Assembly: GCF_014174375.1 (NCBI RefSeq)
Contig: NZ_JABEQE010000001.1
Span: 1 to 64,000, forward strand
Source of the DNA: Gluconacetobacter asukensis
GTDB lineage: Bacteria; Pseudomonadota; Alphaproteobacteria; Acetobacterales; Acetobacteraceae
Direction of reading: 5' to 3'
DNA length: 64,000 bases
This document shows positions 1 through 64,000 of the stretch, piece after piece. The notes below the pieces were generated by a model. The model was not told the DNA's origin. It did not search any database and was given only the letters and a program-made list of their open reading frames with translations. The position numbers were made by a program, and so were the translations under genes. Within the stretch, counting starts at the first letter, position 1, and each line of letters starts with the position of its first letter.

Positions 1-102
1 CGACAGACATGACGTCATCCAGCGCTTTCGACGAAGACAGGCACAACCCGTCAGAAAGCGAAGCTCACAAGCTCAAGACCTCAGAAAATATTAACTTCGC
101 GC
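1..102. other. Non-coding left edge, possible end of an inserted element
   Basis: No gene is visible here. The stretch is more AT-rich than its surroundings and replaces the expected continuation of the nucleoside hydrolase gene. It contains the inverted pair CGCTTTC (24-30) and GAAAGCG (54-60). It may be the end of a mobile element that extends left of the window, but no transposase or clear terminal repeat can be seen, so this is inference. Confidence 0.3.
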
Positions 103-423
103 CTATGGGGCGAAGCCCTCGGCCGCTTGCAACGATGGGGGCGGCAGGTCGTAGCCATCGAACCCGGTGGTGCCATGCACATGCTCGGCGGTACGCAGCG
201 CCCCCACCAGCGGCCCCGCCGCCCCGGCATAGACCGGCACATCCCCCCGTCCCGCCAGTTCCAGCGCCATCAGGGCGTTTCGCGTGGTCAACGCCAGCGG
301 CACGTTGCCCCCCACCGTCGTCAGCGCCAGCACCTCCAGCTTGTCAGGCGATGCCAGCGCCATGAGGAAAGCGACCGCATCGTCCGGTGACGGGTCCGTG
401 TCGATAATGATGGCGCGCGCCAC
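103..423 (-). pseudogene. Nucleoside hydrolase (IunH-like), truncated to the N-terminal third
   Basis: The 106-residue product starts with the nucleoside hydrolase signature: IIIDTDPSPDDAVAFLMAL near residue 5 carries the Asp cluster that binds Ca2+ and ribose in this family, and TTVGGN follows near residue 36. It ends abruptly after AAEGFAP with a TAG stop. Family members normally run to about 300-320 residues and continue past this point, so the C-terminal two thirds are missing. What lies beyond the stop does not resemble the rest of the enzyme in any frame I checked. The gene begins 12 bases after the permease stop and was probably the last gene of that transport operon. A broken, non-functional copy is most likely. 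Confidence 0.75.
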
Positions 424-435
424 AATATCCCTCCT

Positions 436-1206
436 TCAATCGGACCGATCGTCCGGCACCCAGTACAGCATCCGCGCCAACGCCCGGTCCACCCCCCACC
501 AGAGCAGTACCGTCATCGTCGCCAATACCAGCAGCGCCGCGAACATCAGGTCGGTCTCGAAGCGCGTATTGGCCGTCTGCATCAGGAAGCCCAGCCCCGA
601 CGACGCCCCGACCCACTCCCCCACCACCGCGCCCAGCGGCGCGATCGCGGCAGCCACCCGCAGGCCGGAGGCAAAGGCCGGCAGCGCCGCCGGCAGCCGC
701 AGCCGCAGCAGCACCAGCCCAGGCCGCGCATCCATGCTCCGCGCCAGATCCAGCCAGCCCGGCGGCGTGCGGCGCAAGCCATCGAAGAAGGACGAGGTGA
801 TGGGAAAGAAGATCACCAGCACCGCCATCACCACCTTCGAGGCGATGCCGAAGCCGAACCACAGCACCAGCAGCGGCGCCAGCGCAAAGACCGGCACCGC
901 CTGGCTGAGCAGCACCAGCGGCATCATCCAGCGCCGCACGGGGGCCGACGCCATCATCAGCAACGCCAGCACGCCACCGCCCAACGTGCCCAGCAGCAAC
1001 CCCAGCCCGGTTTCCAGCAGGGTCGTCCCCGCCGCGCCGGCCAGCAATCCACGCTGCGCCCACAGGGCCCGCCCCACCGCTCCCGGCGGCGGCAGCAGAT
1101 AGGGCGGCACCCCGCCCAGCCGGACGATCCCCCACCACAGCAGGCCCAGCCCGCACAGCGTGCCCACCGGCCGGCCCAGCCGCCCCGCGATTCGCCGCAT
1201 GCTCAT
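436..1206 (-). CDS. ABC transporter permease, ThiX/SsuC family
   Basis: A 256-residue inner-membrane permease of the binding-protein-dependent family that includes ThiX (thiamine precursor HMP) and SsuC/TauC (sulfonates). About six hydrophobic segments are visible. The cytoplasmic EAA-type loop lies around residues 150-190 (DLARSMDARPGLVLLRLRLP), followed by APLGAVVGEWVGASSGLGF, which resembles ThiX. The start overlaps the stop of the ATPase gene as ATGA, so the two subunits are translationally coupled. A substrate-binding protein is not in the window. HMP or a related pyrimidine is my best guess for the substrate, partly because a nucleoside hydrolase follows. Confidence 0.8.
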   Translation of the reverse strand: MSMRRIAGRLGRPVGTLCGLGLLWWGIVRLGGVPPYLLPPPGAVGRALWAQRGLLAGAAGTTLLETGLGLLLGTLGGGVLALLMMASAPVRRWMMPLVLLSQAVPVFALAPLLVLWFGFGIASKVVMAVLVIFFPITSSFFDGLRRTPPGWLDLARSMDARPGLVLLRLRLPAALPAFASGLRVAAAIAPLGAVVGEWVGASSGLGFLMQTANTRFETDLMFAALLVLATMTVLLWWGVDRALARMLYWVPDDRSD

Positions 1207-1940
1207 GGCCCCGCCGCATCCAGCATGCGGCGCAGCAGCACCCCCTGGGCATGTAGCACGGATTCCTCATCCGCCGGCCGGGGCACCGCGCCCTCCGGCA
1301 CCGCAATGCCCGCCACGCGCACCGGGTCACCTGCCATCAGCAGGATTTCCTGCCCCAGCCGGCAGGCTTCCAGCGGGTCATGGGTAATCAGCACCACCGT
1401 GCGCCCATGCAGGGTCTCGGCCGCCAGATCCTGCATCCGCGCCCGCGTCACGCTGTCCAGCGCCGAAAAGGGCTCGTCCATCAGCACGACCGGACGATCC
1501 TCGTACAATGTCCGGGCCAGCGCCACACGCTGGCGCATCCCACCCGACAGTTCGGCCGGCAGCGCCGTCAACCGGTCGGCCAGCCCCATCCGCCGCAGCA
1601 ACTCCGCCGCCCGGTCACGATCGGGCCGCCGGCCGCGCAGCCGATCGCCCAGCATCACATTGTCGATCACCCGCGCCCAGGGTTGCAGCAGATCGCGCTG
1701 GCCCATCCAGGCCACCCGGCCCGCCAGCCGCGCGCCGTCATCGGCCGCGACCGTGCCCGCCGCCGGGCGATCCAGCCCCGCGATCACGCGCAGCAGGCTG
1801 GTCTTGCCCACCCCGCTGGAACCCAGCAGCACGGAAAACACCCCGGCCGGCAATGTCAGGTCCAGTCCGGTGAACAACGCCCGCCCACCATGCGCCACGG
1901 CCAGATCCCGCAGCCTCAGCGCAGGTGCCGGTGCCGTCAC
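1203..1940 (-). CDS. ABC transporter ATP-binding protein, ThiZ/SsuB-like
   Basis: A 245-residue nucleotide-binding subunit. Walker A is GSSGVGKTS (about residues 39-47), the ABC signature is LSGGMRQR, Walker B is VVLMDEP, and the switch His lies in ITHD. It powers the permease encoded immediately downstream. The start codon is GTG in a GTGA overlap with the rnhA stop, so translation is probably coupled to rnhA. The combination of a conserved housekeeping block (ispH, thrB, rnhA) with a vitamin or sulfonate-type transporter in one run of overlapping genes suggests a single transcript. Confidence 0.85.
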
Positions 1941-2461
1941 CGGCGGCGAACGGGATAGGCCAGCCCCAGCGCGTCGCGTGCCGCCGTGGCCAGCCGGTCG
2001 ACCCGCTCGTTATTCTCGTCACCCGAATGGCCGCGCACCCAGCGCCACTCGACCTGATGACGCTTGGTGATCTCCAGCAGCCGCCGCCACAGATCCATAT
2101 TGGCAACCGGATCGCCCGATGCATTGCGCCAGTTCCGGCGCACCCAGCCAGTGTGCCAGCGGGTGATGCCGTTGCGCACATATTCGCTGTCCGTGTGCAG
2201 CACCACCACACAGGGGCGCTTCAGCGCCTCCAGCGCCTCGGCCGCCGCCGTCAGCTCCATGCGATTGTTGGTGGTCTCGGCCTCGCCACCCGAAATCTCG
2301 CGTTCGGTGCCGCGAAATTTCAGCAGCGCCGCCCAGCCGCCCGGGCCGGGATTGGGCTTGCAGCCGCCATCGGTCCAGATCTCGACCGGCGCGGACGCGT
2401 TCGGCACATCAAGCTCGAACGCGGCATCGGCCTCGATCGGCCGGTCGGTATCAGACGCCAT
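1937..2461 (-). CDS. rnhA: Ribonuclease HI
   Basis: A 174-residue type 1 RNase H that removes RNA from RNA-DNA hybrids. The active-site set is visible: Asp31 in WTDGG, Glu in [10 protein letters not shown], Asp in HTDSEYV, the catalytic-loop His in [13 protein letters not shown], and the final Asp in that same motif. I chose the ATG at 2461, which overlaps the thrB stop by 11 bases with a GGAGG about 12 bases upstream. Two further in-frame starts up to 2485 would add only an Arg-rich tail. The first 25 residues are an extra acidic extension compared with E. coli RnhA. Confidence 0.93.
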
Positions 2462-3416
2462 AGACCGACGCATCCTCCGCCGCACGATGAAAGCGTAGGC
2501 GGCGCAGGTAATCGAGCGGGTCCTTGCGCGTCACCATCGCGCCGGGTGGCGTGTTCAGCCAGTCATACAGCCGGGTCAGCAGAAACCGCATCGCGGCCCC
2601 CGCGGCCAGCACCGGCATCGCCCGCCGCTCGGCCGGGCTGAGGGGCCGCACCGATTCATACCCCGCGATCAGCGCCCGCGCCCGCTCGGGCACGAACGCG
2701 CCATCTTCCTCGAAACACCAGGCATTCAGGCAGATCGCAATGTCGTAGGCCAGGAAATCGGTGCAGGCGAAATAGAAATCGATCAGCCCCGACACCCTGC
2801 CATCCAGAAAAAAGACATTGTCGGGGAACAGATCGGCATGGATCTGCCCGCGCGGTAACGCGTCGCCCCCCGGCCAGGCCGGCAGGATCGCGGCCAACGC
2901 GGCATCCAGTTCCGCCCCCAGGCCCGGCGACACCGAATCCGCATCCGCCCGGCAGGAATCCAGCAGAGGCGCCCAGGCCGCCGGCCCCAGCCCGTTGGCA
3001 CGTTCGGCCGTAAAGTCCCGCCCCGCGACATGCAGCGCCGCCAGCGCGGCACCCACCGGCGCGCAATGCTCCACCCGCACGTCGCGCGGCCACACACCGG
3101 GCAGAAAGGTCGTGATCGCCGCCGGCCGTCCGGCCAGGCTGCGCAGGGCATCGCCGTCGCGCCCCGCCACCGGGCGCGGACAGGACAAGCCGTGATCAGC
3201 CAGAGCCCCCATCAGCCCCAGGAACCAGGGCAGATCGGCGGGATTCACCCGCCGCTCGTACAATGTCAGGATAAAATCGCCGTCCGTGGTCCGCAGGACG
3301 AAATTGCTGTTCTCGACCCCTTCGGCAATGCCCCGATAGGCCGTGAGTTCACCGATATCGTAGAGGGACAGGAACGCCCGCAGCGCCCCGTCCGACACAT
3401 CCGTATAGACCGCCAT
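2451..3416 (-). CDS. thrB: Homoserine kinase (aminoglycoside phosphotransferase fold)
   Basis: A 321-residue ThrB of the type used by alphaproteobacteria and pseudomonads, with the APH/choline-kinase fold rather than the GHMP fold. It phosphorylates homoserine on the way to threonine. The catalytic loop is HADLFPDN (His193, Asp195, Asn200) and the metal-binding Asp213 lies in LIDFYF. The N-terminal GVENSNFVL is the nucleotide-binding part. The gene sits 15 bases after ispH and overlaps rnhA, a gene order common in Rhodospirillales, which supports an operon. Confidence 0.93.
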
Positions 3417-3431
3417 GCGAACCGGGCCTGA

Positions 3432-4430
3432 TCAGCCCAGCGGCGCCGGCAGGCGGAAGGTCACATTCTCTTCCTTGACCGTCCGTTCCTCGATTTCCAG
3501 CGTGAAATGCTTGGCCAGCGCCGTCACCATTTCCTGCACCAGCGCCTCGGGCGCCGAGGCCCCGGCGGTGATGCCCAGCGTGTTCACCCCGTCCAGCACC
3601 GACCAGTCCAGGTTGCTCAGGCGCGGCACCAGCAGGGCACGCGGCGCGCCGGAGCGTTCCGCCACCTCGCGCAGGCGCTGGGAGTTGGAGGAATTCGGCG
3701 AGCCGATCACGATCACGAGGTCGCAGCCCGGCGCAATGGCCTTGACCGCTTCCTGGCGGTTGGTGGTGGCGTAGCAGATATCCTCGCGCTTCGGCCCCTC
3801 GATCAGCGGGAAGCGGCGGCGCAGGATCTCGACGATCTCGGCAGTGTCATCGACCGACAGCGTGGTCTGGGTAATGAAGGCCAGGCGCGTCGGATCGGCC
3901 GGCTGCACGGTCCGGGCCTCTTCCGCGTCATTGATCAGGGTCACCGCGCCGGCGGGAAGCTGGCCCATCGTGCCCACCACTTCCGGGTGTCCGGCATGGC
4001 CGATCATCAGGATGTGACGGCTCTCGGGGCCGCCATCGGCGAAATGACGCTCGGCCTCGCGATGCACCTTGGAGACCAGCGGGCAGGTCGCATCCAGGTA
4101 CAGCAGGTTGCGCCGCTCGGCCTCGGCCGGCACCGTCTTGGGCACGCCATGGGCCGAGAACACGACATGCGCGTCGGCCGGCACCTCGTCCAGTTCCTCG
4201 ACGAAGATGGCACCCTGCGCTTCCAGCTCCTCGACCACGGTCCGGTTATGCACGATCTCGTGCCGCACATAGACCGGCGCGCCATAGCGGCGGATCGCTT
4301 CCTCGACCACGCGGATCGCACGATCCACCCCGGCGCAGAAGCCGCGCGGCCCGGCCAGAAGAACCTTCAGCGACCGCATGGGCGCCTCAATGGGGGCGGA
4401 ATCGGAGGTCTGAATCATCTGGTCGGGCAT
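3432..4430 (-). CDS. ispH: 4-hydroxy-3-methylbut-2-enyl diphosphate reductase
   Basis: A 332-residue IspH/LytB, the last enzyme of the MEP isoprenoid pathway, giving IPP and DMAPP. The three cysteines that hold the Fe-S cluster are seen at about 32 (GFCAGV), 116 (ATCPLV) and 219 ([10 protein letters not shown]). Substrate-binding His61, His94, His148 and the proton-donor Glu150 (GHAGHPEV) and the SPNSSNS loop are also present. I chose the ATG at 4430, preceded by GGGGAA; an internal Met18 gives the length of E. coli IspH, so the first 17 residues may be an extension. It is the first gene of the minus-strand operon. Confidence 0.95.
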
Positions 4431-4661
4431 GGTGTTCCCCAAACGGCCGGCGAGCGGTATAGGATACGGGCCGGGGGCAGCGACCGGCCGGCCGCGCATC
4501 CCGGTGCTGGTCCGGCCCTACGCAAACCGGGGCCATGGCGCAAGCCATTTTCCTGTAACCCCGGTGCATTTGGACATACCCGTCCAGCCGGAGCCACACA
4601 AGCAGCCCGTCCACATGGCGGTCCCCGCAACCATGACCAAGCACGAGACCCCGGAACCCGC

Positions 4662-5261
4662 ATGACCTCCCGCATGACCATCGCCAGCCCGAGCGGCCTT
4701 CGCCGCTTTCGCCCCGCCCATCTCAGCGGCCTGGCGATCCTGCCGCTCGCCATGTCGCTGGCGGCATGCACCCTGGACAATCCGGATGCCTTCGCACCGT
4801 CCTGCCCGATCGTCGAGGTCCCCGGCGCGGCCGCCGACCTGGTCGCCTTCACCGGCCCGTCGCACGATATCGGCCATCTGGCCTCCCGTGCCAGCGTGAC
4901 GCGCGTCACCGGCCAGTGCCACAAAGGCCAGGGAAAATCGGCCTCGGTCGTCGCCGATATCAGCCTGGGCCTGAACGTCACGCGCGGCCCCGGCGCCGGG
5001 CGCACGCTCGAAATCCCGTATTTCGTCGCCGTGGTCTATGGCGACGAGATCAAGAACAAGAAGCAGTTCACCGAGACGGTGCAGTTCCCGGCCAACGTCA
5101 CCCAGATGCTGACCCATACCCGCATCGTGCCGATCACGCTGCCGGTGTCCAAGCATGTCACGGTCGACGGCTACCGGCTGGAAGTCGGCCTCCAGTTGAC
5201 GAAAGAGCAGCTGGAGTACAACCAGACCCACCTGATCGCGCCGACCTTCCATCACATGTGA
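4662..5261 (+). CDS. Putative lipoprotein, unknown function
   Basis: 199 residues with a typical lipoprotein signal: an Arg-rich n-region, a hydrophobic stretch, then the lipobox SLAAC with Cys36. The mature part contains a conserved-looking second Cys (APSCPIVEVPG), a beta-rich region (VADISLGLNVTRGPGAG, IPYFVAVVYGDEI) and ends in HHM. It is probably anchored to a membrane on the periplasmic side. A second start at 4674 is possible. I do not recognise a named family, though similar proteins occur in Acetobacteraceae. It diverges from ispH across a 230-base spacer and precedes the OPT transporter by 95 bases. Confidence 0.75.
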   Translation: MTSRMTIASPSGLRRFRPAHLSGLAILPLAMSLAACTLDNPDAFAPSCPIVEVPGAAADLVAFTGPSHDIGHLASRASVTRVTGQCHKGQGKSASVVADISLGLNVTRGPGAGRTLEIPYFVAVVYGDEIKNKKQFTETVQFPANVTQMLTHTRIVPITLPVSKHVTVDGYRLEVGLQLTKEQLEYNQTHLIAPTFHHM

Positions 5262-5356
5262 CCAGCAAACGGCCACGGGCCCACAGCCATGCCGGCAGCC
5301 GGCGCGCCCGCGGCCTTCACCGACAGACCAAGCGATATTAGCGACATGAAGACAGC

Positions 5357-7309
5357 ATGACGGACACCGCCCTTTCCCAGACCGCGCCCGCCCTCAGCCA
5401 GCGGGAAATGACCCTGCGCGGTTTTATCCTCGGTGCCCTGATCACCATCGTCTTCACCGCCTCCAACATCTATCTGGGGCTCAAGATCGGCCTGACCGTC
5501 GCGTCGTCGATTCCGGCGGCCGTGATCTCCATGTCCGTATTGCGGGCGATGGGCGGCTCCACGATCCTCGAAAACAACATGGTCCAGACGCAGGCCTCGG
5601 CGGCCGGCACGCTGTCCTGCGTGTTCGTCTCGCTGCCCTGCATGATCATGATCGGCTACTGGCAGCATTTTCCCTATCTGGAGACGACGCTGATCACGCT
5701 GGCCGGCGGCATGACCGGCGTGCTGTTCACCGTTCCGCTGCGCCGGGCCATGGTGACCAACAGCGACCTGCCCTACCCGGAAGGCGTCGCGGCGGCCGAG
5801 ATCCTGAAGGCCGGGTCCGAAAGCGGCAGCCCCGAGAGCCTGCGCGCCCTGCTGACCGGCGGCATCCTGTCGGCCCTGGTCACGTTCGCCACCGGCGGGC
5901 TGCGCCTGCTGGCCGACGGCGCGGCGCTGACCGCGACATGGGGTGGCGCCATCTTCCGCGCCTCGACCGGCTTCTCGCTGGCCCTGCTGGGCGCGGGCTA
6001 CCTGGTCGGGATCGCCGGCGGCCTCGCCATGCTGATCGGCACCCTCATCGCCTGGGACGTCGCGGTCCCGATCCTCAGCGTCAGGTTGCCCAATCCCGGC
6101 CATCTTGCCGCCGGAGATTTCGCAACCCAGCTCTGGACGCACAAGGTGCGATTCCTCGGGGCCGGCACCATCGCCATTTCCGCCATCTGGACCCTGGCCC
6201 TGCTGGCGCGCCCGGTCGCGGCCGGCATCCGCGACATGATGCACGCCCATGGTTCGGACGACGAGGACGGCCGCATGCGCGACCTTACGCCGCGCACACT
6301 CCTGCTGCTGACCGGCCTGTGCCTGGCCATCCTGTTCGTCCTGTTCGTCGCCTTCCAGTATCCCTTCGCCCATGGCGGCGCCATCGTCACAGCGGCGCTG
6401 GCGGCGGTCGCATTCTGCGCCCTGTTCGGCTTCCTGGTCGCCGCCGCATGCGGCTACATGGCCGGCATCGTGGGGTCCTCCTCCTCGCCGCTGTCGGGCA
6501 TCGCGATCATCGCCATCGTCCTGGTCGCGTCCTTCATGCTGGTGCTGGAACCGCTGGGCGTCCTGCCCACCGAGATGTCGGCCAACAGCCGGCACCTGGC
6601 CGTGGCCTTCGCGCTCTATATCCTCTCGGCCATCGTCGCCTCCTCGGCCATTTCCAACGACAACCTCCAGGATCTCAAGACGGGCCAACTGGTCGGGGCC
6701 TCGCCCTGGCGGCAGCAGGTGGCGCTGCTGGTAGGCTGCGTCAGCGGCGCCATCGTCATTCCGCCGGTGCTGGAACTGCTGTACCAGGCCTATGGCTTCG
6801 TCGGCGCCATGCCCCATGCCGGCATGAATCCCGACCATGCGCTGCCGGCCCCGCAACCCGCCCTGCTGACCACCATCGCCATCGGCATCTTCCAGCACCA
6901 GCTCGACTGGACCATGATCCTGATCGGCATCGCACTGGGCGTCGTGCTCATCGTCACCGACCTGGGCCTGCGCCGCATCGGCGGGGCCCTGCCGCCTCTG
7001 GCGGTGGGTATCGGGCTGTATCTTCCTCCTGCGGTCAGCGTCACGCTGGCCATCGGCGCCATCATCGGCTGGGCCTGCTCGCGCGGCGCCCGCCAGGCCG
7101 AAGGCGGCATTGCCACCATGCTGGCCTCGGGCTTCATCGTGGGCGAAAGCCTGACGGGCGTGCTGCTGGCCGGTGTTGCCGGCGCCACCGGCCGCGACGA
7201 CACGCTGGCCATCCTCTCGCCCGACGCGACCACGCTGCCGTCGGTGCTGGGATTCCTGGTCTTTGCCGCCATATGTGCATGGTTCGGCCACCGCATCCGC
7301 AAGGCCTGA
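5357..7309 (+). CDS. OPT family oligopeptide transporter
   Basis: A 650-residue polytopic membrane protein with about 14-16 hydrophobic segments. It carries OPT-family hallmarks: SNIYLGLKIGLTVASSIPAA near the N-terminus, NNMVQTQASAAG around residue 75, and NSDLPYPEGVAAAEIL near 135. OPT proteins import small peptides or metal-chelate peptides by proton symport. A tiny ORF (MKTA, 5346-5360) overlaps the ATG as ATGA and could couple translation, but it may be chance. The stop codon is the first base-paired triplet of a structured repeat (7307-7459). Confidence 0.9.
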   Translation: MTDTALSQTAPALSQREMTLRGFILGALITIVFTASNIYLGLKIGLTVASSIPAAVISMSVLRAMGGSTILENNMVQTQASAAGTLSCVFVSLPCMIMIGYWQHFPYLETTLITLAGGMTGVLFTVPLRRAMVTNSDLPYPEGVAAAEILKAGSESGSPESLRALLTGGILSALVTFATGGLRLLADGAALTATWGGAIFRASTGFSLALLGAGYLVGIAGGLAMLIGTLIAWDVAVPILSVRLPNPGHLAAGDFATQLWTHKVRFLGAGTIAISAIWTLALLARPVAAGIRDMMHAHGSDDEDGRMRDLTPRTLLLLTGLCLAILFVLFVAFQYPFAHGGAIVTAALAAVAFCALFGFLVAAACGYMAGIVGSSSSPLSGIAIIAIVLVASFMLVLEPLGVLPTEMSANSRHLAVAFALYILSAIVASSAISNDNLQDLKTGQLVGASPWRQQVALLVGCVSGAIVIPPVLELLYQAYGFVGAMPHAGMNPDHALPAPQPALLTTIAIGIFQHQLDWTMILIGIALGVVLIVTDLGLRRIGGALPPLAVGIGLYLPPAVSVTLAIGAIIGWACSRGARQAEGGIATMLASGFIVGESLTGVLLAGVAGATGRDDTLAILSPDATTLPSVLGFLVFAAICAWFGHRIRKA

Positions 7310-7459
7310 TGGGACATGCGCGCTGGCGGCGATCCGGCGCGCGTTTTCTGCGCTCCGATGCTCACGGCCATCAAGGCCGCTCCGCTTCGGTGCTCGAAAA
7401 CACACGACGGCCGCGGCCCTGACGGGCCGCTCTCGCTCACCAGCCCACATGTCCCATCA
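7307..7459 (+). repeat. Dispersed structured element, copy 1
   Basis: A 153-base element starting at the OPT stop codon. A 12-bp perfect helix closes it: TGATGGGACATG (7307-7318) with CATGTCCCATCA (7448-7459). Inner helices are GTTTTC/GAAAAC (7343-7348, 7396-7401), a GGCC-ATCAA-GGCC hairpin, and GCGGCCC/GGGCCGC (7413-7419, 7424-7430). About 80% of the sequence matches copies 2-4, while closing-stem bases differ in compensating pairs. No ORF of its own is credible. Confidence 0.85.
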
Positions 7460-7503
7460 AGCCCTGAGAGCGTCGACACGAACGGCAAAAGGAGTTTCGG
7501 ACG

Positions 7504-8499
7504 TTGATCCCCTTCTCGGTCCTCGACCTGTCCCTGATCGTTCGTGGCAGTGACGCCGCCACCGCTTTTCGCAACAGCCTCGACCTCGCGCGCCATGCCG
7601 AGGCGCTGGGCTTTCACCGCTACTGGGTGGCCGAGCATCATGCCATGCCGGCCATCGCGTCGGCGGCGACCGCCATCCTGATCGGCCATCTGGCGGCAGG
7701 CACGCAGCATATCCGCGTCGGCGCCGGGGGCATCATGCTGCCCAACCATGCCCCTCTGATGGTGGCCGAACAGTTCGGCACGCTGGAAAGCCTGTTCCCC
7801 GGCCGGATCGACCTCGGGTTGGGCCGCGCCCCCGGCTCGGACCAGGAAACGATGCGCGCCCTGCGCCGCGATCCCACCAGCGCCGATCGCTTCCCTCAGG
7901 AAGTCGCCGAGCTGCTGCATTATTTCGCACCACCCCAGCCCGGCCAACGTGTGCAGGCCGTGCCCGGCGCGGGCATGGATATCCCGGTCTGGCTGCTGGG
8001 ATCGTCGCTGTTCTCGGCCCATCTGGCGGCCCATCTGGGCCTGCCCTTCGCCTTTGCCTCGCATTTCGCGCCGGACATGATGGAAGAGGCCGTCACGCTC
8101 TACCGCCAGCGCTTCACCCCATCCGCCCGGCTGGCGCAGCCCTACGTCATGCTGGGGCTGAACGTGGTGGCCGCCGACACCGATGCGCAGGCCCGGTTCC
8201 TGTTCACCTCGCACCAGCAGCAATTCGTCGCCCTGCGCCGGGGCCGGCCCGGCCAGTTTCCGCCACCCGTTGCCGAAACAGAGGGACTATGGACCCCGGC
8301 CGAACAGGCCGGAATCGACCGGGCACTGGCCTGCGCCGTCGTGGGCGGCCCGGAAACCGTGCGCACCGGCCTGGCCCGCTTCATCGAACGCCATCAGCCA
8401 GACGAGTTGATGATCGTCGGCGCGATCCACGACCACGCCGCCCGCCTGCATTCCTTCGCCCTCGCGGCGGCGGCGCGGCACGCGCTGGCCGGGGCTTGA
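7504..8499 (+). CDS. Luciferase-like (LLM class) flavin-dependent oxidoreductase
   Basis: A 331-residue TIM-barrel protein of the bacterial luciferase superfamily, MsnO8-like subgroup (FMNH2-dependent monooxygenases with mostly unknown substrates). Visible family motifs are [18 protein letters not shown] near residue 38, [13 protein letters not shown] near 74 and [13 protein letters not shown] near 100. The start is TTG at 7504: AAAGGAG lies nine bases upstream and no ATG fits, so I accept it. The gene lies 44 bases after the end of repeat copy 1 and is followed 48 bases later by the M3 peptidase gene. Confidence 0.88.
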
Positions 8500-8547
8500 C
8501 CGCACAGGACCGTGGACGGGCCGTATCGCGAATGCGATGATGCAGCC

Positions 8548-10224
8548 ATGTCCATCCAATTCGCCGACCTCACTTTCTCCACCCCCTCCGCCGAAAGCCT
8601 CGATGCGGCCTTCGGCGCCGTATCCGCCCTGCTGGATGAAGGCGACCGCGCCCAGGCACTGGCCCGCTTCGACGCCGAACGCCGGGCCTATGACAGCTGG
8701 GCCTCGATGGTCGCCCTGCGCTTCTCCCAGGACACCACCAGCCAGCAGGCCCGCACCGATCGCGACCTGGCCGACCGCCTGACCCCGCACGTGACCGAGC
8801 TTGAAGTCGCCATCAAGCGCCGGCTGCTCGACGATCCCGACCGCACAGGCCTCGCCACCGCCATCGGCACCCACACCGTCCGCCTGTGGGAAACCGACAT
8901 CACCACCTTCGACCCGCGCATCCGCGAGGCCCTGGAAGAAGAAGCCCGGCTGGGCGCCGACTATACCGCCCTGCTGGCCGCCGCACGCGTGACGGTGCAG
9001 GGCCAGACGGTCAATCTGTCCGGCCTCGCCCCCTTCGCCGAACATCCAGACCGCGCCGTGCGCCACGAGGCCGAGAAGACGCGATGGGATTTCTTCGCCG
9101 CCAACGGGCCCGAACTTGACCGGATCTACGACCAGCTGGTCCAGGTCCGCCACGGCATGGCGCGCACACTGGGTTATGACAGCTACACCCCCCTGGGCTA
9201 CCGGCGGATGCGCCGCGTCGATTACGGGCCGGAAGAGGTCGCGCGCTTTCGCGACGACGTGCTGACCCATGTCGTGCCGCTGGTGAGCGCAATCATGGAA
9301 AACCGCCGCCTGACCATGAACTGGGACCGGCTGCATTTCTGGGACGAATCGCTGATCGACCCGCTGGGCAACCCGAAGCCGGCCGGCGACCACGACCTGC
9401 TGCTGGAACGCGCGCAGACCATGTTCGACCGCATGGGCGGCGATCTGGGCATGTTCTACCGCCAGATGGTCGAGGGCGGCTTCCTGGACCTGCGCAATCG
9501 CGAGGGCAAGGCCGGCGGCGGCTTCTGCACCGCCTTTCCCAGCATGGGAATGCCCTTCATCTTCGCCAATTTCAACGGCACCCAGCACGACATCACCGTC
9601 TTCACGCACGAGATGGGCCACGCCTACCAGAACTGGAAGAGCCGCGACCTGCCGGGGATCGACCTGCTCTGGCCGACCATGGACGCCGCCGAGATCCATT
9701 CGATGGCGCTGGAATTTCTCACCTGGCCGCAGATCGACCTGATGGTCGAGGACGGGCTGGCCGACCGCTTCCGCCGCATGCACCTGATCGGCTCGCTGAG
9801 CTTCCTGCCCTACGGCGTCTGCGTCGATCATTTCCAGCACGAGGTCTACGCCAATCCCGACATGACGGCCGCCGAACGCCACGAAACCTGGCAGCGTCTG
9901 GAAAAGCTGTACCTGCCCTGGCGCGATTACGGCGACCTGTCATGGCCCGCCGGTGGCGGCCGCTGGCAGGCCCAGGGCCATATCTACCGCTCGCCCTTCT
10001 ATTATATCGACTACACGCTGGCCCTGTGCTGCGCGATGCAGTTCTGGCTGCACAGCCGGGCCGACCAGACAGGCGCGATGGCAATCTATGCCGATCTCTG
10101 CGCGCTGGGCGGCTCGCAGCCCTTCACCGGCCTGGTCGACGCCGCCGGGCTGATCAGCCCCTTCAAACCCGGCACCCTGGCCGACATCGTGCAGGAGGCC
10201 GACCGCTTCCTGCACACGCGCTAA
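8548..10224 (+). CDS. M3 family oligoendopeptidase (PepF-like)
   Basis: A 558-residue cytoplasmic zinc metallopeptidase that degrades short peptides. The zinc motif HEMGH is at His354-His358, with the third ligand Glu about 26 residues later (AAEIHSMALEFL). The length and the C-terminal IYRSPFYYIDYTLALCCAMQFW match PepF-type oligoendopeptidases. I chose the ATG at 8548; a GTG at 8512 would add 12 residues without a ribosome-binding site. Its position after an OPT transporter suggests uptake followed by hydrolysis of peptides. The TAA stop is part of the closing helix of a short structured repeat. Confidence 0.92.
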   Translation: MSIQFADLTFSTPSAESLDAAFGAVSALLDEGDRAQALARFDAERRAYDSWASMVALRFSQDTTSQQARTDRDLADRLTPHVTELEVAIKRRLLDDPDRTGLATAIGTHTVRLWETDITTFDPRIREALEEEARLGADYTALLAAARVTVQGQTVNLSGLAPFAEHPDRAVRHEAEKTRWDFFAANGPELDRIYDQLVQVRHGMARTLGYDSYTPLGYRRMRRVDYGPEEVARFRDDVLTHVVPLVSAIMENRRLTMNWDRLHFWDESLIDPLGNPKPAGDHDLLLERAQTMFDRMGGDLGMFYRQMVEGGFLDLRNREGKAGGGFCTAFPSMGMPFIFANFNGTQHDITVFTHEMGHAYQNWKSRDLPGIDLLWPTMDAAEIHSMALEFLTWPQIDLMVEDGLADRFRRMHLIGSLSFLPYGVCVDHFQHEVYANPDMTAAERHETWQRLEKLYLPWRDYGDLSWPAGGGRWQAQGHIYRSPFYYIDYTLALCCAMQFWLHSRADQTGAMAIYADLCALGGSQPFTGLVDAAGLISPFKPGTLADIVQEADRFLHTR

Positions 10225-10312
10225 AGGCTGCTTGCAAAGTTACCCTGCCGGCGATCCGGCGTGCCGCTTTGCGGCACTCTCACTCGGCAGGCCGACTTTT
10301 CAAACAGCCTTT
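10223..10312 (+). repeat. Short form of the dispersed structured element
   Basis: A 90-base element beginning within the M3 peptidase stop codon. The closing helix is AAAGGCTG (10223-10230) with CAGCCTTT (10305-10312). Inside are AAAGT/ACTTT, CTGCCG/CGGCAG and a terminal hairpin GTGCCGC-TTT-GCGGCAC. GGCGATCCGGCG and GCGGCACTCTC match the full copies, but the long central arm is absent. It looks like a deletion derivative or a minimal member of the same family. Confidence 0.6.
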
Positions 10313-10315
10313 CGA

Positions 10316-10346
10316 ATTAAAAAAAGGCGAGGAAAACCCCCGCCCT
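10316..10346 (-). terminator. Intrinsic terminator of the thioredoxin gene
   Basis: Read on the minus strand, GGCGGGG and CCTCGCC (10344-10338, 10332-10326) form a GC stem with one G-U pair. A run of seven T follows, and the structure begins about eight bases after the thioredoxin stop. The short structured repeat on the other strand ends just beside it. Confidence 0.7.
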
Positions 10347-10351
10347 TCCAT

Positions 10352-10864
10352 TCAGGCCCCGCGGCCGTTCCAGCCTGCCAGCAGATCAACGACCGCCTGG
10401 GCCGACATGCGCCGCGCATTACCCAGTTCCAGCGTACCATCCGGGTTCAGCAGCCGCCCCTGCGGCGTGACGATCAGCACCGTGGGCACGGCCTTGATCG
10501 TCACCCCATAATGCTGCGCGATATCCAGGTTGGTATTGATCCGCCCGACATTGACCATCACGGTAACGAAATGCGCAGCCACCCAGGGCGCGACCGAGGG
10601 CAGCGCCAGAACACCCGACAGCATCCGGCAATCCGGGCACCAGTTGCCGCCGAAATCGATCAGCACATTGCGGCCGGATTCCTTGGCCGTCTTGAAGGCG
10701 GCATCGACCTGCGCCTGCGCGCCCTCGGTCGGCCCATAGGGGGCGGCGACCGGCTTCGGCGTTTCCTGCCCCACCTGGGGCACGGGCGGCAGGTCGGCCA
10801 GGGCCGGGGTGGCGGCCAGACCGGCCATCAGGACGGTCAGGGGAAGAAGGCGGCGCAGAAGCAT
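10352..10864 (-). CDS. Periplasmic thioredoxin-like protein
   Basis: 170 residues: a signal peptide (about residues 1-24, cleavage near ALA-D), a short linker and a thioredoxin fold. The redox motif is WCPDC (Cys76, Cys79) and the cis-proline is seen in AVPTVLIVTP. It probably acts as a disulfide oxidoreductase or reductase in the periplasm. Length and the WCPDC motif resemble the thioredoxin_7/DUF953-like group more than DsbA or CcmG, so the partner is unknown. It is a single gene with its own terminator. Confidence 0.85.
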   Translation of the reverse strand: MLLRRLLPLTVLMAGLAATPALADLPPVPQVGQETPKPVAAPYGPTEGAQAQVDAAFKTAKESGRNVLIDFGGNWCPDCRMLSGVLALPSVAPWVAAHFVTVMVNVGRINTNLDIAQHYGVTIKAVPTVLIVTPQGRLLNPDGTLELGNARRMSAQAVVDLLAGWNGRGA

Positions 10865-10977
10865 GAAATTCGGTCCATGAAGCCAAGGATGAACAAGGCA
10901 TAATATCAGGTTAAGATGGATCTTACGCGGCGAAAGCCATACAGATCCATCATGACGATAAAAGGATCTTCTCCCGG

Positions 10978-11289
10978 ATGACAGAGGCCGCGCAACCCGG
11001 CATCGCCCGCACCCTGATCAAGACCGCGGCCATGGTGGCCGTAACGGCCGGCCTGATGGCCACCCTGCGCTACAGCGCCCATGTCGCCTATCTGGTCGAT
11101 CACATTGCCGGGACACGGCTGTGGAGCAGCCTGTACGGCATGACCGGCGCCTCGGACGCCGAGGCCCGCGAACGGCTGATCGTGATAGGGGTCGCCGTTG
11201 CCTGCTTCCTGCTGGCCCTGCCGATCGTGCAGGGCGGCGAATGGGCGATCGACCGGCTGCGCGCGCACCGGGCCTCAGCCCGGCGGTAA
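10978..11289 (+). CDS. Small membrane protein, unknown function
   Basis: 103 residues with two or three hydrophobic stretches (about 17-35, 60-80) and an Arg-rich C-terminus that should stay in the cytoplasm. An AAGGA lies upstream of the ATG. The last 15 bases overlap the end of the convergent methyltransferase gene. I do not recognise a family. Codon use looks native, so I consider it real. Confidence 0.6.
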   Translation: MTEAAQPGIARTLIKTAAMVAVTAGLMATLRYSAHVAYLVDHIAGTRLWSSLYGMTGASDAEARERLIVIGVAVACFLLALPIVQGGEWAIDRLRAHRASARR

Positions 11290-12267
11290 CGGCCCAGCCT
11301 GGGCCGCCGCATCGCGGTCCCACAGAAACGTCAGCTCATGCTTGTTGTGCCACAGATGCAGCACCCGCCCCCCCGGAATCGCGGCGAAGGCGACGGCTGT
11401 CTCGTGGTCCGTGGTGCCCTGGAACTTGATGGTCATCACGATGCGCCGCGCCGTGCCGCCCGCGATCCAGCGCTGCGCCAGCGCCAGCAGGCGCGTCGGG
11501 TAAGCGATGATGTCGGAGAACATCCAGTCCACCGCCCCCAGTTCGGCGGGCTCGATCCCGAACGCGCTTTCCCGGCGCAGCGTCACCCCCGGCATCGCCG
11601 CCACCTGTGGTGCCAGGTCCGCACGATCCACCGCCACCACGTCCGCCCCACATTGCGCAATCGCCCAGGTCCACCCGCCGGGCGACGCCCCCAGATCGAC
11701 GCAGCGTTCACCGGGCATGGGCCACGCACCCAGCCGGGCGCAGGCTTCCCATAATTTCAGATAGGCGCGCGAAGGCGGCCCCACCCGATCCTCGACAAAC
11801 GGCACCATCCCGTTCACGAAGGGCGAGGATTTGCGCGTCGACAGCAACAGCATATCCGGCGCCAGCAGCGTCCACCCGCCCAGATGCCCGGTGGGCGCCG
11901 CGGAGGGAAAGACCAGCGGCCGGGCGGCCACCGGCGGCAGGCGGTCGGCGATCAGCGTCGCGCGACGGTGATGGCGCACGGCATGACAGGCCCAGTTGCG
12001 CTGCCGGCCGCGCAGCAGCGCCACCGCCGCACCGATCGAGGCGATGGAGTGGATCTCGGGCTCCAGCCAGATATCCAGCGCCCATGCCGCCGCAACCGGC
12101 GGGCTGGCCGAAAGCGCCAGCCGCCCATGCCACGCCATGATGTCCGCGCCCTGCCGGCCCAGTTCCTCGGCCAGCGCGTCCTCGAACCCTTCGGCCGCCA
12201 GATAGGCCGCACGCACGGGGTGCGGCAGCACGACCGGCGCCTCATCGCCATGAACAGGTGCGGTCAT
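11275..12267 (-). CDS. RlmM-like rRNA 2'-O-ribose methyltransferase
   Basis: A 330-residue protein with an N-terminal THUMP-like region and a C-terminal Rossmann methyltransferase domain. SAM-binding motif I is CVDLGASPGGWTW (about residues 205-217). Asp in VDWMFSDII and Lys in MTIKFQGTTD complete the K-D-K-E type arrangement used by RlmM/FtsJ enzymes. In E. coli RlmM modifies C2498 of 23S rRNA; the same role is likely but not proven here. The start overlaps the DUF423 gene stop as ATGA, so the two are coupled. Confidence 0.82.
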   Translation of the reverse strand: MTAPVHGDEAPVVLPHPVRAAYLAAEGFEDALAEELGRQGADIMAWHGRLALSASPPVAAAWALDIWLEPEIHSIASIGAAVALLRGRQRNWACHAVRHHRRATLIADRLPPVAARPLVFPSAAPTGHLGGWTLLAPDMLLLSTRKSSPFVNGMVPFVEDRVGPPSRAYLKLWEACARLGAWPMPGERCVDLGASPGGWTWAIAQCGADVVAVDRADLAPQVAAMPGVTLRRESAFGIEPAELGAVDWMFSDIIAYPTRLLALAQRWIAGGTARRIVMTIKFQGTTDHETAVAFAAIPGGRVLHLWHNKHELTFLWDRDAAAQAGPLPPG

Positions 12268-12671
12268 CGGCGCAGCCCGTCCACCGCCAGCAGCAGCCAC
12301 GCCAGCATCAGCAGGCTGCCGCCCGTGGGCGCAACCGGGCCCAGATGCCGCCCGGTCACGCCGGTCCAGCCGACGGCACCGCTGAACAGCACCACCCCCA
12401 GCGCAAAGGCGGCGCCGGCCAGCAGCAGCGGCACCCGCCGCCCCCGCACACACAGCAGGATGCCGACCGCCAGCAGCGCGGGCGCGTGCCACATGCCCAT
12501 CTGCACCGCCTCGCGCGCCAGCGCGCGGCCGGAAGAAGCGGCGAACATCGCATCGGGCAGGTGCGCCGCCAGCGCGCCGCCCGCCACCGACAGCAGCCCC
12601 AGCAGGCCGCCTAGCGAGAGGAAAAGCCGGGCCGCACGCGGCACCGAATAAGGAGAACCAGACAGTGTCAT
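12264..12671 (-). CDS. DUF423 family inner-membrane protein (YgdD-like)
   Basis: 135 residues, four predicted membrane segments, with the DUF423 pattern GALAAHLP near residue 35 and VQMGMWHAPALLAVG about 20 residues later. Function is unknown for the family. In E. coli the homologue YgdD lies next to rlmM, and the same pairing with an ATGA overlap is kept here, which supports both assignments. Confidence 0.85.
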   Translation of the reverse strand: MTLSGSPYSVPRAARLFLSLGGLLGLLSVAGGALAAHLPDAMFAASSGRALAREAVQMGMWHAPALLAVGILLCVRGRRVPLLLAGAAFALGVVLFSGAVGWTGVTGRHLGPVAPTGGSLLMLAWLLLAVDGLRR

Positions 12672-12719
12672 CACGACCGGCAGTCTAGCCGGGCGCCCCT
12701 GTTGCCGTATAGTCGCCCC

Positions 12720-13667
12720 ATGCCACGCCACGACCTGTTTCCGGACATCGCGCCGTACGAAAGCGGCACCCTGCCTGTCGGCGACGGGCACGAACTTTAT
12801 TGGGAACAGGCGGGCAATCCGGCCGGCCGGCCGGTCCTGTTCCTGCATGGCGGCCCCGGCGCAGGCAGCGGGGCGGTCCATCGCCGCTTCTTCGATCCCA
12901 CGCACTGGCGAATCGTGCTGTTCGACCAGCGCGGCGCGGGCCGCTCGCGCCCGCACGCCTCGGTGGTCGCCAACACCACGCCGCACCTGGTGCAGGATAT
13001 CGAGCGCCTGCGCACGGCGCTGAATATTCCAGACTGGCTCCTGTTCGGCGGCTCATGGGGCTCGACGCTGGCATTGTCCTACGCCCAGGCCCACCCCGAG
13101 CGGGTGCGCGCGATGATCCTGCGCGGGATCTTCCTGGGCCGGCCGAGCGAACTGGACTGGTTCTTCCACGGGCTGGCCCAGGTCTTTCCCGACGCGCATG
13201 CGGCCTTCCTGTCGCACCTGCCCGAGCATGAGCGTCACGATCCGCTGACGGCCTATTGCCGGCTGCTGTTCGACCCCGACCCGGCGATCCACCTGCCGGC
13301 GGCGCGGGCCTGGTCGGGCTATGAGGGCACATGCTCCACCCTGATCCCGGCCCCCGCCGCCGTCGCCGGCTTCGCCCGCGACCGCGCGGTGATCGGCCTG
13401 GCGCGGATCGAGGCCCATTATTTCCGCCACGGCCTGTTCCTGCCGCCGGGCGGCCTGCTGGGCCATATGGAGCGGATCGCCCATATTCCCGGCATCATCG
13501 TCCAGGGCCGCTACGACATGATCTGCCCCTGCACCTCCGCATGGGACCTCGCCCATGCCTGGCCCGGCGCCACACTCAGCCTGGTGCCCGACGCAGGGCA
13601 TTCCGCGCTGGAACCGGGGATCCGCCGGCGGCTGGTCACCTGCGTCGAAGAGATGCGCACACTCTAG
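12720..13667 (+). CDS. pip: Prolyl aminopeptidase (proline iminopeptidase)
   Basis: A 315-residue alpha/beta hydrolase of family S33 that releases N-terminal proline from peptides. The oxyanion-hole motif is HGGPGAGSG and the nucleophile elbow GGSWGST carries Ser112. The Asp is in VQGRYDMICP and the His in PDAGHSALEP. Length matches the cytoplasmic family members. I chose the ATG at 12720 rather than a TTG at 12702. It diverges from the DUF423 gene across 48 bases. Confidence 0.93.
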   Translation: MPRHDLFPDIAPYESGTLPVGDGHELYWEQAGNPAGRPVLFLHGGPGAGSGAVHRRFFDPTHWRIVLFDQRGAGRSRPHASVVANTTPHLVQDIERLRTALNIPDWLLFGGSWGSTLALSYAQAHPERVRAMILRGIFLGRPSELDWFFHGLAQVFPDAHAAFLSHLPEHERHDPLTAYCRLLFDPDPAIHLPAARAWSGYEGTCSTLIPAPAAVAGFARDRAVIGLARIEAHYFRHGLFLPPGGLLGHMERIAHIPGIIVQGRYDMICPCTSAWDLAHAWPGATLSLVPDAGHSALEPGIRRRLVTCVEEMRTL

Positions 13668-13740
13668 CAGCATCGCCCGAACCCCTTGGGGATGCCCACG
13701 TTGGACCTGTATCCGCCATGCCGGAAAGGATCGGGGACCA

Positions 13741-14292
13741 ATGACGAAACATGATCGCTGGATGCTCTTCACGGTGCTGCTGCCGCTGGCCGCCTGCGCC
13801 ACCGCACCGAAACCCGCACCCGCGCCGCCGCCGCCTGCCCTGACCGAGACCGACGCCACGTTCATCGAAAAGGCCGCCCGCAGCAACGATTTCATCATCG
13901 CGACGGCAAAGCTGGCCGCCACCCAGGCCCGCAATCCGCATGTCAAGGATTTCGCCGCCCGGCTGGTCTCCGACCACACAGCCAGCCAGGACCGGCTGAA
14001 GGCCATCGCCGACCGGCATGGCACCACCCTGCCCGACGATCTGAACACGGACGAGGAACATGTTCTGCACAGTCTGAAGGCCGAAAAGGGGCGTGCCTTC
14101 GACCGCGACTTTACTGCCCTGCAGATCGCGGGCCACAATGATGCCGCCCCGCTGTTCCAGGCCGAAGCCGCCAGCGGGTCCGACCCGGCCCTGAAAACCT
14201 ACGCCACCGACATGCAGGCGGCCATCCAGTCCCATCTGGACATGGCCAGGACATTGGGCCAACACGGGCACCATCGTCGCCCGCATCACTGA
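13741..14292 (+). CDS. DUF4142 lipoprotein
   Basis: 183 residues with a lipobox LPLAAC (Cys19), a Pro/Ala-rich spacer and a DUF4142 domain, a ferritin-like helical bundle of unknown function found in many envelope proteins of Proteobacteria. Visible hallmarks are SNDFIIATAKLAATQA, VKDFAARLVSDHTASQ and a C-terminal helix ending in a His-rich tail (QHGHHRRPHH) that might bind metal. A good Shine-Dalgarno-like GGAAAGGA lies about 12 bases upstream. Confidence 0.85.
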   Translation: MTKHDRWMLFTVLLPLAACATAPKPAPAPPPPALTETDATFIEKAARSNDFIIATAKLAATQARNPHVKDFAARLVSDHTASQDRLKAIADRHGTTLPDDLNTDEEHVLHSLKAEKGRAFDRDFTALQIAGHNDAAPLFQAEAASGSDPALKTYATDMQAAIQSHLDMARTLGQHGHHRRPHH

Positions 14293-14343
14293 CCGGAACG
14301 AAGCCGCAGCCGGTCCCCCGACCATGAGGAACCGACACGCACC

Positions 14344-14919
14344 ATGAGCATCCGAATCGATCGCATCGTCACCCGCGGCGGCGATGGCGGGCAGACCTCG
14401 CTGGGCGACGGAACGCGGGTGGACAAATCCTGCGCGCGGATCGAGGCCCTGGGCGCGGTGGACGAGGCCAATGCCACGATCGGCGTCCTGCGGCTGCATG
14501 TGCCGGCCTCCTCGCCCGATGCCGCCTGCCTGGCGCGCATCCAGTCCCTGCTGTTCGATATCGGCGGCATCCTGTGCGTGCCGGAATCCGGACCGGCCGA
14601 TACCGACAATTTTCGCGGCGGCGACGCGGCGGTCGCGTTTCTCGAACAGGCGACGGAACGGCTGCGCGCCTGCCAGGCGCCCCTGCGCAGTTTCGTGCTG
14701 CCAGCCGGCAGTCCGGGCGCCGCCCACGCCCATCTGGCCCGCACGGTGGCCCGCCGGGCAGAACGCCAGGTCGTGACGCTACGCCATGCCGAACCCGTCA
14801 GCGCGTCCGTCCTGCGCTGCCTGAACCGGCTGTCCGATTATCTGTTCGTGCTGGCCCGGCACCTGAACAATGACGGGCAGGACGACGTACTGTGGCATCC
14901 CGGCAGCCCGGATATCTGA
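14344..14919 (+). CDS. ATP:cob(I)alamin adenosyltransferase, PduO type
   Basis: A 191-residue trimeric enzyme that makes adenosylcobalamin. The N-terminal ATP-binding signature TRGGDGGQTSLGDG (9-22), the RIEALGAVDEANA segment and the C-terminal RRAERQVV and CLNRLSDYLFVLAR motifs are all present. Its cofactor product would serve B12-dependent enzymes elsewhere in the genome. The stop codon lies at the edge of structured repeat copy 2. Confidence 0.93.
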   Translation: MSIRIDRIVTRGGDGGQTSLGDGTRVDKSCARIEALGAVDEANATIGVLRLHVPASSPDAACLARIQSLLFDIGGILCVPESGPADTDNFRGGDAAVAFLEQATERLRACQAPLRSFVLPAGSPGAAHAHLARTVARRAERQVVTLRHAEPVSASVLRCLNRLSDYLFVLARHLNNDGQDDVLWHPGSPDI

Positions 14920-15082
14920 GAGCCCGACCGAAAATGCGCGCTGGCAGCGATCCAGCGCGTGTTGCCTGCGCTTCGGTGCTCATGGCCATCAAGGCCACTC
15001 CGCTCCGATGCTCGGAAACACACGCCGGGCGCGGCCCCTTGGGCCGCTCTCGCTTGCCAGCCCACATTTTCGGTCAGGCTCT
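14919..15082 (+). repeat. Dispersed structured element, copy 2
   Basis: A 164-base element that starts at the pduO stop. The closing helix is long: AGAGCC plus GACCGAAAATG (14919-14936) against CATTTTCGGTC plus GGCTCT (15065-15082) with one mismatch. The second helix is GCTGGCA/TGCCAGC (14940-14946, 15055-15061). The arm motifs are TCGG (14973-14976) and CCGA (15005-15008), reversed relative to copies 1 and 4. The last hairpin is GCGGCCC-CTT-GGGCCGC. Confidence 0.85.
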
Positions 15083-15820
15083 GACAGCGGCGCGCCTATC
15101 CGGGCCCACGGGGTCTCCATTTTTTCAAATCACGTCGGCGCGCCCGGCATCGCCATTCCGGCGGAATACAGGATCGGACTAGACATCACGGAAACGTGAT
15201 GTTTATTATCCCATCAATTCCAGAACCCGGGGGAAAGACCAAAAGCCCCCTGCTTCCTCCCACGTCCCCTCGGCAATCAAGCAGGAAATACCCTACCCGT
15301 CCAAAATCATCGGGATTTACGCAATAAACAATTACAATATCCCAATGCGATATCAAAAAGATAAAAGACAAAGAAGAAAACATCACTTAAAAAAGAAACA
15401 TAATTCCATGATGAACACAAAAAACACACAATCTATCCATTCAACACGACAATATTCGTAATTATTTACGACAATTTAATTCTAAGTATTGCACAATGGT
15501 GAAATTTTGCACATGCGGTATCAATTCAGGGCAAAGCACCGGAAGAACATGCGATCAGCCCGGCCTTGCATTTTCTTCGGGAAAGAGAGTATATGAAACT
15601 TATTGGATCAAATTCTCTTATCCATAATGCGCTGCGCACTCACCGGTTCCGAACCGGTTGCCTGCCTGAAACCGGCGGTCGGTCATTCCGGCGCGGCGCA
15701 ACAACAAGAACAGTTTCCGTTTCGTCCGGAATGAAATGAACAAGACAAAAAAAACGCCCCCACACCGGCATATTTTCAAACATTCCCCACGATTTTCATC
15801 TCCTCTTTGAGAGACACCCC
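15083..15820. other. AT-rich intergenic desert
   Basis: About 740 bases without a credible gene. The section 15190-15640 is markedly AT-rich compared with the rest of the window and has poly-A stretches. A short palindrome ACCGGTT-CC-GAACCGGT occurs near 15641-15657. An ORF at 15186-15386 on the minus strand lacks coding character. The region probably serves as promoter for the gene at 15821 or is a remnant of transferred DNA. Confidence 0.5.
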
Positions 15821-16486
15821 ATGTCCGCATCCTATAACGATACCTTCCCCTTTTCCGCAGATACCGAACAGCCCGACATCGACAATCGCGATGAGGTCAA
15901 CGAACAGGCGCTGCGTCTCGCCCTGTCCCGTCTCGGCTCGAAACAACCCGCCCCCGCTTCCTCCGCCCCATCGGCGCCCCGCGCCAACGCCCGTCCCTTC
16001 GATGCGGCACAGCGGCGGCGGAAATTCGTCCAGGACGGCGATGTCCGGGTCGAACATCATGTCCTGAACCGCCCCACAGCCCGCGCGATGCATGCGCCGC
16101 AGGACGATGGCGGCGAAATCGAGCGCCTGCGCCAGCAAGTCAAGCTGCTGCAAAAGCAGCGTGACGATGCCGACCGCGCCAGCCACGATGCCCAGACCAG
16201 CCTGCGCTCGCTGGAAACCCGCATCGGCCATGCCGATATCATCCTGGCCGAAGCCCAGGCCGGACTGGCCAGCCGTGACGAGGAAATCCGCGCCCTGCGA
16301 TCCAGCCTGTCCACGGCCCGCGCCGAAATCGCCCGCCTGACAGAGGAGCTTTCTGCCCCCAGGACGCGCGCCGCGGCCCCCCAGCCGCCCAGGCCCGCAC
16401 CGGTTCCCCGTCCCCGCCGCGCCCTGGCCCCCGAGGTGATCGAGGACGAACCCGAGCCCGTGAAATGGTGGATCAAGAAGAAATAA
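15821..16486 (+). CDS. Coiled-coil protein with C-terminal WWIKKK, unknown function
   Basis: 221 residues. An acidic N-terminus and an Ala/Pro-rich stretch (to about 65) lead to a basic segment (FDAAQRRRKFVQDGDVRVEHH). A long heptad-type coiled coil follows (about residues 97-175, EIERLRQQVKLLQKQRDD onward), then a Pro/Arg-rich linker, and the protein ends EPEPVKWWIKKK. No signal or membrane segment is seen. I do not recognise a named family; the Trp-Trp-Lys end looks like a conserved docking tail. It may form an operon with the membrane protein gene 73 bases downstream. Confidence 0.7.
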   Translation: MSASYNDTFPFSADTEQPDIDNRDEVNEQALRLALSRLGSKQPAPASSAPSAPRANARPFDAAQRRRKFVQDGDVRVEHHVLNRPTARAMHAPQDDGGEIERLRQQVKLLQKQRDDADRASHDAQTSLRSLETRIGHADIILAEAQAGLASRDEEIRALRSSLSTARAEIARLTEELSAPRTRAAAPQPPRPAPVPRPRRALAPEVIEDEPEPVKWWIKKK

Positions 16487-16559
16487 GCCCGATCATCCGG
16501 ACAATACGGCCCGTTCGCGCGGATTGGCGCGCCGGCCCTTGATCCGCGACACGCGGACC

Positions 16560-17033
16560 ATGCCCCGTCTTTCCATCATGCTTGAACGGCTCGCGATCGT
16601 CCTGGTCATCACCAGCATGGCCGGCGCGGCCGCAATCCTGATGATGGCGCCGCTGGTCAACGGGCTTTTCCTGCTGCTGCGCGATATTTTCGGCATCCTG
16701 TTCCTACCCTTCTCCTTCCTGTTCGGCATGGCCGGACAGACAGAGCATGCGCGGGTCATGGGCAATGTCGTCGGCGGCATGGGGATGGAACTGCTCTCTC
16801 ACCCCCTGCGCACACTGGCCGCCGCCATCGCCAGCGCCGCCAGCGCCGTGCTGTTCGTCGTGGCGCTCAGCGCAGCCGGCCGCATCGTCATGGCCGCCTC
16901 GCTGGCCGCCGGGCTTCTGGCCTTCTGGCTGGCCGGCACCGCGACGGGAATGATCCTGCTGCCCGGGCTGATAATCGAAATCCTGTACCTTCTGCGCCCC
17001 GCCCGCCCCCGTGGTGCCATGCCGGGCGAGTAA
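16560..17033 (+). CDS. Small polytopic membrane protein, unknown function
   Basis: 157 residues with about four hydrophobic segments (10-35, 38-60, 85-110, 112-140) and short polar loops. I do not recognise a family. The start ATG at 16560 gives a Met-Pro-Arg n-terminus; an upstream TTG at 16524 is less likely. It converges with the acyl-CoA synthetase gene of the Nit1C cluster, the two stops being 18 bases apart. Confidence 0.65.
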   Translation: MPRLSIMLERLAIVLVITSMAGAAAILMMAPLVNGLFLLLRDIFGILFLPFSFLFGMAGQTEHARVMGNVVGGMGMELLSHPLRTLAAAIASAASAVLFVVALSAAGRIVMAASLAAGLLAFWLAGTATGMILLPGLIIEILYLLRPARPRGAMPGE

Positions 17034-17051
17034 CGATTATGCGCAGTCGCG

Positions 17052-18824
17052 TCAGGCCGTCGCCAGCACCTTGCGCATGATCTTGCCCGATCGCGTCGTC
17101 GGAAGCTGCTGCACGAACAGCACGTCCTTCAGCCCCACCCATCGGCCCATGGCGCGCCCGACCCGTTCCACAATCTCGGCCGTCCAGCCTGGCTGTACCG
17201 GCCACGAGGCAGGCACGACATAGGCAACCGGCCTCTGCCCCCGCAACCCGTCGGAGACAGCCGCCACGGCGCAGCCATGCACGGCAGGATGGCCGGCAAT
17301 GATCTTCTCGATCTGGACGCCGGAGACCCGCCGCCCGGCCACCTTGATGACATCGTCCGATCGCCCCAGCATATGCACGGCCTGATCGTCCGTGATCAGC
17401 CCTTCATCGAACGTGCGGTAACAGGCCCCATCATCCGCCAGATACGGGGTCGGCGGCCGAAGTGCTCCCTCTTTCCAGATCCCGGCGAGGCAACCCGGCG
17501 GAAGCGGCAGCGCCAGCAGGATTTCCCCACTCTGCCCGCCCTCGACCGGCGGGCGGACACGCGGCGAAAAACCGGGCGCGGGCCGCCCGATATCCTCCAT
17601 GAGGGCCGGAGGGGCGCCCTCGGCCAGTCCAAAGAAATGCGCGGTGATGCTCCACCCGGTTTCAGTCTGCCACCAGTGATTCACCACCGGCCGGCGGAAA
17701 GACGACCGCGCCCAGTCCAGCAACGCCGGATCGGCATATTCCCCGGCGACAAAGACCCGCTTCAACGCGGACAGATCATGGCCGGACAGGTCCGCCCCAC
17801 CCTGGCGCATCACGCGCAACTGCGTCGGCGTGGTGAACAGGCACCGGACATCATGCGCGGCGCACAGCCCTTGGATCACGGCAGCAGAGGGGCACCCTTC
17901 CACGATAACGCTGGTGCCCCCACTCAGCAGAGGCGCGTAGACACCATAGGAATGCCCGACCACCCAGCCGAGATCCGACGTGGTGAAGAAGCAATCGCCC
18001 GGCCCGCAGCCATAGATCAGTTCCATCGACAGGCTCAGCGCCACCGCATGGCCGCCATTGTCGCGGACGATCCCCTTGGGCGTTCCCGTCGTGCCGGATG
18101 TATGGAGAATATAGAGCGGGTCCTCGGCCCGCACCGGCACCGGGGCCACGGGCACGTGCCGCTCCAGCGCATGAAAATCATGATCCCGCGCCGGCTCGGC
18201 CCGCATCGGGCAGGCCGCGCGCTGCACGATGACGCAGCCATCGGGCACATGCCCGGCTCCGGCCAGCGCCTCGTCCAGCGTCGTCCGCACAGGCACGGCG
18301 GTCCGCCCCTGAAAACTGCAACTGGCCACGACGAGGATCTTCGGCGTCACGTCATCGATCCGCCGCGCCAGTTCCGCCGCCGCATAGCCGGCGAAGACCA
18401 CGACATGCACCGCGCCGATCCGTGCACAGGCCAGCATCGCAATCGCGGTTTCCACCATGCAGGGCGCCGCGATCAGAACCCGATCCCCCTTGCCGACACC
18501 CAGCGCGCGCAGGCCGCCCGCAAACCCCGCGACCCGGCGCCGAAGCGTGGCATAAGACAGGATCTGTGTCTCCTGCGTCGCGCAGGAATGCCAGACCAGG
18601 GCGGGCTGCTCCCCGCGTCCGGCCGCGACATGCCGGTCCACCGCATTGTGGCAGCTATTGAGCGTGCCGCCGGCAAACCAGTCATGCCACCCGTCCGCAC
18701 GGGGCCGGCAGGCGGTCACGGGCGCCCGCTCCCACGCAATGCGCCGCGCCGCTTCCAGCCAGAACCCGTCAGGATCGGTCGCGGCCGCGTCCCGCATGGC
18801 GTCATATGTTATCCACGGGAGCAT
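17052..18824 (-). CDS. Acyl-CoA synthetase, PrpE/Acs-like, at the end of the Nit1C cluster
   Basis: A 590-residue AMP-forming ligase. The P-loop is HTSGTTGTPKGIV and is followed by RDNGGHAVALSLSMELIYG and SDLGWVVGHSYGVYAPLL, a run typical of propionyl-CoA synthetases. The A8 hinge region is GRSDDVIKVAGRRVSG and the catalytic C-terminal Lys lies in PTTRSGKIMRKVL. It is about 40 residues shorter than PrpE, so the acid substrate is uncertain. GAGGAGA precedes the ATG at 18824. It starts 14 bases after nitH and so is probably co-transcribed; such a ligase is not among the core Nit1C genes. Confidence 0.85.
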   Translation of the reverse strand: MLPWITYDAMRDAAATDPDGFWLEAARRIAWERAPVTACRPRADGWHDWFAGGTLNSCHNAVDRHVAAGRGEQPALVWHSCATQETQILSYATLRRRVAGFAGGLRALGVGKGDRVLIAAPCMVETAIAMLACARIGAVHVVVFAGYAAAELARRIDDVTPKILVVASCSFQGRTAVPVRTTLDEALAGAGHVPDGCVIVQRAACPMRAEPARDHDFHALERHVPVAPVPVRAEDPLYILHTSGTTGTPKGIVRDNGGHAVALSLSMELIYGCGPGDCFFTTSDLGWVVGHSYGVYAPLLSGGTSVIVEGCPSAAVIQGLCAAHDVRCLFTTPTQLRVMRQGGADLSGHDLSALKRVFVAGEYADPALLDWARSSFRRPVVNHWWQTETGWSITAHFFGLAEGAPPALMEDIGRPAPGFSPRVRPPVEGGQSGEILLALPLPPGCLAGIWKEGALRPPTPYLADDGACYRTFDEGLITDDQAVHMLGRSDDVIKVAGRRVSGVQIEKIIAGHPAVHGCAVAAVSDGLRGQRPVAYVVPASWPVQPGWTAEIVERVGRAMGRWVGLKDVLFVQQLPTTRSGKIMRKVLATA

Positions 18825-18837
18825 GGCGCGTCTCCTC

Positions 18838-20085
18838 TCAGGCGATGGGGATCTCTTTGCCGGTGATCTGTCCGGCAAGCCACGCGGCATCACGCGAAAT
18901 GCCGGAAAACCGGCCAGACCCCCAGGTGTGCAGCCACGGCAGGCCCAGGAAGTAGAAGCCCGGCGCACCGGTCACGCCCCGATCCCACACCGGCTTCGTG
19001 GCCCCATTGAAGACCGGCACGTCGATCCAGCGATAATCCGGCCGGAACCCGATGCACCACAGGATGGCGGTAATCCCGGCGGCTTTCAGGTCCAGCGGCG
19101 CATTCTCCGCAGCAGGCTCCCACACCGGCACATACGGGGCCTCGGTCGGCGCCTCGATCCCCGCCCGCGCGATATGCGCGTCAATGGATGCCTTGATGTC
19201 GGCATTGGTCCTGTCGGCATCGTCCAGATTTTCCCGCAAATCGGGCAGGAAAAACGCGACCTCGTCACGAATGGTCTCCAGCGTACCGTGCAGGCCCACC
19301 CCGTCCTTCGCGAACTGCCGCAGATCCAGATCATGCCCGCCATTGCGACCGGTGACGTAATGGTTGGTCTTGTCGCGCGCCCCATCCCGCAACGGGTGCC
19401 TGTCCACCGTCAGGTCGTAGAACTTCATATCCGCCAGCCAGTCCACCACATCCCGCCCGCGATAGAAGCGCGAGACACGCGGCGCGCTGCCGACGCACAG
19501 ATGTACCTTGCGGCCTTCCAGATGCAGGTCCTCGACGATCTGCGCGCCGGACTGCCCGCTGCCCACCACCAGCACCGCCCCCTCGGGCAGTTGCGCGGCA
19601 TTGCGGTAATCCTGCGAATGAATCTGGACAATCGCGGGATCGATCGCACCGGCATAGCCGGGGATCACGGCGTCATGATAGGCGCCGGAGGCAATGACGA
19701 CGTGCCGCGCATGCCAGATTTCATCATTGGTCACCACACGATACCCGCCCGCTTCATGACGGGTAACGGAGGTCACGCGCGTATGCTCACGCAGCGGCGG
19801 CGCAAAAGAGTCCCGGAAAGACCGCACATAATCGACGATCTCGCCCTTCACCATGAAGCCATGCGGATCATCCCCCGCATAGGGGTGGCCCGGCAGCCGG
19901 CACTGCCAGTTCGGCGTGACGAGGCAGAAATTGTCCCAGCGTTCGTCCTCCCAGGAATGGCAGGCCGTTCCCGCCTCCAGCACCACATGCGCCACGCCCT
20001 CGCGGCAGAGATACCAGCTCAGGGAAAGACCGGCCTGCCCCCCACCGACAATGACGACGGGAATGGTTTTTTCATTCTGTGACAT
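18838..20085 (-). CDS. nitH: Nit1C flavin-dependent oxidoreductase (MSMEG_0569 family)
   Basis: A 415-residue FAD enzyme related to flavin-containing monooxygenases. The N-terminal dinucleotide fold is VVIVGGGQAGLSLSWYL and a second NADPH-type fold is VLVVGSGQSGAQIVEDLHL in the middle. PDYRWIDVPVFNG and FYFLGLPWLHTWGS lie near the C-terminus and match the MSMEG_0569 group as I know it. The substrate is unknown; an oxidative step on the cluster product is expected. The start at 20085 lacks a strong ribosome-binding site. Confidence 0.88.
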   Translation of the reverse strand: MSQNEKTIPVVIVGGGQAGLSLSWYLCREGVAHVVLEAGTACHSWEDERWDNFCLVTPNWQCRLPGHPYAGDDPHGFMVKGEIVDYVRSFRDSFAPPLREHTRVTSVTRHEAGGYRVVTNDEIWHARHVVIASGAYHDAVIPGYAGAIDPAIVQIHSQDYRNAAQLPEGAVLVVGSGQSGAQIVEDLHLEGRKVHLCVGSAPRVSRFYRGRDVVDWLADMKFYDLTVDRHPLRDGARDKTNHYVTGRNGGHDLDLRQFAKDGVGLHGTLETIRDEVAFFLPDLRENLDDADRTNADIKASIDAHIARAGIEAPTEAPYVPVWEPAAENAPLDLKAAGITAILWCIGFRPDYRWIDVPVFNGATKPVWDRGVTGAPGFYFLGLPWLHTWGSGRFSGISRDAAWLAGQITGKEIPIA

Positions 20086-20107
20086 AAGGATATTCCGCAA
20101 AGGGATT

Positions 20108-20392
20108 TCAGTGGAACGACAGGACACGCACCCGCGCGCCCCCTGAATCGGCAAAACGCCCGCACATTTCGCGAATCACCTGCAACTGGCCGAGCGCGCG
20201 ACTGCACGCAAACCCGTACCGGGCCTGCACCCGCGCACTGGCCTCCGTCAGGGCCGCCTCCGCCCGGGCGAGGAAATCCGCGACCGGATACTCCGTCCCG
20301 ACCACAAGGTGATCGCGCACGACCAGAGACGGCGAATAACAGTCGCTCTCCGTCTCGTCCGGCCATCGGACACGAAAGATCATTTCAGGCAT
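20108..20392 (-). CDS. nitG: Nit1C small protein (MSMEG_0570 nitrogen starvation family)
   Basis: 94 residues, soluble, starting MPEMIFRVRWPDETESDCYSP. This matches the small MSMEG_0570-type proteins always found in Nit1C clusters, annotated as nitrogen starvation response proteins. The molecular function is unknown. The start overlaps the glycosyltransferase gene by eight bases. A second Met (MIFRVRW) three codons on is also possible. Confidence 0.85.
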   Translation of the reverse strand: MPEMIFRVRWPDETESDCYSPSLVVRDHLVVGTEYPVADFLARAEAALTEASARVQARYGFACSRALGQLQVIREMCGRFADSGGARVRVLSFH

Positions 20393-21554
20393 GGATCGAA
20401 CGCTCCTGAAGCGCACTGGACCCGGGCAGCGCCGCCAGGCGCCGGTATGCGGGAATGTGCCGCGCGGCGACGCCGTGCCAGCAGAAGCGGCGCGCAACCG
20501 CGGGGCCGATGGCCCGGAAACGCTCGCGCCCGCCGGGGCTCAGCGCGTCGTGCAGGGCACGGATAAGGGTGTCGGGCCGGTGCGGCACACACCACAGGGC
20601 CTCATCACCACGCAGATGCTCGGTAAAGGGCGCTGCGTCGGGCACGATGATCGGCGTGCCGCAGGCCAGCGCCTCGACCGGGCACAGCCCGAACCCTTCG
20701 CTGCGCGAGGGATAGGCCAGCACCGCCGCCTGCCGGTAGAAGGCCGCCATGTCGGCATCCGCCACTGGCCCCGTCACCGTCACGGCCTCCGCCTGCCCGC
20801 TGGCCGCCAGACGATCCGCAAAAGCCGCGCGATAATCGGAATGATCCAGCAGCGACGCACCGCCGGCGATGACAAGATGCACATCCGGGCGCACCGCGCG
20901 CAGGCGCAGAAAGGCCTCCAGCAGGGCAAGCGTATTCTTCCGCCGCTCGATCCCGCCGACCGACAGAATCAGATGCCGCTCCGGCGGCAGCCCATGGCGC
21001 GCCCGCAACGAACCGTCCCGCTCACCCTCATCGGGCAAAAACCGCAGCGAATCGACCCCATTGCCGACAACCGGCGCTACACGCCCCCATTCCGCAAGCA
21101 GGGTGCTTTCCCACAGCGCGCTGACGGTCAACAGCTCCGCCGCCGCCCGCAGCCCCCGCGCCTGACGCATCGCCAGACCGGGATCGGAAAAATGGTCGAG
21201 ATGATGAACGGTGCGCGCAAAACCGGGAATGCACCCTTCCGCCACCAGATCCGCCAGCGCATTGGCACTGATCGGGTCCTGGGCATGGAATACATCGTAC
21301 CGCGCCCCCCGCAGCGCCTCACGCATGGCGCCATAATGCAGCTCGACCCGCGCGGAAAGATCGCGCACCTCCGGCACCGCAATGCAGCGCACGTCACAAC
21401 GCGGCGCGCGGAAGAAACCCGCCCCGCCGGCATCGGGCGCGATCAGCGTTGCCTCATGCCCGGCGTCGCACAGCGCCTCGGCCAGCGCCATGCCATGCAC
21501 CACGCCCCCGCGCGGGTTGGTCGAATGGGTGAGGATAGCAATGGAAAGCGTCAT
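20385..21554 (-). CDS. Nit1C glycosyltransferase (MSMEG_0565 family, GT4-like)
   Basis: A 389-residue GT-B fold glycosyltransferase. The N-terminus MTLSIAILTHSTNPRGGVVHG is the acceptor domain with a Gly-Gly loop, HHLDHF carries family-typical His, and EGFGLCPVEALACGTPII is the donor-binding E-x7-E motif. Homologues of this type accompany Nit1C clusters in actinobacteria and some proteobacteria. The start overlaps nitF as ATGA, so it belongs to the same transcript. A sugar-modified end product is suggested but unproven. Confidence 0.87.
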   Translation of the reverse strand: MTLSIAILTHSTNPRGGVVHGMALAEALCDAGHEATLIAPDAGGAGFFRAPRCDVRCIAVPEVRDLSARVELHYGAMREALRGARYDVFHAQDPISANALADLVAEGCIPGFARTVHHLDHFSDPGLAMRQARGLRAAAELLTVSALWESTLLAEWGRVAPVVGNGVDSLRFLPDEGERDGSLRARHGLPPERHLILSVGGIERRKNTLALLEAFLRLRAVRPDVHLVIAGGASLLDHSDYRAAFADRLAASGQAEAVTVTGPVADADMAAFYRQAAVLAYPSRSEGFGLCPVEALACGTPIIVPDAAPFTEHLRGDEALWCVPHRPDTLIRALHDALSPGGRERFRAIGPAVARRFCWHGVAARHIPAYRRLAALPGSSALQERSIHA

Positions 21555-22522
21555 GGCGCACACCCGATCAGCGGCCCGTGCCCCAGATCCCAGAACGTCT
21601 CGCGCGCCCCATCCCACAGCGCATCCAGCCTCCCCGATCCGTCACAGGAGCCGATGATGGCGGCGGCAATGCCCCGCGCCCGGAACCGGGCAAGAACGGC
21701 CTCCGCATCCGCCGGCCGCGCGGTCAGAAGATAACCATAGCTGGGAAAGGCCCCGAGCCAGCGCTCCAGAGGCGCCCCCTCCGGCCGGGGAATGGCCTCC
21801 AGATCGATCGTGATCCCGATCCGCGAGCATTCCGCCAGCATCAGGGCGGTGCCGAGAATCCCCGCCATGCTGATATCCTTGCCCGCCCGACTGAGCCCCG
21901 CCTCCGCGATCTCCGGCAGCAATTCCAGGTCGGCCCGCAGCCGCGCGGCATCCGCGCTCGTCCCCAGTCCGGAACTCGCATCCCAGAACGGGTGCGGATC
22001 ATGCCAGCGCCCCCGCAGGTCGATGGCCGCAACCAGCACCTCGCCCGGCCGGGCATCGAAACTGGTCAGCAGCCACCGGGCCCGCCCGAGAATGGCAACC
22101 GACAGCGAACAATGCGCGCTGCCGAGATTGGTATGCCCGCCCACAACCGGGATGCCATAGGCCCGCGCACCGTCGCGCAGCCCATGCAGGATCGGCGCGG
22201 CGCTCTCGGCGGTCTCACCCCACAGCGTATCGACAACCGCGATCGGGCGCCCGCCCATGGCCGCGATGTCGCTGGCATTGACCATGACGCCGCAATAGCC
22301 GGCGAACCACGGCATGGCGCGCACGAACCCGTCCTGAAATCCCTCACTGGCGAACAGAAGATAGCCATCCCCATCCGGAATGGCCGCGCAATCGTCACCC
22401 AGCGCACTGGCATCCCCGGCCCGATAGCCCAGGGCGGCGACCGTGCCGGCAATATCGCGTTTCGCCGCCAGCGCGCGACTGCTCCGCAACCCATGCAGCA
22501 TCCCGGCGAGGGCGCCCATCAT
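21551..22522 (-). CDS. nitF: Nit1C AIR synthase-related protein (sll0787 family)
   Basis: 323 residues with the PurM/ThiL/HypE fold: an N-terminal ATP-binding region (ALGDDCAAIPDGDGYLLFASEG), the DIAAMGGRPIAVVDTLWG segment and a C-terminal AIRS_C domain. Enzymes of this fold phosphorylate or activate carbonyl oxygens or carboxylates with ATP. I set the start at the ATG that shares one base with the nitE stop (TGATG); upstream Met codons would run far into nitE. Confidence 0.88.
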   Translation of the reverse strand: MMGALAGMLHGLRSSRALAAKRDIAGTVAALGYRAGDASALGDDCAAIPDGDGYLLFASEGFQDGFVRAMPWFAGYCGVMVNASDIAAMGGRPIAVVDTLWGETAESAAPILHGLRDGARAYGIPVVGGHTNLGSAHCSLSVAILGRARWLLTSFDARPGEVLVAAIDLRGRWHDPHPFWDASSGLGTSADAARLRADLELLPEIAEAGLSRAGKDISMAGILGTALMLAECSRIGITIDLEAIPRPEGAPLERWLGAFPSYGYLLTARPADAEAVLARFRARGIAAAIIGSCDGSGRLDALWDGARETFWDLGHGPLIGCAP

Positions 22523-23085
22523 CACGCACTCCGCCGCAGGACGGGCTGAGGACGCAGCAACCATGTCTGCGCCCGCCCATGCGCCGGATAGCGCGACAGA
22601 TCGGCCTCCATCTCATGATGCGGCAGGCCATGCAGGGTGATGGTGCCCAGGCTCCTCCAGTGCAGGCGCCGAAAGAACAGCACATTCTGCTCCTGCACCT
22701 GCGCCAGAAAGCGCCGCGCCCCGAGCCCGTGCGCGGTGCAGACCGCCATGCGGATCAACTCCGCCCCGATCCGCCCCAGCTTTCGATGCTCCGCATGCAC
22801 GGCCAGCCGCGAACCGCGCCAGAGGCCGGGCTCGGCCTCATGAATGCGCACGGCGCCGACAATCCGGTCCGGCATCCCGGCCACGCAGCACGAGGCGATG
22901 ATGGGCATGGCATGCGCATCGACCGCATCACGGTCGTCATCCGCAAAAACCCCCTGCTCCCGACAGAAGATTTCCCGCCGCACGGCATAATGGCCGGCCC
23001 GCTCCCATTTCGATCGCGCCAGACGCACGATATATTCCGTCGGGATAAAGGGGCGATCATCCACATCATCCATGGCCGGCCTCAT
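22522..23085 (-). CDS. nitE: Nit1C GNAT family N-acetyltransferase
   Basis: 187 residues with a GNAT fold. The acetyl-CoA pyrophosphate loop region is HRKLGRIGAELIRMAV (about residues 100-115), preceded by IVGAVRIHEAEPGLWRGSRLAV. REIFCREQGVFADDDRD near residue 38 is characteristic of the Nit1C acetyltransferases. The acceptor is unknown. The gene overlaps nitD by four bases (ATGA) and nitF by one, giving a tightly coupled run. Confidence 0.87.
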   Translation of the reverse strand: MRPAMDDVDDRPFIPTEYIVRLARSKWERAGHYAVRREIFCREQGVFADDDRDAVDAHAMPIIASCCVAGMPDRIVGAVRIHEAEPGLWRGSRLAVHAEHRKLGRIGAELIRMAVCTAHGLGARRFLAQVQEQNVLFFRRLHWRSLGTITLHGLPHHEMEADLSRYPAHGRAQTWLLRPQPVLRRSA

Positions 23086-24191
23086 TGCTCATACGCCGAG
23101 AGCGACGAACAGGCGCCGCACCGGCCACACCCCGCGCGGATATCGCTCGATTTCATGTTCGCTTCACGCAGCATGCGGCCCAGCGGGGCCAGGACCGATT
23201 TCATGAAATCGGACGATGGCGGCGCATGCTCTTCCAGCGGCGTGCCCGAAATCGGCACGAACGGCACCACGAACGGATAGACCCCCAGCGCAATCAGCCG
23301 CCGGGCCAGCGCCAGGATCTCTTCAGCCGTATCCCCCAGCCCGGCCAGCAGATAGGTATTCACCTGCCCGCGCCCGAAGACGGGCACCGCACTGGCAAAG
23401 GCCTCCAGATAGCGATCGACGCTGACGGTCGCCTTGCCGGGCATGATCCGTTCCCGCACCGCCTGGGTCGCGGCCTCCAGATGCATGCCCAGACTGTCCG
23501 CCCCGGCATCGCGCAGCCGCCCGAACCACGCATGGTCACGCGGAGGCTCGCACTGCACCTGAATCGGCAGATCGACCGCCGCCTTGATCGCACGGACGGA
23601 CTCCGCCAGCACGGCGGCCCCCCGATCCACGATATTGGGCGTGCCGGTCGTCAGCACCATGTCGCGCACATGGTCCAGCTCCACCGCCGCCTTCGCCACT
23701 TCGGCAAGCTGCGCCGGGCTCTTGTAGGCAATGGTGCGCCCGGCCTCCAGCGACTGGCCGATGGCACAGAACTGGCACGCTGTCCGCCGGTCGGCATAGC
23801 GGATACAGGTCTGGTGCACGGTGGTCGCCAGCGTGTCGCGCCCATGCAGCAGCGCGATCTTCCAGTAGGGAATACCCTCCGCCGTCTCCAGCCCATAAAA
23901 ACGCGGCGGTGCCGGAAAACGGATCGGGCCCAGAGCCTGCCCATCGCGTACCAGCATGCTGGTACCGTCGGCAGTCGGCACGCTCGCCTGAAAAGGCGAG
24001 CGCCGCGCATCGGCCGTATAGACCGGAACCATCACGGTCTGCCCGGCGATGGTAATCGCCTTGTGGTCCGACGGCCCCGCCCCACCCTTGCGGGCGACGC
24101 CCCCGCCCTGCTCGCCGATCTGCAACCCGAAGGATTGCAGGTCGGTGATCAATTGCCGTCCGGCAACGGTGCCGATTGTGGGAACACTCAT
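23082..24191 (-). CDS. nitD: Nit1C radical SAM enzyme (MSMEG_0568 family)
   Basis: 369 residues. The cluster-binding cysteines are Cys129, Cys139 and Cys142 in a CX9CX2C arrangement ([14 protein letters not shown]), longer than the canonical CX3CX2C. A second group Cys355, Cys358, Cys361 near the C-terminus (CGRCGAC) could hold an auxiliary Fe-S cluster. LTTGTPN and VQCEPP contribute to the SAM barrel. The reaction is unknown; the neighbours suggest radical chemistry on a nitrogen-containing metabolite. It is coupled to nitC and nitE by ATGA overlaps. Confidence 0.9.
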
Positions 24192-25156
24192 GGCAGAATC
24201 TCCATCCCACCCAATTCCGCACCCGGGCCATACGCATGCACGGTGCGGGCCGGGCGCCGATCGACCAGAAGGCTGAGCAGTTCGGGCCGCGCATAATGGC
24301 CCACCGAGTCCATCATCCGCTTGCGCTTGGTGATCAGCGCGAAATCCAGATCGGCGATCACCATCCCCTCGCCCTCGGTCAGAGGCGTGCCGAGCAGCTT
24401 GCCTTCCGGCGAGACAATGGCAGTGAAACAGCCACCCCGCAGCGGGCCTTCCAGCGCCGGATCGCCCGCAACCTGGCTGATCTGCTCATCGGTCAGCCAG
24501 CCGGTGGCATTGACGACGAAACAGCCGGATTCCAGCGCATGATGCCGGATCGTGACCTCCATCTGGTCGGCAAAGATCTGCCCGACCAGCGATCCCGGAA
24601 ACTGCGCGCAGTGGATTTCCTCGTGCTGCGTCATCAGCGCGTAGCGCGCCAGCGGATTGTAATGCTCCCAGCAGGCCAGCGCCCCGATGCGCCCCACCGC
24701 ACTGTCCACCACTTTCAGCCCCGCGCCATCGCCCTGCCCCCAGACCATGCGCTCGTGATAGGTCGGGGTGATCTTGCGGCGCCGGAGCAGGATCTCGCCC
24801 GTGGCATCGAAGATGATCTGCGTGTTGTAAAGCGTGCCATGATCGCGCTCGTTCACGCCCAGCACGACCACCATCCCGGTCTCGCGCGCGGCCTCGGCCA
24901 CCATGCCGGTCACCGGACCCGGAATGACGACCGCGCGTTCGTAAAGCGCCAGATGCTCGCCGCCGAAACGAAAGGCCGGCTGGATGAACGAGAAATAGGG
25001 ATAATAAGGCACGAAGGTTTCAGGAAAGACCGCCAGATTCACGCCCCGTTCCGCGGCGTCGCGAATGCTCTGGCAGACTTTCCGCGCGGTCCCCGATCCG
25101 TCATCGCCCAGAACAGGCGAAATCTGGATGGCCGCCGCACGAACGATGCGTGACAT
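24188..25156 (-). CDS. nitC: Nit1C nitrilase (Nit6803-type)
   Basis: A 322-residue carbon-nitrogen hydrolase of nitrilase branch 1. The catalytic triad is visible: Glu46 (FPETFVP), Lys128 ([16 protein letters not shown]) and Cys162 ([11 protein letters not shown]). The family hydrolyses nitriles to carboxylic acid and ammonia; Synechocystis Nit6803 prefers dinitriles such as fumarodinitrile. In cyanotrophic pseudomonads the nitC gene of this cluster is needed for growth on cyanide as nitrogen source, so cyanide or an organic nitrile is the likely substrate here. Confidence 0.93.
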
Positions 25157-25184
25157 GAAGGCTGTCCTTCCCGCAATCGGATGC

Positions 25185-25667
25185 TCAGAGCGTCCAGGTA
25201 TCCAGAATGAAGGCGTTATCCCGCCGGTGCAGCAGCACCAGATCCAGCACGTCCTGCGGATTGATGGGCGTGATCCCCGGAATCAGCGACGGCTCGCCAT
25301 GGCCATACAGCGCCTGGAGCGCGAACCGGCAGGCATAGACCTTGCCGCCTTCCTCGATGATTTTCGAAATCTGCTTGTTGCAGTTCATATGGCCGGGAAA
25401 GGCTTCATCCCCCAGACGCGGAAAGCCACGCTGGATGCCAAGCGTCACACCGGGCCCATAAAGCAGGACGGAGGTCTCGAACCCCTTCCGGATCAGCCGC
25501 GTCGCCTGCAAGAGATTGACGAACCCGATCGAGCCCTCGAACGCAACGGTATGGAAGGTCACCAGCGCCTTCTCACCCGGATTGGCTTTGACGTCCTCGA
25601 AAACCTTGTTTTCGTAATCGACGAAGATATCGCCATCCTTATGGGGGGCGTGTTCGACTTTCGGCAT
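25185..25667 (-). CDS. nitB: Nit1C first protein (MSMEG_0572/Sll0783 nitrogen starvation family)
   Basis: 160 residues, soluble, related to DsrE-like or flavodoxin-like small proteins, with the family's typical [20 protein letters not shown] and [19 protein letters not shown]. Sll0783 is induced by nitrogen starvation in Synechocystis; its biochemical role is unknown. The start at 25667 is chosen because GGGAGA stands about six bases upstream. It is the first gene of the cluster and its promoter region carries CATACAAT boxes. Confidence 0.9.
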
Positions 25668-25761
25668 GATGGATCTCCCGTATGGATCACTATCCGGCGG
25701 CACAAGGCAGGCCGCCCTGACGGGAGAAGTCGTGGCATGGGATCAGGCGGGAGGTAAAATT

Positions 25762-25839
25762 TTGTATGTATCTCGCCTTCAATACAATGAAGACAATCAC
25801 CCCGACGCACCCCACAGCGCCGATTTCAATTCCATACAA
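25762..25839 (-). promoter_or_regulatory. Putative MocR boxes upstream of nitB
   Basis: Three copies of the hexamer ATACAA: TTGTAT at 25762-25767 facing ATACAA at 25782-25787 (20 bases centre to centre), and ATACAA at 25834-25839 within TCCATACAATA. They lie 95-170 bases upstream of the nitB start. The 11-base TCCATACAATA recurs exactly upstream of the MocR gene. MocR proteins such as GabR bind short repeated boxes of this kind, so operator function is a reasonable inference. Confidence 0.55.
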
Positions 25840-25955
25840 TATGATATCCGGCAGGGTACAATAGGCTCCCTCCCTCACAACCCATTGTTATACCTCACTT
25901 TATAAATCACGAACTCGTGAACGCCCTGCACCTTTATCTGATACCGGTCGGCCTC

Positions 25956-27359
25956 TCACACGATATCCGCAAATCCCGGCGACCGCTTATGCTGCAACAC
26001 CGACACGACCCCGCGCAGGGAGTCTTCAAGGCTCGCGGCATCCGGCGCACTCCCCAGCGCAACTCGCGCCCGCTGCGGCGGCTCGCCGCTGATCGTGAAC
26101 ACCGTGCTGGGCACCAGCGCCAGCCCCCGGCGACGGGCATAGGCCACGAAATCCGTGCTGCCCCACCAGTCCGGCAATTTCAGCCAGACATGCGGCCCAT
26201 CGGGATTCATGCAGTGCCCATCTCCCAGAATCCTGCAGGCAATGGACTGGCGCAGCCGAAGCTCGTTCCGGATCGCATGCAGGATCTGCTCCGCCTCCCC
26301 CGTCTGCATCCAGCGCGCGGTCAGCGCACTGAGCAGCCCCGCATTGGTCAGCGCAATCGCCCGGATCGCGGCGGTGACCCGGCGCGTCATGTCCGTGCCC
26401 GGCAACGCCACATAGGCCGTACGCAGGCCTGGGCTGAGCGTCTTGGCCAGCGTGGCAACATAGAAGACGCGCCCATGGTCCAGCGCCGCCAGCGCCGGCG
26501 GAGGGTTGTCCATCAGCAGGCTGTAAGGATCGTCCTCCACCACATGCAGATGATGCAATTGGGCGACGGAGAGGATATCCCGGCGCCGTTGCAGCGACAT
26601 GGTCGCCGTAGTCGGATTGTGGATGGTGGGAATGCAATAAAGCAGCCGCGGATGATGCTGCGCGCAGACCCGGTCGAGTTGCTCCGGCATCATCCCCTCG
26701 ACATCGCTGTCCACCCCCACCAGGATCAGCCCGAACTGCGCGGCGATGGTGCGAATGCCCGGATAGGCGATCCGATCCGTCACGATCACATCGCCGGGTT
26801 GCGTCAGCGTGGTGACGATGGCCGCCAGCGCGCTCTGCGCCCCCGGTGCCACCAGCACCTCATCCACCCGGCGCGGCCCGACCACCGGCGCGATCCATTT
26901 CGCCCCAAGCTGACGTTCCTCCATCGTGCCGCCGGTCACGCGGTACGACATCAGGCTGTTCAGATCCTGCTGCTTCAGCAGCACCGCGATATCGGCCTGG
27001 ATCATCTTCTGCAGCGGCGGGTCCTGCGGTACCGGCGGCAAATTCATGGTCAGGTCGATCACCGCCGGCCCCGTATGCCGCCAGTGGCTTTCCCCCGCGC
27101 CGACGCGGATAAACGTCCCCCGCCCCACCGTGGCGTCGATCAGTCCCCGCCGCCGCGCCTCGGTAAAGGCGCGGGTCACGGTGGTCAGATTGGTGCCCAG
27201 ATACTCCGCGATCGTCCGCTGGGGCGGCAGCCGGTCCCCCTCCCGTAGATCCCCCTTGCGGATGGACAGCGCCAGCGCATCGACCAGCGTGAGATAGATC
27301 GCCCCCGCATTGCGATCGACCCGTTCTTTCCAGTGCGCGAGATAGGACGGGTCAGACAT
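25956..27359 (-). CDS. MocR/GabR-family regulator (GntR HTH plus aminotransferase domain)
   Basis: 467 residues. An N-terminal GntR winged helix (about 12-80: LREGDRLPPQRTIAEYLGTN, TTVTRAFTEARRRGLI) leads through a linker to a class I aminotransferase-like domain. The PLP-binding lysine is Lys306 (ATLAKTLSPGLR), with NPT in the substrate region. Such proteins sense an amine or PLP adduct. I chose ATG 27359; another in-frame ATG at 27398 would place the start close to the ATACAA box. It is transcribed toward nitB and probably controls the Nit1C genes. Confidence 0.9.
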   Translation of the reverse strand: MSDPSYLAHWKERVDRNAGAIYLTLVDALALSIRKGDLREGDRLPPQRTIAEYLGTNLTTVTRAFTEARRRGLIDATVGRGTFIRVGAGESHWRHTGPAVIDLTMNLPPVPQDPPLQKMIQADIAVLLKQQDLNSLMSYRVTGGTMEERQLGAKWIAPVVGPRRVDEVLVAPGAQSALAAIVTTLTQPGDVIVTDRIAYPGIRTIAAQFGLILVGVDSDVEGMMPEQLDRVCAQHHPRLLYCIPTIHNPTTATMSLQRRRDILSVAQLHHLHVVEDDPYSLLMDNPPPALAALDHGRVFYVATLAKTLSPGLRTAYVALPGTDMTRRVTAAIRAIALTNAGLLSALTARWMQTGEAEQILHAIRNELRLRQSIACRILGDGHCMNPDGPHVWLKLPDWWGSTDFVAYARRRGLALVPSTVFTISGEPPQRARVALGSAPDAASLEDSLRGVVSVLQHKRSPGFADIV

Positions 27360-27401
27360 CGGGCGAGCAACTTTCGTATGGAACCAATGGGCAGACATGT
27401 C

Positions 27402-27439
27402 TCCATACAATACCGGCAATCCCTCCGCGACATTGTATG
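27402..27439. promoter_or_regulatory. Putative MocR boxes between the MocR gene and mtnK
   Basis: ATACAA at 27405-27410 (in TCCATACAATA, 27402-27412) and the inverted TTGTAT at 27433-27438 (in ATTGTATG) lie in the 177-base divergent spacer. The same 11-mer occurs upstream of nitB. Autoregulation of MocR, with possible control of mtnK, is inferred. Confidence 0.55.
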
Positions 27440-27536
27440 CATCATGCCACCGCAAGAACCATCGCCGTCCCCCAAGCCGTTTCCGGCCCGGCATGCTACC
27501 CTCCTCCACCGACGACCCGGTTACGAGACACAGAGC

Positions 27537-28787
27537 ATGACCCAACCCGCCTCTCCCGCCGCCTACCGCACACTGGACCCGGCCGGCATCCGCGCCTTTC
27601 TCGCCGCCCAACCCGCCCTTGCGGCGCGCCTGGGCGGCCAGCCGGACGCGTGGCGGGTGCGCGAGGTCAGCGACGGCAACCTCAACAATGTGTTCCTGGT
27701 CGACGGCCCGGCCGGCGGCGTCTGCTTCAAGCAGTCCCTGCCCCATGTCCGGGTCGACCCCAACTGGAAGATGCCGCTGGACCGCACGGCGTTCGAGGCC
27801 GCCTATCTGCGCGCCGTCCGCCCCCATGTCGGCGACCTGACGACCGAATTGCTGCATTTCGACCCCGACCGGTTCGTGCTGGTGGTCGAAAGCCTGGACG
27901 GCCACGTGGTGCTGCGCCACGGGCTCATGCAAGGCGGCGACTGGCCCGACGCGGCCGCCGCCATCGGCCGTTTCGTCGCCCGCGCCACCTTCCCGACCTC
28001 GCCGCTGGCCCTGAAATTCGAGGATGCGTCGACCCTGCTGGCCCCCTTCGCCCGCAACCACACGCTCACCCGCATCACCGTCGACCTGGTGCTGACCGAT
28101 CCCTACCACGCCCACCCGCGCAATCACTGGCTCAGCCCGGAACTGGATGCCACGGTGGCCGCCCTGCGCGCCGATCCGGCGGTGCGCCGACGGGTGGGAC
28201 AGATGCAGACCCGTTTCCTCACCTGCCAGCAGGCCCTGCTGCACGGCGACCTGCACACCGGCTCGGTCATGGTCTCAGGCAGCGACACCCGCGTCATCGA
28301 CGGCGAATTCGCCCTCCCCGGCCCGATCGGCTTCGATTGCGGCCTGTTCATCGGCAACCTGCTGATGCACCTGTTCGCAACCCTCACGCCCGAGGGCCGA
28401 GCCCGGGCGCTCCGCGACATCGACCAATTCTGGACCCATTTCCGGCAGGATTTCATCACCCTCTGGACCAACGCCGTCACACACGGCCAATCCGGCGACG
28501 CCTACGCCGCCCCCCTGTTCCGCGACGATCCCGCATCCCTGCGCCAGGTGCAGACCCAGTTCCTCGACGACATCGAAACCGACACGATCGCCTTCGCCGC
28601 ACTCGAGATCATCCGCCGAATCACCGGCTATGCCCACGTCGCGGACTTCGACCTCATCGCGGACCGCACCGCCCGCGCGGCAAGACAGGAAGCCGCCCTG
28701 CGCCTGGCCCGCGACCTGCTGGCACATCCCGAACGCACGCCCACCATCGCGGCGCTCAACATGATCGCCGGCGATCGCGCCTGCTGA
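27537..28787 (+). CDS. mtnK: S-methyl-5-thioribose kinase
   Basis: 416 residues with the APH-like kinase fold. Motifs are DGNLNNVFLVDGPAGGV (ATP-binding), the catalytic loop LLHGDLHTGSV (His236, Asp238) and VIDGEFALPGPIGFD. It phosphorylates S-methyl-5-thioribose in methionine salvage from methylthioadenosine. Its usual partner mtnA is not adjacent; the neighbours are the MocR regulator (divergent) and an unrelated AT-rich gene. The assignment rests on the motifs and full length. Confidence 0.9.
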   Translation: MTQPASPAAYRTLDPAGIRAFLAAQPALAARLGGQPDAWRVREVSDGNLNNVFLVDGPAGGVCFKQSLPHVRVDPNWKMPLDRTAFEAAYLRAVRPHVGDLTTELLHFDPDRFVLVVESLDGHVVLRHGLMQGGDWPDAAAAIGRFVARATFPTSPLALKFEDASTLLAPFARNHTLTRITVDLVLTDPYHAHPRNHWLSPELDATVAALRADPAVRRRVGQMQTRFLTCQQALLHGDLHTGSVMVSGSDTRVIDGEFALPGPIGFDCGLFIGNLLMHLFATLTPEGRARALRDIDQFWTHFRQDFITLWTNAVTHGQSGDAYAAPLFRDDPASLRQVQTQFLDDIETDTIAFAALEIIRRITGYAHVADFDLIADRTARAARQEAALRLARDLLAHPERTPTIAALNMIAGDRAC

Positions 28788-28828
28788 ATGAAGGCACGCC
28801 CCGAAATGTGCTTCCCGACAGGTCCCGA

Positions 28829-29437
28829 ATGACAACCGGCTTCTCCGCAACGGTCCGCCGCGCCACGCAGATCCTCACGGCACCGAAATCCGACCGGCCT
28901 CTCTTCGGGCAGACATCGACATTGGCGCACAGGCAGCCAAACGCGCGAATAGGCTATTCCCTTGCAATCAGGATGGCTCTTATCGATTTCGTCTTGAGTT
29001 CATTATGCTACGTCCTGTCAGGACAGCCGGTTACCGATCCCCACCCAAATCGACAGATAGATCTCACCGAGTTATTAATCGTATTGTTCGTGGATGTACT
29101 TTTTGTTGCCCCCCTACTTGAAACATCCATATTCCATTTTCTCTATAAACTCATATTCTCCCAACTCGGAAAACTGACGAACAGAACAAGGCTGATATTC
29201 TACATCATTCTGTCGGATCTCATTTTTTTCGTTCTGCATCTCCCCAAGAGGAGCCACGGTATTTTCATCTATCACTCTTTCTACCAGGCCCTTGTCATCG
29301 GACTGGTATCCGGCAGTATTTTCAGCCTCACCTATTACAGATCAGTCAATGAATACCATTTCCGCCCCTACCTCACGACGGCCCTCTGCCACGCTCTCGT
29401 CAACGGACTGCTGGTCATCGGGCTTACTCTTGTCTAG
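28829..29437 (+). CDS. CPBP-like integral membrane protein, AT-rich
   Basis: 202 residues with about four membrane segments. It resembles CPBP/Abi family intramembrane proteases: Glu98 in APLLETSIFHF, His137 in IFFVLHLP and His188/Asn192 in CHALVN stand where the catalytic Glu and metal-type His/Asn motifs are expected. The classic EExxxR is incomplete (one Glu, no Arg), so activity is doubtful. The second half is clearly more AT-rich than neighbouring genes, suggesting recent transfer. An internal start at 28974 would remove the soluble N-terminus. Confidence 0.6.
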   Translation: MTTGFSATVRRATQILTAPKSDRPLFGQTSTLAHRQPNARIGYSLAIRMALIDFVLSSLCYVLSGQPVTDPHPNRQIDLTELLIVLFVDVLFVAPLLETSIFHFLYKLIFSQLGKLTNRTRLIFYIILSDLIFFVLHLPKRSHGIFIYHSFYQALVIGLVSGSIFSLTYYRSVNEYHFRPYLTTALCHALVNGLLVIGLTLV

Positions 29438-29528
29438 GCCCTGCCGTGCCACCCACGGTTTACGGCACGCAAGGGCTGCGCAATAAGGGCGCTCCCGCTC
29501 CGCCCCTCCCTTCGGCATCTGAGGCCCC

Positions 29529-31151
29529 ATGATCCGTCTCGACACTATCAGCAAGCATAACGGCCATCGCGTCATCTTCATCGAGGCCTCGGCGGCGCTG
29601 CAGAAAGGCGAGAAAATCGGGCTGGTCGGCCCGAACGGCGCGGGCAAGACGACGCTGTTCCGGCTGATCACCGGCCAGGAAGAACCCGATGAAGGCCATA
29701 TCCTGACCGATCGCGGGGTCACGGTCGGCTTCTTCAACCAGGATGTGGGCGAGATGTCGGGCCGTAGCGCGGTCGCCGAGGTCATGAACGGGGCCGGCCC
29801 GGTGGCCGAAATCGGGGCGGAACTGGCCGAGCTGGAAACGGCGATGGCCGACCCGGAGCGGTTCGACGAGCTGGACACCATCCTCGAACGGTTCGGCGAG
29901 GTCCAGGCCCGCTTCGAGGAACTGGGCGGCTACGCGCTGGACGGGCGTGCGCGCGAGGTCCTGCACGGGCTGGGCTTCAGCCAGGAAATGATGGACGGCG
30001 ATGTCGGCCGCCTGTCGGGCGGATGGAAGATGCGCGTGGCGCTGGCCCGCATCCTGCTGATGAAGCCGGACGTGATGCTGCTCGACGAACCGAGCAACCA
30101 TCTCGATCTGGAAAGCCTGATCTGGCTGGAGCAGTTCCTGGCCGGCTATGACGGCGCCCTGCTGATGACCTCGCACGATCGCGCCTTCATGAACCGCATC
30201 ATCAACAAGGTGATCGAGATCGACGGCGGCGTCCTGACCAGCTTCTCGGGCGATTACGAATTCTATGAGCAGCAGCGCGCCCTGAACGAAAAGCAGCAGC
30301 AGGCGCAGTTCGACCGCCAGCAGGCGATGCTGGCCAAGGAAGTCGCCTTCATCGAACGCTTCAAGGCCCGCGCCTCCCACGCCGCACAGGTGCAGAGCCG
30401 GGTCAAGAAACTGGACAAGATCGACCGCGTCGAGCCGCCGAAGCGCCGCCAGACGCTCGCCTTCACCTTCCCGCAGGCCCCCCGGTCAGGCGACGCGGTC
30501 GTCAATCTGCGCGGCGTGGACAAGACATATGGCAGCCGGGTGATCTATCAGGATCTCGACCTGCTGATCCGTCGGCAGGAGCGCTGCTGCGTGCTCGGTG
30601 TCAACGGCGCAGGCAAATCGACGCTCTTGAAGCTGGTCACCGGCACCACCGAACCCGATGCCGGCACGGTCACCCTCGGCGGCAGCGTCAAGATGGGCTA
30701 TTTCGCCCAGCACGCCATGGACCTGCTGGACGGCGACCGCACGATCTTCGAAACCCTGAACGACGCCTTTCCCCTCGCCCCCCAGGGCTCGCTCCGGGCG
30801 CTGGCCGGCGGTTTCGGCTTCTCGGGCGATGATGTCGACAAACTCTGCCGCGTGCTCTCCGGCGGCGAAAAGGCCCGTCTGGTCCTGGCCCTGATGCTCT
30901 ACGATCCCCCGAACTTCCTGGTGCTCGACGAACCGACCAACCATCTCGACATCGCGACCAAGGAAATGCTGATCACCGCCCTGGCCGATTATGACGGCAC
31001 CATGCTGTTCGTCTCGCACGACCGTCATTTCCTGGCCGCCCTGTCCAACCGCGTCCTGGAACTGACACCGGAAGGCATCCATCGCTACGACGGCGGCTAT
31101 ACCGAATATGTCGCCCGCACCGGCCGCGAAGCGCCAGGCCTGCATGCCTGA
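29529..31151 (+). CDS. ABC-F family ATPase
   Basis: 540 residues with two ABC domains and no membrane segment. Walker A motifs are GPNGAGKTT (about 36) and GVNGAGKST (about 356), signatures LSGGWKMRVALAR and LSGGEKARLVLAL, Walker B motifs VMLLDEPSNHLD and FLVLDEPTNHLD. The Q-rich linker (ALNEKQQQAQFDRQQ) is the ribosome-contacting P-site motif region. ABC-F proteins act on stalled ribosomes or give antibiotic protection. The C-terminus lacks the Uup coiled-coil domain, so it is closer to the YheS/YbiT groups. Confidence 0.92.
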   Translation: MIRLDTISKHNGHRVIFIEASAALQKGEKIGLVGPNGAGKTTLFRLITGQEEPDEGHILTDRGVTVGFFNQDVGEMSGRSAVAEVMNGAGPVAEIGAELAELETAMADPERFDELDTILERFGEVQARFEELGGYALDGRAREVLHGLGFSQEMMDGDVGRLSGGWKMRVALARILLMKPDVMLLDEPSNHLDLESLIWLEQFLAGYDGALLMTSHDRAFMNRIINKVIEIDGGVLTSFSGDYEFYEQQRALNEKQQQAQFDRQQAMLAKEVAFIERFKARASHAAQVQSRVKKLDKIDRVEPPKRRQTLAFTFPQAPRSGDAVVNLRGVDKTYGSRVIYQDLDLLIRRQERCCVLGVNGAGKSTLLKLVTGTTEPDAGTVTLGGSVKMGYFAQHAMDLLDGDRTIFETLNDAFPLAPQGSLRALAGGFGFSGDDVDKLCRVLSGGEKARLVLALMLYDPPNFLVLDEPTNHLDIATKEMLITALADYDGTMLFVSHDRHFLAALSNRVLELTPEGIHRYDGGYTEYVARTGREAPGLHA

Positions 31152-31190
31152 CGCTTTACCCACAGGCGAATGACAGCCACAGACCGGCTA

Positions 31191-33578
31191 TCAGAACTCC
31201 GCCGACAAGGTGAAGTGGTAGACGCGCGGCAGGCCCGCATACAGGGTTGATGCCGCGCCCGATGTGCCACTCGGCGCACCCGTATAAACCGATGCCCAAT
31301 ACCGTTCGTTGGTCACATTGCTGACGCCGAAACGCGCGACCCACGGAAACCGGGCGACATGGAAGGCATAACGTGTGCCCAGTTCCAGCGTCGTGTACGA
31401 TCCGGTATGCAGCGTGTTGGTCACGTTGGCCGCGCGGTTACCCATATAATGGATACCGGCATTGAAGGCCCAGCCCGACGCGAAGGCGCCCAATGAAGCC
31501 GGCAGGCGGTAATCCAGCAACAGACTGGCCTGCAACGGCGCCGCGCCCACAATCTCCTTGTCATTATAGGCGGCGGTCCTGCTGTCGACCAGTTCCGCAT
31601 CCAGCCAGGTCATGCCGGCAAGAACCGAGAGGTTCGGCAGCACTTCACCCGAAACCTGGGCTTCCACCCCATAATTGCGCTGCGTTCCGCCATATGTGTA
31701 GGTCTGGCACGTCGTGCCGCCTGCGCAGGAACCATTCGCCGCCGCAACATACATCGCATAAGGCGAGGTCATACGGAAACCAGCGACGTTGAGCTGCATT
31801 TTCTGATAACGCAGTTTATAGCCGACTTCATACTCTTCCGAATGCGCAATCGGCAATGCGATGTTGGTATTGGTATAATATTGGCTGTTCGGCGTCACCG
31901 GCCCCGCTTCAACCGACCGTCCATAGGTAAAATAGAAGGTCTGGTTATCGGTCGGTTTATACATCAGGCTGGTGGTCGGGCTGAAAGCCGCATCGGCCGA
32001 AAAGGTCTTTTTCAGCGCACTGGTTGCATTCAGCGCCCCCGCCTGATCGATCCAGCTCCAGGCCAGCGTACCCATGATCGACCAATGTCTGTTGATCGTC
32101 AGCGTATCGCCCACGATAAAGGACTGGCTGGTAATGGTGCTGGATTTGTAACGCCCCTGATAATAAGGCTGCGTGCCATTCGTGGGCGCGGCACCATACA
32201 TATTGTATGTTCCCAGGCTCTGCGCAGGCGTTACCGCACTTGTCGGGTTATAATTTCCCATCATGTAGCCGTTGGTGCCGATGACCAGATCATGCCGGAT
32301 CGGCCCGGTATAAACACGGCCATTGAAATACGCCATGTTGCTCCCGACGCGGAAATCGTTTGCCGTCGTCGTTGCAGTGGCCTTCGAAGAATAGAACCCA
32401 TCCGTTCCATCAGTCGCGGTCAGCGTATCGCTGATACCAAAGGACTGCCGCATGGCGTCCTGGTAGAGGCCGCCCAGCGTAAAGCTCCAATCCTCGTTGA
32501 TCTGGTGCCTGACCTTGGCGAGGAACGTATTGGTCTCCATGTTATAGCCGCTCCAGTCAGGAGCCAGCCGCTTGCCCAGATCCGGTGCCTCGGGCAACTG
32601 CCCGCCAATGCCGGTGGGGTTGGCGGCGGTGCCGGCAGGAATCCCGAACCCCGGTGCCAGGCCGCGCGCGGCGTAGGTATAATGGCTGGCGTCAATTTCG
32701 ATAACCGTCCTGTCGTCCAGGTGGATATCGAAATCGGCGCTGACCATTTCGCGCCGTATCCAGCTTCCCGGTGCGTAGGCCGTGCCATCGGCATGCAGCA
32801 TGTTCAGGCGGTAGCCAAACCAGCCATTCCTGCCGACACGACCGGAGATATCGCCATTGACGATGGGCGTGCCGATGGAATCCACACCGACCGAAAGCCG
32901 TTCGGTCCGCCGGTCGGTCGGGCGCTTGAGTGTATATTCAAAAACGCCGGCCGGATTTTCCGGCCCATACATCGCCCCGGCCAGACCGTTGAGCACCTGC
33001 AGGTTATCGACCCATTCAGCCGGATAAGGGGTGGTGGACACCACATTCAGCCCGTCAAGGCGGGAATTGGCGACCACATCGGCCTCGAACCCGCGCGACT
33101 GCGGGCGGGACGTATTGGGGTCGCCCCGGATTTCCAGCTGAACCGAGGGCAGATACTGCGCCATGTCATTGATGTTGCGGATCTGCTGATTGACCACAAC
33201 GTCATGCGGAACACCCATGATGGAATAAGGCGTATCCAGCGTGTCCCGATTGCCCAGCGGCCCGAGATAGACGCTCTTGTTCATATATTTGGCGGCCGTG
33301 CCGTCCGCCGCATGATGACCATGAACGGTCACGGTTTCGCCGTTGGAACCGTCCAATATCCCCGCAATCGGGGCTGTGGTGGCCGATGTTCCGGCAGGCG
33401 ACGTTTTGGCGGCCCGTGTTCCGGCAGCCGGCGTCCTGGCGGGGGGCGTTTTTACGGCGGTCTGGCTGCCAGTCCTGCCCTGCTGTGTGGAGGCAGGCGG
33501 TGCGGCCAGCGCCGAAGTGGCCAGCAGAGAGGCGCCAAACGTGCCGGCGATGAACAGGGCATGAAAACGATGAGGCAT
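31191..33578 (-). CDS. TonB-dependent siderophore receptor
   Basis: 795 residues. A signal peptide (1-26) leads to a low-complexity Ala/Thr/Pro/Lys linker (about 27-75, repeats such as TPAAGTRAAKTSPAGT), then ETVTVHG, a plug domain (IMGVPHDVVVNQQIRNINDMAQYLPS and PQSRGFEADVVANSRLDG) and a 22-strand barrel ending with a terminal Phe (LSAEF). LNGLAGAMYGPENPAGVFEYTLKRP is typical of FpvA/FhuE-type receptors. It should import a ferric siderophore with TonB-ExbBD. No N-terminal signalling domain is seen. A palindrome lies about 85 bases upstream. Confidence 0.9.
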   Translation of the reverse strand: MPHRFHALFIAGTFGASLLATSALAAPPASTQQGRTGSQTAVKTPPARTPAAGTRAAKTSPAGTSATTAPIAGILDGSNGETVTVHGHHAADGTAAKYMNKSVYLGPLGNRDTLDTPYSIMGVPHDVVVNQQIRNINDMAQYLPSVQLEIRGDPNTSRPQSRGFEADVVANSRLDGLNVVSTTPYPAEWVDNLQVLNGLAGAMYGPENPAGVFEYTLKRPTDRRTERLSVGVDSIGTPIVNGDISGRVGRNGWFGYRLNMLHADGTAYAPGSWIRREMVSADFDIHLDDRTVIEIDASHYTYAARGLAPGFGIPAGTAANPTGIGGQLPEAPDLGKRLAPDWSGYNMETNTFLAKVRHQINEDWSFTLGGLYQDAMRQSFGISDTLTATDGTDGFYSSKATATTTANDFRVGSNMAYFNGRVYTGPIRHDLVIGTNGYMMGNYNPTSAVTPAQSLGTYNMYGAAPTNGTQPYYQGRYKSSTITSQSFIVGDTLTINRHWSIMGTLAWSWIDQAGALNATSALKKTFSADAAFSPTTSLMYKPTDNQTFYFTYGRSVEAGPVTPNSQYYTNTNIALPIAHSEEYEVGYKLRYQKMQLNVAGFRMTSPYAMYVAAANGSCAGGTTCQTYTYGGTQRNYGVEAQVSGEVLPNLSVLAGMTWLDAELVDSRTAAYNDKEIVGAAPLQASLLLDYRLPASLGAFASGWAFNAGIHYMGNRAANVTNTLHTGSYTTLELGTRYAFHVARFPWVARFGVSNVTNERYWASVYTGAPSGTSGAASTLYAGLPRVYHFTLSAEF

Positions 33579-33660
33579 GGATCTGGCGCATCCGGACTAT
33601 GAACAAAGAACGTGAGACGCGTCTTTTTTGCCCGCCCTGAGATGGGGCTGTCTATATATC

Positions 33661-33684
33661 CCCATACATAGATCTGTATATGGG
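33661..33684. promoter_or_regulatory. Palindrome upstream of the TonB-dependent receptor
   Basis: A 24-base dyad centred on AGATCT: CCCATA at 33661-33666 and TATGGG at 33679-33684, with 20 of 24 positions symmetric. It lies 83-106 bases upstream of the receptor start in an AT-rich stretch with TATATA, a good promoter setting. It does not look like a Fur box, so another repressor or activator is suspected. Confidence 0.5.
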
Positions 33685-33879
33685 TGAATATAATCACAGA
33701 CTGTTGCCGGAATAATACAGTTCCGGCGAAGCCCAGATAATTGGCGGAAAACATGATGCTGGAAGAATGCCCGTGGCGCTCATCCACCCAGGTGACCTTT
33801 CAGCGGATCAGGGACGAAAGGACAGACATAGCCATCCCCCTCTGGTTTCCACGCTTGCCGTAATCCTCTCACCACAGGC

Positions 33880-34767
33880 ATGATCACTCTCATGCGCCGT
33901 TTCCTGCCGATCCTCGCCCTGCTCCTGCCCACTGCGGCGGCGGCGGCCCCAAGCCCCAGCCCCTCCGAGATCGTGGCCCACGCGCCCAACACCGCCTGGG
34001 CCGACGTGCCACCGGACCGGCTGCTGGTCATGACGCTGGCCGACGGCGCGCAGGTCGCGATCGAACTCGCCCCCCAATTCGCACCAATCCACACCGGCAA
34101 TATCGTGCATCTGGCACGCGCGCATTGGTGGAACGGTGGCGCGATCGTCCGCGTGCAGGACAATTACGTCGTGCAATGGGCCCCGCGCGACGAAAAGGCC
34201 AAGCCACCCGCGGGCTTTGTCGCCCATCCACCAGCGGAATATGATCGCGCGCGTCAGGATATTGCCATTCGTCCCCTGGGCTTTTCCGATCCCTACGCGC
34301 CATCGGCCGGGTTCTCGTCAGGATGGCCCGTCGCCGTGGATGGCGACCGGGTCTGGCTCCCCCACTGTTACGGCATGGTCGGCGTCGGGCGCGACATGCC
34401 CCCCGATACCGGCGACGGGCAGGAACTTTACGCCGTCAACAGCGAGGCCCCCCGCCAGCTCGACCGCAATCTCGCCATCGTGGGGCGGGTTCTCACCGGC
34501 ATGGAGCATCTCGGCGCATTGCCGCGCGGCACGGCCGCCCTGGGCTTTTACGCCAGCAAGGCCCAGAACGTCGCGATCCGGAGCATCTCGCTCGCCGCCG
34601 ACCTGCCCAGCGCCAAGCAGCCGCATCTTCAGGTCATGCGCACCGACAGCCCCACATTCACGGATTACCTGAACGCCCGCGCCAACCGTACGGACCCGTT
34701 CTTCGTCCGCCCAGCCCATGGCGTCGCGCTGTGCAATGTGCCGGTGCCTGTGCGGCTGAAACCGTAA
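33880..34767 (+). CDS. Cyclophilin-type peptidyl-prolyl isomerase, exported
   Basis: 295 residues with a signal peptide (about 1-22, ending AAAA-PSPS). The following domain has the cyclophilin beginning LVMTLADGAQVAIELAPQFAPIHTGNIVHLARAHWWNGGAIVRVQDNYVVQWA, here given only as a run of residues 44-96, and a late GMVGVGRD and NLAIVGRVLTGMEHL. The Arg of the active site is in IVRVQ. It probably assists protein folding in the periplasm. An alternative start 12 bases on is possible. Confidence 0.85.
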   Translation: MITLMRRFLPILALLLPTAAAAAPSPSPSEIVAHAPNTAWADVPPDRLLVMTLADGAQVAIELAPQFAPIHTGNIVHLARAHWWNGGAIVRVQDNYVVQWAPRDEKAKPPAGFVAHPPAEYDRARQDIAIRPLGFSDPYAPSAGFSSGWPVAVDGDRVWLPHCYGMVGVGRDMPPDTGDGQELYAVNSEAPRQLDRNLAIVGRVLTGMEHLGALPRGTAALGFYASKAQNVAIRSISLAADLPSAKQPHLQVMRTDSPTFTDYLNARANRTDPFFVRPAHGVALCNVPVPVRLKP

Positions 34768-34776
34768 AGTCGCGCT

Positions 34777-34797
34777 GTTCTTTTTTGAAAAAAGAAC
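34777..34797 (+). terminator. Palindromic terminator after the isomerase gene
   Basis: GTTCTTTTTT and AAAAAAGAAC form a perfect 10-bp stem around a central base, nine bases after the stop. The stem is AT-rich, so it probably works together with the larger hairpin behind it. Confidence 0.5.
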
Positions 34798-34810
34798 CAA
34801 AAAACCTTTA

Positions 34811-34857
34811 TTCGTTCAGGGACCTTGTGCTGGGGACACGAGATTTCCCTGAACGAA
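34811..34857 (-). terminator. Long stem-loop terminator of the aminotransferase operon
   Basis: TTCGTTCAGGGA (34811-34822) pairs perfectly with TCCCTGAACGAA (34846-34857); a second inner helix CTTGTG/CACGAG sits in the loop. Read on the minus strand it lies 11 bases after the aminotransferase stop and is followed by AATAAAGGTTTTTT. It may serve both converging transcripts. Confidence 0.7.
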
Positions 34858-34868
34858 CAAATCTTCCA

Positions 34869-36083
34869 CTATCGCAGGCCGGCTACAAATTCGGCGATCC
34901 GCGCGCAGGCCTCGCGCAGCACATCGTCACTGGTGGCGCAGGAGAGGCGCAGGTAAGGCCCCAGCCCGAAGGCGCTGCCATGCACGCAGGCTACATGCTG
35001 CTCGTCCAGCAGGGCACGGGCAAAATCCTCATCCGTCCGCACCACCTGCCCGCCCCTGCTTGTCCGCCCCAGGCAGCCGGCAATACCCGGATAGGCATAG
35101 AACGCCCCCTCCGGCATGGCACAGGTCACGCCGGGAATGGCGCGCAGGGCCTCCACCACCATCGTGCGGCGCCGCGCATAGGTATCGCGCATCTCCGCGA
35201 TCAGCGACGCCGGCCCATCCAGCGCGGCGGCGGCCGCGGCCTGCGCGACCGAACAGATGCCCGAGGTCGCATTGCCCTGAATCCGCGTCATCATGCGGAT
35301 CAGCCGCTCCGGCCCACCCGCATAGCCCACGCGCCAGCCGGTCATGGCATAGGATTTCGACACCCCGTTCACCGTCAGGATGCGCGCTGCCAGATCCGGC
35401 GCCACGGCAGCCAGCGAATGGTGCCGTGCCCCGTCGAAAACCAGATGTTCGTAGATCTCGTCGGACAGGATCCACGCCTGAGGATAGCGGCGCAGCACCT
35501 CCGCCACGGCTTCCAGATCCGCCAGCCCCATCACCGCGCCGGTCGGATTGCTCGGAAAGTTCAGCACCACCCAGCGCGTGCGCGCCGACATCGCAGCCTC
35601 AAGCGCCGGCGCCGTCAGGCGAAACCCGTCTTCCTCGCGACATTCGGCAATCACCGGCACGCCGCCGAACAGCCGCGCCGCCAGCGGGTAGCTGACCCAG
35701 TAAGGTGCGGGGATCACCACCTCGTCGCCGGCATCGATGGTCGCCATGAAGGCGTTGAAGATCACCTGCTTGCCGCCGTTGGAAACCATGATCTCCGACA
35801 GCGCGTATTCCAGCCCGTTCTCACGCGCGAACTTGCGCGCGATCGCGGATTTCAGCGCCGGAGTGCCATCGACGGGCGGATATTTCGTCTGCCCGTCCAG
35901 CGCGGCCCGATGCGCGGCCTCGATCACCGCACGCGGGGTGGCGAAATCCGGCTCGCCCAGCGCCAGCGACAGCACCTCATGCCCCTCGGCCCGCAGCGCC
36001 CGCGCCCGCACCGCCATGGCGATGGTGGCGGGCGATTCCAGCCGCCCGGTGCGGGCGGCGAAGCCGGGCTCCTCCGATGTCAT
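34869..36083 (-). CDS. Class I aminotransferase, aspartate-type (copy 1)
   Basis: 404 residues, PLP fold type I, subgroup Ib. SNGGKQVIFNAF, NFPSNPTGAV (Asn binding the PLP ring), SDEIYEHLVF and the Schiff-base lysine in VNGVSKSYAMTGWRVGY are visible, as is the Arg in YLRLSCA that binds the substrate carboxylate. It is about 45-50% similar by eye to the next gene, from which it is separated by 10 bases, so the pair arose by duplication. Its substrate may have shifted toward another dicarboxylic or prephenate-type acid. Confidence 0.88.
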   Translation of the reverse strand: MTSEEPGFAARTGRLESPATIAMAVRARALRAEGHEVLSLALGEPDFATPRAVIEAAHRAALDGQTKYPPVDGTPALKSAIARKFARENGLEYALSEIMVSNGGKQVIFNAFMATIDAGDEVVIPAPYWVSYPLAARLFGGVPVIAECREEDGFRLTAPALEAAMSARTRWVVLNFPSNPTGAVMGLADLEAVAEVLRRYPQAWILSDEIYEHLVFDGARHHSLAAVAPDLAARILTVNGVSKSYAMTGWRVGYAGGPERLIRMMTRIQGNATSGICSVAQAAAAAALDGPASLIAEMRDTYARRRTMVVEALRAIPGVTCAMPEGAFYAYPGIAGCLGRTSRGGQVVRTDEDFARALLDEQHVACVHGSAFGLGPYLRLSCATSDDVLREACARIAEFVAGLR

Positions 36084-36093
36084 GTACCGGCCC

Positions 36094-38329
<2,236 letters not shown>

Positions 38330-38479
38330 ACCGCCACGCTCCCTCACCCGCCGCCCCGCCGCCGGATCGACACGAATGCCCCCGCCTCCCTTGCGGAAAC
38401 GAGGAATATTTGCGATATAGATTGAAGGTTCTCAACGGCGCATATCATTTGGCGTTCGGATTTTGAGTAACAACGCCCG

Positions 38480-39076
38480 ATGATGGTGTGGCGGCATCGC
38501 GAAAGGATGCGCCCCTTGCTTGCTGGCAGTCCACATTATCCGGCCTTGGTCCTGAACGCTGATTTCAGGCCGCTTTCCTATTTTCCGCTCTCGCTCTGGT
38601 CATGGCAGGATGCCATCAAGGCGGTGTTCCTCGACCGGGTCTCGGTCCTCAGCGAATATGACGAGGAAGTCCGCTCCCCCAGCCGGTCGCTCCGATTACC
38701 CAGCGTCATCGCGCTGAAGGATTATATCCCGACCGCCCGCCGACCCGCCTTCACCCGCTTCAACGTCTTCCTGCGCGACAATTTCTCCTGTCAATATTGC
38801 CTGGACCGCCTGCCGACCCACGATCTGACGTTCGATCACGTCATTCCCCGCTGCAAGGGCGGCCGCACCACGTGGGAAAATGTCGTCACCGCCTGTAGCC
38901 CCTGCAATCTGATGAAGGGCTCGCGGATGCCGTATGAACTCCACATGTATCCGCGCCGCACGCCCGCCCAGCCTTCCACGTGGGAATTGCAGGAAAACGG
39001 GCGCTCCTTCCCGCCGAATTACCTGCATGAAAGCTGGCGGGATTATCTGTACTGGGACAGCGAACTGGATACCTGA
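38480..39076 (+). CDS. HNH endonuclease domain protein
   Basis: 198 residues. A basic N-terminal part (LVLNADFRPLSYFPLSLWSW) precedes an HNH domain: CQYC, then FDHVIPRCKGG with the catalytic Asp-His, Asn in WENVVTAC and the second zinc pair CSPCN. This is the widespread RecA-linked or housekeeping HNH type of Proteobacteria whose cellular role is unclear. No methyltransferase or restriction partner is nearby, so a restriction function is unlikely. A terminator-like hairpin follows. Confidence 0.88.
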   Translation: MMVWRHRERMRPLLAGSPHYPALVLNADFRPLSYFPLSLWSWQDAIKAVFLDRVSVLSEYDEEVRSPSRSLRLPSVIALKDYIPTARRPAFTRFNVFLRDNFSCQYCLDRLPTHDLTFDHVIPRCKGGRTTWENVVTACSPCNLMKGSRMPYELHMYPRRTPAQPSTWELQENGRSFPPNYLHESWRDYLYWDSELDT

Positions 39077-39096
39077 CCTGTTCCGCCCCGCACGCC

Positions 39097-39150
39097 TTTC
39101 CAGACAGACTTCCTCATTCCGAGCCTGACTGGAAATGCGCGCAGGCAGCC
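39097..39150 (+). repeat. Hairpin after the HNH gene with a fragment of the structured element
   Basis: TTTCCAGACAG (39097-39107) pairs with CTGACTGGAAA (39125-39135) with one A-A mismatch. The right arm continues into GAAATGCGCGC and GGCAGCC, matching the left end of structured-element copies 2 and 4. The rest of the element is absent; the chemoreceptor gene end follows directly at 39153. Confidence 0.5.
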
Positions 39151-39152
39151 CG

Positions 39153-41006
39153 TCACCCCGGCAGCAGCGCGGGTTCCACGGCGGCTTTCCGCACCACCGC
39201 ACTCTTTCCGGGGCCACGCACCTCCGGCAGGCGGAATTTTTCGACCAGACCGTTGAGCCGCCGCCCTTCGCTGGCCAGCCGCCGGGATGTTTCGCTGAAT
39301 GTCTCGGCAACATTCGTGTTCTGCTGCGTCGTCTGATCCAGCGAACCCACGGCGGCATTGATCTCCGACAGGCTGGACGATTGCTCCTTCGCCGCCACGG
39401 CGATGGCATCCAGATGCTCGCCCATCTCGCCGATAAAATCGGAAATCGTCCGCAGCGCCCCGCTGCAATCCCGGACCCGGCTGGAGCCCTCCTTCACGTC
39501 GGCGGCGGTCGCGCGGATCACGCTCCGCACATCCCGGGCGGCGTCGGCGCATTTCTGCGCGAGCAGACGCACTTCGCTGGCCACCACGGTGAAGCCCCTG
39601 CCCGCATCCCCGGCCCTGGCAGCCTCGACACTGGCATTCAGCGCCAGGATATTGGTCTGGAAGGCAACGCCGTCGATCATGTCCACGATCGCGGCGATCT
39701 TTTCCGATCCCCGTTCGATCCGGCTCATCGCCTCTTCCGTCTCCAGCGTGACGGTGCGCGAGGTCGCCGCCGACTCGCGCGCCCGCACGCCGATCCGGTG
39801 GGCATTGTCCGACCGCTCCGCCGTATCCGCCACGCTCCGGACAATCCCCGACACCGCCGCGTTCGTCTGCTCCAGCGCCGCGGCCTGATGTTCGGTCCGG
39901 CGCGCCAGATTCTCCGCCCCGGCCGCCAGCTCATGGGTCCCGTCGCGGATCACGCGAACGGCGCCCGACATCTGGCCGAAGGCCGCACCAAGCTGGGCCA
40001 GGGACTGGTTGAAATCACCGCGCAGGGATTCGAATTCCGCCGAGAACGGGGTCGTGATCTGGAAGGAGAGATCGCCGCCCGCCATCCGCTTCAGCCCGTC
40101 GGCCAGCGCGCTGGTGGCCCGCAGCAGCCATTCCCGCGCCTCGGCCTCGGCCTGCTCCTGAATGGCGGCACGCTCGGCTTCCGCGCGCCGGCGCTGGCTC
40201 TCGGCATCCCGCTCCAGTTCCTGCTTCGCAATGGCCGCGACACGAAAGACCTCAAGCGAACGGGAAATCGCACCGATCTCGTCCGTCCTGTCCATCGGAA
40301 AGACCAGGTCCGTCTCCCCGCCCGCCAGCCTGGTGATGGAGGTATTGATCCACTGAAGCGGCCGCAGAATCTTGTACAGAACCACAAGAACCGCCGCCAG
40401 CATCACGACGAACAGCACGCAATAAGCCGCATAGACCCGCCGGATCGTCGTCCTGTAGACAGCCTCCGACTGAACACCGTAAGAGGCCGCATCCTTGATG
40501 CTGCCATCGAGGAACGAGGTCAGGGTTTCCGAAACCGTTTCCTCCGCATCGACCAGATCCTGGCCGGCCGTCGCAACGGCATGGGCATGGTCCTGGGCAA
40601 CCGACCAGTTCTTGAACGTCTCGTCGTGCAGGTCCTTGTACTGGTACCACTGCTCCTGAATGTTATGAAACAGCGCCTGCTCGCGATCCGTGGTGATGAA
40701 CGGAACATACTGGTCGATGGCATGGGCGATCTTGTCCGAGGCCACGTCGCTCTCGCCCGAGAGCTTCGTGAAATCATCCTGCGACGACGCGGTGAGCTGC
40801 GTGATTTCGATGCCCCGGAAATTCTGGATCTCGGTGCGCAGGGTCGAAAGCGCCTTGATGCTCGCAAGCGACTTGTTGGTAATCGCCTCGACCCGGCCAT
40901 TCACATAGGTCAGGCCCCCTATCGAAAACAGCCCGGAGAACACACAGGAAAGGGCGATAAAAAACAGAACGATACTCAACGACCCTTTGATACCAAGCGA
41001 TCGCAC
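39153..41006 (-). CDS. Methyl-accepting chemotaxis protein
   Basis: 617 residues. Membrane segment 1 (about 7-30), a periplasmic four-helix-bundle sensor (31-190), membrane segment 2 (about 190-212), HAMP (LRPLQWINTSITRLAGGETD onward), a long cytoplasmic coiled coil and the signalling tip IDGVAFQTNILALNASVEAARAGDAGRG. No CheR-tethering pentapeptide is at the C-terminus. The ligand is unknown. It is an orphan receptor with no che genes near it. Confidence 0.93.
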   Translation of the reverse strand: MRSLGIKGSLSIVLFFIALSCVFSGLFSIGGLTYVNGRVEAITNKSLASIKALSTLRTEIQNFRGIEITQLTASSQDDFTKLSGESDVASDKIAHAIDQYVPFITTDREQALFHNIQEQWYQYKDLHDETFKNWSVAQDHAHAVATAGQDLVDAEETVSETLTSFLDGSIKDAASYGVQSEAVYRTTIRRVYAAYCVLFVVMLAAVLVVLYKILRPLQWINTSITRLAGGETDLVFPMDRTDEIGAISRSLEVFRVAAIAKQELERDAESQRRRAEAERAAIQEQAEAEAREWLLRATSALADGLKRMAGGDLSFQITTPFSAEFESLRGDFNQSLAQLGAAFGQMSGAVRVIRDGTHELAAGAENLARRTEHQAAALEQTNAAVSGIVRSVADTAERSDNAHRIGVRARESAATSRTVTLETEEAMSRIERGSEKIAAIVDMIDGVAFQTNILALNASVEAARAGDAGRGFTVVASEVRLLAQKCADAARDVRSVIRATAADVKEGSSRVRDCSGALRTISDFIGEMGEHLDAIAVAAKEQSSSLSEINAAVGSLDQTTQQNTNVAETFSETSRRLASEGRRLNGLVEKFRLPEVRGPGKSAVVRKAAVEPALLPG

Positions 41007-41259
41007 AGGCCACCCTTTCGCTATGTGTGGCGCCCGTTTCCCGACACGATGAACGCACGCCGCCGCCCATGGCCGGAATGGCAGGGACAGGCGCGCGAAC
41101 CTACAATCAATCCACCGGCCGAATTATGAAGATTATATTTACTTTGCCGGCCGACCGTCGGCAGGCCCGCAAGCCGGCCCCGCATTCTTGATCCAGATCA
41201 TGGAATCCGGGCGCACGCACCCCCATACTGCGCCCCATTTCTGATCATGGAGCGCCGTC

Positions 41260-42027
41260 ATGGCACGTGTTTCCGGCAAAGTCGCGATCGTCACGGGCGC
41301 ATCCCTCGGCATCGGCAAGGCGGCCGCCTTGATGCTGGCCCGCGAGGGTGCGAAGGTCGCCGTCGCCGACCTGAAGGAAGATGAAGGCCACGCCGTCGTG
41401 GCCGAAATCGAGGCGGCCGGGGGCGAGGCCCTGTTCGTCCCGCTGGATGTCAGCCGCGAAGATGAGTGGACGCTGGCCATCGCCGCTGTCCTGGCGCGCT
41501 TCGGGCGGCTGGATATCCTGGTCAACAATGCCGGCATCGCCTATTCCGGCACGGTGGAAAGCACCAGCCTGAACGACTGGCGCCGCGTGCAGTCGATCAA
41601 TCTCGACGGCGTCTTCCTGGGCACGAAGGCCGCCGTCGCGGCGATGAAGGACCATGGCGGGTCGATCATCAACCTGTCCTCGATCGAGGGGCTGATCGGC
41701 GATCCGACCCTGGCCGCCTACAATGCCAGCAAGGGCGGCGTGCGCCTGTTCACCAAATCGGCGGCCTTGCATTGCGCCCGCTCCGGCTACCGGGTCCGCG
41801 TCAACTCGGTCCATCCCGGCTATATCTGGACCCCGATGGTCCAGGGCCTGACCGGCGAAACCGCCGACCAGATCGCCGCCCGCAAACGGCTGGAGGCGCT
41901 GCATCCCGTGGGGCATCTGGGCGAGGCCGACGACATCGCCTACGGCATCCTCTACCTCGCATCCGACGAATCGAAATTCATGACCGGCAGCGAACTGGTC
42001 ATCGATGGCGGCTATACCGCACAGTAA
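41260..42027 (+). CDS. SDR family NAD(P)-dependent alcohol dehydrogenase
   Basis: 255 residues, classical short-chain dehydrogenase. Cofactor motif TGASLGIG (14-21), NNAG, catalytic Ser in INLSSIEG and YNASK with Tyr and Lys are present. Asp after the second strand (VAVADLKEDE) favours NAD over NADP. It resembles cyclohexanol dehydrogenase and R-specific alcohol dehydrogenases such as Lactobacillus RADH. The substrate is not defined by context; it is a single gene. Confidence 0.88.
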   Translation: MARVSGKVAIVTGASLGIGKAAALMLAREGAKVAVADLKEDEGHAVVAEIEAAGGEALFVPLDVSREDEWTLAIAAVLARFGRLDILVNNAGIAYSGTVESTSLNDWRRVQSINLDGVFLGTKAAVAAMKDHGGSIINLSSIEGLIGDPTLAAYNASKGGVRLFTKSAALHCARSGYRVRVNSVHPGYIWTPMVQGLTGETADQIAARKRLEALHPVGHLGEADDIAYGILYLASDESKFMTGSELVIDGGYTAQ

Positions 42028-42188
42028 GCACCGGTTTTACAGGGCGAAGAGCCGCTACCAGCCGCTTTTCGTCCACACACGTGCCAAAAGGCGATGTTTC
42101 AGGCACATTTCGTTACGATGGGATTAGACATTTTTCCGGTCCCGCTGCTACCGTCCCGACATCTTTAACCATTGGGACACGCTCCTCC

Positions 42189-42458
42189 ATGAGCAAGGCT
42201 TTCATCGCCGCCGTTCTTCAGGATTCTCTTAACTGCACGGGCGTTGCCGCCGGCAAGGCCGCCAACGACCTGATCGATGCGATCGTGGCCACGTTGCACG
42301 AGGAAGGCGGGTTCACGCTCCCCTCCTTCGGCACGTTCACCGTGCACAAGACGAAGGCCCGCAAGGCACTCAATCCCCGCACCGGCGAGTCGGTAAAGGT
42401 CAAGGCCGGCAAGACCGTCCGCTTCAAGGCCAGCCCGAACCTCAAGAAGGCGGTCTGA
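42189..42458 (+). CDS. HU family DNA-binding protein
   Basis: 89 residues of the bacterial nucleoid protein fold. The N-terminal helices (MSKAFIAAVLQDSLNCTGVAAGKAANDLIDAIV) and the DNA-binding arm (KALNPRTGESVKVKAGKTVRFKAS) with the conserved Asn-Pro are visible. The arm sequence NPRTGE and the ending KKAV agree with HU. A GC hairpin (GGGGCGG/CCGCCCC, 42480-42498) follows and may end transcription. Confidence 0.93.
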   Translation: MSKAFIAAVLQDSLNCTGVAAGKAANDLIDAIVATLHEEGGFTLPSFGTFTVHKTKARKALNPRTGESVKVKAGKTVRFKASPNLKKAV

Positions 42459-42588
42459 CCCACCCCAACCGGCATCGGAGGGGCGGCCGGTCCGCCCCCC
42501 ATGCATCCCTTGCGGGGCCGGCCGCGTTCCCACCCAGGGCCGGCCGGGCGGAATGGGCCCGCCCATCGCCCAGGGAAAGGCCCCCGCC

Positions 42589-42873
42589 ATGCCCACCCAG
42601 CACCCGCGCCTGACGATCCGCTACTGCATCCGCTGCAACTGGCTGCTGCGCGCGGCCTGGATGGCGCAGGAACTCCTTTCGACCTTCGGCGCCGCGCTGG
42701 GCGAGGTCGCGCTGATCCCCGACGACAGCGGCGGCCGCTTCGAGATCATGCTGGATGACAGCCTGCTATGGGAACGCACGCGCGACGGCGGCTTCCCCGG
42801 CCCGAAGGAACTGAAGCAACGCGTGCGGGACGTTATAGATCCGGAGCGATCCCTAGGCCACACCGACCGCTAG
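42589..42873 (+). CDS. SelT/SelW/SelH family redox protein
   Basis: 94 residues with a thioredoxin-like fold. The redox motif is CIRC (Cys13, Cys16) near the N-terminus, as in bacterial Cys homologues of selenoprotein W (Rdx family), followed by WLLRAAWMAQELLSTFG and a C-terminal WERTRDGGFPGPKELKQRVRDVIDP. The role is probably thiol redox chemistry. The ATG at 42589 is chosen over 42553. Structured repeat copy 3 lies just beyond the stop. Confidence 0.9.
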   Translation: MPTQHPRLTIRYCIRCNWLLRAAWMAQELLSTFGAALGEVALIPDDSGGRFEIMLDDSLLWERTRDGGFPGPKELKQRVRDVIDPERSLGHTDR

Positions 42874-42885
42874 GAGGCGGCTGCA

Positions 42886-43036
42886 AAAGCCCCGCTGGCG
42901 GCGGCCTGACGGCGGTTTCCTGCGCTTCGGTGCTCACGGCCCGTAAGGCCGCTCCGCTCCGATGCTCGGAAACACACGCCGGGCGCGGCCCTGCGGGCCG
43001 CTCTCGCTCACCAGCCCACATTTCCAGGCAGGCTTT
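42886..43036 (+). repeat. Dispersed structured element, copy 3
   Basis: About 151 bases, beginning 13 bases after the SelW-like gene. Inner helices are kept: GCTGG/CCAGC (42894-42898, 43011-43015), GTTTCC/GGAAAC, TCGG/CCGA (42927-42930, 42959-42962), GGCC-CGTAA-GGCC and GCGGCCC-TGC-GGGCCGC. The closing helix has degenerated: only AAAGCC/GGCTTT (42886-42891, 43031-43036) can pair, while CATTTCCAGGCA has lost its left partner. Confidence 0.8.
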
Positions 43037-43112
43037 CCATCCACCATAATGGCTCCGCATTCCACTTCATCGCGCTTCGCAGTATGACGGGCTGACGTTC
43101 GATGACCGGAGC

Positions 43113-43595
43113 ATGTCCATGACCCACCAGCCTGCCGATCAACGCGTCACCCCTGACGACCTGCTCGGCAATGTCGAGGCGATCCTGGCCGGAGAGCCCG
43201 ATCTCATCGCCAATGCGGCGAATGTCGCCGCCCTGCTGTTCGAGGCGCTGCCCCGCATCAACTGGGCCGGCTTCTATTTCCTGCGCGACGACCAGCTGGT
43301 CCTGGGGCCGTTCCAGGGCCGGGTCGCCTGCACCCGCATCCCGCTTGGCAAGGGCGTCTGCGGCGCCGCGGCCAGCCAGCGCGAGACCATCGTGGTGGCG
43401 GACGTTCACGCCTTTCCCGGCCATATCGCCTGCGATGCGGCCTCAGCCTCGGAAATCGTGGTTCCGCTCATCGCCGGCGACCGGCTGATCGGGGTGCTGG
43501 ATATCGACAGCCCGATCCGCGACCGCTTTACGCCGCAGGACCGGAAGCTTGTGGAAGAGGTGGCCGCATTACTCGTCCGCGCTCTTCCGGCATGA
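43113..43595 (+). CDS. msrC: Free methionine-(R)-sulfoxide reductase (GAF fold)
   Basis: 160 residues forming a single GAF domain. The family's three functional cysteines are seen in RVACTRI, KGVCGAA and HIACDAAS, and INWAGFYFL is characteristic. It reduces free methionine-R-sulfoxide, part of oxidative stress defence. The last 68 bases overlap the 3' end of the convergent diguanylate cyclase gene, an unusually long antisense overlap. Confidence 0.92.
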   Translation: MSMTHQPADQRVTPDDLLGNVEAILAGEPDLIANAANVAALLFEALPRINWAGFYFLRDDQLVLGPFQGRVACTRIPLGKGVCGAAASQRETIVVADVHAFPGHIACDAASASEIVVPLIAGDRLIGVLDIDSPIRDRFTPQDRKLVEEVAALLVRALPA

Positions 43596-45165
43596 CGTTC
43601 CGCTCCAGGGCCACCACGGCGGTGCCATCGGGGGGCAGGTCGGCGTGGAAGGCCACCGTATTCCGGCCCGCGGCCTTGGCATGATACATCGCATGGTCCG
43701 CGCACAATAGCAGATGCGCCGGTGTATCGGCGTCACCCGGCACCGCCGCCACGCCGATGCTGGCGGTCACGGGATAGGTGACGGCATCGACGCGGAAGCC
43801 CCCGCGAAACCTCAGCAGAAACGCGTCGATCAGCCTCCTGACCACGTCCCCACGCGGATCGGCCAGGATCAACGCGGTGAATTCGTCGCCCGACAGCCGC
43901 GCCACGACCCCCATCGCCTCGGCACCGCCCTCGGTCGCGTCGCGCACCGTGGCGGTCAAGGCGTTCGCCACCGCGCCCAGCAGCGCATCTCCGGTCCGGT
44001 GACCATGCACGTCATTGACCTGCTTGAAATTGTCCAGGTCGATGAACAGCATCGTCAACGGGCGGCCGGTCGTGACGCTGATATGAAAGAACTGGTCCAG
44101 CTTGTCGTTGAAATAGATCCGGTTGCCGATCCCGGTCACCGAATCCGTCTCGTACAACTGCCGGATCTGGCGCAGCGATCGCGTCAACTGGCCATGCAGC
44201 ATCCGCACGTTCGCCGCCAGCCGGCCGACTTCCCCCAGATCGGGCACGTCGATATCGTTCCGGCGATTTTCCGTGATCGCCGTCACCTGGCGGTCCAGTT
44301 CCTCGACCGGCGCGATGATATAGCGGCGCACCAGCATCATCAGCACCCACACCGAGATCACACTGAGGCCGATGACAAACAGGCCGGTCACGGCGGCAAA
44401 GCGCGTCAGCGGGCCGCGCAGATAGGCGACGGAGGGGGTTTCATGCGCATAGAGGCCCGGAGCCAGCTCGATACCGGCGGATAATTCCCGATACGATCTC
44501 TGCGGCGTGCCGCTCAGTTCGACCGGCGCGCCATATTCGTGGGCCATGGTGCGCCGGATCGTCTCGAAACGGCGGGGGCGCACCGCAACCTGCATGACGA
44601 GCGACTGATCCGGCTGTGGCCCCACCAGCCCCACGCCCCCGCTACGCGCCTGCACTTTCGCCGCCATCACCAGATAGGTCGTGTCATCCCCTTCGGTCAC
44701 CAGTCCCGAACGCGAGGCCACCTCGTCATTCAGCACCGCATGCGCGAATGCCGACTGGCCCGTCCCCAGTGTCTGGAACGGGTCGGACCCGTTGTCGAAA
44801 TAGAAGATCTGCCTGCCATCCGACTGAAAGACGCTGCACGACACGCTCGTCCCGTCATTGGGAACCAGCGATTGCAGACTGTCCTGGACACCGATCGCCA
44901 GAACCCTCGTCCGGTATTCGGCGTCGCTTTCATCGATAAAGGTCAGGAAGGCGGAGCTGTTGCGCACGACATACAGCAATTGCGAATCCAGCGACGCATA
45001 TTCGGCATAGGCGCTCTGGAGTTGCGACAGATTCTGCTGAAGCCTGGCCATGTTCTGCGTGATCAGGGCATGACGGTACCCCAGGTACGCCGCCCCGCCC
45101 GCCAGGATATGACCCAGCAGGACAATGGGGAACAGGACCGCGAAGGCGCGTCTATTGAGTGTCAT
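43528..45165 (-). CDS. Membrane-bound diguanylate cyclase (GGDEF)
   Basis: 545 residues. Membrane segment 1 (about 8-28), a large periplasmic sensor domain (30-255), membrane segment 2 (about 258-282), a HAMP-like linker and a GGDEF domain. The signature is SGDEF (Ser425-Phe429), a tolerated variant of GGDEF, preceded by FIDLDNFKQVNDVHGHRTGD; no EAL domain is present and no RxxD inhibitory site is evident. It should make cyclic di-GMP. Its start overlaps the preceding binding-protein gene by 14 bases, so the two form a coupled sensory pair. Confidence 0.9.
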   Translation of the reverse strand: MTLNRRAFAVLFPIVLLGHILAGGAAYLGYRHALITQNMARLQQNLSQLQSAYAEYASLDSQLLYVVRNSSAFLTFIDESDAEYRTRVLAIGVQDSLQSLVPNDGTSVSCSVFQSDGRQIFYFDNGSDPFQTLGTGQSAFAHAVLNDEVASRSGLVTEGDDTTYLVMAAKVQARSGGVGLVGPQPDQSLVMQVAVRPRRFETIRRTMAHEYGAPVELSGTPQRSYRELSAGIELAPGLYAHETPSVAYLRGPLTRFAAVTGLFVIGLSVISVWVLMMLVRRYIIAPVEELDRQVTAITENRRNDIDVPDLGEVGRLAANVRMLHGQLTRSLRQIRQLYETDSVTGIGNRIYFNDKLDQFFHISVTTGRPLTMLFIDLDNFKQVNDVHGHRTGDALLGAVANALTATVRDATEGGAEAMGVVARLSGDEFTALILADPRGDVVRRLIDAFLLRFRGGFRVDAVTYPVTASIGVAAVPGDADTPAHLLLCADHAMYHAKAAGRNTVAFHADLPPDGTAVVALERNVMPEERGRVMRPPLPQASGPAA

Positions 45166-46183
45166 GGATCGTCAGCAGGGCACTGAGGATACGGCGCCGC
45201 AGCGGCAGGCTGTCGGTCGGAAAGGGCCCGCGATAGATGATGGGATAGCCCGGCGGCGGATAAATCTGCGGGTCGTCGCGCATCCTGCCCGGCAGCAATG
45301 CGGCCGCATGCGGGTTGGTCGGCGGCTGGCGCAGGAAGATGGCATTCGCCGCCCCATTGTCCGGCTGCGCCAGAAACGCGACGAACCGTTCCGCCAGGCC
45401 CGGATTATGCGCACGCTTCAGCACGACCAGGCAGTCGGTCCACACCATCGCCCCCTCGCGCGGCGTCACGAAACGCCAGACCTCCTTTCCCCCGCCGGCC
45501 ATGTTCAATGTCTTCTGGTCTCCCGTTCCGCCCAGGCCGATAAAGATCTGGCCCCTGACATCCCGACGCTGCTGCGCGGTCGATGGCAGCCCGTAGGTCA
45601 GCACGGCGGGCGCCTGCGCGCGCAGCAGTTCGAAGGCCCGCCGCAGATCCCCCGGATCGCCACTGTTCATCGGGCGTCCCATGAAATTCAGGGCGGCAGC
45701 CAGCAATTCCTCCTCGTCGTCGGTCATGGCGATATGCCCCGCCAGGGCGGGCCCCGGCTTCAGCAGATCCGCCCAGGATTCCGGGGCCTCCTTCAGACGA
45801 TCGGCGCGATAGACAATCCCGGTATTCCCCCAGCTATAGGGCACGCCGTAACGCCCGCACATGCCGCGCCACCGCTCCTCGCTCCGCGCCGTCTCGGGCA
45901 GTGGCAGGCCGGACTGGTCCAGCAGCAGCCCCCGCTCGCCAAATGCCTCAACGTGCGCACTGTCGATCACGGCCAGATCGATCGGCGCATTGACGTTGGC
46001 GATCAGCAGGTCCCGCCGATCTCCATTATCAAAGACGATCTGGTTGATCTCGACGCCGGTCATGGCTGTCCACGCTCGTACCACGTCGGGACTGATTCCC
46101 CATTTCCAGACAAGCAGGTTCAAGGCATTCGCATGCGCGGCGAAAGGCTGCAGGACCGACAGGGCCAGCATGAAAACGCCCAT
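45152..46183 (-). CDS. PotD-like periplasmic binding protein coupled to the cyclase
   Basis: 343 residues with a signal peptide (1-18, cleavage after AHA) and a type 2 periplasmic binding fold. Motifs such as LLVWKWGISPDVV, YGVPYSWGNTGIVYRADRL and PESWADLLKPG resemble spermidine/putrescine binding proteins (PotD). The chain ends in a permuted-looking Pro-rich tail. No transporter subunits are nearby. The gene overlaps the diguanylate cyclase by 14 bases, so it likely passes a ligand signal to the cyclase's periplasmic domain. The start is uncertain; GTG codons upstream would lengthen the n-region. Confidence 0.82.
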   Translation of the reverse strand: MGVFMLALSVLQPFAAHANALNLLVWKWGISPDVVRAWTAMTGVEINQIVFDNGDRRDLLIANVNAPIDLAVIDSAHVEAFGERGLLLDQSGLPLPETARSEERWRGMCGRYGVPYSWGNTGIVYRADRLKEAPESWADLLKPGPALAGHIAMTDDEEELLAAALNFMGRPMNSGDPGDLRRAFELLRAQAPAVLTYGLPSTAQQRRDVRGQIFIGLGGTGDQKTLNMAGGGKEVWRFVTPREGAMVWTDCLVVLKRAHNPGLAERFVAFLAQPDNGAANAIFLRQPPTNPHAAALLPGRMRDDPQIYPPPGYPIIYRGPFPTDSLPLRRRILSALLTIHDTQ

Positions 46184-46758
46184 CCCCACCAGGACAGCCC
46201 AACGGGGACACCGGCCCGTCGATGCCCCGACGCGACCAGCCACCAACGCCGCACGCTTTCCGCGCACGGTACCCCACGCCGCACTCCGTCCCCGGCAGCA
46301 CACCCGCCCGACAGATCGCCCTTTCAAACAGCCTCCCCGACAGGCTCGCACCCCATCCCAATCCGTCAAAAAATCGCCTTGTCAGGCAGTGTTGTATCCG
46401 CATGCCCATATCGGTGGTCGCAACGGAGAAAGATAAGCAATCGCAATCGCGTCCAGCCGTCGCCAAGCATTGCGGACGTGCTATTACGCATTTCGCTCTC
46501 GCAATCAACTCTCCAGAAGAGGCAGCGCATGCGGCAGGCCGAAATTGCCGAACGCCTTATAATCCCTATCACAATCGCGCGCGCACGACAGGAGTTTGTT
46601 TCGATTCCGAATTAATGATTATAATTAACAACAATATTGATAACAATGATGCGCCCCCGGGACCGAGGGAGCGATCACACCCCTCCCGCGCACCGTCCAT
46701 GCTTTCCCGCCCCCACCGGTTTGGATAATCTGGCCACCCGTCCAGCAAAGGTCCGCGC
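46184..46758. other. Divergent spacer with AT-rich promoter region
   Basis: About 570 bases between the binding-protein gene and the P450 gene. No credible gene is seen; the part 46600-46655 is strikingly AT-rich and contains the inverted repeat TTAAT-N7-ATTAA and several AACAAT repeats. It probably holds the promoters of both genes; part of 46184-46369 could still be coding if the binding protein starts further upstream. Confidence 0.5.
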
Positions 46759-48108
46759 GTGCTCGACTCCTCCCCCCTCGTTCCACCGATGCCGCCTCTC
46801 CTGTCGGAAGGCGCCGGGGGCCTCCGCGTTCTGGCGGCGCTGCGCCGCAACGGCTATTCGGCCTTTCCGCCCCGTTGCCTGACGGAACCGGTCGTCAGCC
46901 TGCGCGCGCTCGGCCGTCCGCTGGTGCTGGCCGCCGGCCCCGAGTCCATGCAGGCCATCCTGGCGTCGGATGCCGGGCATTATCGCCGCATGCGCGTCGG
47001 CCAGCGCGTTCTCAGCCCCATCGTCGGGCGTGGCCTGCTGGTCAGCGAGGGCGATACGTGGCGGCGGCAGCGCCGTGCCATGGCCCCGGCCTTCACGCCG
47101 CGCACGGTGCCGGTGCTGGCCGGGCATATCGCCGCCTGCGCCGAACGGGGCTGCCGCGGTCTGGACACCGACCGGCCGGTCGATCTGTTTTCCGCCATGC
47201 GGCGCCTGGCGCTGGATGTCGCCGCGGTGTCCATGTTCTCGCTGGACATCGGGACGTTCGACCAGCCCCTGCGCGATTCCGTCACCCGTTTCATGACCGG
47301 CATCGGCACCCCGCGCCCGTCCGACTTCCTGCTCCCGCCCGGCACGCCCACCCTGCTGGGCTGGCGGCGCGCGCGCTTCCGCCGCCAATGGGTGGCACTG
47401 ATCGGCCAGATCATCGCCGCCCGCCGCACGCCAGGTCCGGCAGAGGCCCCCCGCGACCTGTTCGACCTGATGCAGTCGGCATTCGGCGACCAGGACGGCG
47501 GCACCACCTCCGAACTGATCGACGAAGTCGCCACCATGATCGTTGCCGGGCACGAAACGACGGCGTCGGTCCTGTTCTGGGCCTGCCTGCTGCTGGCCCA
47601 GTCCCCCCGCTGGCAGGACGAAGTGGCGCGGGAAGCGCGCGACAAGGACCTGACGCCGGATGGCGCCGCCACCTCCCTGCCCGCCCTGCACGCCACCACC
47701 GCCGTGGTGCGCGAAACGCTGCGCCTCTATCCCCCCGCCTTCATGAGCGGCCGGGAAACGGTGGGCGAGACCGAACTTTGCGGCCACACCCTGCCCGGCA
47801 ACGCGATGGTGCTGCTGCCGTTCTGGATGCTGCACCGCAATCCCGCCTTGTGGCACGCCCCCGCGCAATTCGATCCCCAGCGCTTCCTGGACCGCCCCGA
47901 TCCGCCACGCTTCACCTTCCTGCCGTTCGGCGCCGGCCCGCATGTCTGTATCGGCGCGCAACTGGCCATGACCGAGGCCGTGCTGGTGCTGGCCCGGCTG
48001 CTCCAGGATTTCGCGCTCACCCTCGCCGACCATCGGCCGGTGCTGCCGGTGGGGGTGCTGTCGACGCGGCCGGACCACGCCCCGGCCTTCCGGCTACGCC
48101 GCCGCTGA
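46759..48108 (+). CDS. Cytochrome P450
   Basis: 449 residues. The heme-binding loop is FLPFGAGPHVCIGAQLA with Cys397 as axial ligand, the I-helix oxygen motif is AGHETTAS, and the K-helix ExxR is ETLR. No membrane anchor is evident, so it is a soluble class I type needing a ferredoxin system. The subfamily resembles fatty-acid or steroid-type bacterial P450s (CYP102/CYP4-like helix pattern), but the substrate is unknown. The start is GTG at 46759 with AAAGG ten bases upstream. Confidence 0.92.
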   Translation: MLDSSPLVPPMPPLLSEGAGGLRVLAALRRNGYSAFPPRCLTEPVVSLRALGRPLVLAAGPESMQAILASDAGHYRRMRVGQRVLSPIVGRGLLVSEGDTWRRQRRAMAPAFTPRTVPVLAGHIAACAERGCRGLDTDRPVDLFSAMRRLALDVAAVSMFSLDIGTFDQPLRDSVTRFMTGIGTPRPSDFLLPPGTPTLLGWRRARFRRQWVALIGQIIAARRTPGPAEAPRDLFDLMQSAFGDQDGGTTSELIDEVATMIVAGHETTASVLFWACLLLAQSPRWQDEVAREARDKDLTPDGAATSLPALHATTAVVRETLRLYPPAFMSGRETVGETELCGHTLPGNAMVLLPFWMLHRNPALWHAPAQFDPQRFLDRPDPPRFTFLPFGAGPHVCIGAQLAMTEAVLVLARLLQDFALTLADHRPVLPVGVLSTRPDHAPAFRLRRR

Positions 48109-48135
48109 CAGCACGCCCATCCGCGCGGCCGGCAG

Positions 48136-48915
48136 TCAGCGATACACCATCCCGCCATCGATCAGGACCGACTGCCCGGTCATGTAATCGGAATCGGGGC
48201 CCGAAAGGTACGATACCAGCCCCGCCACATCGTCCGGCGTCTCCGCCCGGCCCAGGGCAATGCCGTCGACATATTTGCGGAACGTCGCGCCTTTCTCCGC
48301 CCCCGTGATCTCGGAGAACAGCCGGTCGATCTCCACCCACATATCCGTCCCCACCACACCGGGGCAGTAGGCGTTCACCGTAATGCCCTTGCTGGCATAT
48401 TCCTTCGCCGCCGCCTGGGTCAGCCCGCGCACGGCGAATTTCGTCGCCGAATAGACGCCCAGCAGCGCAAACCCGTCATGCCCCGCGATCGAGCATGCAT
48501 TGATGATCTTGCCTTTCCGGCTCGTCGCGATGAACCGGTCGGCCGCCGCCTGGATGCCCCACAGCACGCCCTGGACATTGATGCGGAAGATCCGCTCCAC
48601 ATCCTCCGGCGTCACCGACGCCAGCGCCTTGACCTGCGCGATGCCGGCATTGTTGACCATGATGTCAAAACCGCCCAGCGCCTGCGCAGCGTGGTCGACC
48701 GCCGCCCGCACCTGCTCGCGGTCGCCCACATCGGCGACAAAGATCGTGGCCTTGCGCCCGATCGCCTCGATCTCGGCGGCCACCGAGGCCAGCGCCTCGG
48801 CCTTGAGATCGACCAGCGCCACATCGGCGCCATCCCGTGCCAGGCGCAGGGCAATGCCCCGGCCAATTCCCTGGGCCCCGCCCGTGACCAGCGCGACCTT
48901 TCCTGCGATTGCCAT
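48136..48915 (-). CDS. Diacetyl/acetoin reductase-type SDR
   Basis: 259 residues. The sequence follows BudC-type meso-2,3-butanediol dehydrogenases closely: [59 protein letters not shown] and [15 protein letters not shown]. The catalytic Ser, Tyr and Lys are present. It should interconvert diacetyl, acetoin and 2,3-butanediol with NAD(H). An acetolactate synthase gene lies about 4 kb away, and the two may work in one pathway. Confidence 0.87.
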
Positions 48916-49206
48916 GCAATCATCTCCCGTTCAGCCATGCGAACCGCCGGCTACCGGGCATGAGATCGCCACAGGCCCATGCGGCGCGAAAGAGGCCGCA
49001 CCCACCCTCTCGCGCCCTCGTGACAGGCCCGCGCACCACCTGTCGCGGACCTGCGACACAGTGGCTGGTGGAGAGAACATCAGGAGCAGGATTGCGATGG
49101 CCGGACGGCGGCCACCGGAAACATCACGCCCGCCCCACAACGGTGCCGCACAGGGGCACCGTCGCGGACCGTTGGCCGTCCCTACAGGGACGCGCGCGTC
49201 GCGCCG

Positions 49207-49752
49207 TCAGTCATTGCCGCCAAAGGCCGGGCGCGTGGATTCGAACAGGAACCATGTCCGGCGCTCGGTTTCGTCGATCCAGACTTCCAGCAGGCTCGCC
49301 GTCGCCACGTCGCCGCCATCGTCGCAGATCGCATGCACCGCGCGCAGGCGGCCGGTCAGCGCCAGATTATCCTCGCGCAGTTCGGCCAGCATGTCTTCCG
49401 GGGTGACATAAAGCGCATCATTGTCCGCCACCTTGGTCAGGCGGCTGATCTCGCCGATCGAATGCAGGGTGGTGCCCCCCAGCTTGCGCGCGCGCTCGGC
49501 CAACGGATCGGTCATGGCGAAGATCTGGTCGCTCTGCTCGTCCAGCAGCACATGGAAGTCGCGGAAATGGCGGCCGCTCATATGCCAGTGGAAATTCTTG
49601 GTCTTGATATAGAGCGCGAAGACATCGGCCAGAACCGTCCGCAAACCGGCGGAAATGGTTTCGACCGCATCTTTCTTCAGGTCGGTCGGTGTCCCGAGAT
49701 AGGTGTGAACATGGGCCTCGCCGGCAGCCAGGGCCTTGGTCTTGTTCGACAT
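49207..49752 (-). CDS. dps: Dps family DNA-protecting ferritin
   Basis: 181 residues. The intersubunit ferroxidase ligands are visible: His in KTKNFHWHMSGRHF, and Asp and Glu in FRDFHVLLDEQSDQIF. It stores iron, consumes peroxide and shields DNA in stress. I chose the ATG at 49752 because GGAG is eight bases upstream; a start four codons earlier would overlap that site. The upstream 230 bases hold a Fur-like sequence on the other side of the spacer. Confidence 0.93.
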   Translation of the reverse strand: MSNKTKALAAGEAHVHTYLGTPTDLKKDAVETISAGLRTVLADVFALYIKTKNFHWHMSGRHFRDFHVLLDEQSDQIFAMTDPLAERARKLGGTTLHSIGEISRLTKVADNDALYVTPEDMLAELREDNLALTGRLRAVHAICDDGGDVATASLLEVWIDETERRTWFLFESTRPAFGGND

Positions 49753-49970
49753 TGTCTTCTCCATGAACATGACGTTCGACAGGCCATGTGGGCATCGGCC
49801 GCGATGTCGGCAACCCCGATCCCCGGCCGTCACGCAACAATCATATCCGGCATGCGCAGGCATCCCGGCTCCGGAATCCTGCGGATTTCCGCCCCCCGAC
49901 AGGTCCATCTCCTGACGGCCTGCCTTTCTCCACCGCCGCATGCCCCATACCGGCCGTGCCACCCCTTTTA

Positions 49971-50110
49971 TGTTGCAATTGATATTCATTCTTATTACTG
50001 ATCAGGAACTCACGGCGTCACGACAGTTTCCCAACCGTCGATTTCCCAACCCTCGCGCCGTGAAACCTCCCGCGGCATCGCCATCCCCCGATGGCGGTGC
50101 CGTTTTTTAT
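49971..50110 (+). ncRNA. Candidate small RNA with Fur-like box and strong terminator
   Basis: A strong intrinsic terminator reads on the plus strand: CGGCATCGCCATC (50073-50085), loop CCCC, GATGGCGGTGCCG (50090-50102), then six T. Both flanking genes (dps and the OYE gene) are on the minus strand, so no annotated gene ends here. About 75-100 bases upstream an AT-rich stretch resembles a promoter, and 49981-49999 matches the 19-base Fur consensus at 12 positions. A short iron-responsive transcript of about 100 bases is possible; this is inference. Confidence 0.4.
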
Positions 50111-50128
50111 CCGCCGTACAACCTGTCG

Positions 50129-51229
50129 TCACACCGAGAACAGATCCCGGTAGCGCGGGGGCTGGCAGCGCAGATACTGGTCCGGCGCCTTCACCCGCGC
50201 CCCCAGATGCGCCGCCGCATGCCATGGCCAGCGCGGGTCATACAGGATCGTCCGCGCCAGCCCGACCATGTCGGCATCCCCAGTGGCGACAATCGCCTCG
50301 GCCTGGTCGAAATCGGTGATCAGCCCCACCGCCACCACCGGCACATCCACCTGCTGCCGCACCGCGCGGGCCAGCGGAACCTGATAGCTGGGCGCCACCG
50401 GAATATCCTGCAACGGGCTCAACCCCGCGCTGGAAACATGCACGGCATCGCACCCGCGCTCCTTCAGGCGCTGCGCGAAGGCCACGGTCTGGTCGATCGT
50501 CCAGCCCCCCTCGACCCAGTCGGTGCCCGAAACACGGACCGAGACGGGCTTGTCGGGAAAGGCCTGGCGCACGGCATCGAACACTTCCAGCGGAAAGCGC
50601 ATCCGGTTTTCCAGCGTGCCGCCATATTCGTCGTCCCGCTGGTTGGACAGCGGCGAGAGAAACTGATGCAGCAGATAGCCATGCGCGGCATGCAACTGCA
50701 CCAGATCCAGCCCCAGCCGTGCCGCCCGCTTCGCCGATGCCGCAAAGGCCTCGCGCACCCGCCGCAACCCCTCGCGATCCAGGGCGGCCGGCGCATGCGT
50801 ATCCGGCGTAAATGCCAGCGCGGACGGCGCCACCGTCTGCCATCCGTTCGCGGCATCGGGCGCGATCTGCCGCCCGCCCTTCCACGGCACCTCGCACGAT
50901 GCCTTGCGCCCGGCATGGGAAAGCTGGATGCCGACCGGCATGTCCGACCACGCCCGGACACTGTCCAGCACGCGGCGCAGCGCCTCTTCCGTGCCGTCAT
51001 CCCACAGCCCGACATCGCTATAGGTGATGCGCCCTTCAGGCAGGACCGACGTGGCCTCGATTGTCAGCAGGCCGGCACCCGACAGCGCCAGATTGCCCAG
51101 ATGGATCAGATGCCAGTCCGTCATCCGGCCCTCGACCGCCGAATACTGGCACATCGGGGCGATGACGATGCGGTTGGCCAGCGTCAGCCCGCCAATCCCG
51201 ATCGGTTGGAACAGCCTCGATTGCGGCAT
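50129..51229 (-). CDS. Old-yellow-enzyme family NADH:flavin oxidoreductase
   Basis: 366 residues, FMN-binding TIM barrel of the YqjM/XenA class. Visible are RIVIAPMCQYSA (with the Cys typical of this class), QLSHAGRKAS, LDLVQLHAAHGYLLHQFLSPLSNQRDDEYGG given as residues about 175-205 with the His pair for the substrate carbonyl, and the C-terminal GLARTILYDPRWPWHAA. It reduces activated alkenes or nitroesters. The LysR gene ends 46 bases upstream on the same strand and may be co-transcribed. Confidence 0.9.
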   Translation of the reverse strand: MPQSRLFQPIGIGGLTLANRIVIAPMCQYSAVEGRMTDWHLIHLGNLALSGAGLLTIEATSVLPEGRITYSDVGLWDDGTEEALRRVLDSVRAWSDMPVGIQLSHAGRKASCEVPWKGGRQIAPDAANGWQTVAPSALAFTPDTHAPAALDREGLRRVREAFAASAKRAARLGLDLVQLHAAHGYLLHQFLSPLSNQRDDEYGGTLENRMRFPLEVFDAVRQAFPDKPVSVRVSGTDWVEGGWTIDQTVAFAQRLKERGCDAVHVSSAGLSPLQDIPVAPSYQVPLARAVRQQVDVPVVAVGLITDFDQAEAIVATGDADMVGLARTILYDPRWPWHAAAHLGARVKAPDQYLRCQPPRYRDLFSV

Positions 51230-51275
51230 GGATGCCCTCCTTCGATATTTCGGCGTGTTTCGGCCGTGTCTCGCC

Positions 51276-52202
51276 TTACGCGGCCCGGTAGGAAAACCCG
51301 CCGCAGCGCCTCAGATATGCGCGCAATTCGCGCAGGAACACATCCACATTCGCCCGCGCCCCCTGGCGATGAGGCCGCAGCGCATAGAAATCGATCCCCT
51401 CCCCCGAAAGCTCCGGCAGGATATGCACCAGCTTGCCGGATTTCAGATCGTCATGGACATCGCACATCAGCTTGTAGGCAATCCCCTGCCCCGACAACGC
51501 CCAGTCATGGATGACCTCGCAACTCGTCGAGGACAGGCGCGGCTGCACCGTGACCACCTCCCGGTTCTCCTCGTCGCCGAACGCCCAGCGATTGACGAGG
51601 GTCATCGACTTGCTGCGCCGCAGGCACAAGCAATCATGCGCCGCGAGGTCCTGCAGCGTCGCGGGGGCCGGATGGTGCGCCAGATAGGCCGGCGAGGCGC
51701 AGAGAATGCGCGTCGTCGAGGCCAGATGCGTCACGATGGCGGTCGGCATGTCGGGCATGCCCAGCCGTACGATCAGGTCGAGGCAGTCGCCGAATTCGTG
51801 CCGCCCCTCGCTGACCAGCGCCAGCCCGATCTTCAGCTCCGGATAGCGTTCGTTGAAGGCTTCGACGAAGGGCGCGATCAGGCGGCGCCCCAATTCCAGG
51901 GGCGCGCCGATATTCAGGCTGCCTTGCGGCATCCGCTCGGCCGACGCGATCTCGGCTTCCAGATCGGTGATGTCGGTGACGATCCGCAGCGCGCGTTCGT
52001 ACAGGATCTGCCCCGTCTCGCTCAGCTTGAACCGCCGCGTGCTCCTGTTCACCAGGCAACTGCCCAGCCGGCCCTCCAGCCTGGCCAGCCGGCGCGATAT
52101 CACGGCCGGAGAGGTCCCCATGCCGCGCGCGGCCTTCGTCATGCTCTGCGCCTCGGCCAGCATCACGAAAAACCTCAGATCGCCGACCTCATCGTAGATC
52201 AT
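51276..52202 (-). CDS. LysR-family transcriptional regulator
   Basis: 308 residues with an N-terminal winged helix-turn-helix (LRFFVMLAEAQSMTKAARGMGTSPAVISRRLARLEGRLG, about residues 9-47) and a LysR substrate-binding domain. The HTH variant resembles the LysR group of solitary regulators (e.g. DsdC/AaeR-like). It lies upstream of the OYE gene on the same strand and diverges from the lipocalin-like gene, so either could be a target. Confidence 0.9.
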   Translation of the reverse strand: MIYDEVGDLRFFVMLAEAQSMTKAARGMGTSPAVISRRLARLEGRLGSCLVNRSTRRFKLSETGQILYERALRIVTDITDLEAEIASAERMPQGSLNIGAPLELGRRLIAPFVEAFNERYPELKIGLALVSEGRHEFGDCLDLIVRLGMPDMPTAIVTHLASTTRILCASPAYLAHHPAPATLQDLAAHDCLCLRRSKSMTLVNRWAFGDEENREVVTVQPRLSSTSCEVIHDWALSGQGIAYKLMCDVHDDLKSGKLVHILPELSGEGIDFYALRPHRQGARANVDVFLRELRAYLRRCGGFSYRAA

Positions 52203-52419
52203 TTTTTCGACGGCTCCGATTTTTGTCGATTCAGCATAAATCTTTTGTCCCGTTTTTGATAGAAAAAATCACGGAAACGGCATAGACTTCCCACATCCCC
52301 ATGAATATTTATCCACAAAACGACCATGTAAACAATCAACAAAAGAACAAGTAAAATATTTACAGACGCCACACGGCTCCCCTTACTTGATTCTTGCTTC
52401 AAGAGGAACCATTCGGAAA

Positions 52420-52869
52420 ATGACGCGGGTACACGGCGAAAATTCCAGCGATCTGGCACAGCAGCTTATTGGCACATGGGAGCTTGTTTCCTACCAGGTC
52501 GAGGACAAGAAAAGCGGCGAAATGATCGAGGCCATGGGCGATTGCCCGCGCGGACGGGTCATTTTTACCGCGGATGGCTGGGTCGCCTTCAACCTGGAAG
52601 GCAGCAGCCGCCAGCCCGCCGTGACGGACTGGGACCGCGCGCAGCTCATGAAAACCCTCGTCGCCTATATCGGCCGCTACCGGATCGAGCACGATCAATG
52701 GATCACGCGCGTCGAGACGGCCTGGGCCCCCGAATGGGTGGGCACGGAACAACGGCGGACCGTCACCGTGGACGGCGCCCATGCCACCGTCATCACGCCC
52801 TGGCGCGAAATGCCCAACTGGGCCGATCGCGGTCCCTCCCGCAGCCTCATCCGCTTCCGGCGAGCATGA
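52420..52869 (+). CDS. Lipocalin-like domain protein
   Basis: 149 residues of the lipocalin-like_1/5 type: the start motif LIGTWELVSYQVEDKKSGE is the classic lipocalin-fold G-x-W signature, followed by GRVIFTADGWVAFNL and a C-terminal RTVTVDGAHATVITPW. There is no signal peptide. Members are found near catabolic or tailoring enzymes, but function is generally unknown. It diverges from the LysR regulator, with AAGAGGAA upstream of the ATG at 52420. Repeat copy 4 begins within its stop codon. Confidence 0.8.
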   Translation: MTRVHGENSSDLAQQLIGTWELVSYQVEDKKSGEMIEAMGDCPRGRVIFTADGWVAFNLEGSSRQPAVTDWDRAQLMKTLVAYIGRYRIEHDQWITRVETAWAPEWVGTEQRRTVTVDGAHATVITPWREMPNWADRGPSRSLIRFRRA

Positions 52870-53023
52870 CCGGAAATGCGCGCTGGTGGCGATCCGACGC
52901 GCGTTTCCTGCGCTCCGATGCTCACGGCCATATAGGCCGCTCCGCTTCGGTGCTCGGAAACACACGACGGCCGTGCCGCTGCGCGGCACTCTCGCTCACC
53001 AGCCCACATTTCCGGTCACGCTC
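52862..53023 (+). repeat. Dispersed structured element, copy 4 (best preserved)
   Basis: 162 bases starting in the lipocalin-like stop region. Helices: GAGC/GCTC (52862-52865, 53020-53023), TGACCGGAAATG/CATTTCCGGTCA (52867-52878, 53007-53018), GCTGGTG/CACCAGC (52882-52888, 52997-53003), GTTTCC/GGAAAC (52903-52908, 52956-52961), CCGA/TCGG (52915-52918, 52947-52950), hairpin GGCC-ATATA-GGCC (52926-52938) and hairpin GTGCCGC-TGC-GCGGCAC (52973-52989). Confidence 0.9.
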
Positions 53024-53254
53024 TGCAATTACGGGGCGTGCACATGCGCATTCCGGAGATCTGACGGCAGGAATTGCGGATTGAGCCTGCGCCGCGAATC
53101 TGTTCGGATGCCCCATCCGGACGGATTTCGCTGCGGGGAATGTCCTCACATCGTGACGGACCTGATCATGATTTGAATAGTCTCAGGCCTTTCCTCCCCT
53201 GTTCTTTCCGGACAACGATGCATGACAGGTTCAGCCCTGTCCGGAGATGATCAT
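53024..53254. other. Spacer before acetolactate synthase
   Basis: About 230 bases without a gene. It presumably contains the acetolactate synthase promoter. I see no riboswitch-like or leader-peptide-like structure with branched-chain codons, consistent with a catabolic rather than an anabolic enzyme. Confidence 0.4.
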
Positions 53255-54892
53255 ATGACAAAGGCATCCGACCTCCTCGTCGCAGCCCTTGAAAATGAGG
53301 GCGTCGATCGGATTTTCGGCATTCCCGGCGAAGAGAATCTCGATATCGTCGAATCCCTCCGCACCTCCTCGATCAAGCTGACGATCACCCGCCACGAACA
53401 GGCCGCCGCCTTCATGGCCGCGACCCATGGCCGCCTCACGGGCCGGCCGGGCGTGTGCCTCGCAACGCTCGGCCCCGGCGCGCTCAATCTCGCGACCGGC
53501 GCCGCCTACGCCCATCTGGGCGCAATGCCGATGGTGATGCTGACCGGGCAGAAGGCAATCCTCTCCGAACGCCAGGCCCGCTTCCAGATCGTCGATGTCG
53601 TGGCGACGATGCGCCCGCTGACCAAGATGGCCCGGCAGATCGTCTCCGCCCACATGATCCCCACCCTGATCCGCGACGCCTTCCGCGTGGCGGCCGAAGA
53701 ACGCCCCGGCCCGGTCCATCTCGAACTGCCCGAAGACATCGCGCGCGAGGAATGCGGCAACCCGGCGCTGATCCGCCCGCACGCGATCGACGCACCCGTC
53801 GCCAGTGACGCGGCGATCCGCATCGCGGCCGACCTGCTGCGCTCCGCCCGGCGCCCCCTGGTCATGCTGGGTGCGGCGGCATCCCGCCCGCGCCTGGCCG
53901 GCAAGCTGCATGAATTCTTCTCGCGCACGCGCCTGCCCTATTTCACGACGCAGATGGGCAAGGGCGCGGTGGGCGGATGCAGCGATCTCTATATGGGCAC
54001 GGCCGCCCTCAGCGAGCGCGATTACGTCCACGAGGCCATCGAACGCGCGGACCTGATCCTGACGATCGGCCACGACACCGCCGAAAAGCCTCCCTTCATC
54101 ATGGGCACCAACGGGCCGGACGTCGTGCATTTCGGCTACGAGCCCGCCCATGTCGAGCAGGTCTATTTCCCGCAGACCGAAATCATCGGCGATATCGGCG
54201 CCTCCCTGTCCCGCCTGGCCGACCAGGTCGAAGGCCGCCTTGCCAATGCCGACGCCCTCCTGGGCCTGCGCGACGGCATCCTCGACCATATCCTGGAAGG
54301 CTCCACCGACAATCGCTGGACACCGCAGCGCGTCGTCGCCGATATCCGCAAGGTGATGCCGCAGGACGGTATCGTGGCGCTGGATAACGGCATGTACAAG
54401 ATCTGGTTCGCGCGGAACTACCGCACCAGCGTCGCCAACACGCTCCTGCTGGACAATGCCCTGGCCACCATGGGTGCCGGCCTGCCATCGGCCATCGCGG
54501 CTGCCATCCTCTACCCCGACCGGCGCGTGCTGGCCGTCTCGGGCGATGGCGGGTTCATGATGAACAGCCAGGAAATCGAAACCGCCGTCCGCCTCAAGCT
54601 CAATCTCGTCTCCCTGATCATCGATGACGGCGCCTTCGGCATGATCCGCTGGAAACAGGCGGTCGATCATTTCCCCGATTACGGCATGACATTCGGCAAC
54701 CCCGATTTCGTCAAATATGCCGAATCCTACGGCGCCAAGGGCCATTTCGTCGAAAAGATCGAGGATTTCGAAGCAACTCTCGAACGCGCCTTCGCCGAGG
54801 GCGGCGTGCAGATCATCGCCATCCCGATCGATTATGCCGACAATATCCGCGTGCTGATCGACGAATTGAGCAAGCGCATCCCCGTCACCTGA
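53255..54892 (+). CDS. Acetolactate synthase, catabolic type
   Basis: 545 residues, TPP-dependent. The activating Glu is in TRHEQAAAFMAA, the TPP-Mg motif is GDGGFMMNSQEIETAVRLKLN given as residues about 430-450, and FGMIRWKQ follows. Length and the lack of a regulatory subunit gene next to it suggest the AlsS/BudB-like or the large-subunit-only type. It condenses two pyruvates to 2-acetolactate. A lactate dehydrogenase gene lies downstream on the same strand, giving a lactate to pyruvate to acetolactate route. An acetolactate decarboxylase is not in the window. Confidence 0.9.
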   Translation: MTKASDLLVAALENEGVDRIFGIPGEENLDIVESLRTSSIKLTITRHEQAAAFMAATHGRLTGRPGVCLATLGPGALNLATGAAYAHLGAMPMVMLTGQKAILSERQARFQIVDVVATMRPLTKMARQIVSAHMIPTLIRDAFRVAAEERPGPVHLELPEDIAREECGNPALIRPHAIDAPVASDAAIRIAADLLRSARRPLVMLGAAASRPRLAGKLHEFFSRTRLPYFTTQMGKGAVGGCSDLYMGTAALSERDYVHEAIERADLILTIGHDTAEKPPFIMGTNGPDVVHFGYEPAHVEQVYFPQTEIIGDIGASLSRLADQVEGRLANADALLGLRDGILDHILEGSTDNRWTPQRVVADIRKVMPQDGIVALDNGMYKIWFARNYRTSVANTLLLDNALATMGAGLPSAIAAAILYPDRRVLAVSGDGGFMMNSQEIETAVRLKLNLVSLIIDDGAFGMIRWKQAVDHFPDYGMTFGNPDFVKYAESYGAKGHFVEKIEDFEATLERAFAEGGVQIIAIPIDYADNIRVLIDELSKRIPVT

Positions 54893-55185
54893 AGCGCCCC
54901 CGACCGGGCGCCCGCTTCATGGCGAAGACGGCGCCCGCTCACAACGAAAACGCCCAGACCGCACCCTTGTCCCGCGTCCCCGTGCGGACCACCCCCGAAC
55001 GGGCAGAAATCCGGCGCGCCCTTCATGCACAGGGCGATAAGACGATATCCGAACCCCATCGGCCGCCCGGCGTTCACCCTGCCGGGGCTAACGCCGTCCG
55101 GCCACTTTACGTCGTCCGGCGCCAATCCCCCCTCATGCCGATTTTCCGGCCCGGTTTCACGCCTGATCTCGCCGCAAGGAGTGCC
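54893..55185. other. Spacer between acetolactate synthase and lactate dehydrogenase genes
   Basis: 293 bases. An open frame extends upstream of the lactate dehydrogenase from 54919, but it has no ribosome-binding site and the residues are not like the enzyme N-terminus, so I treat it as non-coding. No terminator is obvious. Confidence 0.4.
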
Positions 55186-56394
55186 ATGACCGCTTACTCC
55201 CCCGTCCAGGTAAAGCCGCCATCCACCCCGGCCACGCCCCGCCGCCTCGACCGCTTCCTGTGTCTCGATGATTTCGAGACCGTCGCCCGACGGCGCCTGC
55301 CGCGGCAGATCTATGGCTATTACTCGGGGGCTGCGGAAACCAACCGCTCCCTGCGCGCCAATCGCGAGAGCTATGCCGCGCTCGCCCTCCTGCCGCGCGT
55401 GCTCGTCGATACGCGCGCGCGCTCGACGGTGACGTCTCTCTTCCGGAAATCCTTCAGCCTGCCGGTTGGCATCGCACCCATGGGCCTGTCCGCCCTGTCA
55501 TCGTTCCGGGGCGACATCGTCCTGGCCCAGGCCGCCGCCGCCGAAGACGCGCTGATGGTGGCCAGCGCCACCTCGCTCACCCCGCTGGAAACGATGGCCA
55601 TCGAGGGCGGAACACGCTGGTTCCAGGCCTATCTTCCCGGCGACAGGGAGCGCATCGGGGCGATGCTTCGCCGGGTCGATGGGGCGGGGTTCGAGACGAT
55701 CGTCCTCACCGCCGATGTGCAGGTTCCCGCCAATCGCGAGAACAATGCCCGCACCGGCTTCTCCATGCCCCTGCGGCCCACCCCGCGTCTTTTCTGGGAC
55801 GGAGCGCGTCATCCGCGATGGTCGCTCGGGACGTTCCTCCGCACCCTCGCGCGCGGCATGCCGCATTTCGAGAACATGGATGCGTTTCGCGGGCCGGCGA
55901 TCCTCTCGCGCTCCGCCGAACGCAATATCGGCACCCGCGACGGGCTGTGCTGGGAGCATGTCGCCTTCATGCGCGACAACTGGAAAGGCCGGCTCGTCAT
56001 CAAGGGAATCCTTTCGCCCGAAGATGTCGCGCTCGCCCGCGCGGCAGGTCTCGACGGCGTCTGGCTGTCCAATCATGGCGGACGCCAGCTGGACTCGGCC
56101 ATCGCCCCCCTGCTCATGCTGCAAGAGGCCGCGCGCGAGGCGGGCGAGATGGCTGTGCTGATCGACGGCGGCATCCGGCGCGGCACCGACGTGCTCAAGG
56201 CCCTGGCGCTGGGCGCGGATTTCGTCTTCATCGGCCGGCCGTTTCTTTATGCCTCGGTCGCGGCGGGCACGGCCGGCGTGCGTCACGCACTGCATCTGAT
56301 GCGGTCGGAAATCGCACGCGACATGGCGATGCTTGGCGTGAACACGATCGGCGAACTGTCCCCCGCCCATGTCCGCCGCTTCGCAGCCCCGTGA
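55186..56394 (+). CDS. FMN-dependent alpha-hydroxy-acid (L-lactate) dehydrogenase
   Basis: 402 residues, LldD/glycolate oxidase family TIM barrel. The active-site His297 is in LSNHGGRQLD, with YYSGAAETNRSLRANRESY, PVGIAPMGLSAL and IDGGIRRGTDVLKALALGADFVFIGRP, here spanning residues about 325-350. It oxidises L-lactate or a similar acid to the keto acid, passing electrons to quinone or oxygen. AAGGAG lies before the ATG at 55186. The adjacent synthase could use the pyruvate formed. Confidence 0.88.
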   Translation: MTAYSPVQVKPPSTPATPRRLDRFLCLDDFETVARRRLPRQIYGYYSGAAETNRSLRANRESYAALALLPRVLVDTRARSTVTSLFRKSFSLPVGIAPMGLSALSSFRGDIVLAQAAAAEDALMVASATSLTPLETMAIEGGTRWFQAYLPGDRERIGAMLRRVDGAGFETIVLTADVQVPANRENNARTGFSMPLRPTPRLFWDGARHPRWSLGTFLRTLARGMPHFENMDAFRGPAILSRSAERNIGTRDGLCWEHVAFMRDNWKGRLVIKGILSPEDVALARAAGLDGVWLSNHGGRQLDSAIAPLLMLQEAAREAGEMAVLIDGGIRRGTDVLKALALGADFVFIGRPFLYASVAAGTAGVRHALHLMRSEIARDMAMLGVNTIGELSPAHVRRFAAP

Positions 56395-56530
56395 AAGCGG
56401 GGCTGGTCTCACGGATCACGCGGAAGGGTCGGGGCTCCGCCCAAACCCGCGAGGGGCCGAGGGCCCTACCCCTCAGCCCCCCGTAAAAACCCGGCCCTGT
56501 CGCACCTGTCCTCCCGATGGACAGCAGAAC
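56395..56530. terminator. Convergent GC-rich hairpin region
   Basis: Between the converging lactate dehydrogenase and DUF707 genes lies a GC-rich stretch with several short dyads such as GGGGCTCCGCCC and GGGCCGAGGGCCC. It probably ends both transcripts, though no clean T-tract follows. Confidence 0.35.
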
Positions 56531-57568
56531 TCACACGCTCATGCCGCCGGTCACATGCTTATTGGCCACAGCGGAAATCGAAACCGGAATGCCCGCTGCC
56601 TGCATGCCCGCGCCCGAAAAGCGCGGCGGCGCCCCAATCCCCAGTGCGGCCATTTCCTTCCCTGCGACGGCACGAAGCTGCTCGGGCTTATAGCCCATTT
56701 TGGTGAATGCCCGGAGCAGCATCGCGCACCCCATGCGGAAGGTGTTCCAGGGCAGCTTCGAACGTCCCGCGACGCTGAACAATCCGATCGCATTGCGTAT
56801 GCGTGCCTCGAAGTCGCCAACCCGCCTGCCATCGTTCAGATAGCCGCCATAGACATGCATTCCCAGAGGATGGTTCTCGAAACAGGCCATCAGCCCGCGC
56901 ACTTCCTCCCTCGGATCGACCTTGTCCTCAGCGAACGTATCGTAGATCGGGCCGCTATAGAGCGGCCTTGTATGGGTCATCGGCACCTCGTCCACGATCG
57001 CCGCACGGTAGGCGGGCGCCCTCATCAGCATCGCCCAGATCAGATCCGTGCCCCAGCCCGTGAAATGCCGCTCGAACATCGGCAGAAGCGTGCGCAGATA
57101 GGACGATTTGATGCAGCACGCCATCGATTCAAGAAAAGTACTGTACCGAAGCCGAAAACCCGGCATGCGCAGGACGACGGCATGCGAAAGGTAGCTTTCG
57201 ATCGTCATGGCCGGCTGCGCCATCGTCAGATCATATTCCACCGCGATCTCGAACAGCCGATTGATATCCGCCGCTTCCATCAACAGGTCGTCATCGGGGA
57301 GCATGATATACTCATAACGATCCAGCAGCTCCGGATTGGCTCTGAAATGGCGTGCGATACTGTCCCACTTGGTGCCGTAATCGAATACCGGTGGCAGATC
57401 GCCATCCTGGCAGAGTGAAACATCCTTGGCATACGAATTCAGTTGCAGGTCCCAGTTCCGCGTGACCGTCTTGTCCGCAATCCAGCTATGATGCAGCGAC
57501 TTGTCACCAACGCGACCAAGGACGAGAAAGCGCCTGTTTTCAGATTGAATCTTCTGTTCCGGTTTCAT
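56531..57568 (-). CDS. DUF707 protein, glycosyltransferase-like
   Basis: 345 residues of the DUF707 family. The central YEYIMLPDDDLLMEAADINRLF has the DxD-like acidic triplet expected of a GT-A nucleotide-sugar site; FTGWGTDLIWAMLM and RPLYSGPIYD follow. No membrane segment is seen. The family is uncharacterised but appears in polysaccharide loci. I chose ATG 57568 (GGAGGA eight bases upstream); a GTG three bases earlier is possible. It is the last gene of the sugar cluster. Confidence 0.8.
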   Translation of the reverse strand: MKPEQKIQSENRRFLVLGRVGDKSLHHSWIADKTVTRNWDLQLNSYAKDVSLCQDGDLPPVFDYGTKWDSIARHFRANPELLDRYEYIMLPDDDLLMEAADINRLFEIAVEYDLTMAQPAMTIESYLSHAVVLRMPGFRLRYSTFLESMACCIKSSYLRTLLPMFERHFTGWGTDLIWAMLMRAPAYRAAIVDEVPMTHTRPLYSGPIYDTFAEDKVDPREEVRGLMACFENHPLGMHVYGGYLNDGRRVGDFEARIRNAIGLFSVAGRSKLPWNTFRMGCAMLLRAFTKMGYKPEQLRAVAGKEMAALGIGAPPRFSGAGMQAAGIPVSISAVANKHVTGGMSV

Positions 57569-57757
57569 CACAAATCCTCCATGGACTGGAAGCTGACGAT
57601 CTCATGCGAACTGCCGGAGGCGGGCATGCGGTCCGTGACGAAAAATACGCATGACCCACGCGGCGATGATTGTACTGGACCGGCCCTTCCTCTACGTCGG
57701 AACAACGCCGATGGTTCCTCCCCGGTCGAAGCGCGATTCCGTGCCGCTGCGGAATAT

Positions 57758-58306
57758 TCAGAAAATCGGCGGTGCCCCCCGTTGCAGGAACGGCCAGGAG
57801 GCATCCTTCGGCGAGACACCGCTCACATCCAGAGGCCATGAAATCCCGACCAGCGGATCATCATGACGCAGGCCACCCTCCATGCTGGGCGCATAGGCGG
57901 CACTGACGGGATAGAAAACCTCGACATCATCCGTCAGCGTCTGGAAACCATGGGCAAAACCGGGCGGCACATAGAGCAGCCGGTGATTTTCGGCGGTCAG
58001 ATGGAAGGCTTCATGCTTCAGATAGGTCGGCGATGTCCCACGCAGATCCACGATCACGTCGACGATCTCCCCTCTCGTGCAGCGCATCAGCTTGGCCTCG
58101 GCATAGGCACCACGCTGGAAATGCAACCCCCGCACAGTGCCCTTGCAGCGCGAAAAGGACATATTGTGCTGCACGAAATCGGAAATCAGCCCGTGTGCCG
58201 TGAACTCCTCCTTGCACATCATCCGGGCGAAGAAACCACGGTCGTCCCCCCGCGGCTCCGGCTCGATCAGCACTGCATCCTTCAGCGTGGTTTCATGAAA
58301 GATCAT
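57758..58306 (-). CDS. dTDP-4-dehydrorhamnose 3,5-epimerase-like (RmlC family)
   Basis: 182 residues with a double-stranded beta-helix. The RmlC signature VQHNMSFSRCKGTVRGLHFQ (about 45-64) contains the catalytic His62, and YVPPGFAHGFQTL follows. It epimerises a 4-keto nucleotide sugar; since an rfbF gene is in the operon, the substrate may carry CDP rather than dTDP. The start overlaps the end of the SAF-domain gene by 14 bases. Confidence 0.88.
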   Translation of the reverse strand: MIFHETTLKDAVLIEPEPRGDDRGFFARMMCKEEFTAHGLISDFVQHNMSFSRCKGTVRGLHFQRGAYAEAKLMRCTRGEIVDVIVDLRGTSPTYLKHEAFHLTAENHRLLYVPPGFAHGFQTLTDDVEVFYPVSAAYAPSMEGGLRHDDPLVGISWPLDVSGVSPKDASWPFLQRGAPPIF

Positions 58307-59651
58307 AAACCACCTCTTCGACCACGACCGAGGGCACGAAGACTGCCTCCTGCTCCGCATAAAGCCGGTCGATCGTCCGCCCTTCGGGCACATCGATATC
58401 GTCGAAGGTGATGGGCCGGTCCCGCGGAATGGGCCTGTTCACCCGCCCGCCGATCGCAAGTCCCAACGGGATCAGGTTTTCCGCCCGCATCGTCTCGATA
58501 TTCTCGATCATGCCATAGGCTTCGAACCCGCCGAGCGCGGAGATGACATCCCCCGGGGCGAGATCCTTCTTGGCCAGCGCGATGACACCGACGCTCGGCC
58601 CCGCCAGCGGCGTCAGCGTCGCATCCCCGAACAGCACCGCCCGCGCGACCGAGCCCGGAACCTCGAAATGGCACAGGTGGAAGGGGGTGTAGAAACAGTA
58701 ATAAGGCCCCGACCCCATCTTGTAATAATTCAGGAAATGCCGTTGCCGCGCATCCTCCATCGTCCCGATGACGAAAACGCCGGGACCGGGCCGCGCACCG
58801 ATCACGTAATCGACAAAGCCCGGGCCGCCGGCGGCGAGATGCGCGTCGAGATAGGCGGCGAAGGCGCTGGTCGTTTCCTCGAGCGGCACCAGCGGCGCAT
58901 AAGGATCTCCGCCGGAGAAATCCGGCCCGATCATCCCGCGCCTCGCCACCTTCATGCCGGTGCCATTGGCAATCACCGTCTGCTCGAACGAGATCTTCGT
59001 ACCATCGGCGAACGACGCCGCCATGGCCGGGTCCAGACCCCATTTCTGCGCGAAGGAAACCTGCGTATCCGGCGTACGATACGGATCATACAGTCCCTTG
59101 ATGCTGCCGCACAGTACCGGCCGCACCCCGATCCCTTCCATGAAGCGCACCAGATTCATCATCACGCCCGGCTGGTCGCCATCGCCTGCGGTATAGACGA
59201 CACCGGCCGCGTCCGCCTTCACCTTCAGGATCGGGCCGATGGTGCCATCGAGTTCCGCATTCACCTGAATCAGATGCTTGCCCCCCTCGATCGCGGCCAG
59301 CACCGCACGGGCGGCATATTCCATCGATCCGGTCGCCTCGATCACGGCGTCGATGCCTGTCGCCCCGGCCAGCAGCAGCGGATCGCCGGTGACCGCCCGC
59401 GCCCCCGATGCCAGGGCGGCATCAAGGGCCGCGCCGTCCGGGCACCAGACCGGATCGAGCCCGAGTTCGGTAAAGACCGCCTCGCCATTCGCGCGCGTGC
59501 GGTTGGCCACGGCGACGACGCGCATGCCGGGTGTCGCAATCTCGATGGTGCGGGCAATGGCCCGCGCCTGGGTGCCCGCGCCGACGATGGCGACGGTCAC
59601 AGGCCGCCCTTCCGCCTCGCGCTTTTTCAGTGCCGTATCGACGATGATCAT
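58293..59651 (-). CDS. SAF-domain NAD(P)-dependent oxidoreductase (COG4091, homoserine dehydrogenase-like)
   Basis: 452 residues. The Rossmann fold AIVGAGTQARAIA (22-34) and VIEATGSMEYAARAVL lead to a dehydrogenase-like middle domain and a C-terminal SAF domain (AKKDLAPGDVISALGGFEAYG, about 375-395), the module seen in antifreeze-like NeuB and altronate dehydratase proteins. COG4091 members are called homoserine dehydrogenase-like but usually lie in sugar-biosynthesis loci. Here it stands between rfbF and an RmlC homologue, so a step on an unusual sugar is likely. Confidence 0.85.
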   Translation of the reverse strand: MIIVDTALKKREAEGRPVTVAIVGAGTQARAIARTIEIATPGMRVVAVANRTRANGEAVFTELGLDPVWCPDGAALDAALASGARAVTGDPLLLAGATGIDAVIEATGSMEYAARAVLAAIEGGKHLIQVNAELDGTIGPILKVKADAAGVVYTAGDGDQPGVMMNLVRFMEGIGVRPVLCGSIKGLYDPYRTPDTQVSFAQKWGLDPAMAASFADGTKISFEQTVIANGTGMKVARRGMIGPDFSGGDPYAPLVPLEETTSAFAAYLDAHLAAGGPGFVDYVIGARPGPGVFVIGTMEDARQRHFLNYYKMGSGPYYCFYTPFHLCHFEVPGSVARAVLFGDATLTPLAGPSVGVIALAKKDLAPGDVISALGGFEAYGMIENIETMRAENLIPLGLAIGGRVNRPIPRDRPITFDDIDVPEGRTIDRLYAEQEAVFVPSVVVEEVVYDLS

Positions 59652-59792
59652 GTTCCGGCTCCTGCCAGTTGTGTCATTTCCGATGGTCTCGCGTCACACG
59701 GCTCCGTCCGCCGTGCGATGCGCATGCTTCCCCCGGATGCTTTCCGGGAGATGACACGCTCTCCACCACGGCGTGCGTGAAGCCGCCCCCTG

Positions 59793-60572
59793 TCAGTCGG
59801 ACCATACTTTCCAGGGCGCTGCCTTGGTTGCCCACGCCGCTTCCAGGACCTGCTTGTCGCGCAGCGTATCCATGCTCTGCCAATAGCCGCTGTGTACGAA
59901 GCTCGAGAGCTTGTCGCGCGCGATCAGCCGATCCATCGGCTCGGCTTCCCATGTCGTCAGATCGTCGTCGATCAGATCGAAGATCTCAGGCTCGCACACG
60001 AAGAAACCGCCATTGATCAGCCCGCCATCCCCGGCCCGCTTCTCGCCGAAGCCGCGCACGGCGGCGCCGTTGTCACTGAGATTCAGCGCGCCGTACCGGC
60101 CGGGCTGGACCACCGCCGTCAATGTGCACCACGTATCGCGGGATTTATGGAATGCCACGAGATCGCTGATGTTCACATCGCTCACGCCGTCGCCATAGGT
60201 CAGGCAGAACGTACCGCCTTCCAGATAGCGGCGCGCCCGCCGGATGCGTCCGCCCGTAAGGGACTCCTTGCCGGTGTCCAGCACCGTGATGCGCCAGTTC
60301 TCGGCCTGCGCCTGCAGCCAGTCCACTTCCCCGGTGCCGAGGTCGATGGTGAAATCGCTGAGCGACGCCCGATAGCGCATGAAATAATCGCGGATGAAAT
60401 CGACGCGATACCCGCCAAGGACGACAAAGTCCGAGAATCCGTAATGGGCGTATATCTTCATGATATGCCATAATATCGGCCGCCCGCCGATCTCGGCCAT
60501 GGGTTTGGGGCGGATCATCGTCTCTTCGCTGAGCCTCGTTCCAAAACCGCCGGCTAGTATCGCGACCTTCAT
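59793..60572 (-). CDS. rfbF: Glucose-1-phosphate cytidylyltransferase
   Basis: 259 residues, nucleotidyltransferase fold. The nucleotide-binding start is AILAGGFGTRLSEETMIRPKPM, seen at residues 4-25, with the catalytic Lys in RPKPM, and LTYGDGVSDVNI carries the Asp for Mg2+. It makes CDP-glucose, the precursor of CDP-3,6-dideoxyhexoses or branched sugars. No CDP-glucose 4,6-dehydratase (rfbG) is identified unless the next gene takes that role. GC content is slightly lower than in the flanks. Confidence 0.92.
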   Translation of the reverse strand: MKVAILAGGFGTRLSEETMIRPKPMAEIGGRPILWHIMKIYAHYGFSDFVVLGGYRVDFIRDYFMRYRASLSDFTIDLGTGEVDWLQAQAENWRITVLDTGKESLTGGRIRRARRYLEGGTFCLTYGDGVSDVNISDLVAFHKSRDTWCTLTAVVQPGRYGALNLSDNGAAVRGFGEKRAGDGGLINGGFFVCEPEIFDLIDDDLTTWEAEPMDRLIARDKLSSFVHSGYWQSMDTLRDKQVLEAAWATKAAPWKVWSD

Positions 60573-60660
60573 GTCCCCACCCCTCCCATTTTCATGTTAT
60601 TGGCCCGTCTCCCGCCCATGACGGGAGACGGCGCCAGGCGGAATACGCAGCGCGCGCCTC

Positions 60661-61716
60661 TCAGGGGCGCGCGGATGCCTGCCAGACCAGCGATGAATCG
60701 AGGCGCCCCGCTTCCATATGCGCTTCCAGAACCTTGAGGCGGATCAGGGGCGAATTGCGGAAATCCGCATTGCCGAAATGCATGCGCTCCAGCCCCGCCT
60801 TCAGCTCTTCGATGGAATCGCGCAGCGTCACCTGCGGCTGGTGATCAGGCGCGAGTGATTTGTAGAGCCCGAAATCGACCCGGTAGGACCGGCTGTCCAC
60901 CGGCGCGTCGGTGTTGACGCTGACCTCGGTCCCCGGCAGCGCCTCGGCCACTGCATCAGCGATCTCGCGCACCTGATAGTTGCGGTCGTCGCTGCCGACA
61001 TTCACCGCCAGGTAACGCCCACCCGCCTCCGCCGAACGGTCCACCGCCCAGTCGATCGCGCGCGCCATGTCGGCGGTATCGATCATCGGCCGCCACGGGG
61101 TTCCATCCGAAAGCACGCTGAGCTTGCCGGTCACCATGGCGGATGCGACGAAATCATTCAGCACCAGATCAAGCCTCAGCCGGTCGGACATGCCGCAGGC
61201 GGTGGCGAAGCGGAGGCTGGTGATCACCATGTCGGTGTCGATCTGCTCCAGCGCCTTTTCCGCACCGATCTTGGATCGGGCATAGGCCGTCACCGGATTG
61301 ACCGGATCGGTCTCCTTGCGCGGGCCGCCCTCGGCAATGCCGTAGATACTGCAGCTAGACGCAAAAACGAAATTTTTTACGCCTGCGGATGCCGCGGCCC
61401 GAGCCAGCGCAATCGTGGTATCCTGGTTGATGTCGTAGGTGATCTTCTCGAATTTGTGCCCCATCGGATCGTTCGATATGGCGGCGAGCTGAACGACCGC
61501 ATCATATCCGGCAAGCCGCTCGGGCGTGATGGACCGCACGTCGCCATAGAACTGCGCATCGAGATTCTGTTCCGGCAGGCGCGTGGCACCGGTCAGGCAA
61601 TGGGCGAAATAGGCATTGTCGAAACCATGCAGTACCGCATCGGGCCGAGCGCGCCGCAGATATTTGCATACCGTAGATCCAACATAGCCCATATTTCCGG
61701 TAATCAGTATTCGCAT
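60661..61716 (-). CDS. Extended SDR nucleotide-sugar epimerase/dehydratase
   Basis: 351 residues with an extended short-chain dehydrogenase fold. GNMGYVGSTVCKYL is the NAD-binding loop, SSCSIYG has the Ser, and YARSKIGAEKAL the catalytic Tyr and Lys. It is close to the UDP-glucose 4-epimerase and dTDP-glucose 4,6-dehydratase group; the Thr preceding Asp/Glu at the dehydratase site is not clear, so epimerase is safer. As the first gene of the cluster it is preceded by a long AT-rich promoter region. Confidence 0.87.
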   Translation of the reverse strand: MRILITGNMGYVGSTVCKYLRRARPDAVLHGFDNAYFAHCLTGATRLPEQNLDAQFYGDVRSITPERLAGYDAVVQLAAISNDPMGHKFEKITYDINQDTTIALARAAASAGVKNFVFASSCSIYGIAEGGPRKETDPVNPVTAYARSKIGAEKALEQIDTDMVITSLRFATACGMSDRLRLDLVLNDFVASAMVTGKLSVLSDGTPWRPMIDTADMARAIDWAVDRSAEAGGRYLAVNVGSDDRNYQVREIADAVAEALPGTEVSVNTDAPVDSRSYRVDFGLYKSLAPDHQPQVTLRDSIEELKAGLERMHFGNADFRNSPLIRLKVLEAHMEAGRLDSSLVWQASARP

Positions 61717-62246
61717 CGCAACCTGTTCCTCACCAGCGGCTAAGGTTCTCAATCCGCGACCTGCCGAAATATCGGCGCATTATTATTGTATCGACAAACT
61801 TTCATGAAACTGCCGATCAATGCCGGCACCTCCCACAATTCACGAAGAGCTGAAAAACCACGCAATCCGGGCGGCCTGTCAGCTTCGTGACAAAAGATTA
61901 AAGTATTCGGAAGAGAAAGGTTTCGCTATCCGCCAAAAAAAATTTTGCTGTTCGTAAGAAGAGTTTTTCGTTTTTGCCCAGATCTAAAGTCGGTAAAAAA
62001 ACGTGAAAATATCGAATATTGTGTCTTTATACCCCAACCTCAGTAACAGACACGAGAGACCATCCCGGCTACCATATTCATGCAATCGGACAAGCCGGCC
62101 CCTGGTCATGCTGAGCGAGAGCGGCATCCCGCCCACGCCTGGCTGGCAAGCCGCATGAATTCTGCTCGCGTGGCGGGGTGAGGCAGATGCAGTGATCTCT
62201 CCTCACCCCGCATCCCCGAGCGCCCGCAACCGAACCGGGAGAGCCG
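61717..62246. promoter_or_regulatory. Long AT-rich promoter region of the sugar operon
   Basis: 530 bases without a gene, strongly AT-rich between 61780 and 62045 with poly-A and poly-T tracts. It lies upstream of the minus-strand sugar cluster and beside the end of the LysR gene. A long AT-rich leader of this kind suits a regulated exopolysaccharide or O-antigen promoter, possibly silenced by an H-NS-type protein. No specific operator can be named. Confidence 0.45.
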
Positions 62247-63140
62247 TCACCCCCTGTATCGCAAGGCCTCCACCACCAGCCGGAAGGCCGCGGAAGACTG
62301 CCGCCGGCTGGGATAATAAAGATGGTAGCCGGGAAATGGCGGACACCAATCCTCCAGCACCCGCACCAGGCGCCCCGCCTTCACATCATCCGCGACGTGA
62401 TCTTCCACGACGCAGGCCAGGCCAAAGCCCGACAGCACCGCCGACATGATCATGGGCACGGTGTTGAACGTCAGTTGTCCCCCCACCCGGACATGAAGGG
62501 AGCGTTTTCCTTTCTCAAGCTCCCATGCATACACCCCGCCCGACGTCGAGAGACGCAGATTGATGCAGCTATGCCGGGCCAGATCCTGGGGCTTTCTCGG
62601 GATCGGACGCTTTTCGAAATAGGACGGCGCGCCGATAACGGCCATGCGTAGCGGTGGACCGATCGGAACGGCAATCATGTCCCTGGCGATGGTCTCCTCC
62701 AGCCTGACCCCCGCATCGAACCGCTCTGCCACGATATCGGTCAGGCCGGGATCGACGGACAGCTCGACATGCAGGTCCGGATAATCCGGCAGCAGCCTGG
62801 CCAGCGCCGGCCACAGCAGCGTCCGGGCGGCATGCTCGGATGCCGTGATGCGCACCGTGCCCGACGGCTTGCGGGACAATTCGCTCAACGATGCGATTTC
62901 CTCGGCGATACTGTCCAACGCGGGGACCAGCGTCTTCAGCAGCCGTTCGCCCGCTTCGGTGGGCGCCACCCGCCGGGTCGTACGCGTCAGCAGGCGCACG
63001 TCCAGTCTCGCCTCCAGCCGCCGGATCGTATGGCTCAGGGTGGATTGCGAGGTCCCGAGCCGGGCGGCCGCCCGCGTGAAGCTCTGCTCTTCCGCGACGA
63101 CCAGGAACGCATTGAGATCGACCAGTTCCTCGCGTCTCAT
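62247..63140 (-). CDS. LysR-family regulator divergent from cupin/aldo-keto reductase genes
   Basis: 297 residues. The HTH is FTRAAARLGTSQSTLSHTIRRLEARLD (about 21-47), followed by a type 2 effector domain. The sequence resembles regulators commonly placed beside aldo/keto reductase genes in Proteobacteria. It diverges from the cupin gene across 113 bases and so probably controls that operon. Confidence 0.9.
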   Translation of the reverse strand: MRREELVDLNAFLVVAEEQSFTRAAARLGTSQSTLSHTIRRLEARLDVRLLTRTTRRVAPTEAGERLLKTLVPALDSIAEEIASLSELSRKPSGTVRITASEHAARTLLWPALARLLPDYPDLHVELSVDPGLTDIVAERFDAGVRLEETIARDMIAVPIGPPLRMAVIGAPSYFEKRPIPRKPQDLARHSCINLRLSTSGGVYAWELEKGKRSLHVRVGGQLTFNTVPMIMSAVLSGFGLACVVEDHVADDVKAGRLVRVLEDWCPPFPGYHLYYPSRRQSSAAFRLVVEALRYRG

Positions 63141-63253
63141 TCATGAATTTCCGATATAGCATCAAGCGAACGATAGCATCTAATCCACATCAATAGAATG
63201 CGCCACCATGAACAAGAGAATTCCCGCTGCGGACACATGACTGGAAAAACCGC

Positions 63254-63676
63254 ATGAAAATCGAACGTCCCGGCTTCGCGCCGTCCATCACCGGTCCGTC
63301 GGAATGGTTCACCGGCACCGTGCGGATCGATGCCCCTTTCCACGGAAGCGGCGCCCTGTCCTGCGCAACGGTAACGTTCGAGCCCGGCGCACGCACGGCA
63401 TGGCATACCCACCCTCTGGGACAGACAGTGCTGATCACCGCCGGCCTGGGCTGGGTCCAGCGTGCCGGCGCGCCGATCGAGGAAGTACGACCCGGCGATA
63501 TCGTCTGGTTCGAACCGGACGAAAAACACTGGCACGGCGCCTCGCCCACCTGCGCGATGAGCCATGTCGCCATTACGGAATCAAAGGACGGTAAAGCCTC
63601 CGACTGGCTGGAGCATGTCAGCGAAGCGCAATACCGGCACACACCGACATCCCATTCCGAGGGAACACCGAACTGA
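63254..63676 (+). CDS. Cupin domain protein
   Basis: 140 residues, single beta-barrel cupin. Metal-type ligands are seen in [14 protein letters not shown] (two His and a Gln) and in the second motif PDEKHWHGA (His), with a conserved Pro-Gly ([11 protein letters not shown]). Such proteins may act as quercetinase-like oxygenases or isomerases. The TGA stop overlaps the next ATG (TGATG), so the two genes are coupled. Confidence 0.88.
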
Positions 63677-64000
63677 TGGTTCGATACAGCCCGACAATCA
63701 GACTGAACTCCGGTCTGGACCTGCCCGCGCTGGGCTTTGGCGTCTACCGCGCCGCCCCCGAGGAAACCGTCGGCGCGGTGCGGACGGCCCTCACCGCCGG
63801 CTATCGCATGGTCGACACGGCCGCCGCCTATTTCAACGAGGCGGAAGTGGGCCAGGCCATCCGCGAAAGCGGCCTCCCGCGCAACGAGATCATCGTCCAG
63901 ACCAAGGCATGGATCACCGATTACGGCACGCGCGAAATCCGCCATGCCTATGACCGCAGCCGCCGCAAACTCGGTCTCGACCGGATCGATGTCTATCTGC
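63676..64000 (+). CDS. Aldo/keto reductase (partial, runs off the window)
   Basis: At least 108 residues, reading to the window edge. The family opening [25 protein letters not shown] is seen, given here as residues 1-25, with the active-site segment RMVDTAAAYFNEAEVGQAI (Asp and Tyr) and VQTKAW carrying the catalytic Lys. It is an NADPH-dependent carbonyl reductase. The gene starts at the ATG that overlaps the cupin stop (TGATG); the C-terminal half lies outside. Confidence 0.9.
   Translation, partial: MVRYSPTIRLNSGLDLPALGFGVYRAAPEETVGAVRTALTAGYRMVDTAAAYFNEAEVGQAIRESGLPRNEIIVQTKAWITDYGTREIRHAYDRSRRKLGLDRIDVYL

What the first reader, a model, noticed from the sequence alone, without database searches (positions are those of the whole stretch)
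52862..53023. A dispersed, covarying structured element of about 150 bases
Four full copies (7307-7459, 14919-15082, 42886-43036, 52862-53023) and a short form (10223-10312) were seen. Helix partners change together between copies. The closing stem is TGATGGGACATG/CATGTCCCATCA in copy 1, GACCGAAAATG/CATTTTCGGTC in copy 2 and TGACCGGAAATG/CATTTCCGGTCA in copy 4. The second stem is GCTGGCA/TGCCAGC in copy 2 but GCTGGTG/CACCAGC in copy 4. The third is GTTTTC/GAAAAC in copy 1 but GTTTCC/GGAAAC in copies 3 and 4. The last hairpin is GCGGCCC/GGGCCGC in copies 1-3 but GTGCCGC/GCGGCAC in copy 4. All stand on the plus strand right behind the stop codon of a plus-strand gene. That is strong evidence for selection on structure: a 3' UTR RNA element, a terminator-like module or a MITE. 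I do not know a name for it.
Basis: seen in the sequence. Interest (0 to 1): 0.88.

Follow-up and report, generated by a model that had tools for sequence, protein, structure and literature searches.

The report
Stop-codon MITE carrying structured RNA
In vinegar-type bacteria a small jumping DNA element with a conserved folded RNA sits, over a hundred times in one genome, mostly at the stop codons of genes and mostly facing the same way, and its RNA fold belongs to the strand opposite to the gene.

Summary
The window lies in a Gluconacetobacter genome (Acetobacteraceae). A covariance model finds at least 137 copies there; 14 of 14 genus genomes and 23 of 120 family genomes have it. Of 116 first copies with an upstream gene, 98 are in sense and 91 lie within -14..+15 nt of its stop (random TNA sites 8%). 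Copies from 12 other genera behave alike (39 of 49). The ends match inverted repeats of IS5-family insertion sequences, with 3-bp TNA duplications and two near-clean empty sites where the stop TGA is duplicated: a MITE. Full-length ISs with such ends lie that near a stop in 4 of 20 cases. Covariation holds across genera, but the RNA-like strand is the one OPPOSITE the gene: about 16 kcal/mol more stable, nearly three times the G-U pairs, purine-rich loops, G-C/U-G exchanges. So 'MITE' and 'selected structure' hold; 'plus-strand 3' UTR terminator' does not. Function is unproven: no U-tract, no promoter match inside the copy scanned, no RNA data.

The parts
52862..53023 (-). copy 4, full element; RNA-like strand is minus; lies behind the plus-strand lipocalin-like gene (stop TGA 52867-52869 inside the first arm)
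52862..52878 (+). copy 4 left terminal inverted repeat (GAGCATGACCGGAAATG)
53007..53023 (+). copy 4 right terminal inverted repeat (CATTTCCGGTCACGCTC)
52913..52955 (-). conserved terminal hairpin on the RNA-like strand, GAGCACCGAAGCGGAGCGGCC..GGCCGTGAGCATCGGAG
52973..52989 (-). second hairpin of the three-way junction (GTGCCGC/GCGGCAC), covarying
7302..7464 (-). copy 1, behind an OPT-type transporter gene
14920..15081 (-). copy 2, behind a cobalamin adenosyltransferase gene; TGA on both sides; the orthologous site in G001 is empty with one TGA (shown against the G004 copy)
42875..43035 (-). copy 3, chimera with mostly unpaired outer arms, behind an Rdx-family gene
10224..10311 (-). short form without the long third helix, behind a peptidase M3 gene (not among the 137)
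52420..52869 (+). lipocalin-like gene upstream of copy 4 (home-made gene call; ORF list 52387-52869)

Best explanation
A family of MITEs moved in trans by IS5-family transposases. Shown: ends such as GAG[C/G]CTG.., 3-bp TNA duplications, more than 100 copies in the own genome, recombination between copies. Shown: the inside is a conserved three-way-junction fold whose RNA signature is on the strand opposite to the adjacent gene. Shown: most copies stand at the stop codon in one orientation. Inferred: insertion at a TNA such as TGA duplicates the stop and leaves the protein intact, and the copy is kept, or aimed, so that RNA polymerase coming from the far side makes the folded RNA just before it would run antisense into the gene; the fold then stops, processes or marks that antisense transcript. 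The last step is the weakest (about 0.3).
For: IS ends and element ends share GAGCCTGTTTGGAAA (15 bp), with an IS5-family transposase in those ISs. Flanking 3-mers agree in 19 of 101 copies against 10.2 +/- 2.4 shuffled, 1 of 2000. Filled/empty pairs: cob gene and the 81-kb site, where the duplicated TCA is the stop of the convergent gene. Stop anchoring 91 of 116, 45 of them exactly behind the stop, against 8.1% null, and in other genera. Strand: 90 of 95 sense-placed full copies and 47 of 49 from other genera fold better on the opposite strand; 373 stretches behind other stops show no difference. G-U pairs 5.7 against 2.0 per fold, more on the opposite strand in 100 of 113 copies, fewer in 6. 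Unpaired bases A 0.44, G 0.31. Pairs 65:130 GC 19/UG 11, 66:129 UG 16/GC 14, 89:106 GU 32/32.
Against: Enrichment between convergent genes is unclear: 38 of 91 against 110 of 399 of all gene ends (p 0.01), but 38 of 84 against 110 of 234 when co-directional gaps under 40 nt are left out (p 0.8); in the other cases no source of transcripts from the far side is known. The one promoter match near copy 4 lies outside it on the plus strand; inside it the scan gives one weak terminator-like site on the minus strand (1 against 0.3 in shuffles). In the outer arms of own copies A-C and G-U cells do not differ (68 against 52, p 0.17), so those arms may be kept alike at DNA level. In the 62 copies whose 5' flank is not TGA the duplication is weak (4 against 1.6 +/- 1.2, 118 of 2000). 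A-C mismatches in the sense mRNA could themselves be selected, for instance to escape RNase III, which would mimic the strand bias. No RNA data.
Confidence: 0.6

Rival explanations
1. Sense-strand 3' UTR device of the upstream gene: a giant hairpin that ends or protects its mRNA, recruited from a MITE.
For: Orientation and distance are set by the upstream gene; the sense fold is still very stable (-94.5 mean) and its pairs covary (95.2% of cells).
Against: G-U pairs, loop composition and stability all point to the other strand; no U-tract, terminators not replaced.
Confidence: 0.2
2. Pure DNA parasite: a MITE with no RNA role; arms kept alike by template switching or gene conversion; place and orientation due to unknown targeting.
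For: MITE features; concerted multi-base arm changes and chimeras between close species; arm identity 0.64 against 0.84 for core unpaired columns, correlation with core -0.13.
Against: Strand-asymmetric wobble pairs and purine loops repeated in other genera with different stems; ISs with the same kind of ends are much less stop-anchored (4 of 20 against 91 of 116, p 8e-7).
Confidence: 0.17
3. REP/BIME-type elements moved by a RAYT (Y1 transposase).
For: Palindromic, more than 100 copies, 3' of genes.
Against: No PF01797 match in any of 14 genus genomes, while 5 of 14 control genomes ring; ends and duplications are of IS5 type.
Confidence: 0.03

Closest known systems
ERIC, Correia/NEMIS and other bacterial MITEs (reviews PMC10969869 and PMC2229807, passages read)
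   Same: Small, inverted ends, target duplication, transcripts fold into long stems; for ERIC at gene 3' ends orientation matters for mRNA stability
   Different: Other sequence; here most copies are fixed at the stop codon in one orientation, and the fold signature is on the strand opposite the gene
RUP of Streptococcus pneumoniae (PMC2229807, passages)
   Same: Small element whose ends are related to those of a known IS
   Different: Other IS (IS630-Spn1); the passages read report no further structure or function signature for RUP
REP/BIME with RAYT (abstract start of PMC2817692 in the search listing only)
   Same: High-copy intergenic palindromes
   Different: No RAYT found in the 14 genus genomes; IS5-type ends
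IS5-family ISs with TNA targets (group names IS1031/IS427 recalled, from no call)
   Same: Ends and 3-bp TNA duplication
   Different: No transposase in the element; its interior gave no convincing match to the 8 IS bodies compared

Membership tests
MITE of the IS5 family | terminal inverted repeats shared with an IS5-family IS | tested here: met
   15 bp shared with an 883-bp IS in genome G003, 14 of 17 with one end of two ISs of the own genome; transposase NF033580, PF01609, PF13340
MITE of the IS5 family | 3-bp TNA target duplication | tested here: met
   19 of 101 against 10.2 shuffled; weaker outside TGA flanks (4 of 62 against 1.6); two near-clean empty sites
MITE of the IS5 family | no transposase of its own, short, many copies | tested here: met
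   about 162 bp, at least 137 copies; at most 54 codons, two of six frames of copy 4 without a stop
MITE of the IS5 family | moved in trans by the IS transposase | not testable with these tools
   needs a transposition assay
Structured RNA | pair-preserving changes in several helices beyond controls | tested here: met
   33 of 47 pairs, 32 sequences from 11 genera, 0 of 500 shuffles, slides 30-49% paired; R-scape not available
Structured RNA | it is transcribed | not testable with these tools
   no RNA-seq
Intrinsic terminator | U-tract behind the stem | tested here: not met
   mean 1.66 T in the 8 nt behind the element on the gene strand
REP/RAYT | a RAYT in the genome | tested here: not met
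   0 of 14 genomes
Any Rfam family | match at the gathering score | tested here: not met
   window at gathering scores; four loci at E up to 5, no match on a copy

The most novel reading that the evidence does not exclude
A mobile structured RNA: a MITE whose payload is a conserved RNA made from the strand opposite to the host gene, with a dedicated mechanism, tied to translation stops or to transcription, that places it exactly at stop codons in one orientation, so that many genes of a genome carry the same antisense-side RNA cap.
Probability: 0.25. Interest if true: 0.9.

Novelty: new variant of a known kind. Interest (0 to 1): 0.72.

Why it matters
MITEs are usually seen as debris. A MITE with an RNA-level conserved core, one strand, one main orientation and a fixed distance to the stop codon in many genera of a family makes a testable case of a mobile element that sets the 3' boundary of bacterial genes, or of insertion guided by translation stops. 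It also shows that covariation in an inverted repeat must be read strand by strand.

Tried and rejected
Rejected: RAYT/REP. Canonical terminator, and replacement of terminators. Known Rfam RNA. Insertion into pre-existing terminator loops: ordinary 3' hairpins of this genome look different and the two near-clean empty sites hold no such hairpin; but at the lipocalin site two relatives (L058, L059) have only a simple hairpin that begins like the element, and whether it is a remnant or a precursor is open. Target dictated by a TGA sequence alone: stop codons at the element are used as in the background (66/14/11 against 359/70/58). Origin of the core from an IS interior: best E 0.008 over 31 bases, the rest 0.08 or weaker, 4 cores against 8 IS bodies. 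Spread of the terminal hairpin beyond the family: no match in 384 of 385 sampled Alphaproteobacteria, the one match being the own genome; only 4 other Acetobacteraceae were in that sample and the pattern was exact. A TIR pattern typed for one search found nothing. In print: searches listed no description of this element; of the papers only their listings and the passages were seen (the terms asked do not occur).

Weak points: gene calls are from a home-made ORF scorer, not an annotation. 137 is a lower bound (150 of 7229 candidates scored; the short form of the window is not among them). Copies share ancestry, so p-values over copies are too small. The null for place used TNA sites of 164 kb of one contig only. 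The distant copies were chosen among the best-scoring ones, and 49 of 73 model matches were used: repeats of the same place, reverse-strand matches and partial or second copies were dropped; the cross-genus alignment used 26 of these 49, leaving out most shorter ones, plus 6 own copies. Coding stretches (150) fold 4 kcal/mol better on the gene strand, so strand differences as such occur, though in the other direction.

Full report
The element. A covariance model from 41 copies finds 137 matches in the own genome at E <= 0.01, a lower bound because 150 of 7229 candidates were scored. 14 of 14 genomes of the genus have it and 23 of 120 sampled genomes of the family, own included. Tandem copies occur; the seven second copies in the alignment lack a fully pairing left arm.

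Place. I fetched the surroundings of all 137 matches and called genes with an ORF scorer. Of 119 first or only copies, 116 have an upstream gene on the stretch; in 98 it runs in the same direction and in 18 in the other. Of the 98, 91 start within -14..+15 nt of the stop codon, 45 exactly behind it. Between co-directional genes 56 copies are in sense and 11 reversed (p 2e-8). Stop codon use is that of the background. Random non-coding TNA sites in 164 kb, both orientations, give 117 of 1448 (8.1%) sense and adjacent. In 12 other genera, 42 of 49 copies are in sense and 39 also adjacent. Where relatives lack the element, as behind the OPT, M3 and cob genes, the gene ends at the corresponding place, so there the element does not merely truncate genes.

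Mobility. Behind the cob gene G004 reads TGA-element-TGA and G001 one TGA, with a right flank that is only 74% alike. At the 81-kb site G007 has a second, reversed element between two TCA where the own genome has one TCA, which is the stop codon of the convergent gene; loss in the own genome is not excluded. Flanking 3-mers agree in 19 of 101 copies, 10.2 +/- 2.4 expected from shuffles, 1 of 2000; in the 62 copies without a 5' TGA the excess is weak (4 against 1.6, 118 of 2000). ISs of the IS5 family (NF033580; PF01609, PF13340) in the genus have ends of the same kind: GAGCCTGTTTGGAAAGTC and GAGCCCGATCCGAAAGTT, mostly with TNA duplications, in G003, and in the own genome one end each reading GAGCCTGTTTTAGAATG and CTGTCTGACCGGAAATG. 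The element is therefore a MITE. Of 20 such full-length ISs in G003, 4 lie within -15..+20 of a stop counting either end, 2 of them directly at it, against 91 of 116 elements (p 8e-7).

Covariation and strand. Pairing is strongly supported in the genus and across genera: 33 of 47 pairs with both-side changes, 96.5% of cells paired, 0 of 500 shuffles (32 sequences from 11 genera). The gene strand gives a similar but poorer picture (29 of 43 pairs, 95.2%; further pair types reached by 52 of 500 shuffles), as Watson-Crick pairs are shared. The opposite strand folds better: own sense-placed copies -94.5 against -110.6 (95 copies, 90 better on the other strand), other genera -91.0 against -108.3 (47 of 49); 373 control stretches behind stops show -67.0 against -66.2, and 150 coding stretches -68.9 against -64.8. 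With the shared terminal hairpin cut out the difference stays (73 of 75 and 29 of 29 copies in which the hairpin could be cut, of 113 and 49). Unpaired bases on that strand are A 0.44, G 0.31, on the gene strand C 0.38, T 0.33. Reversed copies carry the same element-strand bias (16 of 16), so it belongs to the element and not to local transcription. In the cross-genus alignment the opposite strand has G-C/U-G exchanges at 65:130 and 66:129 and an invariant G-U at 89:106; the gene-strand consensus structure has none of these three. Consensus energies are -86.5 and -67.1. Against this: in the outer arms of own copies A-C and G-U cells do not differ significantly (68 and 52, p 0.17), though they do in other genera (45 and 18). 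The outer arms may thus be kept alike partly at DNA level; between close species they can change by several bases on both arms at once, and chimeras occur (the 7.3-kb, 42.9-kb and 149-kb sites).

Function. No U-tract follows and canonical terminators behind it are as frequent as elsewhere. In 52800-53300 the only promoter match lies outside the element on the plus strand, and one weak terminator-like site lies inside it on the minus strand. Whether copies are enriched between convergent genes depends on how gaps are counted (38 of 91 against 110 of 399, p 0.01; 38 of 84 against 110 of 234, p 0.8). I therefore hold the MITE nature and the opposite-strand RNA fold as well supported, and a role in stopping or marking transcription that comes from the far side as the most likely but weakly supported use. 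A sense-strand 3' UTR role and a purely DNA-level parasite remain open.

Noticed in passing
window 42875-43035: Copy 3 is a chimera: its left arm belongs to subtype B and its right arm to subtype A, while G. tumulicola has the reverse combination and G. aggeris a short B-B form at the same site.
   Followed up: partly
window 39077-39152: Between two convergent genes lies what looks like a remnant with two element arms back to back; the relative G001 has a fuller element there.
   Followed up: no
L031, L027, L019, L014, L016, L023: Tandem copies where core plus right arm are repeated and the left arm is single or degraded; one left arm could pair with either right arm.
   Followed up: no
own genome contigs C13, C14, C21, C24: Copies lie within about 250 bases of these contig ends, so the element probably breaks the assembly and is undercounted.
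   Followed up: no
G003 genome, L261-L280: Two high-copy IS5-family ISs of 883 and 930 bp with mostly TNA duplications, one inserted beside the other (L270).
   Followed up: partly
window 52913-52955 and homologues: The terminal hairpin repeats one motif (like GAGCACCGGAGCG) on both sides of its stem and is the most conserved part across genera; two pairs of it exchange C-G/U-A and G-C/A-U between copies.
   Followed up: partly
L058, L059 (lipocalin site of two relatives): Only a simple hairpin (GGAAATGCGCAC..GTGCGC) stands where the own genome has the full element; remnant or precursor unknown.
   Followed up: no
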